A stretch of 64,000 nt of DNA from Actinomycetota bacterium (GTDB lineage Bacteria > Actinomycetota > Geothermincolia > Geothermincolales > RBG-13-55-18): NCBI GenBank assembly GCA_003598015.1, contig QZKE01000033.1, positions 60,616 through 124,615 of the forward strand, read 5' to 3'. The notes below the pieces were generated by a model. That model was not told where the DNA came from and made no database searches. It worked only from the letters and a program-made list of their open reading frames with translations. Positions within the stretch are counted from its first letter, which is position 1; every line of letters begins with the position of its first letter. Both the position numbers and the translations under genes were made by a program. Below, one piece after another: positions 1 through 64,000 of this stretch.

Positions 1-2
1 CC

Positions 3-752
3 CAGATAAAGGAGGCGTTCCCCCCCGCGATTGCGGCTGAGTATAACGCCGGTTTCAAAAAGATCGCCCAGAGGTGCAATGTGCTGCGGGACCTGGACGT
101 GTACCTTCTTGAAAAGCAACGCTACTACGACCTGCTGCCGCAGCACCTCCACCAGGGACTTGACCAGTATTTCGCGCACATAAAGCGCAGAAGAAAAGCT
201 CAACACAAGAGCTTTGCGGATTTTCTCCAGACCAAGACCTTTGCCTCTACCCTCGAGAATTGGGGGGCTTTCCTCGAGAGCCCGCAAACTCCCGCCGGCA
301 GCCCCCCGGCAATCGAGGTTGCCAGGTCGCGCATTCGCGATCGTTTCAGGAAAATTATCAAGAAGGGCAGGAAGATCTCAACTGCTTCCCCCGATAAGGA
401 CCTGCATAGCCTGCGCATAGACTGCAAGAGGCTGCGCTACTTGCTCGAGTTCTTCGCGTCGCTATTCCCGGCGAAAAAGATGGACAGGCTCATCAAGCAC
501 ATGAAAGGCCTCCAGGATAATCTCGGCGAGTTCAACGACCTTGCTGTACAGCAGGGCAATCTCAGCGTGTATCTGGCACGTTCCGGGCACAACGCGCCTC
601 AGCACCAGCTCAGGTCTGCGGCGATCGGTGGCCTTCTGGCCGTTCTCAGCAACAGACAGAATGAAGTGAGGGAGGAATTCTTCCATAGCTTCGCGGAGTT
701 CGACTCAAAGCAGGTACATACGTTATGCAAAGAACTTTTCGGGGAAGGTTAG
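3..752 (+). CDS. CHAD domain protein, 5'-truncated by the window edge
   Basis: The track ORF starts at an internal GTG (81), but the frame is open to base 3 (QIKEAFPPAIAAEYNAGFKKIAQRCNVLRDLDVYLL). CHAD-like RDLDVYL and LHSLRIDCKRLRYLLEFF segments. Confidence 0.85.
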   Translation, partial: QIKEAFPPAIAAEYNAGFKKIAQRCNVLRDLDVYLLEKQRYYDLLPQHLHQGLDQYFAHIKRRRKAQHKSFADFLQTKTFASTLENWGAFLESPQTPAGSPPAIEVARSRIRDRFRKIIKKGRKISTASPDKDLHSLRIDCKRLRYLLEFFASLFPAKKMDRLIKHMKGLQDNLGEFNDLAVQQGNLSVYLARSGHNAPQHQLRSAAIGGLLAVLSNRQNEVREEFFHSFAEFDSKQVHTLCKELFGEG

Positions 753-753
753 C

Positions 754-1500
754 GTGCGCATACTCTCTTTTTACAGCATAAAGGGCGGCGTGGGAAAAAC
801 CACCGCAGCGGTTAACCTTGCCTACCTTAACGCCAGGGAGGGAAGAAGAACGCTCCTCTGCGACCTGGACCCGCAGGCATCCGCATCCTTCTATTTCCGC
901 ATCAAACCGATGAGCGGGCAGAATTCGAAGATGCTGGTTTCCGCGCAGAGGAAAGCGTCGGAGTTCGTGCGGGCAACCGATTACGAAAACCTCGATCTTC
1001 TCCCATCGGACATCTCTTTTCGAAAACTGGATATACAGATCGACAAGGCCAGGAAGCCGAAAAGCCAACTCAAACACACCTTCCGTCAATTCGATGGCGA
1101 GTACGATACGCTCTTCATCGACTGCCCCCCGAACATCACCCTTCTTTCGGAAAACATCTTTCGCGTATCCGACATAATGCTGGTTCCCGTTATTCCCACC
1201 ACGCTTTCCAGGCGAACCTACGAGCAGCTTTGCGATTTCCTGTTAAAGCAGGAAATCGATGTTGAGCGAGTGATCCCCTTCTTCTCGATGGTCGACAGGA
1301 GAAAGAATATGCACAAGCAGATGATGGAAGATCTGCGCGGTGCCCATCCCGGTTTTCTGGAACACTATATACCCTATCGTTCCGACATCGAAAAAATGGG
1401 AACCTTCCGAGCCCCTCTCCCCGCGGTCTACCCGGAAAGCAGAAGCGCCCGGGAGATGGTGTCGTTATGGCGGGAGGTCCTTGAAAGGGCGTCGGTATAG
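754..1500 (+). CDS. ParA/MinD-type Walker ATPase
   Basis: Deviant Walker A YSIKGGVGKTTAAVNLAYL, then LLCDLDPQAS and LFIDCPPN; GTG start 1 nt after the CHAD stop. Confidence 0.9.
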   Translation: MRILSFYSIKGGVGKTTAAVNLAYLNAREGRRTLLCDLDPQASASFYFRIKPMSGQNSKMLVSAQRKASEFVRATDYENLDLLPSDISFRKLDIQIDKARKPKSQLKHTFRQFDGEYDTLFIDCPPNITLLSENIFRVSDIMLVPVIPTTLSRRTYEQLCDFLLKQEIDVERVIPFFSMVDRRKNMHKQMMEDLRGAHPGFLEHYIPYRSDIEKMGTFRAPLPAVYPESRSAREMVSLWREVLERASV

Positions 1501-1501
1501 A

Positions 1502-2407
1502 ATGGAGATAGAAAGGAAATTCCTTCTGCAGGAGCCGCCCGAGAAGCTGTACGCATATCCCGCCACGACCATAGAGCAGGGGTATATAATCGTCACCGAG
1601 AGCGAGGAGCTGCGCATCAGAAGGCGGGGTCTGTCGTACACGCTGACGTTCAAGAAGGGCTCGGGGACGACGAGAGACGAGATCGAGGTAGAGATAACAA
1701 GAGAACAATACGAGGAGTTCAGGCTGCACGTTATCGGCGTGCCGATCCACAAGAAAAGGATCGACTTCCCCTATGGCGATCATACGATGGAAATAGATAT
1801 CTACAAGGACGCCCTGGAGGGACTGGCCGTCGCCGAAGTCGAGTTCCCTTCGCGGGAGAGCATGCAGGATTTCTCCCCTCCCGACTGGCTGGGGGAGGAC
1901 GTCTCTTGCGACGCCGGGTTCAAGAACAAGAACCTGGCGCTGCAGGGCCTTCCCGCTTCACTTCTGCGCAAATGGAAGGATGCGTCTCGGCCGCCCTGGC
2001 ACTTCGAGCAGTCCGGGGCCGTCCCCTTCCGCAAGAAAGATGCGGGCTGCGAGGTTCTGCTCGTTACCACCCGGAAAGCGGGCAGGTGGATAATCCCGAA
2101 GGGTATCGTCGAGCCGGATCTCTCACCAGCGGACTCGGCGGTCAAAGAGGCGCTCGAGGAAGCAGGCGTTTCGGGTATCGTGATGCATGAGATCCAGTCG
2201 TCGTATTACTACGACAAGTGGAATGGGAGATGCGCCGTCACGCTGTTCCCGCTCCAGGTGACCGAAGAGCACGAACACTGGAGGGAAGAGGGAGTGCGCG
2301 AGCGGCGGTGGGTTGCGCAAGAACACCTGGGCGATTACGTGGAGAGCGCGGGATTGAAAGAGGCTGTCCTGCAGGTGCTGGATCGGCTGTACTGCAGCGG
2401 GAAATGA
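1502..2407 (+). CDS. CYTH domain (triphosphate tunnel metalloenzyme-type) fused to Nudix hydrolase
   Basis: N-terminal MEIERKFLL (CYTH ExExK signature); C-terminal half carries a Nudix-like box (GIVEPDLSPADSAVKEALEEAG). Likely start is ATG 1502, not 1340, 1 nt after the ParA-like stop. Confidence 0.88.
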   Translation: MEIERKFLLQEPPEKLYAYPATTIEQGYIIVTESEELRIRRRGLSYTLTFKKGSGTTRDEIEVEITREQYEEFRLHVIGVPIHKKRIDFPYGDHTMEIDIYKDALEGLAVAEVEFPSRESMQDFSPPDWLGEDVSCDAGFKNKNLALQGLPASLLRKWKDASRPPWHFEQSGAVPFRKKDAGCEVLLVTTRKAGRWIIPKGIVEPDLSPADSAVKEALEEAGVSGIVMHEIQSSYYYDKWNGRCAVTLFPLQVTEEHEHWREEGVRERRWVAQEHLGDYVESAGLKEAVLQVLDRLYCSGK

Positions 2408-2429
2408 TCGGGTCACGGAAGCCGAAGCA

Positions 2430-2453
2430 AAAAGCCCTCGCGAGAGGGCTTTT
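2430..2453. terminator. Rho-independent-type terminator, possibly bidirectional
   Basis: Perfect inverted repeat aaaagccctcgcgagagggctttt between the CYTH-Nudix gene and the converging tRNA-Ile. Confidence 0.75.
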
Positions 2454-2461
2454 GCGAAGGG

Positions 2462-2538
<77 letters not shown>

Positions 2539-2677
2539 TCGTAGAAAAAGATTATAGACCCTTACGGCGCCCCGGACAAGAAACGGCATTGCGCGGAAGA
2601 GATATGCGGGTTTTACACATTTTCAACAATATCTTGTGCATATCTTCCGTTGTGTACACAATATATTGTACTTGCAT

Positions 2678-3253
2678 CTATCCCGCGGGCTCCAGCCCCT
2701 CGGGCAGCTGAAAGTTGGCGGCCGAGACCTGCCCTACTCGCCTGTACTCCCAGCTTATCTCCTTCAGGGGATCGCCCTGCGATTCAGCCACCCAGGCGCT
2801 GGGGAGATAATCGGGCCCCTCCAGGAAAGCCCGTATGGATCTCCCGTCCGCCGTATCCATGCGGAATTCTTGCCCGTTCCAGAACTGCTCCAGCTCGAAA
2901 TAAGGCTTCATCACCATTTCGGGCATGAACCCCGCCTTTAGGATCGCCTCATCGTAGCTTATGGGCTCGTACGTCCTCGTCGCCAGGCTTATCAGCCAGC
3001 CCTCCTCCGTGTCCCGGTTATAGATAACCATGCGGGAGCCGTCTTCTGGGATGATGCGGAAGGAACCCCCGTCGTAGATGCCTACCCCCCTAGTCCTTCC
3101 ATCCTCAGTCCCCTTTACCTGGTAGCTGCCCTCGAGGGTTGCCTGCATAGACTGCTCGCGAGGGGAGGACACCCCCTCCCCTCCACCGCAGCCCGCCGCA
3201 AGCGTTTCGGCCGCCAGCAGCAGGAGCAACAGGGCCGCAATCGTTCTTCTCAT
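2678..3253 (-). CDS. Putative secreted lipoprotein of unknown function
   Basis: Signal peptide and lipobox MRRTIAALLLLLLAAETLAAGCGG; about 190 aa. Confidence 0.7.
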   Translation of the reverse strand: MRRTIAALLLLLLAAETLAAGCGGGEGVSSPREQSMQATLEGSYQVKGTEDGRTRGVGIYDGGSFRIIPEDGSRMVIYNRDTEEGWLISLATRTYEPISYDEAILKAGFMPEMVMKPYFELEQFWNGQEFRMDTADGRSIRAFLEGPDYLPSAWVAESQGDPLKEISWEYRRVGQVSAANFQLPEGLEPAG

Positions 3254-3257
3254 GCCG

Positions 3258-4703
3258 TCAGCCTTTCATCACCGCAAGGGGCCGCATGCGCGCCACTTTC
3301 CGTGAGAGCCCAGCCCCCTCGCAGATCTCCACTACCTCCTGTACATCCTTGTACGCCTCGGGGGCCTCCTCAGCAAAGCCGGCGAGGTGCCCGGAGCGCA
3401 CCATTATCCCCCGGCTTTCCAGCCTCTCTCTGAGCTCTTCGCCGCGCACCAGCTTCTTTGCCGCCTTGCGGCTCATGGCCCGGCCCGCCCCGTGGCAGGT
3501 GGAGCCGAAACTCTTGCGCAGCGCCTCCTCCGTGCCCACCAGGACGAACGAGTAGCTGCCCATATCGCCCGGGATGATCACCGGCTGCCCGGTCTGCGCG
3601 AACCTCTCCGCAACCTCCGGGCGGCTGCCCGGAAAGGCGCGTGTCGCTCCCTTGCGATGCACCATCAATGATGCCGGCTTTCCGTCGACCTCGTGCACTT
3701 CCGCCTTGGCCAGGTTGTGTGAAACATCGTAGAGCAACTCCATCCCCAGCTTCCTTGCCCCCGTCCCGAACACCCTCTCGAAACACTCGCGCACCCAATG
3801 CGTGATTGCCTCGCGGTTGCACATGGCGAAGTTCGCGGCGCAGGCCATGGCCGCCAGGTAATCCCGCCCTTCTCTCGACTGCACCGGGGCACAGACCAGC
3901 TGCCGGTCCGGAAGCCGGTATCCGTAACGCGGAAGGGCCGCCCCCATTACCTCGATATAATCCGTACATACCTGGTGTCCCAGGCCACGCGATCCGGAAT
4001 GCACCATCACTACAACCTGGCCCTCGAAGATGCCCAGCTTCTCCGCCAGGGGACCCGCCTCGTCCACTACCTGTATTTCCAGGAAATGATTACCAGACCC
4101 AAGGGTTCCAACCTGCTCACGCCCGCGCGCGACAGCCTTGTCGCTGACCTTGCCGGGGTCGGCCCCCGCATAGCAGCCGTTTTCCTCCATGGCTTCGAGG
4201 TCCTCCTCCCAGCCGATGCCGCTGGCGACCAGCGCCGCGGCGCCGCGGGACATCATGCGCTCCACCTCCCTGCGCTCCAAGCGCAGCCGCCCCTTCGTCC
4301 CCAACCCCTTGGGCACACTCACGTTGAGGAGATCGATGGTTTCACGCAGCCTGCCTGCCGCTTCGGTGTGGGTCAGGGACGTTTTTATCAGGCGGACGCC
4401 GCAGGATATATCGTAGCCGACGCCCCCCGGCGAGATCACGCCGTCCGCGGCACCGGTGGCCGCAACACCGCCTATGGGGAAGCCGTATCCCCAGTGTATG
4501 TCGGGCATGGCCAGGGAGGCTTTGACGATCCCCGGCAGGCAGGCCACGTTTATGACCTGCTGCAGGGCGTTGTCCCTGTCGGCTTTCTCCAGGAGCGCGC
4601 GGTCCCCAAAAACGACGCCGGGGACGAGCATGCCCTCCTGCGCGTCCGGGGGTATTTCCCAGGTGAAGTCATCCACTTTTTTTATACTGCCGAGAAGACT
4701 CAT
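3258..4703 (-). CDS. rtcB: RtcB RNA-splicing ligase
   Basis: MPDIHWGYGFPIGGVAA, GGVGYDISCGVRL, GTLGSGNHFLEIQ, SHNLAK are characteristic RtcB motifs. Start placed at ATG 4703 rather than 4964. Confidence 0.95.
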   Translation of the reverse strand: MSLLGSIKKVDDFTWEIPPDAQEGMLVPGVVFGDRALLEKADRDNALQQVINVACLPGIVKASLAMPDIHWGYGFPIGGVAATGAADGVISPGGVGYDISCGVRLIKTSLTHTEAAGRLRETIDLLNVSVPKGLGTKGRLRLERREVERMMSRGAAALVASGIGWEEDLEAMEENGCYAGADPGKVSDKAVARGREQVGTLGSGNHFLEIQVVDEAGPLAEKLGIFEGQVVVMVHSGSRGLGHQVCTDYIEVMGAALPRYGYRLPDRQLVCAPVQSREGRDYLAAMACAANFAMCNREAITHWVRECFERVFGTGARKLGMELLYDVSHNLAKAEVHEVDGKPASLMVHRKGATRAFPGSRPEVAERFAQTGQPVIIPGDMGSYSFVLVGTEEALRKSFGSTCHGAGRAMSRKAAKKLVRGEELRERLESRGIMVRSGHLAGFAEEAPEAYKDVQEVVEICEGAGLSRKVARMRPLAVMKG

Positions 4704-4738
4704 TGGGTATCGGCTCCTGCGGGCGTGTCGCGCGCTTT

Positions 4739-5155
4739 TCACACGTCGAAGATGACCTGGGCCGTCCAGCGGCCCTTCTCCTCCCTTAATTCTAGCATGT
4801 GATAGGTGGGCGCCTTTATCTCCGCGCCGGTCACGTGCCTTTCGGGATCGAGCGCCTCCCCTGTTCCCCATGCCCTGACCGAGGTGTCGCTGATCTCGCT
4901 CACCTCGAAGGAGCGGAAAGCCCACCCCTCCGCCTCCACCCGGTAGAGGATCTCCGAGAGCCATGATACCAGCAGGGACTCGCGCTCCCTGCCTTGCGCC
5001 GCCAGCCTTACGCGCCGCTCCGGCCTGATCTTCTCGAGGTCGAGCATGAGGGACATCATGCCCCGGGCGCAGTTCTCGAAAGCCTCGGACATGCTGGAGC
5101 CGCAGGCCCGGATGCCCACGTCTGAGGCGTGCTCTACTACCTCGAATCCCGTCAG
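4739..5155 (-). CDS. Archease (RtcB activator)
   Basis: [18 protein letters not shown]... at the N terminus and YHMLEL...AQVIFDV at the end are archease-like; adjacent to rtcB. Track ORF starts at 5119, but conserved N-terminal residues extend upstream to the end of gyrA; exact start uncertain. Confidence 0.85.
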
Positions 5156-7641
5156 CCTTCCTCCCCCTGAGTCTCCGGCTCAGACTCGAGCTCGGCCTCC
5201 GGCTCGTGGAGACCCTCCTGGAAGGCCAGCTGTGCGATGGACGCCACGCCGTCCTCCTCGTCCAGCTTCATGATTCTTACGCCCTGGGTCGCGCGGCCCA
5301 TGCGCGAGATGTCGTCGATGGCCATGCGAATGACCACTCCCTCGACGGACACCGCCATCAACTCCTGGTTCTCCTTGACCACGCGCGCCCCCACCAGCAG
5401 GCCCTTGCCGCCGGTGAAGGAAATAGTCTTCACGCCCTTTCCGCCGCGGCGATGCTTGGGGTACTTGGAGACGGCCGTCCTCTTTCCGTACCCCAACTCG
5501 GTGATGACGAACAGGTCGGCGTCTTCGGTCGCTATTCCCATGGCGATTACATCGTCTTCCGCGCTCAGGGTCATGCCCTTGACGCCGCGGGTATCGCGGC
5601 CCATGGGGCGGCAGTCGGACTCGGCAAAACGGATGGCTTGCCCCCCGCGTGACACCATCACGAGGTCGTTGGCGCCGCTCGTCAGCCTGGTATCTATGAC
5701 CTCGTCTCCCTCCGCCAGGCTGATGGCGATCAGCCCGTCCTTGCGCGGCGAGTCGTAGTTCTTGAAGGAGGTCTTTTTGATCATCCCCCGCCGCGTCGCC
5801 ATGACCAGGAAGGCATCCTCGGGATATTCCTTGGTGGCTATGACCGAACATATCTTTTCCCCGGAGGTCAGCGGCAGCAGGTTTACCAGGGCCTGGCCCC
5901 TGGCCGCCCGCGAGCCCTCGGGCAGCTCGTATACCTTCAAGCGATAAGCCTTCCCCCGGTTGGAGAAAAAGTGTATGTAGTGGTGCGTTGACGCGACGAA
6001 GAGGTGCTCTACGAAGTCGCCTTCCTTGAGGTTCATGCCCATCACCCCACGCCCCCCCCTCCTCTGGGTGCGGTAGGTCGTTATGGGCAGTCTCTTGACG
6101 TAACCGGAATGGGTGATGGTCACCACCACCTCTTCTTCGGCGATGAGGTCTTCGATCTCCAGGTCTTCGTAATCGGGGACTATCTCGGTCCTGCGGGGAT
6201 CGGTGAAACGTTTCTTGATAGCCAGAAGTTCCTCGACGATGATGGCCTTGAGCTTGGCTTCATCCGCGAGGATCTCCTTCAGCCGCGCGATCTCCTTCTT
6301 CAGCTCCTTGTGCTCCGTCTTGACCTTCTCCTGCTCCAGGCCGGTCAGCCTCTGCAGCCTCATGTCCAGGATGGCCTGGGCCTGCTCCTGGCTCAGCTTG
6401 AACTGCTTCATCAATCCTTTCCTGGCATCATCGACCGTCCGCGATTTCTTGATGAGAGCGATGACTTCGTCCAGGTGAGCCAGCGCGACGAGCAGGCCTT
6501 CCAGTATGTGGGCCCTTTTTTCGGCTTTTTCCAGGTCGAACTTCGTGCGCCTGGTCACCACCTCCACCTGGTACTCTACATATCCGGTCAGGGCGTCCTT
6601 GAGGCTAAGGGTGCGCGGCACGCCTCCCACCAGCGCGATCATGATGATCCCGAAGGAGTCCTGCAGTTGGGTGTGCTTATACAGCTGGTTCAGTACCACC
6701 TGGGGAGCGCTGTCTTTGCGTAGCTCCACCACCAGGCGCATGCCCGCCCGGTCGCTTTCGTCGCGCAGGTCGGACACCCCGACGAGTTTCTTGTCGCGTA
6801 CCAGCTCGGCGATCCTCTCCGTCAGGCGCGACTTGTTCACTTGATAGGGGATCTCGGTAATGACTATGCTGGAGCGGCCCGCCTTGTTCTGTTCGATGTG
6901 GGCTCTCCCCCTCACCCGGATGACGCCGCGGCCGCTCTCGTAGGCCTCCCTGATACCCTCGAGCCCCATGACCATGCCCCCGGTGGGAAAGTCCGGGCCT
7001 TTTACGTGCTTCATCAGCTCCCTGGTCTCACTATCTGGCTTCTTGATCAAGACGACCGCCGCGTCTATCACCTCTCCCAGGTTGTGGGGTGGAATGTTGG
7101 TGGACATGCCTACGGCTATTCCCGACGAACCGTTGGCCAGCAGGTTGGGGAAACGGGCCGGCAGTACCGATGGTTCCTGCAGGGACTCGTCGTAGTTGGG
7201 CACGAAGTCAACCGTCGCCTTGTCGATGTCTCTCAGCACCTCCATGCTGATGGGAGAGAGGCGGGCTTCCGTATAGCGCATGGCCGCCGGGCTGTCTCCA
7301 TCGACGGAGCCGAAGTTGCCGTGGCCGTCCACCAGCTCGTAACGGGAGGAGAAGTCCTGGGCCATCCTCGCCAGGGTATCGTAGATGGCGGCATCGCCAT
7401 GGGGGTGGTATTTCCCCATTACGTCCCCCACAACCCTTGCCGACTTACGGTGGGGACGGTTGGGCGCGAGGTTCTGCTCGTACATCCCGTAGAGTATTCT
7501 GCGGTGGACCGGCTTGAGGCCGTCTCTGACATCGGGGAGGGCCCGCCCCACGATTACGCTCATGGCGTAATCCATATATGAGCGCTGCATCTCCTCGTCT
7601 ATCTCGATGGGTTTTATCTTCCCGCTCAGGGCTTGTACCAT
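5152..7641 (-). CDS. gyrA: DNA gyrase subunit A
   Basis: [31 protein letters not shown], active-site [10 protein letters not shown]; adjacent to gyrB. Confidence 0.98.
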
Positions 7642-7675
7642 TTTCTTCCTCCTGATGCGTATCCGCGAGCCCGGA

Positions 7676-9607
<1,932 letters not shown>

Positions 9608-9738
9608 TCACTCTTCTTTCATGCGCTTTCCCGCTTCTCCAATAATCAAATTATATCATCCGGAGGGTACTTGGTTCGCCTCTTTTTAACGCCTTTTTCG
9701 CCGCTCTTTGCCACCTTGTTCGCGTCGTTTCTAAGCCT

Positions 9739-10068
9739 TCACTGAAGGTTTATTTTTCTGATGATTATCTCGCTTATTTCCAGGCCGGTTTTAGCTCTTA
9801 TGCCGGCCTTGACCTCCTCTATGCGGTAGTGAAGCTCCTGTGCCCACGCGTGTGAATTTACACCCACGTACAGTCTGTCCCCCTCGATCCGGTACGGCCT
9901 ACTTTCCCGGGCCGCCCTCTCTCCCACCAGCCCCTCCCAGGCCTCTCTGATGCGCAGTAACCTGCCCAGGCCCTCTATCCCCTCCTGTTCCAGAAGCTCC
10001 CGCATAGCCCCGCGTATGCTCACCACGTCCCCCTCTTCCTTCACCCTCCCCCCTCTCCATCGAGCCAT
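9739..10068 (-). CDS. DUF721 (DciA-like) protein
   Basis: Small protein between recF and gyrB; LYVGVNSHAWAQELHYR resembles the DUF721 core; conserved position. Confidence 0.85.
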   Translation of the reverse strand: MARWRGGRVKEEGDVVSIRGAMRELLEQEGIEGLGRLLRIREAWEGLVGERAARESRPYRIEGDRLYVGVNSHAWAQELHYRIEEVKAGIRAKTGLEISEIIIRKINLQ

Positions 10069-11081
10069 ATCCTGTGCGTTCCCGCGAGTTCATCGCTGTC
10101 GTCGGTGGTGGTCAATATCGCCTGCTCCCACTCGTCCAGCTCGTCCAACACCGTCCTGCGATTCTCCTCGTCCAGCTCCGAAAGACAGTCGTCCATCAAA
10201 AGCAGCATCCTCCTGCCCGTGCCCCCTTCCATCTGTCTGGCCTGCGCCAAGCGCCAGGCGATGGTTACCAGCTTCTGTTCTCCTTGCGAGCACTCTCTCC
10301 TCACGTTCTTGCCCGCAAGAAAAAGCAGCAGCTCGTCGCGGTGCGGTCCTATGAGGCTGACCCCTCTCCTCAGCTCCGCCTCCTCCATTTTTCTAATTCT
10401 CTCCATGGTCTTTTCCTCATCGCCCGTTTCGTCTCCCATGGAGGTATAATATTTTAGTTCTATTTCTCCCTTTCCCCATTTCTCTCCCAACCTGGTCATC
10501 TCCCGCTGCAACTCCTTCAGTGCCGCCCCTCGCTCCTCCACGATCGATTTGCCGTTCATATACAGCATGGGGTTCCAGAACCTCATGAACTCCCTTTCTT
10601 TCAGGCCCTTCCTTACCGCCCTTATGGCTTCATTTCGTTGTTTCAGCGTACGCTGATACTCCCTCAACACCTCTCGATAACTCCTCTTTGTTTCCGCGAC
10701 CACCTCGTCCAGATATTTCCTTCTCAACTCCGGTCCACCCTTTACCATCCATATGTCATCCGGCTGAAATGAGACGGCGCCAATGTCCCGTATCTGTCTC
10801 TTTCCTTCTACCTCTCCTCCCCTTCTTATAACGTTCCTTATCCTGATCTCTCTTCCTTTGTAGATATTAGCCTCTATTACCGCCTCTTCTTCCCCATTTC
10901 TCACCATTTCCCGCACATCGCTCGTTCTCATCGATCTTCCCTGTATTAAATAAAAGAGGGCTTCGAGAAGATTTGTCTTCCCTCGCCCGTTACCGGCAAT
11001 GACCGCGTTGATTCCCTGCTCGAATCTCAGTTGTCTATCCGTGTAATTTCTGTAGTTATGGAGCCTTATATGCTCAATCAC
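10041..11081 (-). CDS. recF: DNA replication/repair protein RecF
   Basis: HIRLHNYRNYTDRQLRFEQGINAVIAGNGRGKTNLLEALFYL; SQGEQKLV signature; dnaN-recF-DUF721 order. Confidence 0.96.
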   Translation of the reverse strand: MIEHIRLHNYRNYTDRQLRFEQGINAVIAGNGRGKTNLLEALFYLIQGRSMRTSDVREMVRNGEEEAVIEANIYKGREIRIRNVIRRGGEVEGKRQIRDIGAVSFQPDDIWMVKGGPELRRKYLDEVVAETKRSYREVLREYQRTLKQRNEAIRAVRKGLKEREFMRFWNPMLYMNGKSIVEERGAALKELQREMTRLGEKWGKGEIELKYYTSMGDETGDEEKTMERIRKMEEAELRRGVSLIGPHRDELLLFLAGKNVRRECSQGEQKLVTIAWRLAQARQMEGGTGRRMLLLMDDCLSELDEENRRTVLDELDEWEQAILTTTDDSDELAGTHRIWLDGEGGG

Positions 11082-11101
11082 GTCTCTTTTTCTTTTTCTC
11101 C

Positions 11102-12199
11102 TTATAACCGGATTGGCATGATAATATACATGAAGTCCTCTCCTTCTTTTTCCTTTATTATTCCCGGCTTCAAGGACTCCGTTATGCTGATCACCATCTT
11201 CTCTCCATCGATCGATATTATTCCTTCTTCGAGAAACCTGCTGTTGAAGGCTATTTCCATGTCCTCCCCTTCATATACCGCCACTATCTCTTCCCTTCCT
11301 TCTCCTACCTCCCTCGACTCGCTCTCCATCGTCAGTCCGGTACTGCCTATGTTGAGGCGCACCGTGCTGCTTATCAGAGACGCTCTTTTCAACGCCCCCA
11401 ACATCTCTTCCCTCTCAACCTCCACGACCTTCTCCATACTCTCCGGTATGAATTGTCCATATTTTGGAAATTTTCCCTCAATCAACCTGATAATGTGACT
11501 CGATGCACCGACGTCGAATTTTACCTGTCCCCCGTTTTCGTCGCGATAAACGTTTATTCTCTCCGTTTTTCCCACTATCCTTGCCAGGTTTACCATGGCC
11601 GAAGCCGGGATTATATACTGACCCTTCTCTTGTGTTTTAAAGCCTTCTCTTATTCTGCGAATAGCCAGACGGTAGCTGTCCGTGCTTACCATATTCAGCT
11701 CTTCTTCCTCTATCTCCAACAACATTCCCAACAGTGTAGGCCTCTTCTCATCTTTCGACGCCGCACGCGATACTTTTTGAACGGCAGGTATGAAAATCTT
11801 CGTTTCTACATCTTCGAGTATGGGAATACCGACAGATGGCGCGTTCGGAAAATCCTCCGCCGGCATAGTAAATAGTTTGAAAACCGTCTTCTGCCCTCTC
11901 AACACCATCTCGTTCCCTATTAATTCAACGTCTACTTTCTCATCCTTTGCATCCCTCAAAAAATCCATAAGGACCTTCAAATTAACAACGCACACCCCTC
12001 CCCGCTCCACCTTCGCGGCGCAGCTCGTGATGGTATAGGACTCCAGGTCCGTTGCATGCAATATCAGCTCTTCCCCCACGCCCTCCAATTTGGTTCCCGA
12101 CAGGATCGGCATCATACCTTTAGCGTTAGCGGAATACTGTACCGTCTGCACGGCATCTAACAGATCTTCTCTGAGGGCGCTGAATTTCATCGTCTCCAT
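11102..12199 (-). CDS. dnaN: DNA polymerase III subunit beta
   Basis: Sliding-clamp features (LREDLLDAVQTVQYSANAKGMMPILSGTKLEG ... C-terminal FMYIIMPIRL) and location. Confidence 0.96.
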   Translation of the reverse strand: METMKFSALREDLLDAVQTVQYSANAKGMMPILSGTKLEGVGEELILHATDLESYTITSCAAKVERGGVCVVNLKVLMDFLRDAKDEKVDVELIGNEMVLRGQKTVFKLFTMPAEDFPNAPSVGIPILEDVETKIFIPAVQKVSRAASKDEKRPTLLGMLLEIEEEELNMVSTDSYRLAIRRIREGFKTQEKGQYIIPASAMVNLARIVGKTERINVYRDENGGQVKFDVGASSHIIRLIEGKFPKYGQFIPESMEKVVEVEREEMLGALKRASLISSTVRLNIGSTGLTMESESREVGEGREEIVAVYEGEDMEIAFNSRFLEEGIISIDGEKMVISITESLKPGIIKEKEGEDFMYIIMPIRL

Positions 12200-12340
12200 A
12201 CCTCCTATTAACTCTTATTCTCTTAATATATAAAATTTAGGAATAGTCATAGTAAGGGTTGTGCATACTGTTGAAACTCGGTGTTTGTGGAGCAAGAGGG
12301 GCTTGAAGGCCTGTGTAAACCGCTGTGAAAAAAGTATATG

Positions 12341-12374
12341 AGAATGTTGATAAGAGGAAGTTTATCAACATTCT
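12341..12374. promoter_or_regulatory. Inverted pair of DnaA-box-like sequences in the dnaA-dnaN intergenic region
   Basis: 13-bp perfect arms agaatgttgataa / ttatcaacattct around an 8-nt loop; each arm contains TTATCAACA. Confidence 0.6.
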
Positions 12375-12445
12375 TGCCCTGACGACCCAGTTTGTGAACA
12401 TAATAAACATAGTTTTTCACAGGCTTTGAACAGCCTCTCCTCATG

Positions 12446-13789
12446 CTATCCGTGTTTTATTTTGTTGGTCAGTTTTTGTACGGCGTTGTATATTTCTCTT
12501 TTCTCCTCCATCAGGGTTTTTATCTTCTCGACGGAATGGATGGTTGTGGAGTGGTGGCGACCACCGAAAGCATTGCTTATAGTGGGGAGGGATTGGTTGG
12601 TAAGCTCGCGACAGAGATACATACATATCTGGCGCGCGGTGACGAGCTGGCGGGAGCGGTTGGGACTGGTGAGCTGCTTGGTGGAAAGGGAAAAGTAGTC
12701 AGCGGTCACTTTCATGATATGGTCTATAGTGATGTCCTTCGATTCCTCTTCCGGAAGTATATCTCGCAGCACAACCTTCGCCATCTCCAGGGTGATGGTT
12801 TCCTTGGTCAGGCTGGAATAGGCGACGACCCTTATAAGAGCGCCCTCTAACTCCCTTATATTGGAGTCAAAGCGAGAAGCAATATAGTCTATGACCTCGT
12901 CAGGGACGTCTTTTTTGTCTAGGGCACACTTCTTTTTAAGAATGGCGATCCTGGTCTCCAGTTCGGGTGGTTGAACGTCTGTAATCAGGCCCCATTCGAA
13001 GCGCGAAACCAGGCGTTCCTGTATTCCACCGATCTCCTTGGGGGGGCAGTCGCTGCTCAAAATAATCTGTTTGTTGTTGTTGTGTAGGTCGTTGAAAGTG
13101 TGAAAGAATTCCTCCACCGTTCTTTCCTTGTTGGCCAGAAACTGTATGTCGTCTATGAGCAGCATGTCTATGGAACGATACCTCTTCTGAAACACCGGCA
13201 CCCTGTTCGAGGTAAGGGAGTTGATAAAGTCGTTGAGAAACTGCTCCGAGGACCTGTAAATAACCTTGAAGTTCGGATATAGCTTCTTGGTGTAATGTCC
13301 AATGGAGTGGAGAAGGTGAGTTTTTCCCAGGCCGACACCACCGTAGATGTAAAGGGGATTATAAGACGTGGGGTTCTCCGATACCGAGAGCGCGGCGGCA
13401 TGTGCAAAGCGGTTGCTGGCCCCGATAACGAAGGTATCGAAGGTGAAACGGGGGTTCAGGTCGCTGGAGGCGTCAGAACCATCCTCTTCCGCGAGGATAT
13501 TTACATCCAGATAGACGGGATCACGAGACCCCTTTCTGCGGCGATCTTTCAGGACCACCTTCACCTGGTCGACCCCGGTAAAGACCTCAGATGCAACCTC
13601 TTGTAGAAGGTTAAGGTATCTCTTGTCAACCCACTCTTTCGTGAAGCTGTTGTTGGTGTAGACGATGAGCGTGGAGCCCTCAACTTTATCTGCATGAAGG
13701 TTTTTGAACCACATGGAAGAAGAGTCGGTGACGCGCTCCTGTATAATATCCTGGCACTTATCCCATAAAAGGCTCGTTTTCGACGACAT
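12446..13789 (-). CDS. dnaA: Chromosomal replication initiator DnaA
   Basis: NPLYIYGGVGLGKTHLLHSIGHY, LLIDDIQFLANKERTVEEFFHTFN, C-terminal FGGRHHSTTIHSVEKI. Start placed at ATG 13789 (MSSKTSLLWDKC). Confidence 0.98.
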   Translation of the reverse strand: MSSKTSLLWDKCQDIIQERVTDSSSMWFKNLHADKVEGSTLIVYTNNSFTKEWVDKRYLNLLQEVASEVFTGVDQVKVVLKDRRRKGSRDPVYLDVNILAEEDGSDASSDLNPRFTFDTFVIGASNRFAHAAALSVSENPTSYNPLYIYGGVGLGKTHLLHSIGHYTKKLYPNFKVIYRSSEQFLNDFINSLTSNRVPVFQKRYRSIDMLLIDDIQFLANKERTVEEFFHTFNDLHNNNKQIILSSDCPPKEIGGIQERLVSRFEWGLITDVQPPELETRIAILKKKCALDKKDVPDEVIDYIASRFDSNIRELEGALIRVVAYSSLTKETITLEMAKVVLRDILPEEESKDITIDHIMKVTADYFSLSTKQLTSPNRSRQLVTARQICMYLCRELTNQSLPTISNAFGGRHHSTTIHSVEKIKTLMEEKREIYNAVQKLTNKIKHG

Positions 13790-13837
13790 TGGATCATCCC
13801 CCGGGGAAGGTCGCGGGCACGTCACAGCGCTATTCTA

Positions 13838-14677
13838 TTACAGCGACAGAAGGCTCTGCAAGTAGGACCTTCCCAGCTCAGAAAGGAATCTTTTTCCAGA
13901 AGAATTGGAGTAAATAAGCCCCAAATCCTGGAGTTTTATAAGATCTCGATGGGCTGTGCTCACACCCGTGTTCAACTCGGAAGACACCTGCGACGGCCCT
14001 AGCGACTCGCCCTCGGAGAGCAGGAAGAGGATGTTGTTCTGGCGCTGGGTCAGGTGGAAGGCACCCGCCCCTCCGGCCCAACCTGGTGATGGCGGGGCTG
14101 CGGAGAAGGCGAGATGGGCATAGGTCCCCCTGCCGGGATCCGACTCCAGGCGTAATTCGCCACCCAAAGAGCGCAGATCTTCCCGGGCGAGAAAGAGGCC
14201 GATGCCGACCCCGCGTATATATGACCTATGCAACTCCCGGGCGGTAGAGTAGCCAAGGTCGAAAGCAAGGTCCAGGCGATGGATGCCAGGCCCGGTATCG
14301 GATATGAATAGGTTCTTGTGCTGGGGGTCGAGGACGACCGACACAGAGCAAGGAAGGGCATGTACCAGGTTGTCGACTATCTCTTGCAGGGCTACGAGGG
14401 GCGCAATGATGTCGCGGTCCAGCAGCGCTTGAACGATTAAGGCGGAAAGCTTGCTGGCATAGTCCGAAAAGGAGCCGCCCTCGACATCAACGACCACGAA
14501 GGAACCCTCCACGTCGGGCAGGGCAACCCGGGTATGTGGCGGAAGCAGCTCCTGTTCGTGTGGCAGTCTGGTCGCCGCGACACCCAAGGTTTTCACCACC
14601 TTCTGGCAAGCGAGGAAAACACCAAGAAAGAACGGAGGAAAGCAGCGGGAAGACGGAAAAGCGCTATCGTTTTGCAC
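13838..14677 (-). CDS. HATPase_c (histidine-kinase-like ATPase) plus C-terminal winged-helix regulator
   Basis: N box ALQEIVDNLVHA, G1 ISDTGPGI, G2 RGVGIGLFLAREDLRSLGGELRLESDPGRGT, then wHTH-like FHLTQRQNNILFLLSEGESLGPSQVSSELNTGVSTAHRDLIKLQDLGLI. GTG start. Confidence 0.8.
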   Translation of the reverse strand: MQNDSAFPSSRCFPPFFLGVFLACQKVVKTLGVAATRLPHEQELLPPHTRVALPDVEGSFVVVDVEGGSFSDYASKLSALIVQALLDRDIIAPLVALQEIVDNLVHALPCSVSVVLDPQHKNLFISDTGPGIHRLDLAFDLGYSTARELHRSYIRGVGIGLFLAREDLRSLGGELRLESDPGRGTYAHLAFSAAPPSPGWAGGAGAFHLTQRQNNILFLLSEGESLGPSQVSSELNTGVSTAHRDLIKLQDLGLIYSNSSGKRFLSELGRSYLQSLLSL

Positions 14678-15099
14678 ATGGGAGCCCCCGTTGCTTGACC
14701 TGCTGGAAGTACAAGAATCGTGGGAACGAAGCTCTTGCGAGCGAACCGGAGCAAGCCTCCCAGCTGCACAAACAGTGGGTTATGCACAGTTATTTCCACA
14801 GTTGTTGATAACCCCCTCCACGATTCGAGTACTGAAGATCTTCGGACAACTCGATATTATAGCAACGGTGCACGCGGCGGTTAAGGGGCATTTCCGGCAT
14901 AGGGGAACGAGCGCGAGGAAAACGCGTAAAAGGCGAGCGTAGGGAAGGTTTGATGCGGATGGCCGCGGCGGAAGACAGCGGGTAGGCGGGAGGAGAAGGG
15001 CCTGGCGCCGATTCCCCGCCGGCAGGATCCCCCAGACCAGGTCAAATCCGCAGAAAAAGCCGGAAGCGGCCTCAAACAACCGATTAGCAGGAGCTTTCC
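14678..15099. other. oriC: Candidate origin of replication (oriC), right half
   Basis: Noncoding gap between divergent transcription units, dnaA side leftward and rpmH side rightward. Contains TTATGCACA (14780-14788), TTATTTCCACA (14790-14800), TGTTGATAA (14803-14811) and TTTTGCACA (14670-14678). Confidence 0.65.
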
Positions 15100-15128
15100 T
15101 TGACACCCCATGGGGCCATGTATATAAT
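15100..15128 (+). promoter_or_regulatory. Consensus sigma70-type promoter of the rpmH-rnpA operon
   Basis: TTGACA (15100-15105), 17-nt spacer, TATAAT (15123-15128), 35 bp before the rpmH ATG. Confidence 0.9.
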
Positions 15129-15163
15129 TTTCATGTTTTTTCGAAAGAAAGAAGAGGGAAAAG

Positions 15164-15298
15164 ATGAAAAGGACATATCAACCGAATACCAGAAAAAGGA
15201 AGAAGAACCACGGCTTCCGCAAGAGGATGAGCACAAGGTCCGGAAGGGCTATTATAAAGAGGAGGAGGCAAAAAGGCAGAAAGAGGTTGAGTGCCTGA
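15164..15298 (+). CDS. rpmH: 50S ribosomal protein L34
   Basis: Translation [44 protein letters not shown]; absent from the ORF track because it is only 44 aa. Confidence 0.99.
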
Positions 15299-15626
15299 AA
15301 GCCCAGTGGAATCCCTGAAGAAAAGCCGCGATTTCAAGCGGGTGATCGAGGGCGGCAACAGGGAAATTATGGAAACGGTCACCATCTACAGGCTCCCCAA
15401 CCAGGCAGGAAAGACCCGTGCCGGCATATCGGTCAGCAAAAAAGCGGGTGGGAGCGTAAAGCGCAATCTCATCAGGAGAAGAATCAAGGAAGCCATCAGG
15501 AGAAACGCCCCACTTTTGCCTGCAGGAGAGGACATGGTATTCGTAGCGCGTCGCGCTATTGTAAGGGCGAGCTACGGTGACATAGAGAGGGATATCCGGA
15601 AGACAGGCGGGGGTAGGAGAAGTTGA
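15291..15626 (+). CDS. rnpA: Ribonuclease P protein component
   Basis: [13 protein letters not shown]...[29 protein letters not shown]; follows rpmH. GTG start overlapping rpmH possible. Confidence 0.95.
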
Positions 15627-15862
15627 AAACGGCGATGCGCAGGACTGTGCAGCATGCCATAAAGGCGGTGATCAGGGCGTATCAGATACTGATATCGAGC
15701 TGGCTGCCCCCCACATGCCGTTTCTATCCCAGCTGCTCGCAGTATATGCTCCAGGCAGTGGAAAGGTATGGGCCCGTGCGGGGGACCTGGATGGGATTGC
15801 GCAGGCTGGCGCGGTGCCACCCCTGGAACGATGGCGGGTATGACCCTCTACCGGAGGGATAG
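15623..15862 (+). CDS. yidD: Membrane protein insertion efficiency factor YidD
   Basis: AYQILISSWLPPTCRFYPSCSQYMLQAVERYG...RCHPWNDGGYDPLP. Confidence 0.95.
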   Translation: MKTAMRRTVQHAIKAVIRAYQILISSWLPPTCRFYPSCSQYMLQAVERYGPVRGTWMGLRRLARCHPWNDGGYDPLPEG

Positions 15863-15869
15863 ACTGACT

Positions 15870-16943
15870 ATGAACATATTCGGAGATATCTGGAACGGGA
15901 TAGTAGCTTTTCTAAATATCCTGCTGCAGGCCTTCTACAGCTTCACCGGCAACTACGGCGTGGCCATCATCCTCTTGACCGTGCTCGTGAAGCTGGTACT
16001 GCTCCCCCTCACCATCAAGCAGACGCGGTCCATGATCGCCATGCAGAAGATCCAGCCGGAGATAAAGAAGCTACAGGAGAAGCATAAGGACGACAAGGAA
16101 AAGCTTTCCCAGGAGATGATGAAGTTCTATAAAGAGAACAAGGTAAATCCCCTGGGCGGCTGCCTCCCCTTGATCCTGCAACTGCCGGTCTTCTTTGCCT
16201 TGTTCACGGTGCTCAGGAAGTACCTTCTCACCCCGCCAACGATTGTTTTGGGCAACACTTTCGCAGCCATAAAAGGGATACCCGGTTTCGCCGGACTTCC
16301 TGCAGCCTATGCGAACCTGCCCATCATCAAACAGGCGGGATTTCTGTGGATAGACAACCTGGCGGACTCAACGCGTATAGCGGACCCTTACTTTATCCTC
16401 ATCGCACTGCTGGCCGTATCTACCTGGTATTCACAGAAACAGGTGATGACCGATCCCAGGCAGAGAAACATGATGATAATAATGCCTATAATCACGGCCT
16501 TCATAGGCTGGAGTCTGCCCGCGGGAGTAGTCCTCTACTGGCTGACGACCAACATACTCCAGATAGTCCAGCAGTATGCAATGGAATACTACGACAAAAA
16601 GCACCCTAAAGAAGTGCCGAAAGCAAAGGACGGCAAGAAAGCAACCGAGGAAAAAGCTCTCGCCAAGGGCAAGGGCGAAGCGGCGAAAACCGCACCGACC
16701 CAGACAAAAGGTAAAGCGCCGGCGAAGGGCAAGGCGCCGATCAAGGGGCAAGCCAGGCCCGGTGCAGATAAGGCGAAACAGGAAGGGGCCACCCAGAAGG
16801 GCAGGCAGCCAAGCAAGCAGAAAGCCGCACCACCCAAAGGAGGAAAGCCTGCCCAGCAAGCAAGAAAACCCAAGGGCCCCCCTCCACAGCAGAAAAAGCC
16901 CCAGAAAGGTTCTGGAGGCAAAGGCGGTGCGCGAAAGAGATAG
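15870..16943 (+). CDS. yidC: Membrane protein insertase YidC/OxaI
   Basis: NYGVAIILLTVLVKLVLLPLTIKQTRSMIAMQKIQPEIKKLQEKHKDDKEKLSQEMMKFYKENKVNPLGGCLPLILQLPVF; basic Lys/Pro-rich tail. Start at ATG 15870. Confidence 0.96.
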   Translation: MNIFGDIWNGIVAFLNILLQAFYSFTGNYGVAIILLTVLVKLVLLPLTIKQTRSMIAMQKIQPEIKKLQEKHKDDKEKLSQEMMKFYKENKVNPLGGCLPLILQLPVFFALFTVLRKYLLTPPTIVLGNTFAAIKGIPGFAGLPAAYANLPIIKQAGFLWIDNLADSTRIADPYFILIALLAVSTWYSQKQVMTDPRQRNMMIIMPIITAFIGWSLPAGVVLYWLTTNILQIVQQYAMEYYDKKHPKEVPKAKDGKKATEEKALAKGKGEAAKTAPTQTKGKAPAKGKAPIKGQARPGADKAKQEGATQKGRQPSKQKAAPPKGGKPAQQARKPKGPPPQQKKPQKGSGGKGGARKR

Positions 16944-16960
16944 CAGAAGGAGAAACCGCG

Positions 16961-17416
16961 ATGGAAACGGTTGAGAGGACAGTGACTCCCAAGAGCGTTG
17001 TCGTGGACATCGTAAACCTCATGAACCTCAGAACGAGGGTGACAAGCTGGGAGGACGAAGAGGAGATCCATGTCGACGTATGGGGCGACGACCTGGGAAT
17101 ACTGATAGGCAGGGGTGGATCGACTCTGCAGGCATTGCAGGATATAGTGACGACGATCGTGCGCAGGAACATTCCCGAGGTGAGAAGGATAGTCGTAGAT
17201 GTCGAGAGATATAGGGAGAGACGCAGGCAGAAGCTGCGGGAATATGCCGAGAGAATGGCAGACAAGGCCCTGTCAACGAGAAAACCCATAAAGCTCGAGC
17301 CCATGACGCCCCGCGAAAGGAAAATCGTGCACGATGCTTTGAAGGACTTCGCCGGAGTTGAAAGTAAAAGCGAGGGAGAGGACCCACAGAGAAGGATCGT
17401 CATCTCCCCGGCATAA
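16961..17416 (+). CDS. jag: KH/R3H RNA-binding protein (Jag/KhpB)
   Basis: KH loop LGILIGRGGSTLQALQDIV; R3H part IKLEPMTPRERKIVHDALKDF; position after yidC. Jag N-terminal domain appears absent. Confidence 0.92.
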   Translation: METVERTVTPKSVVVDIVNLMNLRTRVTSWEDEEEIHVDVWGDDLGILIGRGGSTLQALQDIVTTIVRRNIPEVRRIVVDVERYRERRRQKLREYAERMADKALSTRKPIKLEPMTPRERKIVHDALKDFAGVESKSEGEDPQRRIVISPA

Positions 17417-17437
17417 GATCCACGAAACAGCATAGCG

Positions 17438-17470
17438 AGCCTGCGTTTCACGTGAAACGCAGGCTTTTTT
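17438..17470 (+). terminator. jag terminator whose stem contains a parS-like core
   Basis: Perfect 28-nt palindrome agcctgcgtttcacgtgaaacgcaggct followed by a T run; inner CGTTTCACGTGAAACG (17444-17459) matches parS TGTTTCACGTGAAACA at 14/16. Confidence 0.9.
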
Positions 17471-18341
17471 AACGGGTACTGCGGGGATTGAGCCTAAAAG
17501 CGGCAGCTGAAAGCCATTTAGCGAGTCATGTGGGTGGGGAGACTGAACGGGAAGGGGTGTCCCCGCAGGCTCTGAAGCAAACCCGCACTAAAGACCCGAG
17601 CGAAAAAGACAGGACAAGCACGTTGTTCTACGGCGGTGCCGTGCGCTTCCACGCCGGAAGAAGCGCATCAGCTCTAGGGGTCCGAGGCTGCCCCTCTCTC
17701 CGGGAACAAATATAATGAGCGGGGCAAACGCGGCCGGGAACATGGATTATGTAGCATATAGTGGTAGATATAATCGCGAAAAGGATGACGGAAACAGCAA
17801 GTTCCGCAAAAAAACAGCATTTTTGCAGTACTCAAGGGAAGAAAAGCCGATTACAGGCCTTATTCCAGCGGCACCTCAACCAATCTTCTTGGAAGAACAC
17901 GGATAAGACCGAGCGGAGGTGCCCGATTCGACACTTACCTGTTAATCGCTCAAGAAGGCGAGAAATGCAGGATCTCCACCAGGAACCTCAACCATTACTA
18001 TAGGTATAGGGCTGCCATTAAAACGTGAATGGGTAAATACGGCAGGATGATACGAAAAGCCAAATGGCAATAAAGCTCCGTCATGCTGCGATTATGCAAA
18101 AAGATTGTGCATTAGTACCAGGAGAAAAGCACCTATAGGAATGGCGACACATTTTTGATCGTTTGGGAGGGCATTCGGGGCAATTCAGGAGAAAGGCATG
18201 GACGAATTCGTTGAAATGATGCAAAATAAAAAATGACGGAAAAGAAGGCGAGACATAGTTGTGGTCGAGAATCTGGCCTCATAAAACAGCGGACAAAGCA
18301 GAAATGATGAAAACGGACAAAAAAGACGGCATTAACGAAGC

Positions 18342-18357
18342 TGTTTCACGTGAAACA
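18342..18357. promoter_or_regulatory. parS: parS site (perfect)
   Basis: TGTTTCACGTGAAACA, identical to the consensus. Confidence 0.97.
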
Positions 18358-18472
18358 AGAAAGTAAAAAAAGAAAGTCAAGCGTTTAATATATGGCGATT
18401 GTAGAAAGGGAGAAGGCAGAGTTTGTAGATCGTTGGACTAGATGGTGAGAGATAGCGGGATCTTGCTGGCAA

Positions 18473-18488
18473 TGTTTCACGTGAAACA
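18473..18488. promoter_or_regulatory. parS: parS site (perfect)
   Basis: TGTTTCACGTGAAACA, identical to the consensus, just upstream of rsmG. Confidence 0.97.
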
Positions 18489-18590
18489 GCATGGAAACGG
18501 TCATAATGCATTGCTTTGAAGATGTAGTATAAAAACAAAAAAAGGAAAGTCAGAAAATACAAAGAAACATGAACGTAGGGGAATGCAAGG

Positions 18591-19313
18591 GTGAGGAACG
18601 AAGAGAAAAAGAAGAAAATGATGCTGATAGAGAAAGAGGGCATTAGGACTGTTTTAAGAGAAGCTATAGGGCGGGCTGCAAGCAAAATGGGTTTGGATAT
18701 CGATGAGGAAAAACTGGAATGTGTGATTGCATACGCTATTGAGCTGCAGAAATGGAACAAAGCGTATAACCTGGTAGGCAGGAAAACGGGAGTCGAGGGA
18801 TTTGTCGATCTGTTTGTTGATGCAGTAACCCCGATGATGTTGCGAAATCTCTTTGATGAAGGAAAGGAGGTGCTGGATGTAGGGAGTGGCGCGGGACTTC
18901 CCGGAATACCATTATATCTTATTGCGGGACCGTTCGCCCTTACGCTGGTGGAATCTCAAAGAAAGAAAATAACGTTCCTAAGACACATATGCCGTACGCT
19001 TGATCTGCATGATGTGCGTGTTTATCCAGGAAGAATAGAAGATATGACTAGAGAAGAAGATCACCTTAACGCATATGAAATAGCTCTGGCACGCGCGGTT
19101 ATGGACCCGCTCCGCTTGTTGAGGGTTGCTAGGCCCCTGCTTTGTGAGGCCGGCCAGATAGTCGCCTTCGTAGGAAAGGGCGATGCGGAAAGGATAAGAA
19201 GGTCTGCCTTGGACCTGGAAGTGGGGGGAGTGAAGCTCGAGGCGGTGCGGTCTACTCAACGCATCGTTGGAAAAGAGAATTACTTGGCGGTTTTTAGAAA
19301 AACAGGCCGCTGA
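18591..19313 (+). CDS. rsmG: 16S rRNA (guanine527-N7)-methyltransferase RsmG (GidB)
   Basis: LQKWNKAYNLVGRK, VLDVGSGAGLPGIPLYLI, LVESQRKKITFLRHI; precedes parA. Confidence 0.95.
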   Translation: MRNEEKKKKMMLIEKEGIRTVLREAIGRAASKMGLDIDEEKLECVIAYAIELQKWNKAYNLVGRKTGVEGFVDLFVDAVTPMMLRNLFDEGKEVLDVGSGAGLPGIPLYLIAGPFALTLVESQRKKITFLRHICRTLDLHDVRVYPGRIEDMTREEDHLNAYEIALARAVMDPLRLLRVARPLLCEAGQIVAFVGKGDAERIRRSALDLEVGGVKLEAVRSTQRIVGKENYLAVFRKTGR

Positions 19314-19377
19314 CTCTGCGGCAACAACCTGGCGGCTTGTGGGCCGCCAGGAGAGGCCAGTCGCGAGGTGAGGATCA

Positions 19378-20298
19378 ATGGAAGTTGAAGAGATGGGCGC
19401 CGCTGAAGAGAAGCAGGAGAAGAGCGAGGTTGTGGATCTGGGAGAGGCGGGAGTTAGGGGGAAAACCGCGGAGGCAGGGACCAGGATGGAGGGGGAGAGG
19501 GGCGAAGCGAAGGCGGAGGAGGAGAGCGCGACGGATGTGGCGAAAGTGGTAGCCATAGCCAATCAGAAAGGGGGCGTGGGGAAGAGCACCACAGCAATAA
19601 ACCTTGGCGCCTATCTGGCCATGGAGGGCAAGCGCGTACTGGTGGTAGACTTGGACCCGCAAAGCAACGCGACAAGCGGGCTGGGTATAGGCCAGAATAC
19701 AACCGAACAGCAGATATATGATGTTCTCGTCAACGAAGTACCCCTCGAGGAGATAATAGTCCATACCTCAACTGAGGGGTTAGACCTAGCGCCCTCATCG
19801 CTCAGACTGGCGGGCGCAGAGGTCGAATTGGTATCCGTCTACTCCAGGGAGGGCAGGCTGTTGAAGAGTCTTGAGCCGGTTAAGGGCGGGTATGACATCA
19901 TCCTCGTCGATTGCCCCCCCTCGCTCGGCCTCTTGACGGTCAATGCCCTGGCTGCCGCCGATGAGGTGATGATTCCCATTCAATGCGAATACTATGCTCT
20001 GGAGGGATTGGTTCTGCTGCTGCGGACAATAGAAAAGATACGCGTCTACTTGAATCCGGATTTACGGATAGGCGGAATACTATTAACCATGCATGATGTG
20101 CGTACGAATATCTCCAAGCAGGTCATGGAGGAGGTAAGAAAACAGTATCCGAACGAGACGTTTGTGACCGTTATACCGCGGAATGTGCGTTTGAGCGAAG
20201 CCCCCAGCTATGGCCAGCCCATATCTCAATACGATCCGCTCTCGCGGGGGGCGCTGGCATATCAGAGTTTAGCGAAGGAAGTGATATCCCATGGCTAA
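19378..20298 (+). CDS. parA: Chromosome partitioning ATPase ParA (Soj)
   Basis: VVAIANQKGGVGKSTTAINLGAYLA, VVDLDPQSNATSGLG, ILVDCPPSLGLLTVNALAA; overlaps parB. About 55-aa charged N-terminal extension unless a downstream start is used. Confidence 0.97.
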   Translation: MEVEEMGAAEEKQEKSEVVDLGEAGVRGKTAEAGTRMEGERGEAKAEEESATDVAKVVAIANQKGGVGKSTTAINLGAYLAMEGKRVLVVDLDPQSNATSGLGIGQNTTEQQIYDVLVNEVPLEEIIVHTSTEGLDLAPSSLRLAGAEVELVSVYSREGRLLKSLEPVKGGYDIILVDCPPSLGLLTVNALAAADEVMIPIQCEYYALEGLVLLLRTIEKIRVYLNPDLRIGGILLTMHDVRTNISKQVMEEVRKQYPNETFVTVIPRNVRLSEAPSYGQPISQYDPLSRGALAYQSLAKEVISHG

Positions 20299-21145
20299 AA
20301 AGGGTTTGGGAAAAGGGCTTGGCGCCCTGATAACCTCCAGCACCGCCGCCGAACAGCCCAGGCATGAGATGATCCCGGTAGACAGCATCTCTCCTAATCC
20401 CATGCAGCCAAGGAGAAGGTTCAACGAGGAGAGCCTGGAGGAGCTGGCTGAATCTTTGAAAGAACACGGTCTCGTACAGCCGATTATCGTGCGGCCTTCG
20501 GGAACCGGCTACGAGATTCTCGTAGGGGAGCGCAGGTGGCGGGCGGCGCAAATTGCGGGTGCCACGTCTATTCCGGCGGTGATCAGGGAGGCCGAGGCCT
20601 CCGAATGCCTCCAGATCGCACTGGTGGAGAACCTCCATCGCGACGACCTCAATGGTATTGAAGAGGCTACCGCTTTTCGCCAGCTCGTGGAGGACTTCGG
20701 CCTGTCCCAGGATGACATATCCCAGAAGGTAGGTAAGAGCCGGTCGGCGGTAGCCAATGCCCTGCGCTTACTTCAACTTCCAGTTGAGGTTCAGGCTGCT
20801 ATCGTTGCGGAGGAGATAACCCCCGGCCATGCCCGCGCTCTGCTTGCCCTGCAGGGCGACCCTTATCAGGCGCTGCTGCTGCAGCGGATTATCGAGGAGG
20901 ATCTCTCGGTACGTCAGACCGAGGAGGTAGCCAGGAGGCGATTGGGTGGTGGCGAAGAGCCGGCACCGAGAGAGAAACCCCAATTCCTGGGAGAATACGC
21001 CGATCTGATCTCGGCTGGACTTCAGGTGAAAGTCCGTGTTATCCAGGGGAAACGCAAAGGGAAGATAATTATCGAGTTCAAAGGAGAGAAGGAGCTGCAG
21101 CGGCTGATGTCCGAAATGGGTATAGCCGCCACGGATGCGGGCTGA
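20291..21145 (+). CDS. parB: Chromosome partitioning protein ParB (Spo0J)
   Basis: KKGLGKGLGALI, EILVGERRWRAAQIAG, IALVENLHRDDLNGIEEATAFRQL, DISQKVGKSRSAVANALRLLQLP. Confidence 0.97.
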   Translation: MAKKGLGKGLGALITSSTAAEQPRHEMIPVDSISPNPMQPRRRFNEESLEELAESLKEHGLVQPIIVRPSGTGYEILVGERRWRAAQIAGATSIPAVIREAEASECLQIALVENLHRDDLNGIEEATAFRQLVEDFGLSQDDISQKVGKSRSAVANALRLLQLPVEVQAAIVAEEITPGHARALLALQGDPYQALLLQRIIEEDLSVRQTEEVARRRLGGGEEPAPREKPQFLGEYADLISAGLQVKVRVIQGKRKGKIIIEFKGEKELQRLMSEMGIAATDAG

Positions 21146-21358
21146 CAGGTATATTTTACCATGTGCTTGTGCGGCATCGTCATATCATTCCCGCATCCGA
21201 GAGTATGCCCGTGCCTCACAAGGGGTGGAATCGAGCCCCTGCCGCGAACCGGGACATGATTCTCCCACACCCCCCTCCGGCTTCGCGAAGGATTCCGACA
21301 TGTTCCCGGCAGGGGAACGAGCTCGCCAGGGAGTCGGGTTCAGTGGTGTCTTTAACCT

Positions 21359-22297
21359 TCAGGAATATTTTTCCATAGCAAGACCGACAAGTCGTTTTAC
21401 GAGATCGTTGAAGTCCAGGCCCGCGGTTTCGGCCGCCATGGGAAGGAGGCTCGTCTCCGTCATTCCCGGACTGATGTTCAGCTCCAGGACCTGCGGAACT
21501 CCCGTCTCGTCAACTATGATATCCACGCGCGAGACATTCAGGCACCCCAGGGCGCGGTGGGTATGCAGGGCGGCCTCGACGGACCGCTGCGATGCATCGT
21601 CGTCCAGCCTGGCGGGGCAATAGTACTCGGTCAGGCCCGGAGTATAGCGGGAGTCGAAGTCGAAGAAGCCACTACGAGGAACGGTCTCCACCAGGGGCAG
21701 CGCTTCGAGATATTCGTTTCCGAGAATACTGGCGGCGACCTCGGTTCCTTTTACATATTTTTCCAGAAGTACCCTGTCGTCATAATGCAGCGCCGAACGT
21801 ACCGCTTCCGGGAGCTCGTCCCGTGTCGCAGCCACTTTGACTCCCAGGGCGGACCCCTGGGCCACCGGCTTGACCACCAGCGGGAACCCGAGCTTATCAC
21901 CGACTGCGCCAAGCGAATACAGGGCTCCCATTTCCTGGAAGGTGGCTTCGCTCAAGACGAAGAAAGGGGGCGTGGGGATGCCTTCGCGCTGAAATATTTC
22001 CTTAGAAAGAGCCTTGTTGAACCCGATCGCGCTGGAGAAGACACCGGGGCCAGTATATGGCACATCGAGGATCTCGAACAGTTCCTGTACCGTGCCATCT
22101 TCACCGAACTTGCCGTGCAGGGCGATATAAACCAGGTCCAGCCTCTCCTCCTTGAGGGTGGGGACGAGGCGTTCGTCAACGTCCAGGTCCAACACATCGT
22201 GGCCGAGCTCCGTGAGGGCACGGGAAACCCTGCGGCCTGAGCGCAGGGAGACATCGCGCTCCAGCGACCTGCCGCCCATCAAAACGCCAATGCGCAT
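21359..22297 (-). CDS. ddl: D-alanine--D-alanine ligase
   Basis: MRIGVLMGGRSLERDVSLRSG, ALHGKFGEDGTVQELFEILDVPYTGPG, PVAQGSALGV, VLELNISPGMT; start at ATG 22297. Confidence 0.94.
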   Translation of the reverse strand: MRIGVLMGGRSLERDVSLRSGRRVSRALTELGHDVLDLDVDERLVPTLKEERLDLVYIALHGKFGEDGTVQELFEILDVPYTGPGVFSSAIGFNKALSKEIFQREGIPTPPFFVLSEATFQEMGALYSLGAVGDKLGFPLVVKPVAQGSALGVKVAATRDELPEAVRSALHYDDRVLLEKYVKGTEVAASILGNEYLEALPLVETVPRSGFFDFDSRYTPGLTEYYCPARLDDDASQRSVEAALHTHRALGCLNVSRVDIIVDETGVPQVLELNISPGMTETSLLPMAAETAGLDFNDLVKRLVGLAMEKYS

Positions 22298-22310
22298 ACC
22301 GTTCAACCCC

Positions 22311-23594
22311 CTATTGCTTGTCCTGAGATGGTCCGACGTCTGGACGGGATACCTTGAAGCCAAGGGCATGGGCGAGGGATATCTCGCGCTTGATCACCTT
22401 GGCCAGCCGCTTGATGCCCTCGTGAACCGTCTCCACGTCCGAATAACTGAAATTGAGTCGCATGCAACACTCCCCACCCTCGTAGGGAAAGAAGCCGCTC
22501 CCCGGAACATAAGCGACCTTGGCGTCGACGGCGGCCGCCAGCATCTCCGAGGTCTTGATGAACTCGGGGAGGGTCGCCCAGACGAAGAGGCCGCCCTGAG
22601 GATGCGTCCACTCTGCGATGCCCGACAGGTATTCCTCCAGGGCTCCCAGCATGGCGTCGCGTCTGCCGCGATAGTATTCCAAGAGTTGCTGCACCTGGCC
22701 CTTCCAGTCCTCCGCGGTGAAATAGCTGTGTGCGACCATCTGCGTGAAGGTCGAGGTGCAGAGGTCCGCGGACTGCTTGGCCAGCAGCAGCTTGTCCAGG
22801 ATGGGATGGGGCGCCGCTACCCACCCGATACGCATGCCCGCGGAAAAGATCTTCGACAGGGTTCCCAGGTAGATGACCCGGCTTTCATCCAGGCTGCGCA
22901 GGGTAGGACAAGGCGCTCCCTCGAAACGGAGCAAGCCGTAGGGATTGTCCTCCACCACCAGGCAGTCGTAATCGTGCGCGAGCTCCAGGAGGCCGAAGCG
23001 CCGTTCGGCAAGCAGGGTGATTCCAGCCGGATTCTGGAAATTAGGAACAGTGTAGATGAACTTCACGCGTTCCCCCCGGGCCGACAGCCCCTTCAGGACT
23101 TCGGCAAGGCGTTCCAGGATCATGCCCCCCGCATCCATGGGTATGGTGTGGATATTAGGCTGATAGCTCAGAAAGCTGTTCAGGGCACCAACGTAAGAGG
23201 GTGCCTCGGTAATGATATGGTCGCCGGGGTTTATGAAAATCTTGGCGATTATCTCGAGGCCTTGCTGGGCTCCGTGGGTGATGATGATGTCCTCCGGGAA
23301 GCAGGGCGTTCCCTCCTCCCGCATCACCTCGACGAGGCTGTGCTTCAATGGTGCATAGCCATCCGTCGGACCGTACTGCAACGCGGCCGCATGATCCTCC
23401 GCAAGCACCCTGCGCACCGTGCGCATGACGATCTCGGGGTCGAACGCCTGGGTGTAAGGCAGCCCGCCCGCCAGAGATATGATATCCGGCCTGGCGGTGA
23501 TCGCAAGCAGGTCCCGGATCTCCGAGGAGAGCATGCTCGAAGTCCGGTGCGCGTATTGATCGCTGAAGGGATCAAGGGTAAACCTCGGGGACAT
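22311..23594 (-). CDS. PLP-dependent class I/II aminotransferase (2-aminoadipate aminotransferase / MocR-core type)
   Basis: PDIISLAGGLP, ITHGAQQGLEIIAKIFINPGD, LVVEDNPYGLLRFEG, YLGTLSKIFSAGMRIGW. Confidence 0.9.
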   Translation of the reverse strand: MSPRFTLDPFSDQYAHRTSSMLSSEIRDLLAITARPDIISLAGGLPYTQAFDPEIVMRTVRRVLAEDHAAALQYGPTDGYAPLKHSLVEVMREEGTPCFPEDIIITHGAQQGLEIIAKIFINPGDHIITEAPSYVGALNSFLSYQPNIHTIPMDAGGMILERLAEVLKGLSARGERVKFIYTVPNFQNPAGITLLAERRFGLLELAHDYDCLVVEDNPYGLLRFEGAPCPTLRSLDESRVIYLGTLSKIFSAGMRIGWVAAPHPILDKLLLAKQSADLCTSTFTQMVAHSYFTAEDWKGQVQQLLEYYRGRRDAMLGALEEYLSGIAEWTHPQGGLFVWATLPEFIKTSEMLAAAVDAKVAYVPGSGFFPYEGGECCMRLNFSYSDVETVHEGIKRLAKVIKREISLAHALGFKVSRPDVGPSQDKQ

Positions 23595-23910
23595 GCCGCA
23601 ACACCTCTTCGCTACAGAACCCCCTGTTTTCTCCATTTTATATATGAGAAGTAGTATAAAGCATTGTATGGAGGGGGCATAGCTGGTGCAAAACGTAGAA
23701 CGAGGTAGCGGGTTAAGAAACGCCCTGGCAGCGTCGATAATTGCAGTGCAGGAAGCGGGTTAACCTTGCATCGAGGCAAGAGCGTACCGGTAAGGTAACG
23801 ACATTGGCAGCGACAGCGCAGCAAGCCGCGGCGGCCAGGAGGCGATCCGCGGGTTTCTTTTATTAAGGGAATCTCCGGAAGTGCGGGTGAATAGGTGATG
23901 GGAAGCGCAG

Positions 23911-23943
23911 AATCAGGCCCGGGCCTGACCCCCGGGCCTGATT
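23911..23943. repeat. Perfect 13-bp inverted repeat with GGGCCTGA core, upstream of cheR
   Basis: aatcaggcccggg cctgacc cccgggcctgatt; no T-run. Confidence 0.7.
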
Positions 23944-23967
23944 TCCGAGAGAAAATCTGGTGAAGCG

Positions 23968-24864
23968 ATGAACGGACATGGCCCGGATGATGCGCGGAGG
24001 AACACGGGGTATGACGAGGCAGGCCTGGACCTGCTGCTTCGCCTGCTGCATGAAGAGATCGGTCTGAACCTCAGGCAATACAAACCGAACTATCTGAAAA
24101 GACGCATCGGGGTGCGCATGAGGGCCACCGGCTGCAGCGACTACCTGCAGTATCGCAGCTATATCAAACAGGATCCGCAGGAAGGCGGACGCCTGATTAA
24201 CGACCTGACCATAAACGTAACCGAGTTCTTCCGCGACCAGGACGTTTACGAAGCGATACGCAAGCAGGTCATCCCGCAGCTGGTGCAATATAAGAGAGAG
24301 GGACGCATGCACAGCCTGCGGGCATGGAGCGCGGGGTGCGCAACCGGAGAGGAGCCCTATTCGCTGGCCATCCTGTTCCTCGGTGCCTTGAACGCGGAGA
24401 AGGACCCGCGGTCATGGTCGCTCCGCATCACCGCCACCGACCTCGATGACAAGGCCCTCGAAAAGGCCAAGGCCGGCAGGTACGAAACGGTGAAGACTCT
24501 GCCTCGCATTGTACTCGAGGATTACTTTGCCAGGGAGGGAGACGCCTACGTGGTGAAGGACGAGGTCAAGAGACCGGTGAGGTTCATGCTCATGGATATC
24601 GTGAAAAATCCGCCCTTGCGCCACCTCGATCTCATCCTCTGCCGTAACGTGCTCATCTATTTCGAGAGAGAAAAGCAGCACAGCATACTGGAGATATTTC
24701 AGCGCTGCCTGCGGCCGGGAGGGTTCCTTGTCCTGGGCAAGAGCGAGGCCATCATTGGTACGGGAGAAAGCGGCCTCGCCCCATATTGCAGAAGGGAGAG
24801 GATATATCGCAAGGAGGGGGTGCCGTTCAGGGGGATGAGCCGGGGAGGCGCGGAGAAGCAGTAG
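23968..24864 (+). CDS. cheR: Chemotaxis protein methyltransferase CheR
   Basis: YLKRRIGVRMRATG, LTINVTEFFRD, WSAGCATGEEPYSLAI, LILCRNVLIYF. Confidence 0.95.
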   Translation: MNGHGPDDARRNTGYDEAGLDLLLRLLHEEIGLNLRQYKPNYLKRRIGVRMRATGCSDYLQYRSYIKQDPQEGGRLINDLTINVTEFFRDQDVYEAIRKQVIPQLVQYKREGRMHSLRAWSAGCATGEEPYSLAILFLGALNAEKDPRSWSLRITATDLDDKALEKAKAGRYETVKTLPRIVLEDYFAREGDAYVVKDEVKRPVRFMLMDIVKNPPLRHLDLILCRNVLIYFEREKQHSILEIFQRCLRPGGFLVLGKSEAIIGTGESGLAPYCRRERIYRKEGVPFRGMSRGGAEKQ

Positions 24865-25166
24865 GGCCGCGCCCCCTTCGCGGGTACCCTGAACGCGGGC
24901 CACGGAGGCGGTGTGGCGGCAAGACCATTCAGCGGATGACCGGGAACGTCGAAACAATAATGAGAGCGCGGCCGGCAATACGGGACCGCGTTCCTGCGGA
25001 CCCGACAGGGCGGCGCGGAAAACCCGGGGGAAGGGAGAACGGCCTGCTGGGGATAAAACTAATATGTAGTATTGCCGAAAAACCTGATGGAGGTGTTTCA
25101 CCGCCCCGGCAACGAAGGGACGGCCGCCGCGCGGGCGGCGGTTTGGAAAGGGTGGAGGGATAGTCT

Positions 25167-26549
25167 ATGAAGAAAAACGCTGACGCGGGCGAACAGGATC
25201 CGGGAAACAGGCTCAACGCGCGCACCTTGGCCTATATGGCGGCCGCCGTCTTCATGGCCCTCGTTCTGGCTTTCGGCATCATCAGCGTAGCCTTTCTAGC
25301 TGTTGGAGCCTCCAGGGCAGGGGATGCCGCTACAACGACGGATGTCCAGAAGCAGAAGGAGCTCGTAGACTCCGCCGATGGCCTCCTGAGCGGTGCCCTG
25401 GTCGCTGCAATCATCATGCTTATCCTGGAGATAGTGCTGGCGGCAGCGGCAATAGCGCTCTTCTTCCGCTGGCTTTCCGGGACCATGAAGGAGATGACCT
25501 GGCAGGTGCAGCAGGTCGCTGCGGGGGACGGCGATCTGACCCGCCAGATCGTAGTCAGTGACAGGCATACCTTCGGGGGATTGGCTGATTCCATCAACGT
25601 GATGATCAGCGCCCTGCGGGGCTCGGTGGCGGAGATAGGCAAGATCGCCGGCGAATTGAACAATAGCGCGGAGCAGATGTCGGCGGTCATCCAACAGATG
25701 AACGCTTCGAGCCAGGATATATCGAGCACCATCTCCCATATCGCGAAGGGCGGCGAAGAGCAGGCGCGCCGCGTACTGGATACGTCCCACACCATGGAGA
25801 TGATGAGTTCTTCCATGCAGTCGATGGCGGACAAAGCGGACCTCTCCAACCAGGCCGCGGTGGAAGCCATCGAGACAGCCCAGAGGGGCGCCGAAGCGGC
25901 GGTGGACACGGCGAGCGCCATGGACGTGATACGCAGCGCGGCCGAGGCGGTGGTGGATGCGAGCACGGGACTGGAAGAACGCTTTATGCAGATCGGGATC
26001 ATCGTAGATGTTATCACCAGCGTGGCCGACCAGACCAACCTGCTCGCCCTCAACGCGGCCATCGAGGCAGCCCGCGCAGGGGAGCAGGGGCGTGGTTTCG
26101 CGGTAGTGGCGGAGGAGGTCAGAAGCCTGGCGGAGAACTCGCGTAAATCGGCGGAACAGATATCCAACCTCATCCGCGAGATCCAGGCCGGGGTCAACAA
26201 GATGAGGGGCAGTATCGATTCGGCAATCGACCAGGTAAAAGGCGGCACCGAAGTAGTGGAGAAAGCCGGAAGAGCCCTGCAGGAGATCTCGATATCCATC
26301 CAGAGCACGTCTCGTTATGCGAGCGAGATAGCCGAAACCACCCGGGAACAGGTTATGGGTAACGAAGAAGCCTTGAAAGCCATCACCGAGATCGCCAGCA
26401 TCGCGGATGAAACCGCGGCCTCCTCGGAAGAAGCCTCGGCCACCGTAGAGGAGCAGACGGCCTCGATGCAGGAGATGGCGGCGGCGGCGGCGGAATTGGC
26501 GGCAATGGCGGAAAAGCTTAACCAGTTGGTGGGGGGCTTCCGCGTTTAG
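25167..26549 (+). CDS. Methyl-accepting chemotaxis protein with two TM segments and a short loop
   Basis: C-terminal signalling hairpin [39 protein letters not shown] terminus has two hydrophobic segments separated by about 35 residues. Confidence 0.95.
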   Translation: MKKNADAGEQDPGNRLNARTLAYMAAAVFMALVLAFGIISVAFLAVGASRAGDAATTTDVQKQKELVDSADGLLSGALVAAIIMLILEIVLAAAAIALFFRWLSGTMKEMTWQVQQVAAGDGDLTRQIVVSDRHTFGGLADSINVMISALRGSVAEIGKIAGELNNSAEQMSAVIQQMNASSQDISSTISHIAKGGEEQARRVLDTSHTMEMMSSSMQSMADKADLSNQAAVEAIETAQRGAEAAVDTASAMDVIRSAAEAVVDASTGLEERFMQIGIIVDVITSVADQTNLLALNAAIEAARAGEQGRGFAVVAEEVRSLAENSRKSAEQISNLIREIQAGVNKMRGSIDSAIDQVKGGTEVVEKAGRALQEISISIQSTSRYASEIAETTREQVMGNEEALKAITEIASIADETAASSEEASATVEEQTASMQEMAAAAAELAAMAEKLNQLVGGFRV

Positions 26550-27848
26550 GTGGGGAAAAACATGGACAACGAGGAATCCCAGGTCCGCAAGGAGACGCTC
26601 AAGATACTCGCGATAGCCGCGGCCATTGCTTTCCCCTTGGGCGTAGGCGGGTGCATTGGACTGGCTTACGCGGCGGCCAACCTGTCCTGGAGCCCGGCCT
26701 TGTCGGGACTGCTCTTCGGTTTCTGCCTGGTCGTGTTGATCGTCTCCCTGGCAGTGTTTTACCTGGCACGCGTGTATCTCTTGCCCATCCGGAACGTGGA
26801 GCGCACCATCAAGAAGATGAACGAGAAGGACTTTACCGTCAGGGTCGATTCGCCGTTCAAGGAGGGGATGTTCAAAGACCTGCTGGACGGCCTGAACGAA
26901 TTATCCGAGTCCATGAGCGGGATGATCAGGGAACAGGCCGATACGGCCGACCAGCTCACTTCCGCCAGCGATATGATGTCCAGCGTGTCTCGCGAGACCA
27001 CCGAGACGGCGCAGGATACCGCCAACACCGTTTCACAGCTGGCCCGCGGCTCCGAGGAACAGGTTCATGCGATACTGCAGGCGCAGGGAACGGTGAACGA
27101 GATAGTCGATGAGATCAATATGGCAGCGGAGAGGAGCCAGGAAGCCAAGCTGTTCAGCGCCCAGGCCCAGGAGACGGTGGAGAAAGGGGTGATCGCCGTA
27201 CAAAGGGCTACGCAGAAGATGCAGCAGATAAAGAGCACGGTGGATGCGTCCGCGAATGCAGTCAGGGAGCTGGGAGAGCACTCCACACAGATAGGTCTTA
27301 TCGTAGACGTCATCACGTCCATAGCAGATCAGACCAACCTCCTTGCCCTCAATGCGGCCATCGAGGCAGCACGCGCGGGGGAACAGGGTCGTGGTTTTGC
27401 GGTGGTCGCCGGCGAGGTGCGAACCCTGGCGGAGGGATCGGCGAAGGCGGCATCGCAGATAGCCAACCTGGTGCGAGAGATCCAGCGCGGCATCGAGCAT
27501 ACCATCGGCGGAATGGAGGGCGGGACCCAGGAGGCGGAAGAGGGGAACCTGGTTGTGGCGGAAGCCCAGTTCATGTTGCGGGAAATCGACGAGGCATCCC
27601 ACAGTATAGCCGACAGGGTGAACTCCATATACGAGGCAACCCAGCAGGTCTCGGCGAAAAGCGGCAAGGTAGTGGAGGTTATGCATTCCATTGCCGGCAT
27701 ATCACAAGAGTCCGCGGCGTCGACGCAGGAAGTCTCCGCCTCCATCGAGGAGCAGACCGCGGCCATGCAGGAAGTCACCGCCGCCGCACAGGAATTGGAT
27801 GATATTGCTAATCGTTTACGCGAGATACAACGGGAATTCAACATATGA
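26550..27848 (+). CDS. Methyl-accepting chemotaxis protein with two TM segments and almost no loop
   Basis: [38 protein letters not shown]; two N-terminal hydrophobic segments followed by a HAMP-like linker. Confidence 0.95.
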
Positions 27849-27941
27849 TCCTGGCGTGCCCGTTTCGTTGTGAGCGGCAAAGAGTTGGGATATATTGAGT
27901 TTATGGCGATCGAGTGAGCACAGGCTCGGGAGGAAAACACT

Positions 27942-28406
27942 ATGGCGGAAGAGGCAAGGGCGGAGGAGATCCAACTGGTCGTCTTCAGCCTGGGTCGCGA
28001 GGAATTCGCGGTAGAGGTAACCCAGGTGCGCGAGATCATGCGCATGGAAGAGATAACGCGCATGCCCAAAAGCCCAAGTTTCGTGGAGGGCATCATCAAT
28101 CTGCGCGGACAGATCATCGCCGTGGTAGAGTTGGCGAAACGCCTCAACCTGGAGACCGGTGAGAGGAGTGGAGATACGCGCATTATCGTAGTGGAGGCGG
28201 AGGACATAAAGGTAGGCATGATCGTGGATTCCGTTTCCGAAGTGCTGCGTGTAGGCGCGGAAGCGGTGGAGCCGAGCCCGACGCTGGCGACGGATATCTC
28301 ATCCGCTTTCCTGCTGGGGGTGGTGAAGAAGGATAACAGGTTGATCATCCTGCTAGATCTTACCAAGGTTCTCTCCTTGGAGGAAATGGCGAGCCTTGGT
28401 TTTTAG
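27942..28406 (+). CDS. cheW: Chemotaxis coupling protein CheW
   Basis: LVVFSLGREEFAVEVTQVREIMRMEEITRMPKSPSFVEGIINLRGQIIAVVELAKRL. Confidence 0.96.
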   Translation: MAEEARAEEIQLVVFSLGREEFAVEVTQVREIMRMEEITRMPKSPSFVEGIINLRGQIIAVVELAKRLNLETGERSGDTRIIVVEAEDIKVGMIVDSVSEVLRVGAEAVEPSPTLATDISSAFLLGVVKKDNRLIILLDLTKVLSLEEMASLGF

Positions 28407-28452
28407 GTATGCGATCATAGATTTATAAAGAGGACAAGGAAAGGAGGAAAGG

Positions 28453-28818
28453 ATGGCGCCGACCGTGCTGATCGTCGACGACGCCCTCTTCATGCGCATG
28501 ATGATCAGGGACATACTGTCCAAGGACGGCTTTGAGGTGGTTGGCGAGGCCGAGAACGGCGTTGAAGCGGTGGAACGTTTCAAGGAGATGAAGCCGGACC
28601 TGGTAACCATGGACATCGTTATGCCGGAAATGGACGGCATCGAGGCAGTCAAGCAGATAATGAAGATAGATCCCGATGCCAAGATCCTGATGTGTAGCGC
28701 TATGGGGCAACAGCCTCTGGTGGTAGAGGCCCTGGAGGCGGGGGCGAAGGACTTCATAATCAAGCCATTCCAGCCCTCGAAGGTTATTGAGGCGGTGGAG
28801 AAGGCCCTCAAAGAATAA
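28453..28818 (+). CDS. cheY: Chemotaxis response regulator CheY
   Basis: Single receiver domain: TVLIVDDALFMRMMIRDIL, LVTMDIVMPEMDGIEAV, LMCSAMGQQ, GAKDFIIKPF. Confidence 0.95.
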   Translation: MAPTVLIVDDALFMRMMIRDILSKDGFEVVGEAENGVEAVERFKEMKPDLVTMDIVMPEMDGIEAVKQIMKIDPDAKILMCSAMGQQPLVVEALEAGAKDFIIKPFQPSKVIEAVEKALKE

Positions 28819-28854
28819 GGTGGGTCTCCCCCAAGCGGGGAGGAGGTGAACCTT

Positions 28855-29898
28855 TTGCCCCAAAAAATCCGGGTGCTGATCGTCGACGATTCCGCTCTGG
28901 TACGCAAACTCCTCAGGGACGTCATCTCCGGTGATCCCGATATGGAGGTCGTGGGGACGGCGTCCAATGGAGTGGAGGCCATACGTGCCGTGGCCGAGCT
29001 AGAGCCCGACGTGGTGACCATGGATATCCACATGCCGGAGATGGACGGCCTTACGGCATTGGAATATATCATGCGCAAACACCCTCTGCCGGTAGTGATG
29101 CTCAGCGCACTCGCCCAGAAAGGCGCCACCGCCACCCTGAAAGCCCTGGAGCTGGGAGCGGTTGACTTCATCACCAAGCCCTCGCATTATCCGTCGGCGG
29201 TAAAGGAAGTGCGCGAGGAGGTGGTGCTCAAGATAAAGACCGCCTCACAAGCACGCGCCTATATCCTCAGGGGGCAGGCGCAGAGGAAGGTACAACCCAA
29301 CCCAGTGGTTTCCAGGAGCGTCCAGACCGGAGAAAAGCTGGTGGTCATAGGGGCCTCGGCAGGGGGACCCAAGGCCCTGGCGGAGATAATGCCCCGCTTT
29401 CCAGGCGATACGCCGGCCGCCGTAATCATAGTCCAGCACATGCCCGGCGTATTCACACGATCCTTTGCCGGCAGGCTGAACAACATTTGCGCTCTGCACG
29501 TGAAAGAGGCCGAGGAAAACGATGAACTGCGGCCCGGTACGGCGCTGATCGCCCCGGGAGGTAAGGACCTCATCGTAACCTCGGACGATCGCGGGTCGGG
29601 TAGGGTGGAGCTCATGGATTCACAGAACCGGGTGGGCGCCTCCCCGCGCATAGATACCGCCATGATCACCGCCGCCGAGGTATACGCATCCGGGTCAGTG
29701 GGCGTGATCATGACCGGGATGGGCGCTGACGGCGCCAGTGGCATGGAAAAGATAAAGAAGAGCGAGGGAAGCACGATAGCCCAGGACGAAGAGACCTGCC
29801 TGGTATTCGGCATGCCGAAAGTGGCCATAGAGAGGGGCTGCGTGGACTACGTCGTTTCCCTCGACATGATTCCCGACATGGTAATGGAGTTGCTGTAG
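28855..29898 (+). CDS. cheB: Protein-glutamate methylesterase CheB
   Basis: Receiver domain plus IGASAGGPKALAEIMPRFP, VQHMPGVFTRSFA and MTGMGADGASGM. Probable TTG start at 28855 after aggaggtg; track start is 28846. Confidence 0.95.
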   Translation: MPQKIRVLIVDDSALVRKLLRDVISGDPDMEVVGTASNGVEAIRAVAELEPDVVTMDIHMPEMDGLTALEYIMRKHPLPVVMLSALAQKGATATLKALELGAVDFITKPSHYPSAVKEVREEVVLKIKTASQARAYILRGQAQRKVQPNPVVSRSVQTGEKLVVIGASAGGPKALAEIMPRFPGDTPAAVIIVQHMPGVFTRSFAGRLNNICALHVKEAEENDELRPGTALIAPGGKDLIVTSDDRGSGRVELMDSQNRVGASPRIDTAMITAAEVYASGSVGVIMTGMGADGASGMEKIKKSEGSTIAQDEETCLVFGMPKVAIERGCVDYVVSLDMIPDMVMELL

Positions 29899-29938
29899 TG
29901 ACCCTGCCTGTTGGAATGCTCGAAGGAGATGCCAGATA

Positions 29939-32053
29939 ATGGACATGGACATCTCTCAATATAAAGAGCTCTTTATAAGCGAAGCACAGGAACACCTGGA
30001 AGCTTTGAACCAGTCAATGGTAGACCTGGAGAAAGACCCGGGGAATCCGGACGTGCTCACCGAGATCTTCCGCTCCGCCCATACCCTCAAGGGGATGTCC
30101 GCCACCATGGGATTCGACCAGCTCACGGAGCTGTCCCACGAGATGGAGAACGTATTGGACGGCCTGCGCAGCGGGGACATCGAGGTGAGCACGGATATCG
30201 TGGACCTGCTCTTCGGCTGCTTCGACATGCTGGGAACCATGGTCGCGGATATCTCTGAAGAAAGCGGCAAGATCCTGGATACGAGGCCGCTTATCGAGGC
30301 CTTGCGGGCGGTGTATGCGGGAGAAAAGGGTGCCATCGCGGGAATGGAGGCGCCGGCTGGGGCACAGAAGAAGGCGAAGCCGAAGAGAAAGACGGGGCCT
30401 GCGACGGGGCAGAAACGAAGGGAGGAGACCAGCGAGGAGGAGGTCGTTGAGGCGGTGCCGGGGGGGGAGGAGGAAGAACCCGAGGTCGCGGCCGAAGCGA
30501 TCGCTGAAGCACCTCTCGAGGAAGTCCCGGGGGAAAAGCCCTGGAGGTTGCTGGTAACCCTGGACAAAGATTGCGTACTCAAGTCCGTCAGGGTTTTCAT
30601 GATCTTCAAAAAACTGGCGCAGATAGGTCGGGTTATCAGCTCGCGCCCTTCCGTTGAGGATCTGGAGGACGAGAAGTTCGACCGCTCTTTCGAGGTCGTA
30701 GTCTCCACCAAGGAAGGGCTGGAGTCGGTGCGCAAGGCCTTGCTTACCATCGCTGAAGTGCACGAGGTCGAAGTGGTCAGCGCTGAGGGAGCGGAAATGC
30801 CCGTAGAGGAGGTAGCCGCGGGCGGGATCATCGAGGACGAGCGGGAAAAAGAGGAAGCCGCCGGCGACCAGTCGCAGGAAGCCGCGGGCATGTCGACCGG
30901 TCCGGTGCGCACCCAGAGCGTACGCGTGAACATATCACGCCTGGACAACCTGATGAACCTTATTGGAGAGCTGGTCATCAACCGTACCAGGCTGCAGGAG
31001 ATCGCGTCTTCGATGAATATCGGGGAATTAAAAGAAGCCCTGGCCCAGACGGCCCGCCTGACGGCGGACCTGCAGGACGAGGTGATGAAGACCCGCATGG
31101 TGCCGGTGGAGCACATTTTCAACCGCTTCCCGCGCATGGTACGCGACCTGGCCAAGAGCCGGGAAAAGGAAGTCGACTTCGTAATCGAGGGTAAGGACAT
31201 AGAGCTGGACCGCACCATCCTTGACGAGATAAGCGACCCCCTGATGCACTTGCTGCGCAATGCGGTGGATCACGGCATAGACAGCCCCGAAGAGCGTGAG
31301 GCGAGAGGAAAACCGCGGCGCGGCAGCATAAGACTGATGGCGCGCCGTGACCGCAACTACGTGTCCATAGAGGTAAGTGATGACGGAAAAGGTGTCGACG
31401 CGCAGAAGATCTTCGATCTAGCGGAAAGCAACGGGCTGATGTCGAGCGAGGAAAGGAAGGCGCTGAGCGAAGATGACATCCTGCGCTTTCTGGCCATGCC
31501 GGGGTTCTCGTCCGCCGAGGAGGTGAGCGGAGTCTCGGGAAGGGGTGTAGGCCTGGATGTGGTGAAGAACAAGGTGGAATCCCTGGGCGGGATGTTGATC
31601 ATGCAGAGCGTCAAGGGAGAAGGCACTACTTTTGCTTTGAAACTGCCCCTTACCCTGGCTATCATCCAGGCGCTGCTGGTCAGGGTACGGGGCGAGATAT
31701 ATGCCATACCCCTGGGAGTAGTGGCGGAGACAGCGGTGATCTCGTCGCACGAGGTGAAATACGTCTCGAACCAGGAGGTAATCTTTCTGCGCGACGAGAC
31801 GCTGCCCCTCATGCGCCTGGGGCGATATCTCGGATTGCCGGACGAGAACGGACAGGGAAGTTTCCCCGTGGTCGTGGTGGAGGTGGCCCTGAAGAGCGTA
31901 GCCATCGCCGTGGACGAACTCATGGGACAGCAGGAGATCGTCATTACCAGCCTGGACCGGTTTCTCAAGCGGATCAGAGGCTTCGGGGGCGCGACCATAC
32001 TGGGAACGGGAGAAGTCGCGCTTATACTGGACATCCCGACTCTGTTATCCTGA
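29939..32053 (+). CDS. cheA: Chemotaxis histidine kinase CheA
   Basis: Hpt domain IFRSAHTLKGMSATMGF, P2-like region, HATPase LMHLLRNAVDHGIDSPEERE and GRGVGLDVVKNKVESLGG, C-terminal CheW-like domain. Confidence 0.97.
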   Translation: MDMDISQYKELFISEAQEHLEALNQSMVDLEKDPGNPDVLTEIFRSAHTLKGMSATMGFDQLTELSHEMENVLDGLRSGDIEVSTDIVDLLFGCFDMLGTMVADISEESGKILDTRPLIEALRAVYAGEKGAIAGMEAPAGAQKKAKPKRKTGPATGQKRREETSEEEVVEAVPGGEEEEPEVAAEAIAEAPLEEVPGEKPWRLLVTLDKDCVLKSVRVFMIFKKLAQIGRVISSRPSVEDLEDEKFDRSFEVVVSTKEGLESVRKALLTIAEVHEVEVVSAEGAEMPVEEVAAGGIIEDEREKEEAAGDQSQEAAGMSTGPVRTQSVRVNISRLDNLMNLIGELVINRTRLQEIASSMNIGELKEALAQTARLTADLQDEVMKTRMVPVEHIFNRFPRMVRDLAKSREKEVDFVIEGKDIELDRTILDEISDPLMHLLRNAVDHGIDSPEEREARGKPRRGSIRLMARRDRNYVSIEVSDDGKGVDAQKIFDLAESNGLMSSEERKALSEDDILRFLAMPGFSSAEEVSGVSGRGVGLDVVKNKVESLGGMLIMQSVKGEGTTFALKLPLTLAIIQALLVRVRGEIYAIPLGVVAETAVISSHEVKYVSNQEVIFLRDETLPLMRLGRYLGLPDENGQGSFPVVVVEVALKSVAIAVDELMGQQEIVITSLDRFLKRIRGFGGATILGTGEVALILDIPTLLS

Positions 32054-32093
32054 TAGGGATTTGAATATCGAGTAACCCTCGAAAGGAGGAACG

Positions 32094-32705
32094 ATGGTAG
32101 ACAGGAAAGGGCTTTCCCCCTTGCAGCTCGATGCGCTCAGAGAGGTGGGTAATATTGGTTCCGGGAATGCAGCCGTGGCCCTTTCCACCATGGTGGATAA
32201 AAAGGTGTTGCTGAGCGTGCCCCGGGCTTCCCTTGTGCCCCTCGTCAAGGTATCCGACCTCGTAGGCGGGGCTGAGACCCCCGTAGTCGGTATATACTTG
32301 CATATAAGCGGCGATGCGTCCGGCAGCATGCTGCTTCTTCTGGCGGAGACCAGCGCCAACGAGCTGGCCCACCTGATGGTGTCCGAGGCCAGCGGGGGCG
32401 ACCTGACCACCGTTGAGCAGTCCGCCCTGCAGGAGACAGGGAGCATCCTGGCAGGTTCCTATCTCAACGCGCTTTCACAGATGACCGGAATACTGTTGCG
32501 TCCTTCCGTTCCGGGGTTCGCGATGGACATGGCCGGGGCGATAATCGACTTCATACTGGTGGAGATAAGCCAATCCGAGGATTACGTCCTGGTCATCGAG
32601 ACGGAATTCGACATCATGGAACATGTGATCAGGGGACACCTTATCCTCTTCCCGGACCTGGGGTCCCTGGATATCATACTTGGAAGGCTGGGAGTGAGTG
32701 ATTGA
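32094..32705 (+). CDS. cheC: CheC-family CheY-P phosphatase
   Basis: LREVGNIGSGNAAVALSTMVDKKVLLSVPRA; second repeat QETGSILAGSYLNALSQM. Confidence 0.9.
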   Translation: MVDRKGLSPLQLDALREVGNIGSGNAAVALSTMVDKKVLLSVPRASLVPLVKVSDLVGGAETPVVGIYLHISGDASGSMLLLLAETSANELAHLMVSEASGGDLTTVEQSALQETGSILAGSYLNALSQMTGILLRPSVPGFAMDMAGAIIDFILVEISQSEDYVLVIETEFDIMEHVIRGHLILFPDLGSLDIILGRLGVSD

Positions 32706-32846
32706 CGGAAGATGAGACCCGAGACAGGTGGCCATAACGGAGAATCTGATCGCATGGAGCATGATCGTGGACCGTCAGTTCTGCTCAACGGAAGGGAAGG
32801 TCCATGTAACGGACAAGAGAAGGCATGGGGTGAGCGATCATTGTCG

Positions 32847-33356
32847 ATGGAAGTCGTTAATGTAGGGGTTGCGGAGTATTTCGTGACGCACAACCCACAT
32901 ATGCTGGCAAGCTACGGGCTGGGCAGCTGCGTCGGGGTAGCCCTTTATGATGATAAGCGCAAGATCGGGGGGCTGGCCCATGTCATGCTTCCCGACTCGA
33001 GCTCCATGACCAAGAAGGGCAACCCGGGAAAATTCGCGGATACCGCCATTAAAGCCATGGTAGAAGAGATGGAGAGACTCGGCTCCAAGCGCTGGGATAT
33101 CAAAGCGAAGATAGCCGGCGGGGCGTGCATGTTTACCATCCCGGGAGCCATCAACCCGCGCAATGTTCCCGGTCCCTGCCTGGGAATGCAGATAGGGGAG
33201 CGCAATATCGAAGCGGCCAAGACCGCCCTCACGGAATTGAAGATCCAACTGGTAGCGGAGGATACGGGAGGCAGTTACGGCAGGACGATGCGTTTCGATA
33301 TCTCCAATGGCGCAGTGACCATAAGCTCGATCAAGTATGGAGCGAGAGAACTATGA
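32847..33356 (+). CDS. cheD: Chemoreceptor glutamine deamidase CheD
   Basis: ASYGLGSCVGVALYDDKRKIGGLAHVMLPDS and IAGGACMF; start placed at ATG 32847. Confidence 0.93.
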   Translation: MEVVNVGVAEYFVTHNPHMLASYGLGSCVGVALYDDKRKIGGLAHVMLPDSSSMTKKGNPGKFADTAIKAMVEEMERLGSKRWDIKAKIAGGACMFTIPGAINPRNVPGPCLGMQIGERNIEAAKTALTELKIQLVAEDTGGSYGRTMRFDISNGAVTISSIKYGAREL

Positions 33357-33700
33357 AGGAAGACGCCAGGGGCGAAGGCGTGGAGGTCTCAAACGAGGCC
33401 ATAGCAGCCCTTGCCGCACAGGCGGCGGGTGATATCGAGGGCGTTACCGTAATCCAGCAGAAGCCCGTCGAACTCCTTACCTCCCGCGTGAAGAGGGAAT
33501 TCGTGCACATGGGAGTGAAAGTCAGCCGGGAGGAAGATGCCTGCAGGATGAGCCTGTACCTCAAGATCGATTACGGTATGAGCATTCCCGCGCTGGCTCA
33601 AGAGGTCAGGAACAAGGTCAAAGAATACGTGGAAGGCCTCACCGATATCAAGGTTGAGGACATCGAGATAGTGGTCGAGGACGTCGAACCCCCCGCCTGA
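33353..33700 (+). CDS. Asp23/Gls24 family protein
   Basis: VEVSNEAIAALAAQAAGDIEGV...VSREEDACRMSLYLKIDYGMSIPALAQEVRNKVKEYVEGLTDIKVEDIEIVVEDV; start codon overlaps the cheD stop. Confidence 0.85.
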   Translation: MKEDARGEGVEVSNEAIAALAAQAAGDIEGVTVIQQKPVELLTSRVKREFVHMGVKVSREEDACRMSLYLKIDYGMSIPALAQEVRNKVKEYVEGLTDIKVEDIEIVVEDVEPPA

Positions 33701-33714
33701 CCCCATTACCTATT

Positions 33715-34703
33715 CTATTCCGTGGGCGAGAAATACGAGACGATCGATCTGGCCAGGGCCATGGCCAGATCGCCGGCGGGACCTTCTTTGCCGCCCGCTT
33801 CGAGGATGACGCAGGGCATGCGCGTTTCCCTCAACAAGGGGAAGCTTTTTGCCTCCGGGGGTGGCGCCTCCGCATCCGCTACGAGCGAGATATCGTTATG
33901 GAGCAGTTCCGCGAGGCGCCTGCCGCGCGGTGACGAGTAACCCTTGCTTCCGAAGAAATAGATGCGCACTCCGCTCCCCGGCGTCGTTCTGAGGCCGAGT
34001 ACGAGGTCCGCGTCGCGGTCGTTTGCAAGGCGTGCGCGCTGGCTCTCCGTCAGCGGGGCGGAAGCGCCTCCGGTTAAGAGGGCCGTCAGCCCACTGGCCA
34101 GCAACTCGCTGGAGACGAGGCGCAAGGTGTCCTCGGCGTTCGCGTCGTCCTCCGCCGCATCCAGGACCACGCTCTTTCCCTCCAATCCCCGCGCGGCGAG
34201 ATCCTGCAGCGTCTCGTGCACTTCGGCAACGCTCGTTTCCTTTAAGGCATGTCTCAACCGCTGCAGGCAGGAGATGGTCGAGGAGCCCGCGATACCGTCA
34301 ACGGGAAGGCCCATGTTGTGCTGGAAGGCGCGAAGCGCACGCTCGGTATCCTGGCCGAAGATACCGTCCTCACGGCCGGCGTTGAAGCCAAGGCGGTTGA
34401 GGTAGCGCTGCACCTCGCGCACGTCGTCGCCGCGAAAAGGAGGGATGCGGAGGTAAAGAAACCTGTCTCCCAGTCGGATGGAAGCTTCTACCAGTTCTTG
34501 CCATGTGGTTTCGTCTACATTCCCTTCGATGCGCAGGCCCCGTGCCTCCTGAAAATCGCGCACGGCACGCGAGGTGCTCTCGCCGTAAAAGGACTCTCTC
34601 ATCTCCGACTCGAAACCAGAGGAAGAGAAGCCGAGGTCGTGCAGCCTTTTCTGTACGTCGCTCACCGCCAGGCCCTGATCGCCGGGGACTACGGTCCTCA
34701 CCG

Positions 34704-34707
<4 letters not shown>
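33715..34707 (-). CDS. cwlM: CwlM-like protein: two peptidoglycan-binding repeats plus degenerate amidase_3 domain
   Basis: GDQGLAVSDVQKRLHDLGF, AVRDFQEARGLRIEGNVDETTWQELVEASIRLGDRFLYLR, GDDVREVQRYLNRLGFNAGREDGIFGQDTERALRAFQHNMGLPVDGIAGSST, then amidase-like fold with VVLDAAEDDANAED and DLVLGLRTTPG lacking the usual His zinc ligands. Confidence 0.8.
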
Positions 34708-36792
<2,085 letters not shown>

Positions 36793-36803
<11 letters not shown>

Positions 36804-37164
36804 CTTGCCCCTCGTCCTTCCCGCGAGAGCGGCCCAGTTCGCTCCATATCCATCCCCAGTACTTGGCGGTAGCATAAACGGCGAAGGTGATGGCGATGGC
36901 CATCGGTATGGAGGCGACGGCGATCTTTATGATCAGACCCGTATCGGAAACGGGGTCCGGCAGCCCCCATGCTTTGGTGAGAAGCAGGATCCAAGCCACC
37001 GGCAGGGGGAGAAGAAAAAAGACGAGGGAAACGTAATAGAGCCTGTAGTATGCGGGTAACTCCAGCGCTTCTCCCAGGCGCTTCCCCAGCACCATCAACA
37101 GTAGAAGCAGCGCCCCTACTGCCAGGGGCCCGACTATATAGAACGCAGAAGCCAGGTAGTTCAT
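36793..37164 (-). CDS. Small integral membrane protein of unknown function
   Basis: Multiple hydrophobic segments (MNYLASAFYIVGPLAVGALLLLLMVLG...); start placed at ATG 37164; overlaps both neighbours. Confidence 0.65.
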
Positions 37165-37487
37165 CGTCCCATCATCAGCCGGTAAGAACGGTACACGACG
37201 ATCAGCAACAGTACCCCCGCTACGGCGGGCCATACCGCGTACCACATGTAGATGGCCACGATAGAGTCCGCCAGGGAGTATATAAGGGTGCTTGCACCCA
37301 TGAGCACGAAGAAGAACGGCAGCAGAAAGGTATAGGTCTTGCCTTTGAACCTGCGCTCCGACAGGCGGCAGATGCCATAGAAATACACGAGGAGCATGGC
37401 CGTCAGAGAGGTATTATAAAACCAGAGGAACAAGGAGAACGTCTTCCACCAATCGTTGGACTCCAACCGTCCCTCCTTCTGCCTCAA
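37161..37487 (-). CDS. Small integral membrane protein of unknown function
   Basis: About 108 aa with three predicted hydrophobic segments; overlaps the next gene by 4 nt. Confidence 0.65.
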   Translation of the reverse strand: MRQKEGRLESNDWWKTFSLFLWFYNTSLTAMLLVYFYGICRLSERRFKGKTYTFLLPFFFVLMGASTLIYSLADSIVAIYMWYAVWPAVAGVLLLIVVYRSYRLMMGR

Positions 37488-37509
37488 GGCCGGAGCGGAT
37501 CCGGTGCTT

Positions 37510-37902
37510 TTAAGCCCCCGGATCCCGCTTTGTCTCAGCGAGGATACGCCTTACCTCGGTCAATAACTCTTGTTTGCTGAAGGGCTTTGTTATGTAGCCC
37601 GCCGCCTTCATCACCGACAGCCCGATCATCTTGTCGATGTTCTGCGTGCGTGCGGTGATAAATGCCACCGGTGTGTTCTGGACCTCGGGGTCGTTCTTGA
37701 TGCGGCGCAGGACTTCCCATCCGTCGATCTTCGGCATCATGATATCCAACAGGATGAGGTCGGGTTTCTCCTTGAAAGTCTTTTCCAGGGCCTCTTCCCC
37801 GGAGTAAGCGGACAGGGTGAGAAAGCCGGCATTACTCAGGAAGAGCTCGATGAGCTCGACCATCTCGCGGTCGTCGTCAACGACGAGGATTTTTTCGGCC
37901 AC
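37510..37902 (-). CDS. Single-domain response regulator (CheY-like)
   Basis: KILVVDDDREMVELIELFLSNAGF, LILLDIMMPKIDGWEVLRRIK, FITARTQ, GYITKPFSKQELL. Confidence 0.93.
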   Translation of the reverse strand: MAEKILVVDDDREMVELIELFLSNAGFLTLSAYSGEEALEKTFKEKPDLILLDIMMPKIDGWEVLRRIKNDPEVQNTPVAFITARTQNIDKMIGLSVMKAAGYITKPFSKQELLTEVRRILAETKRDPGA

Positions 37903-38712
37903 TCAATCAACCTCCCCTTTTCCGCTGGTCTTCGCCTTCTTCCCGAATACCTCCATGAAGGCGTCGATCTCCTTCTTGCGCGGCAACCCCGACAGGACTC
38001 CCTCGCGGTCCATAAAGGGCTCGCCGACGGAGATCCCCTCTTCGGTTATGCGGAACTCACGGATCGATTTATCATGCGAGCTGGCGCGCTGCTTCAGGAC
38101 AAGTATAGCCCTGCTGATGGAGGAATCCAGCTCTACGTAGCGCAGGATGACCACCGCGTCGACCAGATAGGAGATGCCGTACTGGGCCGCGGTCATATCT
38201 CCGGTGATATCCGGGTCCTCCTGCGTAACGATGGCCGTCAGTCCGTGCCTCAAGAGGGCGTTTATGAAGGTGAAGGCCACCTCGCGCAGCTTCACGGGGT
38301 CCCGCGCCATGCGCTCGAGATGGGATATGGAGTCGATGAGGATGCGTTTGGCTCCCAGTTCCTGCACCATGGTGTCGAGCAGCCCTCCGGGGGTCTGGGC
38401 CTGCTCGAAGAATATCTCCGGGGATGTGAAGAGGATGCGCAACATGCCGTTCTTCTCCATCTCCTGGAGGTCAAGACCCAGGGATGCCGCATCCCGCAGA
38501 AGCTTCTTGGGGAAGTGTTCGAAGGTGACGATCAGGCCCGGTTCTCCCACCTCAACGCCGTGGGCGATGAATTCCAGGCCCAGGCAGGTCTTACCTGTTC
38601 CGGGTGCCCCTATGACCAGGCTGACCGATCCCCTGAGGGGGCCGCCCTCCATCATCTCATCCAGTTGCGCGTTACCCGTGGAAGCTCTTTCTCTCAGCTC
38701 GGTATCGCTCAT
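37903..38712 (-). CDS. KaiC-like RecA-superfamily ATPase, single domain
   Basis: TGNAQLDEMMEGGPLRGSVSLVIGAPGTGKTCLGLEFIAHGVEVGEPGLIVTFEHFPKKLLRDAASLG; RILIDSISHLE Walker B-like; VVILRYVELDSSISRAILVLKQRASSHDKSIREFRI. Confidence 0.88.
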   Translation of the reverse strand: MSDTELRERASTGNAQLDEMMEGGPLRGSVSLVIGAPGTGKTCLGLEFIAHGVEVGEPGLIVTFEHFPKKLLRDAASLGLDLQEMEKNGMLRILFTSPEIFFEQAQTPGGLLDTMVQELGAKRILIDSISHLERMARDPVKLREVAFTFINALLRHGLTAIVTQEDPDITGDMTAAQYGISYLVDAVVILRYVELDSSISRAILVLKQRASSHDKSIREFRITEEGISVGEPFMDREGVLSGLPRKKEIDAFMEVFGKKAKTSGKGEVD

Positions 38713-38900
38713 GTCTCCTCCCGCTCCTTAAACCCCACCCCTCATCCCTTCTTCATGTCTCGGCTGATGGGCCCGGGAGAGCGATGCTTGAACCGGACAG
38801 GCTTACGGTTTCCCCCGCTATGCTTCCTGGCGCCATTATTATTATACACGTTGCCCGCAGGCCTGCGGTGCAGGTCAGCCGCGCGTGCTATACTGAATTT

Positions 38901-39176
38901 TGTGATCGTGCTAAGCGGGGAGCTAGCGGTGCCCTGAACCCGCAATCCGCTACAGCGGGGCCGAATCCCCAACTGCGGCTCTCCGGTCTTGAGTATCGCG
39001 CACAGGCAAGTGGTGTTGAAGGTCGGGTCCTGCGCAACGGGATCTTGTGAACCCCGTCAGGTCCGGAAGGAAGCAGCGGTAAGCAACCCTTCTCGTGTGC
39101 CGCAGATCAACCTGTCCGGAGCAAACTACCCGTGTAGCGCTTGGGGCCGGAAGTCAAGGAAGGGTGCACGATCACA
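38901..39176 (+). ncRNA. ffs: Signal recognition particle RNA, large type
   Basis: Conserved apical loop GTCAGGTCCGGAAGGAAGCAGCGGTAAGC; 5' tgtgatcgtgc pairs with 3' gcacgatcaca. Approximate ends. Confidence 0.93.
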
Positions 39177-39291
39177 CTTATTTCGCTTATGTTATGGAGG
39201 AGAGTCTTGCTCCGAGAAGTGTGGGTGAGTTGATGTTGGGACTCGTCAAGCCGGGCCCGGGGGCCTGACACCTGTCGGGAAGTGGTAGAAC

Positions 39292-41220
39292 TTGACCTAC
39301 GTCTCTCTATACAGGAAATGGCGCCCGCAGACCTTCGAGGAGGTCATTGGGCAGGAGTATGTTACCCGTACCCTGTCAAATTCGCTGCGCAACGGGAACT
39401 ACGCCCATGCTTACCTCTTCACCGGGCCGCGGGGAACGGGAAAGACCAGTACCGCGCGGATCCTGGCCAAGGCGTTGAACTGCGCGGAGGGCCCTACACC
39501 GCATCCCTGTAACCATTGCAGGTCCTGCCGGGAGATCACCGAGGGGATTTCGGTGGATGTCGTGGAGATAGATGCGGCATCCACGCGCGGGATAGACAGC
39601 ATACGCGAACTTCGGGAGAGAGTCGTTTTCTCTCCGGCCGCGGCACGCATCAAGGTCTATGTCCTCGACGAAGCGCATATGCTTACGAAGGAGGCTTTCA
39701 ACGCTTTCCTGAAGACACTGGAGGAACCGCCGCAGCACGTGGTTTTCGTGCTGGCCACCACGGAACCCCACAAGATGCCCCCGACCATACTCTCCCGTTG
39801 TCAACGCTACGATTTCCGCAGCGTGCCCGTGCCCATGCTCACGGATCACCTGGCCCATGTTGCGGAGGCTGAAGGGATCGAGACGAACGAGATAGCCCTG
39901 CGGCTTATCGCCAGGCGGGCCAGGGGGTCCGCGCGCGATGCCCTGGTCATCCTGGAACAGGCCACGAGCTACGGGGATGGGATAGTCGACGAAGCGGGAG
40001 TGGCCGGCTTCCTCGGCCTGGTCGAAGACGAGATACTGGTGGAACTCGGGGACTGCCTTACCGCGAGAGATGCCGCCGGGACCGTAGCCATGGTCGAAAG
40101 AGCCTACGAAGAGGGGAGAGACCTGGTGCAATTCGCCCGCGAAGCCCAGGAACATTTTCGCCGCGTCTTCCTGCTGCAGCATGCAGACCTGGGACCCGAG
40201 GAACTGGAGGTAGATGAAATCGCGTACGGCGCGCTACGAAGGCAAGCGGCGGAACTGTCTCCCGACCGCACTTTCCATTTCATCGTCTCGTTACGCGAGG
40301 CATGGAAGGAGATGCAGGCCACCACCTCGGCCCGCCTGGTGCTTGAAGGAGCGCTGATCGGCATGGCCCGTAGCGAGCTGGACGTGTCCATCGAGGCGCT
40401 ATCCGCTCGCATGGGGAAACTCGAGGCAGAGGTGGAGAAGCTCGCCAGGAAAAGTAGCGGCGGGAAACCGGTTGCGGAGACTCCACCGCGCGTTCCGGAA
40501 GGCCCCCGCGCGCAGGAAAAACCTGCCGGCGGCATCTCCAGGACAGGCGCGAAGGAGGAACCGTCTCCCGCAGAGACGATGGGGGAGGAACCGGGCGAGG
40601 AGATCGCGCCACCGGCCGAAACCCCAGGCCCGGAGCCCGTGGAGATACCGCAATTGGATCTCGCGGCGATAAGGAGGGTATGGCCTCAGGTGAAGGAGGC
40701 GGTCAAGGAGAGAAAGATCACCACCCACGCGTTCCTGCTGGAGGGGAAGCCCCTGGGGTACGAGGGAGGTGAGCTCTACGTCGTCTTTCCCGCCGACCGC
40801 TCTTTTCACCGCGGGGAGATGGATAAAGAGGATCACCGCAAGGTCCTGGAAGCGGCACTCGAGGAAGTCCTCGGCGTGGCGGTGAGCGTGAGAACGAGAC
40901 TGGAGGATGACCGGGGAAACGCAGGAAGAGAACGGGAAGAAAAACGGGATGCCGAGCCGGGGGCGGAGACACGCGGCGATCCTCTCGCTGGTAAAGCGGA
41001 AGGTTGCGAGCCCTTGCCGGACGAAGATGAGGCGGTGGTTATGAAAGAGAGCCCCCAGGCCGTATCGGGCGAGGAGCGCGAGGGGGCGGGCGCGGCGCAA
41101 CGGAAAGAGGGGAAGACGGCGCATGACGTGAGCGGGGAGACTCACGACGCTGGTAGGATAAAACTGGTTAAAGACGTTTTCGGCGCGGAGATGATCGAGG
41201 AGATCAAGCTGAACGAATGA
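39292..41220 (+). CDS. dnaX: DNA polymerase III subunit gamma/tau
   Basis: TYVSLYRKWRPQTFEEVIGQEYVTRTLSNSLRNGNYAHAYLFTGPRGTGKTSTARILAKALNC; TTG start. Confidence 0.97.
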   Translation: MTYVSLYRKWRPQTFEEVIGQEYVTRTLSNSLRNGNYAHAYLFTGPRGTGKTSTARILAKALNCAEGPTPHPCNHCRSCREITEGISVDVVEIDAASTRGIDSIRELRERVVFSPAAARIKVYVLDEAHMLTKEAFNAFLKTLEEPPQHVVFVLATTEPHKMPPTILSRCQRYDFRSVPVPMLTDHLAHVAEAEGIETNEIALRLIARRARGSARDALVILEQATSYGDGIVDEAGVAGFLGLVEDEILVELGDCLTARDAAGTVAMVERAYEEGRDLVQFAREAQEHFRRVFLLQHADLGPEELEVDEIAYGALRRQAAELSPDRTFHFIVSLREAWKEMQATTSARLVLEGALIGMARSELDVSIEALSARMGKLEAEVEKLARKSSGGKPVAETPPRVPEGPRAQEKPAGGISRTGAKEEPSPAETMGEEPGEEIAPPAETPGPEPVEIPQLDLAAIRRVWPQVKEAVKERKITTHAFLLEGKPLGYEGGELYVVFPADRSFHRGEMDKEDHRKVLEAALEEVLGVAVSVRTRLEDDRGNAGREREEKRDAEPGAETRGDPLAGKAEGCEPLPDEDEAVVMKESPQAVSGEEREGAGAAQRKEGKTAHDVSGETHDAGRIKLVKDVFGAEMIEEIKLNE

Positions 41221-41289
41221 TGCCCGCATATTCCGCCATGCGGTGAAGAGTCGCGGGGGTGCCCGTGCGGTAGCGAAGCGGAGGTGAAG

Positions 41290-41604
41290 ATGAACGGTAA
41301 CGTACAGAAGATGATGAAGCAGGCCCAGAAGCTCCAAAGGCAGATGATGGAGGCGCAGGAGGCCCTGGTGGATGAACGCATCGAGGCCACTGCGGGGGGC
41401 GGTATGGTCAAGGTCATCGCTGACGGACAGCAGAACATAATCGAGTTGAAGATAAACCCCGAAGCGGTGGATCCAGAGGACGTCGAGATGCTGGAGGACC
41501 TGGTCCTGGCCGCGATCTCGGAGGCGCTCAGGAAATCCCGCGAGCTGGCCGAGGAGCGTTTGGGGGAATTTACCAAAGGTATGAAAATCCCGGGTTTGAT
41601 GTAG
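41290..41604 (+). CDS. YbaB/EbfC family nucleoid-associated protein
   Basis: MKQAQKLQRQMMEAQEAL...TAGGGMVKVIADGQQNIIELKINPEAVDPEDVEMLEDLVLAA; between dnaX and recR. Confidence 0.95.
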   Translation: MNGNVQKMMKQAQKLQRQMMEAQEALVDERIEATAGGGMVKVIADGQQNIIELKINPEAVDPEDVEMLEDLVLAAISEALRKSRELAEERLGEFTKGMKIPGLM

Positions 41605-41611
41605 GAGAAAC

Positions 41612-42208
41612 ATGCTGTACACTCCCCCCATCGCGCGGCTGGTGGAGGAACTGTCGAAACTGCCCGGCGTAGGCCCGAAGACGGCACAGCGCCTGGCCTT
41701 TCACCTTCTGAGAGTCCCCAGGGAGGAGGCCGCTTCCCTCGCGGATGCCATCGTGGAGGCGAGGGAGAAGGTCACCTTCTGTGTCAGATGTTTCAACTTC
41801 GCCCAGGGTGAACGGTGCGAATACTGCATGGATGAGCGCAGGGATCCCGCCCTGGTCTGCGTAGTGGAAAGGCCCCAGGATATAGTGGCCATAGAGCGTA
41901 CGGGAGAATTTCGCGGGCTCTACCACGTGCTCGGGGGCGCCATATCTCCCATAGACGGAATCGGTCCCGAGGAGCTCAAGGTAAGGGAGTTGGTGGAGCG
42001 GATCCACAAGGACGAGATCCGGGAGGTCATTGCGGCTACCAACCCCAGGGTCGAGGGGGAGGCGACCGCTATCTACCTGGCTAACCTCCTCAAGCCGCTC
42101 GGGGTGAGGGTGATGCGCATCGCCAGCGGGCTCCCCGTGGGGGGAGACCTGGAATACGCTGACGAGGTCACCCTCGGCCGTGCGCTCAAAGGCCGCCTGG
42201 AGCTGTGA
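41612..42208 (+). CDS. recR: Recombination protein RecR
   Basis: LVEELSKLPGVGPKTAQRLAFHLL, zinc finger CVRCFNFAQGERCEYC, Toprim region YHVLGGAISPIDGIGPEELKV. Confidence 0.97.
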   Translation: MLYTPPIARLVEELSKLPGVGPKTAQRLAFHLLRVPREEAASLADAIVEAREKVTFCVRCFNFAQGERCEYCMDERRDPALVCVVERPQDIVAIERTGEFRGLYHVLGGAISPIDGIGPEELKVRELVERIHKDEIREVIAATNPRVEGEATAIYLANLLKPLGVRVMRIASGLPVGGDLEYADEVTLGRALKGRLEL

Positions 42209-42423
42209 CCGGCCAGGAGATTGCCGCAAGCGCAAGCGGATTGTCGCGCTCCCCGCGACGAGCATAAGGGACTGAAGCGCGTACCCCCGAAAGACGATCC
42301 GGCCGGAGTCTCCGGCCACCCCGTTTCCTTGACAGGGCAGGAGCGCAAGCGTAAAAGAAGGATAATAAGCGGGTTATTGCTGCATGGAAACGTTTTCCGG
42401 CGGCGCTACGGAGGCGGTGACGA

Positions 42424-43656
42424 GTGAAAATAGTCGTACAGAAATTCGGAGGGACGTCCGTAGCCGATATAGACAGGATCAAGAACGTCGCGCGGCGGGT
42501 ATCCGAGACCAGGGAGAGAGGGGACCACGTGGTCGTGGTCATCTCCGCACTGGGAGATACAACCGATCGCCTGGTGAAACTGGCCTGCGAGATCAGTGAA
42601 TCGCCGCGGGAGCGGGAGATGGACATGCTCCTGTCAACCGGCGAACAGATATCCGTAGCCCTGCTCTCCATGGCCATGCACGAACTGGGATACGAGGCGA
42701 TCTCCTTCACCGGAGCCCAGGTAGGCATAGTCACGGACAGCGCCCATACCAAGGCGAAGATCCTGGATGTCAAGGTGGGCCGCATGCTGGAGGAGCTGGA
42801 TAAGGGGAGCATCGTGATCGTCGCCGGTTTCCAGGGCGTGTCCCTCGACGATCAGATAACAACCCTGGGCAGAGGAGGCTCGGACACGACGGCGGTGGCC
42901 CTGGCGGCGGCCCTGGGAGCGGACGTCTGCGAGATATTCACGGATGTGGAAGGCGTCTTCACGGCCGATCCGCGTATGGTTCCGGAGGCGCGCAAGCTGG
43001 CGCACGTCTCCTACGACGAGATGCTGGAGATGGCCGCTACGGGCGCCAGGGTGTTGCAGTTGCGCAGCGTGGAGTTCGCGAGGAATTACGGGGTGGTGAT
43101 ACACGTGAGATCCAGTTTTTCGCAGGAAGAGGGGACGTGGATCTCCGGGGGTGACGAGCGCATGGAAAAGGCTATCATCAGCGGCGTCACCCATGAAACG
43201 GAGGAGGCCAAGGTGACGGTTTTCGAAGTCCCGGACCGGCCGGGCGTGGCTGCCAGATTATTCCAGTCCTTGGCGGTGGAGAACATAAACGTCGATATGA
43301 TCATCCAAAACGTCAGCGAAGGCCAGAAGACCGACATATCGTTCACCGTCGGCCAGCACGATCTGGAGAAAGCCGCCGGCATCAGCGAGCGGGTGGCCAG
43401 GGATCTGGAGGCGGGCGGGGTGGTCGTAGACGAAGAGATCGCCAAGGTAAGCCTGGTGGGAGCGGGCATGCGTACCCATCCGGGAGTAGCGGCGGATATG
43501 TTCAGCGCCCTGGCGGAAAACGGCATCAACATCGAGATGATCAGCACGTCGACCATCAAGATTAGCTGCGTCATCCGGGCCGGGGACGTGATGAAGGCGG
43601 TAAGGGCGATCCATGCGAAGTTCGGCCTGGACAAGGGCGTGGTGATGAGAGCCTGA
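42424..43656 (+). CDS. lysC: Aspartate kinase
   Basis: [65 protein letters not shown]-terminal ACT domains. Confidence 0.96.
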
Positions 43657-43841
43657 GTGCAGCGGTGTACGACAGCGAGGGTGTTTATGGATCGGGGTGC
43701 TGAGCAACGGCGCCCGGTTTGACGATTCATGAAGAGATGCGATGCGGGGGTGGGGCGAAGCCTCCCATGGGGATATGGGGGAGGTTGTCGGAGAGTCCGG
43801 ATAGAATACGAGCGTGGCGAAGAGGCCTCGGGAGAGAGATC

Positions 43842-44846
43842 GTGAAAGAATACAGGGTAGCGGTAGTGGGAGCGACCGGAATGGTTGGGCAGGCCATGCG
43901 GGAGATCCTGGAGGAAAGGGGCTTCCCCGTGTCCGGGCTGCGCCTTCTGGCCTCGCAACGATCGCGTGGCAGGCGCTTCGCCTTCCGGGGAGACGAGGTG
44001 GAGGTCGAGGTGCTAGACGAGGACTCCTTCCGTGGCATCGACCTCGCCCTTTTCTCGGCCGGAGCGCCGATAGCGAAGCGCTTCGCGCCCATAGCCGTAG
44101 AGGCGGGAGCGTTAGTGGTGGATAACAGCAGCGCTTTCCGCATGGACGAGGGGATTCCCCTCGTCGTGCCCGAGGTGAACCCGCAAGACGCCTTCGCACA
44201 CAGCGGGATCATCGCCAACCCGAACTGCTCCACCATCCAGATGGTGGTGGTGCTGAAGCCCCTGCACGACCGCTCGCCCATACGCAGGGTGATCGTGTCC
44301 ACCTACCAGTCCGTATCCGGTACGGGAAAGGATGCCGTGGAAGAGCTCGAGGCCCAGACCAGGGAGGCCCAGGAGGGGAGGGAGCCGGTAGCGCGGGTCT
44401 ACCCCCATCCCATCGCCTTCAACTGCGTGCCGCACATAGACGTCTTCCTTCCGGGTGGGTATACCAGGGAGGAGATGAAGATGGTCGGTGAGACCAGGAA
44501 GATCATGGGGCTCCCCGATCTGCCCGTGTCGGCGACCGCGGTGCGCGTGCCGGTCTTCACGGGACACTCCGAGTCCGTGAACGTGGAGTTCGCCGAGGCC
44601 ATCGAAGCGGATGAGGCCAGGAACATACTGCAGGGCGCACCGGGGGTCGAGGTCGTGGACGATCCGGAGAACGCCGTTTACCCGCTTGCCCTGGACGCGG
44701 CGGGTAAGGACCCCTGCTTTGTAGGCAGGATACGCCCGGATACCTCGTGCCCCCGTGCCTTGAACCTGTGGATAGTCAGCGACAACCTGCGCAAGGGCGC
44801 GGCCTTGAACGCCGTGCAGATCGCGGAACTGGTCTCGGGGCTCTAA
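43842..44846 (+). CDS. asd: Aspartate-semialdehyde dehydrogenase
   Basis: YRVAVVGATGMVGQAMREIL, IIANPNCSTIQMVVVLKPLHD; start placed at GTG 43842. Confidence 0.95.
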   Translation: MKEYRVAVVGATGMVGQAMREILEERGFPVSGLRLLASQRSRGRRFAFRGDEVEVEVLDEDSFRGIDLALFSAGAPIAKRFAPIAVEAGALVVDNSSAFRMDEGIPLVVPEVNPQDAFAHSGIIANPNCSTIQMVVVLKPLHDRSPIRRVIVSTYQSVSGTGKDAVEELEAQTREAQEGREPVARVYPHPIAFNCVPHIDVFLPGGYTREEMKMVGETRKIMGLPDLPVSATAVRVPVFTGHSESVNVEFAEAIEADEARNILQGAPGVEVVDDPENAVYPLALDAAGKDPCFVGRIRPDTSCPRALNLWIVSDNLRKGAALNAVQIAELVSGL

Positions 44847-45790
44847 TGGTAGAAGAAGGATCCGGAGGAGCTGCGGGGCGGGATCAGGGGCTTCCATCCT
44901 GTTCCTGGCACCCATCGCGGCAGGCGACGGCCATGTGCGTCTACTGCAAGCGGCCGGTCTGCCCGGAGTGCGCCCGCCTCATAGGATACCGCCATTACTG
45001 TCCCGCGTGCGCGCCCTACATAGCCGCGGTTTATCCCTACCCCGTGCCCCCGCCTGCCCCGCCGTTCCCCTTGCAGCCTCCGGAGCCGGACGATGCAAGG
45101 GAGAAGAGATGGTGGAAGGCGGATTGGGGGTTGCTCGAGGTCTTCGTCGCCTGGCTGGTGGTCTTCGGCCTCTATAACGTCGTGGGCATCATCCTTTTCG
45201 TTACCACCGACAACCCGCTTTTCTATAATTACCTTGCCTATGCCGTGCTCTTCTGCCCGCTTGTCGCCGCAAGCGTCTGGTTCATACCCCATCGACATGG
45301 GCGCGGCAGGGATGAACTGGGTTTGAGGTGGGGAGATCCCGGCAGGACCCTGGCTTTCGGAGGGCTGGGCGCCCTGACCGCGATGGCCATGAGCTACGGC
45401 ATCTTCTTCCTCATCTACCTTATCTTCTATCTCGCGACCGGGCGCAGCCCCGTCTCCGAAGCGGAACGCCTGCAGGATCTGGGGAGCGGCTACCTGGTCT
45501 TTATCATCTTGATCGTCGTCGTCCTGGCCCCCATCTTCGAGGAGCTCTTCTTCCGCGGTCTTTTCTATCCCGCGCTGCGCCGCCGCATGGGGCCTACGCC
45601 GGCCATCGTCCTCAACGGAGCCATCTTCGGCATACTGCACCTGCAGCCGCTTTTTATGCTGTCGCTGGTCCTGGTGGGCATAGTACTGGCGTACCTGTAC
45701 GAGAAAACGGATTCCCTGGCCGCCCCCATGATCGCCCACGCCCTCTACAACCTGGTGGTGATCATCGTCAGCCTGCTGGCAGGATGGTGA
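44846..45790 (+). CDS. B-box-type zinc finger plus CPBP (CAAX) intramembrane protease
   Basis: CSWHPSRQATAMCVYCKRPVCPECARLIGYRHYCPAC; multi-TM domain with FEELFFRGLFYPAL and FGILHL. Start ATG 44846 overlaps the asd stop. Confidence 0.87.
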   Translation: MVEEGSGGAAGRDQGLPSCSWHPSRQATAMCVYCKRPVCPECARLIGYRHYCPACAPYIAAVYPYPVPPPAPPFPLQPPEPDDAREKRWWKADWGLLEVFVAWLVVFGLYNVVGIILFVTTDNPLFYNYLAYAVLFCPLVAASVWFIPHRHGRGRDELGLRWGDPGRTLAFGGLGALTAMAMSYGIFFLIYLIFYLATGRSPVSEAERLQDLGSGYLVFIILIVVVLAPIFEELFFRGLFYPALRRRMGPTPAIVLNGAIFGILHLQPLFMLSLVLVGIVLAYLYEKTDSLAAPMIAHALYNLVVIIVSLLAGW

Positions 45791-45807
45791 CCCATCTGCC
45801 GATAATA

Positions 45808-45907
45808 GAATCAGGTCTTATACGAGAAGTGCGGGTGTACACATGATGGAAGTGCCCGATCCAGGGGTCGACACAGCCGCCCATGCTTCTCGCACAAAAC
45901 CCGATTC
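45808..45907. repeat. Imperfect 22-nt inverted repeat between the two CAAX-protease genes
   Basis: Left gaatcaggtcttatacgagaag (45808-45829); right cttctcgcacaaaacccgattc (45886-45907); 18/22 pairing, all four differences are transitions. Confidence 0.6.
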
Positions 45908-45938
45908 CATGATCGAGAAAGAGGGGATTTGAGGAAAG

Positions 45939-47096
45939 ATGCAGAGACCTCATTGCGAGCAGCACCCCCAGAGCCCGGCCGTGGCCCGCTGTACCCGCTG
46001 CGGCGGTTACCTCTGCCGGGATTGTATCGTGGAGATATCCGCACGCGCCTACTGCGCGACCTGCGCCCGGGCGGAACTGCAGAATCGCGGGACCACGGAG
46101 GCGGCACGGGTTGTCCCGCCGGCCCCGCCTCTACCCCCCCAGGGCCCACCCGGACAGGCGGCCCAGCCGTCCGCGGGTGGCACTCCGGTAGGGGCGCGCG
46201 TGGTGGCCACATGCGCCTTTCATCCCGGGGTAAGGGCGGTGACCAGGTGCGGAAACTGCGGCGCCCTCATCTGCTCGGGGTGCCAGAGGATGGTAGGAGG
46301 AAAGCGGCTCTGTGAGCGTTGTTTCTATACCGTTTACATGCCCGGGCGCGGACAACCGAGGGGCGGCGCGCCTTCCACCTGGTTGCGGGAGGCGCCCCTG
46401 CGCGCGATGACGCCCTGGAAGCTCTGGCCCGGCCTGGCATTCCTCCCCGTGCCCTTCATCCTCAACGGGTTGATGACCTACATGATGCGGCAGGGGGAGG
46501 ATATCTCCGTGGGCGCGGCCCAACTCCTGGTCTCGTTGCTGCTGTACTCCTCCACGCTCGCCTTTGCCTTCATCGCGGTATCTCATTACGGTAACGCCTT
46601 CGAGGAGACAGGCATGCACGGTCGCAATCTTCCCGCGAGCCTGGGCCTCGGATTCGTAGGTGGCTCCCTCACGTTCTGGCTCGCCGTGGCCAGCGGCCTG
46701 ATGTCCCAGGCCATGTTCGGAGGCCTGGTGGAAGTGGAAAGGTGGTTGCAGGGTTTCTTTGACGTCAACGTGAAGGATGTCACGGGTATCGACATACTCA
46801 TAGCGGGGATCATCATCGTTATCGCGGCGCCCATCTGCGAGGAGATCTTCTTCCGCGGTTATCTCTATCCAGCCATGCGCGGCCGGCTCGGTCTGTGGGG
46901 CGCGGTGTTTCTCAACGGCTTTCTCTTCTCAGTCGTTCACTTCAGCGTTTTCGGCCTCATAGGGAGGACCATCGCCGGGGCCATATTCTGCCTCCTCTAC
47001 GAATATAACGATAACCTCTGGTCTCCCATAACCGCCCATGCCATCAATAATTTCGTAGCCTTTTTCCTGCCCCTGGTCGCCATCTGGGGCTCATGA
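45939..47096 (+). CDS. Two B-box-type zinc fingers plus CPBP (CAAX) intramembrane protease
   Basis: CEQHPQSPAVARCTRCGGYLCRDC and CAFHPGVRAVTRCGNCGALICSGCQRMVGGKRLCERC; CEEIFFRGYLYPAM and FSVVHF. Confidence 0.87.
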   Translation: MQRPHCEQHPQSPAVARCTRCGGYLCRDCIVEISARAYCATCARAELQNRGTTEAARVVPPAPPLPPQGPPGQAAQPSAGGTPVGARVVATCAFHPGVRAVTRCGNCGALICSGCQRMVGGKRLCERCFYTVYMPGRGQPRGGAPSTWLREAPLRAMTPWKLWPGLAFLPVPFILNGLMTYMMRQGEDISVGAAQLLVSLLLYSSTLAFAFIAVSHYGNAFEETGMHGRNLPASLGLGFVGGSLTFWLAVASGLMSQAMFGGLVEVERWLQGFFDVNVKDVTGIDILIAGIIIVIAAPICEEIFFRGYLYPAMRGRLGLWGAVFLNGFLFSVVHFSVFGLIGRTIAGAIFCLLYEYNDNLWSPITAHAINNFVAFFLPLVAIWGS

Positions 47097-47193
47097 CAGA
47101 GGTCCGAAGCGTGAAACGCGACGCGAAGAGCGGAGCGACGTGGCGATCTCGTTTCAGTTTCATATAGTGTTGCGCTGATCTTATATACGGGGA

Positions 47194-47229
47194 GGAACCC
47201 GCCTGGGGTCTCACAAAAAGGCGGGTTCC
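47194..47229 (+). terminator. Probable stem-loop terminator downstream of the second CAAX protease
   Basis: 11-bp stem ggaacccgcct / aggcgggttcc; weak T run. Confidence 0.55.
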
Positions 47230-47482
47230 AGGGGCGGGTTTTATGCGAGGATCGCGGTAGCGAGAAAGCACCTGGCTGTCGCGGCAGCGCGCTCGAGGCA
47301 TAGGGGTCGTCTTGAGAAGGGCGAAAGGATATTGCAGCGGTGAGGCAAAACCATTGTTATGGGAAAAGAAAGCGGCGGAAACGGCCGGAGTGATCCGCTG
47401 GGCTCGTTAACAACGAGCACGGCGGGGTTTATCATAACGCTAAGGCGATGTGAAGAAGGCGGATAAGGAGGGTCGGCTGGTG

Positions 47483-49294
47483 ATGGAATGCCCGGCATGT
47501 GGCACGGAAAACAAACCGGATGCGGTTTTCTGCATGTCATGCGGCGCACCGCTTCCGGATGTACCCTTCTCGCAGTTGGAGAAGAAAGAGGACGTACGGC
47601 CGCGGGAAGGCGCGACGCCGCAAGGCGGCACGCAGGCGGGAAGCGGGGACGCCGGTGACGATGCAAGGATCACTTCGCCGGGCGGGTTCGTCTTCAGCTC
47701 CGAGACCGCCCCGCCCCGAATGCCCGAGAGACCCGTGTCTCCAGCCGCGCAGCCGCCAGCACCGGCTGCGCCGCCCCCTTCTCCGGAGCAGCAGGCGGCC
47801 CCTGCCGCCACGACACCTGTCCCGCAAACGGGCGTTCCGGGTGCCGCCCCCACTCCCGCGCCTCCGCCACGGCCGCGAGTCGAGGAGCCCGTCCCCGCAT
47901 CGCCTCCCCGGGAGTCGGCCCCACCGCCGGCCCCGCCGGCAGCGGATACGCGCTCGGTGGTCGAAGAGATCGGTGGAGAGGCTGGGGCACCTTCTGAAAC
48001 ACCGGTGCAGGCGGCACCGCTACAAGCGCCCGCCCCTCCCCCACGGGAGCCGGCTGCGGATACACAAATGGTTCCACCCATCCCGGCCCCCACGGCCGAA
48101 CGGTCGCCGTTACCGCCGCCCCACTCGCCCGCCCCCCTCATCGCACCGCCCGCGACGGAGCAACCGCGAGAGGATGCATCGCCACCCAGGCAGGACTACT
48201 ACATCCCGCCAGAGGTTGACTACGATATGGCCGTCCCACGCGTTGCGCCGGTGGAATCCGCGCCTCCCTCCGAAAAGATATCCGAGGAGCAGGCGCCCCC
48301 CGCCATGCCCACGGGCTTTGACAGCACCCAGGAGGTGGCCGCGGTCATCGCGGCAGGTGCGGCAGCGGGAAGGGAACGGAGATCGGTATGCCCCGAATGC
48401 TATGCTTCCAATCCCGAGGGAAACGGCTTCTGCCAGGAATGCGGCAATGCCCTGCCGTTGACTACGGGAAGACAGCCGGAGGCGGCCCGTCCCGTAGCGG
48501 GGAAGCCGCCGCGAGAACAGACCGCCGTGCTCACTCCCGCGGTGCAGCAGGGCGTGGCGGCGCAACCGGCCGTCGCGAGCCCACTACCGAGGGCGCAGAA
48601 GGCATATGGCGACAAAGCTTTCGGAGTCGCCGACATACTGGCCGTGTTCGCCATTGGAGCCGCCGCCGCCGCTGTAGCCCTCTCCTACATTATGGAGTCC
48701 TTCACCTGGAAGAAGGGCCTGGATATAATGATCTTCTCTCATCAGGGAGCCTATACCCAGGGCCGGACCGATCTGCTCGGCGGCCCCGGCCTCCTTCCCT
48801 ATACGGGGGCGGAGTTCTTAACGGTGGGGCTGGTAGTGGCTCTAGGCGCGGCGCTGGCCTTGATATTCCTGGCGGTGAGGGTGGGGAGAGGTCCCATGTA
48901 CATCCTGGCCGGCTGCATACTCCTTCTCCCGGCGGCATACCTGTTCTTCCAGGGCGTACTGCCCTTGCGGGAGATGGGTATTGAAGTCGATGCCTCCGTT
49001 GGCTTGAGCGGCATCTTTTTCGGGAACGCCGCCAATCCCGGGGTGGGTCCTCCCCTCTGGCTCATCACCGGGGCGGGTGCCCTGCTCGTGCTGTCCGGTT
49101 TTATGGCGCCTCCGCGGGGATGGGGGAGGCTTTTCACCTTCCTGCTCTGCTTCAGTATCGTCCTGGGGATCGCCTTTTTCTGCGCCGCGTGCTTCAACTG
49201 GAACCTGTTCATCAGCCAGCCGGCCGCGGGCGGAGCGCAGGCGATGAAGCCGCTCACAGGCGCGTTCGCATACTTCCCGCTTCTGCTGCTGTGA
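47483..49294 (+). CDS. Membrane protein with two zinc ribbons, a long Pro-rich linker and C-terminal TM segments
   Basis: MECPACGTENKPDAVFCMSCGAPL; Pro/Ala-rich segment; CPECYASNPEGNGFCQECGNALP; hydrophobic C-terminal half. Confidence 0.75.
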   Translation: MECPACGTENKPDAVFCMSCGAPLPDVPFSQLEKKEDVRPREGATPQGGTQAGSGDAGDDARITSPGGFVFSSETAPPRMPERPVSPAAQPPAPAAPPPSPEQQAAPAATTPVPQTGVPGAAPTPAPPPRPRVEEPVPASPPRESAPPPAPPAADTRSVVEEIGGEAGAPSETPVQAAPLQAPAPPPREPAADTQMVPPIPAPTAERSPLPPPHSPAPLIAPPATEQPREDASPPRQDYYIPPEVDYDMAVPRVAPVESAPPSEKISEEQAPPAMPTGFDSTQEVAAVIAAGAAAGRERRSVCPECYASNPEGNGFCQECGNALPLTTGRQPEAARPVAGKPPREQTAVLTPAVQQGVAAQPAVASPLPRAQKAYGDKAFGVADILAVFAIGAAAAAVALSYIMESFTWKKGLDIMIFSHQGAYTQGRTDLLGGPGLLPYTGAEFLTVGLVVALGAALALIFLAVRVGRGPMYILAGCILLLPAAYLFFQGVLPLREMGIEVDASVGLSGIFFGNAANPGVGPPLWLITGAGALLVLSGFMAPPRGWGRLFTFLLCFSIVLGIAFFCAACFNWNLFISQPAAGGAQAMKPLTGAFAYFPLLLL

Positions 49295-49439
49295 GGACGC
49301 GGGCCTGAATCCGGGCTCTCCTCCGGGCCTCGCAGCCCCGGTTTGCCGCATTGACGACTACCTCCGGCGGTTATATATTAAGGTGCACGGCGTTTTCGTC
49401 GCATGTGACAAGACTCCAAAAAAACGTGGATGAGGTGCC

Positions 49440-50822
49440 ATGAGTATAGCCAGAAGGACGATCCCTTTCTTGTCCTTGCTTGTGGTCGTATCGTTTTGTG
49501 CGGGATGCTTCGGGGGCTCGGTGGAAGGGGTGCGCGTAGCCGAAGTCACCAGGAGCGACGTGAGCAAGGTGGTATCGGCGGTCGGGACCCTGGAAGCGGC
49601 CCAACCGACCGATGTCGTGCCCCTGGTGGGCGGGACCATCGCCGCGCTCCCGGTGAAAGAGGGGGATTACGTCAGCGCCGGGGATGTCCTGGCTGTCCTG
49701 GACGAAGCGGAATTGCAGGCCCAAGCCGCGCAGGCCGAGGCCGATTACCTGACCAGTGCCTCCATAGGCGATATCCTCGAAGGCCAATGGGCGAACTCCA
49801 CCGCCCTCTACAAGGGCGTGGAGTATGCCTCGCAGGTGTTCGTGGAGATGCAGGGGCAGATCGACCAGCTGATCCTGGACTTCTATGACCTCATGCCGGC
49901 TCTCATGCCCTTCCTTCCCCCGGACCAGCAGGAGTTCCTGAAATCGCTGCTGGCGGAGGAGAGGGCCGACTATATACAGGCGGCGGCATCCAGACCGGGA
50001 GTGCCCAGCATCTCCTATTCGGGATACCCATCCACCGCCGCCGCGGCCGACGCCGCCAGGGTGGAGGCAGCGAGGTATAACTACGAGCGGGTGATGGAGG
50101 GGACGAAGAGCCCCAACATCACGGCGCCGGTTTCGGGCTACGTGGTCTTTGCGGCGCCCTCCGGTCTAAACCTCACCGACCTCCTCTCCGAATCGCTGGG
50201 CGGACTCGGTTCGCTCACCTCGAGCCTGGGCTCCCTCAGCGGTATGCTGGGCGGCGACGTCTCGAGCCTGCTCGGCGGCGGGACGGAGGCGGGGGGGGAA
50301 CTGAAGGTAGGCTCTGAATTGAGCGCTGGACAGACCGCTTTCCAGATAGTCGATCTGCAGGACATGCGGGTTATGGCCCAGGTGGAGGAGACGGATATTC
50401 CCGAAATACAGGAGGAACAGTCCGTAGAGGTTTATCTCGACGCCTACCCGGATATCGTCTTCACCGGCAAAGTGGTGCAGGTCGGCGTGAAATCGCAGAC
50501 CGGATCGGCGGGAACTACGATCTTCCCGGTCTTTGTGCAGATGGACCGCACCGATATCCCCTTGAGGCTGGGTTATAACGCCACCGTAGACATCAAGGTC
50601 CTCAGCAAGACAGGCGTGGTCGCCGTTCCCATCACCGCCGTGCTCGAGGAGGACGGGACGGAATACGTCTACGTGGTCGAAGGCGGGAAAGCCTACCGCA
50701 GGGATATTGAGGCGGGGGACAGGACCGAGGAATGGGTCCAGGTGGTCTCCGGCCTCGAGGTGGGCGAAAGGGTAGTGGTCGAGGGAGTCGGAAAGGTCAA
50801 AGAAGGCAGCAAGGTTGAGTGA
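49440..50822 (+). CDS. HlyD/RND-type membrane fusion lipoprotein
   Basis: Lipobox FCAGCFGG; VVSAVGTLEAAQPTDVVPLVGGTIAALPVKEGDYVSAGDVLAVLDEAEL; ITAPVSGYVVFAAPSG; EYVYVVEGGKAYRRDIEAGDRTEEWVQVVSGLEVGERVVVEG. Confidence 0.88.
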   Translation: MSIARRTIPFLSLLVVVSFCAGCFGGSVEGVRVAEVTRSDVSKVVSAVGTLEAAQPTDVVPLVGGTIAALPVKEGDYVSAGDVLAVLDEAELQAQAAQAEADYLTSASIGDILEGQWANSTALYKGVEYASQVFVEMQGQIDQLILDFYDLMPALMPFLPPDQQEFLKSLLAEERADYIQAAASRPGVPSISYSGYPSTAAAADAARVEAARYNYERVMEGTKSPNITAPVSGYVVFAAPSGLNLTDLLSESLGGLGSLTSSLGSLSGMLGGDVSSLLGGGTEAGGELKVGSELSAGQTAFQIVDLQDMRVMAQVEETDIPEIQEEQSVEVYLDAYPDIVFTGKVVQVGVKSQTGSAGTTIFPVFVQMDRTDIPLRLGYNATVDIKVLSKTGVVAVPITAVLEEDGTEYVYVVEGGKAYRRDIEAGDRTEEWVQVVSGLEVGERVVVEGVGKVKEGSKVE

Positions 50823-51178
50823 GGGGGAGTCAGCCTTCTGTTCCACGCCCGACCCTATCCCGGATTTCAGAAGAGAGACTGCCGCTTCGCAGCGAACCCT
50901 CCCATGATGACAGCGCTCCGCGCCCCCTTCGATACCTCTATCGCTCGGCTTCTCGTGTCGGCGCCGCGCCTTTGTTTCTCGCGATAAAACCACCCCCCCT
51001 GCACCGCGCGATGAGATCGCTACCTGCGATCTGCACGAACCCAAGCGGGTCTATGTCCTCACCCGCCGTTAGAATCTATTGTGGGCGATGATGGGGGCTG
51101 CCCTGCGGCGGAGCGCTGCCGTTGCGGCCCCCAATCGGTCTCTTGGCCGAGGTGGGTGAAGGCTTGGGAAGATAGCAT

Positions 51179-53485
51179 ATGAAAACCGGGTTCGAGGAGA
51201 TACTGGAGACGATTTCGACGGGCTGGGGAGAGGCGGGCCGTATGACCCATCTGGAGGTCATCCCCGCACGCACCGCCTCCTACGTCGACATGCCGCGGCA
51301 TCTGCACCCCCGCCTGGTAGAGGCGTTGGGCCGCATGGGGGTCAGCAGGCTGTACCCGCACCAGGCCAGGGCGCTGGACCTGGTTGGCGGGGGCCGCCAC
51401 GTGGTGATATCGACGGGAACCGCCAGCGGTAAGAGCCTCTGCTACCATCTTCCCGTCTACGAGGAGATACTGGAGAACCCATCCTCGCGCGCCCTCTACC
51501 TCTTTCCCACCAAGGCACTTGCCCAGGACCAGCTGCGCAGCCTGAAGGAGCTGCAGGGCGGCGAAGTGCGCTCCGCCACCTACGACGGCGACACCCCCAC
51601 GGACCTCAGGGGCTGGATAAGGCGCGAGGCGCAGATCGTCCTCTCCAACCCGGACATGCTGCATTTCGGCATCCTTCCCAACCACCGCCTGTGGGGCGGC
51701 TTCTTCAGCCACCTGCGCTACGTGGTCCTGGACGAGGCCCACGTGGCCCGGGGGGTCTTCGGCTCGCACGTTGCCCAGGTGCTGAGGCGGCTGCGGCGCA
51801 TCGCCGCGCTCTACGGGTCCCGCCCCCAGTTCTTCTTCACCAGCGCCACCATCGCCAATCCCGGCGAACATGCCGGCAGGCTGGCGGGCCTGGGGGTCGA
51901 CGCGGTGGAGGACGATTACTCCCCGCGGGGCAGGAAGGTGTTCGCCCTGTGGAATCCTCCGGACATCTTGAGCATGGAGGGCGGGGAGATCCACCGCTCC
52001 TCCAACCTGGAGACGGCGGAGCTCCTCTCCCGCCTCATGCGCCTGGGGGTGCGCACCATCGCCTTTTCGCGCTCGCGCAAGGCGGCGGAGCTCATCTACG
52101 GTTACGTGCAGCGCATCCTGGACTCCAGCGAGATTGAGCTGGCGGAGCGGCTGGCCTCCTACCGGGGGGGCTACCTGCCGCAGCAACGCCGGGAGATAGA
52201 GAGGCGGCTCTTCGCCGGTGAGCTGCTGGCGGTGACCACCACCAACGCCCTGGAGCTGGGCGTGGATATAGGTGAGCTCGAAGCCTGCATCATGAACGGC
52301 TATCCGGGCACCATCGCCAGTACCTGGCAGCAGGCGGGGAGGGCCGGCCGCAGGCAGGGGGAGTCCCTGGCGGTGCTCGTAGGGGCGGACGATCCCCTGG
52401 ACCAGTACCTTATGCGCCACCCGGAATTCCTCTTCGGCGCCCCCTGCGAGGAAGCGGTCATAGACCTGCACAACCGGCGCATCCTCGGCGCCCATCTCGC
52501 CTGCGCCGCCTATGAGCTGCCCCTGCGGGAGGGCGACGAGGAGTATTTCGGCGAGGAGATATGGCGCATCCTTGAGGAGCTGAAGCGGGACGAGGTGCTG
52601 GGGAAGAAAGGCAGCCTGTGGTACTATGCGGGTCTTACCTCGCCGGCCCAGGAGGTGAACCTGCGCTCCGCCTCCGGCTCGCTCGTCAGCATCGTCGAGG
52701 CGGATACCGGCAGCCTTTTGGGGACGGTGGAGGAGACCTCCTGCTTCTTTCACGTCCACCCGGGCGCGGTCTATCTCCACCAGGGGGAGTCCTACCTGGT
52801 GGAGGGGCTGGACCTGGAGCGCAAGGTAGCGCTGGTGCGCGACGAGGAACTCGACTTCTATACCAACCCCATGGACAACACCGATGTCTGCGTGCTCGAG
52901 GAAGAGATGCAGCGCGTTCCGTCTCCCGGGGCATGTTCCATCCACTACGGTGAGGTGGAGGTGTCCACCAAGGTGTACGCGTACCAGAGACGGCGCCTGC
53001 TGACCCACGAGATCCTGGAGACTCTGGGGCTCGACCTGCCCACCCAGGTGTTGACCACGCGCGCCCTCTGGTACACGTTACCGGTGCACCGCCTGGCGGC
53101 GTTGGGGCTCGACGAGTACGGCCTGGCGGGCGGCCTGCACGCCATGGAGCATGCCGCCATCGCCATGCTCCCCCTCTTCGCCATGTGCGACCGCTGGGAT
53201 ATCGGGGGGATGTCCACCGCCTTCCACGGGGATACCGGCCATGCCACCGTCTTCATCTACGACGCGTACCCCGGGGGAGTGGGCATCGCCGCCCGCGGCT
53301 TCGAACTCGCCGTCCCGCATCTCAGGTCCACCCGGGAGATGGTTCAGAGCTGCCCATGCACCGAAGGATGCCCTTCCTGTATCCACTCACCCAAGTGCGG
53401 CAACGGCAACGAGCCCCTGAACAAGCAGGCCGCCATCCGCCTGCTCGCATTGCTGGAAGAGGATCTGGCGGAGGCGCGGGGGTAA
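51179..53485 (+). CDS. DEAD/DEAH-box helicase with DUF1998-type zinc module (MrfA/YprA-like)
   Basis: YPHQARALDLVGGGRHVVISTGTASGKSLCYHLPV, LDEAHV, QQAGRAGRRQGESLAVLV, C-terminal CPCTEGCPSCIHSPKCGNGNEPLNKQAA. Confidence 0.92.
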   Translation: MKTGFEEILETISTGWGEAGRMTHLEVIPARTASYVDMPRHLHPRLVEALGRMGVSRLYPHQARALDLVGGGRHVVISTGTASGKSLCYHLPVYEEILENPSSRALYLFPTKALAQDQLRSLKELQGGEVRSATYDGDTPTDLRGWIRREAQIVLSNPDMLHFGILPNHRLWGGFFSHLRYVVLDEAHVARGVFGSHVAQVLRRLRRIAALYGSRPQFFFTSATIANPGEHAGRLAGLGVDAVEDDYSPRGRKVFALWNPPDILSMEGGEIHRSSNLETAELLSRLMRLGVRTIAFSRSRKAAELIYGYVQRILDSSEIELAERLASYRGGYLPQQRREIERRLFAGELLAVTTTNALELGVDIGELEACIMNGYPGTIASTWQQAGRAGRRQGESLAVLVGADDPLDQYLMRHPEFLFGAPCEEAVIDLHNRRILGAHLACAAYELPLREGDEEYFGEEIWRILEELKRDEVLGKKGSLWYYAGLTSPAQEVNLRSASGSLVSIVEADTGSLLGTVEETSCFFHVHPGAVYLHQGESYLVEGLDLERKVALVRDEELDFYTNPMDNTDVCVLEEEMQRVPSPGACSIHYGEVEVSTKVYAYQRRRLLTHEILETLGLDLPTQVLTTRALWYTLPVHRLAALGLDEYGLAGGLHAMEHAAIAMLPLFAMCDRWDIGGMSTAFHGDTGHATVFIYDAYPGGVGIAARGFELAVPHLRSTREMVQSCPCTEGCPSCIHSPKCGNGNEPLNKQAAIRLLALLEEDLAEARG

Positions 53486-53743
53486 GCTACGCAAGCGCAG
53501 CCGCCAGGAATCCCACGCCTTTTGCCGTCGCCAAAAACACTCCAGATTCCATATTATCGCGGGGATATAAGGTGCCGATAATATGATTAGAGAGGGAGAC
53601 CGAGGCGATGGTTAACCTTCCAAAACAGGTGTGGATATAAGTGTTACACCACGACTCTCCCTCTCTCTTTCATCCCCCATAACTGTTCTACTACGCTCGA
53701 TCATCCGTATCGCGCAAGCGACAGCGCATGGTGTTTTCAGCGG

Positions 53744-53882
53744 GTCAGCCGCCTGGACGATTCCGATTGTCCAGGCCTGACGCCTGTCAAATACTCTAAA
53801 ACGACGGTGTCCAGCGCCCGGACAAGTTCAACCCAACAGCTTGTCTCTACCGTTCCTGAGCGAACTTGTCCAGACCTGGCAC
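53744..53882. repeat. Two consecutive intergenic hairpins upstream of larA
   Basis: GTCAG-ccg-CCTGGAC (53744-53758) / GTCCAGG-c-CTGAC (53769-53781); ggacaagttc (53820-53829) / gaacttgtcc (53862-53871). Confidence 0.7.
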
Positions 53883-53983
53883 GCGTACATACGGAGCAAT
53901 ACACCCGGCCCCACCCAACGGAAAAAGAGCGATCCGGTATGGCGATCAAGGTTATATTGGCTGGGGTCTGCTAGAGTAGGGGC

Positions 53984-55273
53984 ATGAAGTTCACTTGGGG
54001 ATTCGGAAGAGGAGAGCAGGGTTTCGAGGTCCCGGACCCCCTCCACCTGGGTACGGTGGAGGGGGTGGCGGTGGAGCCCCTTCCGGACCTGGAGGAGGCG
54101 TTCGAAGAAGCCATGGCGGACCCCATCGGCTCGCCGCCCCTGGCGGAGCTGGTGCAACCCGGAGACAGTGTAGCCATAGCCTGCCCGGATTACCACCGTC
54201 TCTGGGTGCAGTCCCGCCGCTGGCTCCCCCTGGTCGTACGTGCCCTCAACCGGGCGGGCATCCCCGACCGCGATATCACCGTGATCATCGCCAACGGTAC
54301 CCACGGCGCACCCGATTACCCGGGGATAAAGGCGATAGTGGGAGACGATTTTCCTCACGATATCCGCATTATCAACCACGACTGCCGCGACCCGTCCATG
54401 CTGCGCTACCTGGGAAAGACACCCCACGGTACCCCGGTCTGGGTAAACCGCTACGCGATGGAGGCCGATCATATCATCCTCACCGGGGCCGTCGTTCCCC
54501 ATACCTTCGCCGGCTACGGGGGAGGGCGCAAGGCGGTCCTGCCAGGCATGTCCGGACTCGCGACCATCCTGGCCAACCACAGACGGGCATTGAGCGAAAC
54601 GCCCGGCGGGGGCACCAATCCCATGGCCCGCCCCGGCGTGCTCGCCGGCAACCCGGTGCACGAGGACATGCTGGCCGCGGCACGCCTGCTCGGGCCGCGC
54701 TTCATCATCAACTTCGCCTTGAGCGAGGAGGGTGATTTCCTGGGGGTCTTCGCGGGCGATCTGGCCCGCGCGCACGAACGGGGATGCGCCTTCGTCTCCG
54801 AGGCTTTCCGGGTGGAGATACCGGCCAGGGGCGATATCGTAGTGGCTTCGCGGGGCGGGTTCCCCATGGACCTCACCTTCTACCAGGCTTTCCAGTCCAA
54901 CGCCAACGCGCGGGCAGCCTTGCGCGAAGACGGCGAGGGAGTCCTGATCATGGTGGGAGAATGTACTGACGGCCTGGGGCCCTACGAGTTCCATCGCTGG
55001 TTCGACCTGGGAGGAGCGGATGAGATCGAGGCCGAACTGCGCAGTAATTTCACCGTTGCCGGTTTCGTGGTCTTTCGCGCGGCCCTGCTCTACCGTCAAG
55101 CGAAGAAGGTGATGCTGGTCTCGAGCCTCGATCCCGAGGTGGTGAGCCGCATCGGCATCATCCCCCACGCAAGCATAGCCGGCGCCCTGCGGGAAGCGAT
55201 GGATACGGTTCCGGGGGGCCGGGTCCTGCTCATGCCCCACGCGTCACAGACCATACCGGATCCGGCCTGTTAA
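53984..55273 (+). CDS. larA: LarA-family nickel-pincer-dependent racemase/epimerase (DUF2088)
   Basis: IIANGTHGAPDYPG, VVPHTFAGYGGGRKAVLPGMSG (cofactor-Lys region), TILANHRRAL. Confidence 0.88.
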   Translation: MKFTWGFGRGEQGFEVPDPLHLGTVEGVAVEPLPDLEEAFEEAMADPIGSPPLAELVQPGDSVAIACPDYHRLWVQSRRWLPLVVRALNRAGIPDRDITVIIANGTHGAPDYPGIKAIVGDDFPHDIRIINHDCRDPSMLRYLGKTPHGTPVWVNRYAMEADHIILTGAVVPHTFAGYGGGRKAVLPGMSGLATILANHRRALSETPGGGTNPMARPGVLAGNPVHEDMLAAARLLGPRFIINFALSEEGDFLGVFAGDLARAHERGCAFVSEAFRVEIPARGDIVVASRGGFPMDLTFYQAFQSNANARAALREDGEGVLIMVGECTDGLGPYEFHRWFDLGGADEIEAELRSNFTVAGFVVFRAALLYRQAKKVMLVSSLDPEVVSRIGIIPHASIAGALREAMDTVPGGRVLLMPHASQTIPDPAC

Positions 55274-55283
55274 TCTGCCTCCG

Positions 55284-55749
55284 TCAGCGGCCGGAAGTCA
55301 TGACGGCGTCCACGGCCTCCTCGGGACTCGGCGAGCGCATGATCTTGTCGTCGGCCACACCCTTGCTGGCGATCTCCCAACTGGATAGGGCCACTACCTT
55401 CTTGCCCATCTTGAGCGCCATGGCTATCTCCGAGAGCGTGCCGTATTCCCCGCCCACGGCGATCACCGCATCCGCCGTGCGCACGATGATGGCGTTGCGC
55501 GCCTGGCCCATATCCGTGGCGATGGCGTAATCCACGTAGGGATTGGCGTCGCCGCGGAAGGGACCGGGAAGGACGCCGATGGTGGTGCCGCCCTCCTCCT
55601 TGGCGCCTCGGCATGCGGCCTCCATGACGCCGCCCAGGCCGCCGCATATGATGATCGCACCCTTCTTCGCCAGCAGGCCTCCCACTTCGTATGCCAGCCG
55701 CCCCTCTTCTTCGCTGCAGAACTGCCCACCTATTACTCCTATATACATA
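55284..55749 (-). CDS. TIGR00725-type SLOG nucleotide-binding protein
   Basis: YIGVIGGQFCSEEEGRLAYEVGGLLAKKGAIIICGGLGGVMEAACRGAKEEGGTTIGVLPG, VIAVGGEYGTLSEIAMALKMGKKVV. Start placed at ATG 55749. Confidence 0.87.
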
Positions 55750-55785
55750 CGGCGATTTACCTCCTCCAAGCCAACGGCATCCAGG

Positions 55786-56994
55786 TCATTCCGTTTCTTT
55801 CCGGTCTTCCTCACGTGCGGACAGAAGGGAGCGGGCCGCTTCCTCCGCCGCGGCATAGACATCCTTGAGCGGGACGCCCGAAGTCACGGCGGCCTTGCGG
55901 CAGTCCTCGTATTCCGGGGCGATGTTCACCGGCTTACCCTCCTGCCGGGCCAGCTTGACGCGCAAGCGCCCGTAGGGGGTCTCCACCTGGACGATCTCGC
56001 GGTCCAGGTACTCCTTGTCGACTTCGCTGATACGCATGCCCAGTGTCTTGGTCTCGGCGAAGACGACCTCTTTTATCTCCTCCTCCCGCGAGGGCGGCAC
56101 GAGCACTTTCAGGGTCACGGCCGGACGTGTCTTCTTCATCTGGATGGGGTAGAGCCAGACATCCTCCGCGCCGGCCTCGAAGAGTTTCTCTACCACGTAG
56201 GGATAGAGCTCAGGGTTCATGTCGTCGATGTTGGTCGAGAATACCAGCCGCCTTTCCCTGGCACGTCCCCGCACGGCGCCCTCCCTCTCTCCCAGGAAAG
56301 CCCGCAGAAGGTTGGGTATCTCCAGGTCCCGGTCACCGGCGCCGTAACCTATGGCCTGGATGCGCATGGGCGGGAGCAGGCAGAACTCCGCGGTGAGGGC
56401 GGCCGCGATGGCCGCACCGGTGGGTGTCACCAGCTCCGTGGGGATGCCGCTGGAATAGACGGGCACCTCCTTGAGTATCTCTACCACTGCCGGCGCGGGT
56501 ATGGGCAATATGCCGTGATGGGTCTTGACCATGCCCGTGCCCATGGGCAGGGGCGAGCAGAGCAGTTCCTCCACGCCGAGGTGTTCGAGGCCCGCCGCCG
56601 TTCCCGCCACATCAACCAGGGTGTCGGCGCTCCCCAGTTCGTGGAAGTGGACCTGGTCGATGCTGCGCGAGTGGATGCGGCTCTCGGCCTCGGCGATGAG
56701 GGCGAAGATGCGCTGGCTCTTTTCCTTCACGCCTTCGGGCAGCGTGCTTCCCTCGATGAGGCCCTTGATGTGGGCATAGGTCCTCACCACTCCGCGCTCC
56801 GGGGCCCTGACGTGGATCTTGACGGCGCCGATGCTCTTACGCTCGGTCCGGTTCGCGTTTATCTCCACCTCGCTCAGGCCCAGCTTCGAGGCTACCGAGC
56901 GATACGTCTCCAGGGGGACACCGAGGTCGGCAAGTGCGCCGAGCATCATATCGCCGCTTATCCCGGCGAAGGCGTCAAGATAAAGGGTCTTCAT
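55786..56994 (-). CDS. larC: Nickel pincer cofactor biosynthesis protein LarC, single continuous ORF
   Basis: LYLDAFAGISGDMMLGALADLGVP, VHFHELGSADTLVDVAGTA, PTGAAIAAAL, STNIDDMNPELYPYVVEKLFEAGAEDVW. Confidence 0.94.
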   Translation of the reverse strand: MKTLYLDAFAGISGDMMLGALADLGVPLETYRSVASKLGLSEVEINANRTERKSIGAVKIHVRAPERGVVRTYAHIKGLIEGSTLPEGVKEKSQRIFALIAEAESRIHSRSIDQVHFHELGSADTLVDVAGTAAGLEHLGVEELLCSPLPMGTGMVKTHHGILPIPAPAVVEILKEVPVYSSGIPTELVTPTGAAIAAALTAEFCLLPPMRIQAIGYGAGDRDLEIPNLLRAFLGEREGAVRGRARERRLVFSTNIDDMNPELYPYVVEKLFEAGAEDVWLYPIQMKKTRPAVTLKVLVPPSREEEIKEVVFAETKTLGMRISEVDKEYLDREIVQVETPYGRLRVKLARQEGKPVNIAPEYEDCRKAAVTSGVPLKDVYAAAEEAARSLLSAREEDRKETE

Positions 56995-57015
56995 CTCTTT
57001 CTGGCTCCCCGCCCC

Positions 57016-57879
57016 TCAAGCGTTCTCATCCGCGTCGTACAGGGTCCGGCAATTCCTGGCGGGACTGCTTTCGTCCATGCTGCCGCTGCGATAGCCCTCC
57101 AGGTCTAGCATTATGCGCCGGAAACCCAGGCCCCGCAACTTCTTCACCGCCGACTCGCGCTTGTCCTTCTCCTCCAGCACCGCCGACTCATCCGCCCCGG
57201 CTTCGATGCGCGCCGTGTCGGGGGCATCCAGCCTGACCCTTACCTGGCGCAACCCCAGGCCCTCCAGGGCCTCCTCCGCGGCGTCCACCCTGAGCACGAG
57301 CTCGCGCTCCAGGGCCATACCATAGGGGAAACGCGTAGCCAGGCAGGGGCGTGAGGGCGCGTCCCAGTTGGGCAGGCCCGCCTCCCTGGCCAGGGAGCGG
57401 ATGTCGTCCTTGCTGAGCCCGGCATCTTCGAGCGGACTGGACGTGCCCAGCTCTGCCGAGGCCCGCCTCCCCGGACGATGAGCTCCCGCATCATCCAGGT
57501 TCGAGCCCTCGAGCACCGCCTCCCAACCCTCCCGTACGGCCATATCCCGCAGCAGTTCCAGGCGGAACCTCTTACAGGTATAGCAGCGGTCAGGGGGGTT
57601 GCTCGCGAAAGCGGGCAGGGAGAGCTCATCTGCCTCGACGACTTCGAGTGGGAACCCCAGGGACGCAGCGACGGACTTGGCCCGCTCCAGTTCCCGCGGG
57701 GGCAACAGGGGGGAGGCCACGATCACCGCCTTCATGCGGTCCCCCAGGACGGCGTGGGCATGATAGGCGAGAAGGGTTGAATCCACCCCGCCAGAGTATG
57801 CCACCAGGACCGAGGAGAAGGATGCCAACCTGCCCCGCAATTTTTGCAGCTTTCCCGCAACGGAGTCATGCATTGTCAC
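57016..57879 (-). CDS. larE: ATP-dependent sulfur transferase LarE
   Basis: VAYSGGVDSTLLAYHAHAVLGD, NPPDRCYTCKRFRLELL, LEGSNLDDAGAHRPG, SPLEDAGLSKDDIRSLAREAGLPNWDAPSRPCLATRFPYG. Confidence 0.93.
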   Translation of the reverse strand: MTMHDSVAGKLQKLRGRLASFSSVLVAYSGGVDSTLLAYHAHAVLGDRMKAVIVASPLLPPRELERAKSVAASLGFPLEVVEADELSLPAFASNPPDRCYTCKRFRLELLRDMAVREGWEAVLEGSNLDDAGAHRPGRRASAELGTSSPLEDAGLSKDDIRSLAREAGLPNWDAPSRPCLATRFPYGMALERELVLRVDAAEEALEGLGLRQVRVRLDAPDTARIEAGADESAVLEEKDKRESAVKKLRGLGFRRIMLDLEGYRSGSMDESSPARNCRTLYDADENA

Positions 57880-58013
57880 ACCTCGACTTTACACGAGTAT
57901 ATCATCGCAGCGGGGTCATCCCCGGAGAGGTCATCTCACCCCTCGTATGCCGATTCTCGATCATCCCATCGAGTGTGGTATCCTCTTGTTTGAAAGGAGG
58001 CATCGCTCCGAGA

Positions 58014-58600
58014 ATGGACGCCTTGAAAGATAACGCGGGCGTGCTTATCGCCCTGCTATTCCTGATCGACCTGCTGCTCATCGCGGGAGTCTTCATGCTC
58101 TTCCGGCAGCTGTCACTGATGCGCCGCAACGTGACCATCCTCAAGCGCGGCGTGGAGGGCAGCAGCCTGGTGGAGAAGGTAGCCTCCCAGGCCCTGCAGA
58201 TAGAGGACCTCTACCGCCTGCTGGACGAGCAGGCCGCGCAGAAAGACTACCTCACCGAGGTCCTCGCAGGCACCTTGCAGCGCATCGCGGTCGTACGTTT
58301 CGATGCCTTCGAGGACATGGGAGGAAAGCTGAGTTATTCCGTCACCATGCTCGACGAGAACGGCGACGGGGTCATCTTCTCCTCCATATACGGCCGCAAC
58401 GAGAACCGTACCTACGCCAAGGCGGTGCGAGCCGGGAACGCGTCTCATGTGCTGTCCCGCGAGGAGGCCGAGTCCCTGCAGAGGGCGCTGAGCGCGAAGC
58501 CGCCTCTCATCCGCTCCAAGAAGGGGCGGGCTCCGAGGCCCTTCGATGTGCAGGCCGCGCCGGACGAGGGTGGCATCTCCTCCAGGGAGGAGGACGGTTC

Positions 58601-58613
<13 letters not shown>
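58014..58613 (+). CDS. DUF4446 family membrane-anchored protein
   Basis: N-terminal TM, coiled region, AVVRFDAFEDMGGKLSYSVTMLDENGDGVIFSSIYGRNENRTYAKAV. Confidence 0.82.
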
Positions 58614-60740
<2,127 letters not shown>

Positions 60741-60856
60741 CTGTATAGCGCCCATCCCTCCGGGAACAACTGTTTCCATGTATACATAATAGGGGAATAA
60801 TGCTGTAGAAAGAGGCTACAAGGCTTGCGTCTGAAAGAGATCCTGGAGGTCATGAG

Positions 60857-62536
60857 ATGGATGAGTTCCCCGGCCAGCCGGCATCCGGTCTATGCGCAAG
60901 AAGATCGCTGCAGGGCTTACCTTCCGGGGGCGGCAAGGGCGAATCTCCTGCGCTGCAGATAGATACGGGGATTATCAGGGGTTTCGAGAAAGATGGCATC
61001 CGCACCTACCTCGGCATCCCCTACGCCGCGCCACCAATGGGGGAGCGGCGCTGGCGTCCGCCTCAGCCCGCCGAGCCATGGAAGGGCACGAGGGAATGCA
61101 CGGATTTCGGTCCGGCCTGCCCGCAGGTGCGCCTGCCGCAGAAGATTGGGGGCGTCGGCCTCGAGCGCATGAGCGAGGACTGCCTCTACCTCAATGTGTG
61201 GTCGCCGGCTGGAGACCAATCCGAGCGGCTGCCCGTGATGGTATGGCTACACGGCGGAGCTTTTCAACTGGGAGCCGGGTCCCTTGCCAACTACGACGGC
61301 CATCGTCTGGCCGGTAAGGGCGCGATAGTCGTGACCGTCAACTACCGGCTGGGACCGTTGGGCTTCCTGGCCCACCCTCTGCTCTCGCGCGAATCGCCCC
61401 ACGGCTCCTCGGGCAACTACGGGCTCCTCGATCAGATCGAGGCGCTGAAGTGGGTGCGGCGCAATATATCCGCCTTCGGGGGGGACGAGGAGCGCATAAC
61501 CGTCTTCGGCGAGTCCGCCGGGGGCATCAGTGTCATGCAACATATGGTCAGCCCCCTTTGCGGCGGCCTCTTCCAGGGTGCCATCTCCCAAAGCGGCCTT
61601 TTTCTCGACCAAGGGCTGCTCATGTACGCAGCCAGGCCGAGGGAAGAGGCGGAGAGTATAGGCGAGGAATATGCCGCCGCACTGGGCTGTGCAGGCGCCC
61701 CCGACATGCTGGCGGCCTTGCGAGCGAAAAAGCCCCGGGAGCTGTGCGGGATGAAGAAGCAGATCCGGCCCGGTGGGATCTTCGAGGCCGACCCCAGGTT
61801 CGTGCCGGTGGTGGACGGGTGGGTCCTGCCTGACGAACCCGTCAAGCTATGGTCGCAGGGCAGGCAGCACCGCGTACCGCTTCTCGCCGGGTCCAATGCG
61901 AGCGAGGGCAACCTCTTCATCACCCATAACCGCAAGTTGAAGAAGATGTCCGTGGCCGGATACGGGGAGGGTATCAGGACATACTTCGGGGCGTTCGGCG
62001 ACGATGTCCTGGCGTTGTTCCCCGTAAGCAAGGCTTCCGAAATAAAGCCGACCATCAGCGATGTCTTCACGTTTTTCGACTTCACAGCCCCCGCGAAGTC
62101 CGCGGCCACGGCTATGCATTCCGGGAACACCCCGGCTTATCTGTACCGCTTCAGCCGGGCGCGGCCGGGGGACAAGCTGGGGGCGTGCCACGGGGCGGAG
62201 ATCGCCTACGTCTTTGGGACACTGCAGCACTACCTCGACAAGCCCTTGTCCTTGAAGGATATGCCTTCGCTAGTCTTGCGTGAGGCGGCCCGGGATATCG
62301 AGGATATCGTGGGCTCGCCCCCTGGCGGCGTAGACCACGATATCTCCAGCGCCATCATGCGATACTGGGTGAACTTCGCCGCCTCCGGCGATCCAAACGG
62401 CGAGGGACTCCCGGAGTGGCCCGCCTACGACCCCTCCACCAACCTCATGGTTGACTTCGGCGACGAGGTCGAGGTCAGGCCAGTCGGCCAGGATGAGGCC
62501 TGCAAAGTCGCAGGCGAGTTCTATGGCATTCCCTGA
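60857..62536 (+). CDS. Type-B carboxylesterase (p-nitrobenzyl esterase-like)
   Basis: YLGIPYAAPPMGERRWRPPQP, EDCLYLNVW, VTVFGESAGGISVMQHM, nucleophile Ser in GESAG. Confidence 0.94.
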   Translation: MDEFPGQPASGLCARRSLQGLPSGGGKGESPALQIDTGIIRGFEKDGIRTYLGIPYAAPPMGERRWRPPQPAEPWKGTRECTDFGPACPQVRLPQKIGGVGLERMSEDCLYLNVWSPAGDQSERLPVMVWLHGGAFQLGAGSLANYDGHRLAGKGAIVVTVNYRLGPLGFLAHPLLSRESPHGSSGNYGLLDQIEALKWVRRNISAFGGDEERITVFGESAGGISVMQHMVSPLCGGLFQGAISQSGLFLDQGLLMYAARPREEAESIGEEYAAALGCAGAPDMLAALRAKKPRELCGMKKQIRPGGIFEADPRFVPVVDGWVLPDEPVKLWSQGRQHRVPLLAGSNASEGNLFITHNRKLKKMSVAGYGEGIRTYFGAFGDDVLALFPVSKASEIKPTISDVFTFFDFTAPAKSAATAMHSGNTPAYLYRFSRARPGDKLGACHGAEIAYVFGTLQHYLDKPLSLKDMPSLVLREAARDIEDIVGSPPGGVDHDISSAIMRYWVNFAASGDPNGEGLPEWPAYDPSTNLMVDFGDEVEVRPVGQDEACKVAGEFYGIP

Positions 62537-62604
62537 GCGCCGTGCCTCCTTCGGCGGGTATTCGGCGTTCCTGGTCCGGTGGCCCATGCAATATAATGGG
62601 TTGC

Positions 62605-62692
62605 GGAGGGGTGGCAGAGCGGACTAATGCGGTGGTCTTGAAAACCATTGGCCGGCAACGGCTCGCGGGTTCGAATCCCGCCCCCTCCGCCA
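62605..62692 (+). tRNA. tRNA-Ser (anticodon TGA), CCA encoded
   Basis: GGAGGGGTGGCAGAGCGGACTAATGCGGTGGTCTTGAAAACCATTGGCCGGCAACGGCTCGCGGGTTCGAATCCCGCCCCCTCCGCCA; long variable arm. Confidence 0.97.
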
Positions 62693-62721
62693 CTATGTTC
62701 CCAGATGAGCTGGTCTTCTGA

Positions 62722-62835
62722 AGTCCCGTCTCAGAGATCGAAGTGTTCAACCGCATCCGCGAGATCGTCAGCGGGGAGAAGTCGGCGGATCGTTATATCT
62801 CTAAGCATCTGGGCCGTAAGCTCGGCCCGGAATAG
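62722..62835 (+). pseudogene. Possible 3' gene remnant immediately after tRNA-Ser
   Basis: Open stretch ending ...EIEVFNRIREIVSGEKSADRYISKHLGRKLGPE* with no plausible start and a stop just upstream. Confidence 0.35.
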
Positions 62836-62897
62836 ATTTCGAAGCTTGACCCGGAAAAAGCAAAACATTATTATTAAAGCATAGGGCGTAATAATTA

Positions 62898-62915
62898 AAT
62901 AACGAAATCGTTATT
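62898..62915. promoter_or_regulatory. AT-rich palindrome upstream of the Fic gene, possible operator
   Basis: AATAACGA-AA-TCGTTATT, 8-bp arms, 29 bp before the ATG, in an AT-rich patch. Confidence 0.4.
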
Positions 62916-62943
62916 AAAATTCCCTTAGCAGGAGAGAATTAAA

Positions 62944-64000
62944 ATGGAGAGAGGGCTGACGGGGCGTTACGAGGTTCGTACTATCGGCGGTGAGCGAGTC
63001 CGCAGCTTCATGCCGTATCCGCTGCCTCCGAGCCCGGCGCTGGATCTCAGCGGTAAGCGGCAGCTTCTTCTGGAGAAGGCTTTACTGTCTCTGGGCCGGT
63101 TGGACAGCATCTCGACCTTGCTCCCCGACCCTCACCTGTTCTTGTATTCCTACTTACGGCGGGAGGCGGTTTTATCTTCGCAGATAGAGGGCACCCAATC
63201 CTCCCTCGCTGATCTTCTGCTTTTCGAAATGGAGGAGGCGCCAGGCGTGCCTTTGGACGACGTAGTGGAGGTCTCCAATTATGTCACAGCCCTTGAGCAT
63301 GGAGTCGCACGCCTGCGGGACGGCTTCCCCCTCTCGAACCGTCTTATGCGGGAGATCCATTCCTCACTTCTTTCACGAGGACGAGGGAGCGATAAATCAC
63401 CCGGGGAATTCCGCCGCTCACAGAACTGGATAGGGGGGACCAGGCCAGGAAACGCCAGCTTCGTGCCACCGCCACATCAGCAAGTAGAGGGCTGCATGGC
63501 GGAGCTGGAGCGATTCATCCATGATCGAAAGTCAGCGCTTCCGGCTCTGGTCAAGGCCGCGCTGGCGCATGTACAATTTGAGACCATTCACCCCTTCCTG
63601 GACGGCAACGGCCGTGTTGGCCGCCTACTCATCGTGCTGATGTTGCAAGATGCCGGGATACTAGGCCAGCCACTGCTCTATCTGAGCCTGTACTTCAAGC
63701 AGAATCGCAGAAACTATTACCGCCTGTTGAACCGGGTCCGCATGCATGGAGATTGGGAATCCTGGATAGATTACTTCCTTAAGGGAGTTGAGTCCATCTC
63801 GACAAGTGCGGTAGAAACCGCTCGCAACCTGGTAGGGCTTTTTGGTGACGATTCCGCGCGTATTAAAGGCATGGGGAGGTCCTCCGGGTCCGCACTGCTG
63901 GTTTTCGAGACCCTTCGCAGGCAACCCTTGATCAGCCTTAACGATTTATGCGCAAGTACGGGTTTGACTTTTCCCACTGTCGCCAAAGCTATGGCCGGTT
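62944..64000 (+). CDS. Fic family protein, truncated by the right window edge
   Basis: MERGLTGRYEVRTIGGERVRSFMPYPLPP..., Fic motif HPFLDGNGRVGRLL, N-terminal inhibitory-type SSQIEGTQSS. Not in the track because no stop lies in the window. Confidence 0.93.
   Translation, partial: MERGLTGRYEVRTIGGERVRSFMPYPLPPSPALDLSGKRQLLLEKALLSLGRLDSISTLLPDPHLFLYSYLRREAVLSSQIEGTQSSLADLLLFEMEEAPGVPLDDVVEVSNYVTALEHGVARLRDGFPLSNRLMREIHSSLLSRGRGSDKSPGEFRRSQNWIGGTRPGNASFVPPPHQQVEGCMAELERFIHDRKSALPALVKAALAHVQFETIHPFLDGNGRVGRLLIVLMLQDAGILGQPLLYLSLYFKQNRRNYYRLLNRVRMHGDWESWIDYFLKGVESISTSAVETARNLVGLFGDDSARIKGMGRSSGSALLVFETLRRQPLISLNDLCASTGLTFPTVAKAMAG

Follow-up and report, generated by a model that had tools for sequence, protein, structure and literature searches.

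What does a ParA-type ATPase do in a run of polyphosphate (polyP) genes? The question is raised by the left end of the 64,000-nucleotide stretch of DNA analysed here (G000:C1:60616-124615, referred to below as the window), in which the 3' part of a CHAD gene, a ParA-like gene and a CYTH-Nudix fusion gene follow one another on the same strand, separated by single nucleotides (positions 753 and 1501). From these three genes the initial annotation had proposed that the ATPase might position polyP granules, with the CHAD protein as cargo adaptor and the CYTH-Nudix protein as an enzymatic arm. The co-directional arrangement is confirmed by the coordinates (Table 1) and by Pfam matches to CHAD (1.6e-58), AAA_31/ParA (1.7e-35), CYTH (2.2e-06) and NUDIX (1.6e-10). 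As argued below, we regard it as probable that the locus encodes a ParA-type system positioning or partitioning polyP granules, with CHAD as the granule adaptor.

Table 1. Coordinates of the polyphosphate gene run, its flanks and related genes of the same genome
Feature	Position	Strand	Size	Remarks
SixA-like histidine phosphatase gene				Precedes PPK1, 4-nt overlap
PPK1 gene	C1:57801-59852		683 aa	Ends 9 nt before CHAD
CHAD gene, 3' part	window 1..752	+	501 aa (full gene)	Stop TAG 750-752; full gene G000:C1:59862-61367
ParA-subfamily gene	window 754..1500	+	248 aa	GTG start 1 nt past the CHAD stop
CYTH-Nudix fusion gene	window 1502..2407	+	301 aa	ATG start
Perfect palindrome AAAAGCCCTCGCGAGAGGGCTTTT	window 2430..2453		24 nt	Between the CYTH-Nudix gene and tRNA-Ile; by eye
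tRNA-Ile	window 2462-2538	-		Convergent to the run of genes
RtcB-like RNA ligase	window 3258-4964	-		Opposite strand beyond the run; by eye
DNA gyrase subunit A	window 5152-7641	-		Opposite strand beyond the run; by eye
Soj-clade ParA (frame)	window 19372-20295			
Second PPK1	G000:C56:21893-22441			Outside the five-gene run

Reading the contig further to the left, as the initial annotation had advised, yielded both the entire CHAD gene and a ppk gene. The latter encodes a complete PPK1 with all four PP_kinase domains (Pfam) and is itself preceded by the SixA-like gene. The window edge thus cuts a five-gene polyP run (SixA-like, PPK1, CHAD, ParA, CYTH-Nudix) that contains a ParA. The palindrome behind the run might act as a two-way terminator; it is not among the results of a consensus terminator scan, probably because its T tract sits within the stem. 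An antiphage-defence reading of the locus was dropped, as PADLOC gave no credible match.

The identity of the ATPase was addressed with a tree of 51 proteins, in which 32 members of its subfamily were separated from 19 Soj-type proteins with a support of 100/100. The Soj clade includes the other ParA of the window but not ParA 754-1500, so that the distinction drawn at the outset between this protein and the chromosomal ParA at 19.4 kb holds. Neither the Pfam matches nor the reading of the genes revealed a ParB-like gene in the five-gene run. Tree and neighbours together rule out that ParA 754-1500 is a Soj copy or a plasmid partition gene. The signature-lysine Walker A motif (KGGVGKT, K10-T16) is invariant in the subfamily, as are Walker A' (D37/D39) and B (D123), and the subfamily also has signatures of its own (DLDPQGAAT, a VKGG loop and MVDRRKxLHRE). 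The AF2 model (pLDDT 89.3) was best matched in Foldseek by Soj/ParA structures (Soj, 8RAY, 2BEK; TM 0.86-0.90), with a good match to McdA as well. Judged by its motifs and predicted fold, ParA 754-1500 is a deviant-Walker-A ATPase of the ParA/MinD type. Nonspecific DNA binding by Soj depends on two arginines, R189 and R218 (PMC3778016). In our alignment the equivalent of R189 is present in nearly all subfamily members, whereas that of R218 is not conserved (IPYRSDIEKMG versus IPRNVRLSEA). An apparent ParA-CYTH fusion on the Paracoccus plasmid pKGP1 contains ambiguous residues, is probably an assembly artefact and was left out.

A conserved link between the ATPase and CHAD should be visible across genomes, and such a search had been recommended by the initial annotation. 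Among 397 genomes of the same phylum, ParA (cut-off E<=1e-35) was found in 19, in 12 of which CHAD lies immediately 5' of it. The scan of a named genome collection added 13 subfamily loci from Gammaproteobacteria, Alphaproteobacteria, Actinomycetota, Acidobacteriota, Bacteroidota and Desulfobacterales, eight of them with CHAD directly 5'. CHAD is therefore directly upstream, and always on the same strand, at 20/32 sampled loci, and clustering of the neighbours by BLAST showed that no other neighbour gene recurs nearly as often. In the same scan CHAD, PPK1 and CYTH were detected within 8 kb on each side at none of 67 generic ParA loci (Fisher 5e-13 for CHAD adjacency). In a Bacteroidota-centred set of 248 genomes, 59 carried ParA, and 49 of their 60 copies were CHAD-adjacent. 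Hence ParA is paired, in both samples but at none of the generic loci, with a conserved gene for a cargo-binding partner, as in organelle-positioning systems of the McdAB type. The start of ParA overlaps the CHAD stop by exactly 4 nt (ATGA/GTGA) in 14/20 pairs, and in the rest the distance is no more than about 25 nt. Such conservation goes far beyond chance, and pairs were found in bacteria of at least five phyla; among the loci read we saw no natural ParA-CHAD fusion. One genome (G654; C17, C55) holds two complete pairs, and in another a mere CHAD fragment beside ParA (G606:C52:5443-5589) possibly represents a decaying pair.

The two genes also tend to occur together at the level of whole genomes. 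Within the phylum, CHAD is present in 18/19 genomes with ParA versus 149/378 without it (1e-6, relatedness ignored), and in Pseudomonadota in 55/65 versus 121/284 (4e-10, relatedness likewise ignored). Close relatives of the source organism follow this pattern: one congener (G002) has the whole SixA-PPK1-CHAD-ParA-CYTH/Nudix run, and another (G001, 97% complete) is without ParA, CHAD and PPK1. In the family of the window, clear CHAD genes occur only in the two ParA-bearing genomes, G012 giving a marginal match.

The CHAD protein of the window is of the long type represented by CtCHAD of Chlorobaculum tepidum, its match in the PDB (5e-60), with which it shares 127/305 identical residues. Binding of polyP by CtCHAD has been measured, mutated and crystallised (PMC6537752), the polyP-bound structure being 6QVA, and other phosins attach to polyP granules in vivo (cited in PMC9239181). 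All six polyP-binding residues named in PMC6537752 are kept in the window protein (H253, R256, R260, R296, R418, Y419), which is accordingly predicted to be a polyP-granule adaptor. The genome G515 carries on a contig of 2,154,946 nt, in this order, PPK1, a 273-aa gene, CHAD and ParA, and its CHAD is 100% identical to CtCHAD (PDB 3E0S/6QV7/6QVA) over the aligned stretch, except for one residue at the start of the construct. The 273-aa protein between ppk1 and CtCHAD (L186:10531-11352, minus strand) consists of repeats like GxFxCSGNxLxSLxGAP and has no Pfam match.

The N-terminal domain of the window CHAD has no Pfam match. In the model of a relative (L073, pLDDT 85) this domain has the tunnel fold of TTM/CYTH proteins, with thiamine triphosphatase and archaeal TTM as Foldseek matches (E about 4e-5 to 1e-4). 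The catalytic ExExK motif is lost in the main-clade ParA-linked CHADs, whereas most PPK1-linked CHADs retain it in their N-terminal TTM; judged by this motif, the N-terminal TTM domain looks catalytically dead. In the CHAD tree, 19/20 ParA-linked CHADs group together with three others that have no ParA beside them, and this clade is separate from the CHADs linked to PPK1. L074 (with L153) is the exception: it lies beside this ParA even though its CHAD belongs to the PPK1-linked clade. It represents a second, separate CHAD-ParA pairing, which argues for function and not for shared descent alone. Over 18 pairs, the distances between ParA proteins correlate with those between CHAD proteins (Mantel r 0.75, 0/5000 permutations). 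The CHADs that stand beside PPK1 without ParA form a clade of their own (L146, L147, L150, L160, L162, L165), most with an intact TTM motif, and the two kinds of CHAD with their different gene partners are sometimes found within one genome (G292, G178). CHAD showed no recognisable ParA-activating peptide, and a C-terminal motif was dropped as a candidate because none is universal among the CHADs.

The third gene of the triad may supply the enzymatic function. The CYTH part of the fusion keeps the ExExK motif (MEIERKF), the PDB entries nearest to its Nudix part are diphosphoinositol polyphosphate phosphohydrolases, and the protein is predicted to be a (poly)phosphate turnover arm. Three Paracoccus species, P. 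aestuarii DSM 19484, P. marcusii and P. liaowanqingii, have the order CHAD-ParA-CYTH-NUDIX in their plasmid annotations (identities between P. aestuarii and the window: CHAD 33%, ParA 43%, CYTH 38%, Nudix 28%), and CHAD-ParA-CYTH-Nudix occurs also in a genome of the Pseudomonadota-centred set (G796). On the Paracoccus plasmids and in L239, CYTH and NUDIX are separate genes in the same order. Together with congener G002 and the loci of the same phylum, these plasmids rule out that the triad is unique to its source genome. On the P. aestuarii plasmid CHAD is preceded by a small gene (62 aa; L244:4299-4487, plus strand) whose product weakly matches ribbon-helix-helix proteins, and other Paracoccus plasmids have short genes at the equivalent position.

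Most other lineages keep the CHAD-ParA pair alone, sometimes with an adjoining SixA-like gene; PPK1, SixA and CYTH-Nudix join it in some lineages only. Since the companions vary in this way, we regard CHAD-ParA as the core and PPK1, SixA and CYTH/Nudix as recurrent companions. The carriage on plasmids and the scatter over phyla suggest that the pair has spread horizontally.

Not every member of the subfamily is linked to CHAD. In Pseudomonadota, about six of the 65 genomes with ParA have CHAD side by side with it, and in many ParA lies near truA, with a short CHAD protein encoded elsewhere in the genome. In L225-L233, L240 and L241 of the Pseudomonadota-centred set, the genes near ParA are truA (tRNA pseudouridine synthase), RnfH-like and cysM-like (names assigned by eye). 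In a Chitinophaga-like branch (L072, L192, L193, L194) the recurring neighbour is an esterase-like gene, and the genome often lacks CHAD. CHAD occurs in trans only in six genomes of the Bacteroidota set and in the f20 genomes. A divergent actinobacterial branch (L061, L064, L077) has other fixed neighbours; in L077 ParA stands between an iron-sulfur reductase-like and a phosphoglycerate-mutase-like gene. A further unlinked member, on pMAQU02 of Marinobacter nauticus (L246), is near the polyhydroxybutyrate gene phbB. The Chitinophaga-like and Pseudomonadota loci show that the subfamily is not invariably accompanied by CHAD, and in the unlinked branches either CHAD acts in trans or the subfamily took other partners. 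The initial annotation had counted an unrelated ParA partner elsewhere as an argument against its own proposal. Such partners do exist in several branches, in which ParA is not next to CHAD. The two other counter-arguments that it named, a triad confined to this genome and an adjacency lost in relatives, do not hold. The link to polyP itself, in turn, emerges strongly supported by PPK1 in the run, the cross-phylum pair, the homology to CtCHAD with its binding residues and the gene order in Paracoccus.

Based on these observations, we hypothesize that the ATPase and CHAD work as follows. PPK1 would make polyP. Using its CHAD domain, the CHAD protein would coat the granule and act as cargo adaptor, a role for which it is the natural choice because it binds polyP and has ParA as its overlapping or abutting neighbour. 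In the ParAB and McdAB scheme the nucleoid is occupied by a ParA dimer carrying ATP, which the cargo's adaptor then releases (PMC13052382, PMC9178275). In the same manner, the ParA described here would dimerise with ATP and then bind the nucleoid, from which contact with a CHAD-coated granule would release it by stimulating its ATPase, so that granules may be moved, spaced or shared between daughter cells by a diffusion ratchet. The CYTH-Nudix and SixA-like proteins would act at the granule on polyP or its products. The conserved pairing suggests that cells actively position polyP granules, as others do carboxysomes or chromosomes. Against this hypothesis speak the branches in which ParA is not linked to CHAD, the non-conserved R218 equivalent, the variable company of PPK1, SixA and CYTH-Nudix, and the failure to recognise a ParA-activating peptide in CHAD.

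The main rivals of granule positioning are a regulatory and a chromosome-directed reading. According to the first, the ParA-like protein acts locally on the granule enzymes, as a regulator or assembly factor of the kind that BcsQ is for cellulose synthase: it would control formation of the PPK1/CHAD complex or polyP synthesis through ATP-dependent dimerisation and leave the granules unmoved. BcsQ indeed falls within the same fold family, but the nearest folds are Soj/ParA. Likewise, the gene is often found in or near ppk1 runs (the window's genome, L066 and G515-type genomes), but outside the window's genus, L066 and green-sulfur-type genomes most pairs are not beside ppk1, and ParA follows CHAD, the granule binder, and not PPK1. 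Even with the loss of one DNA-binding arginine of Soj in its favour, we consider local regulation rather unlikely.

According to the second, CHAD would detect polyP during starvation and signal this to a ParA with a role in nucleoid organisation, replication or segregation. Both the ParA fold with its conserved R189 equivalent, which suggests DNA binding, and the coupling of polyP granules to chromosome segregation in Caulobacter (reviewed in PMC13052382) would fit this idea. It is nevertheless improbable, as a separate Soj is encoded within the same window, the run was found to hold no ParB-like gene, and the Paracoccus copies sit on plasmids with CYTH and NUDIX genes. An identification of the P-loop protein with a metabolic enzyme, such as a polyP- or nucleotide-using phosphotransferase, is hardly credible given its invariant Walker motifs, a whole fold that matches ParA/Soj and the lack of an extra substrate-binding domain, even though all its neighbours are phosphate-polymer enzymes or binders and esterase-linked and orphan branches exist.

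Returning to granule positioning, we think the balance tilts slightly towards a newly recognised, dedicated ParA-type system that is conserved and horizontally mobile in Actinomycetota, green sulfur bacteria, Pseudomonadota and other phyla and has CHAD of the CtCHAD type as its granule adaptor. How bacteria place and share their polyP granules is an open question. A 2025 review lists only AlgP for polyP, with its ATP dependence unknown, and states that the need for energy remains to be seen (PMC13052382). With CHAD-ParA, both a candidate for an ATP-driven system and its adaptor can be named. If this is true, polyP granules are another cargo of the ParA/MinD family, and the retention of a TTM domain without its catalytic motif in this CHAD subfamily would be explained. 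Several carriers of the pair are in culture (Chlorobaculum tepidum, Paracoccus, Rhodothalassium, Prauserella), and the polyP complex of the adaptor domain has already been solved.

The initial annotation knew of no described ParA-CHAD system. This calls for a qualification, since the neighbourhood as such had been drawn: in Acidithiobacillus a folD-ppk-parA-CHAD order places a gene named parA, possibly of the same subfamily, beside ppk and a CYTH-CHAD gene. In these reports the ParA is called a plasmid partition protein and given no role (PMC10892726, PMC6416229). Similarly, CtCHAD shares with the window protein the CHAD type and the binding residues, but PMC6537752 mentions no ATPase and does not discuss the neighbouring ParA. 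A full-text literature search, with preprints and most subscription journals outside its scope, yielded none that assigns a ParA to polyP granules.

Against this background we read the locus as a probable case of ParA/MinD positioning, with polyP granules as a new cargo. The even spacing of such granules on the nucleoid is a real phenomenon in Pseudomonas aeruginosa (PMC9239181, PMC13052382), but AlgP, which is involved there, is a histone-H1-like DNA-binding protein and not an ATPase. With Soj-Spo0J and ParABS systems the present ParA has in common the nearest fold, that of Soj, and the R189 equivalent; it differs in its separate clade, the run without ParB and the missing R218 equivalent. 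McdA, on the other hand, is without the signature lysine of this ParA (PMC9178275), and the proposed adaptor here is not McdB but a large protein in which TTM is joined to CHAD, a known polyP-binding domain, in a pair known from genes and predicted fold. The two systems resemble each other in that a ParA-type ATPase, of a fold that our model matches, is encoded beside a cargo-binding protein.
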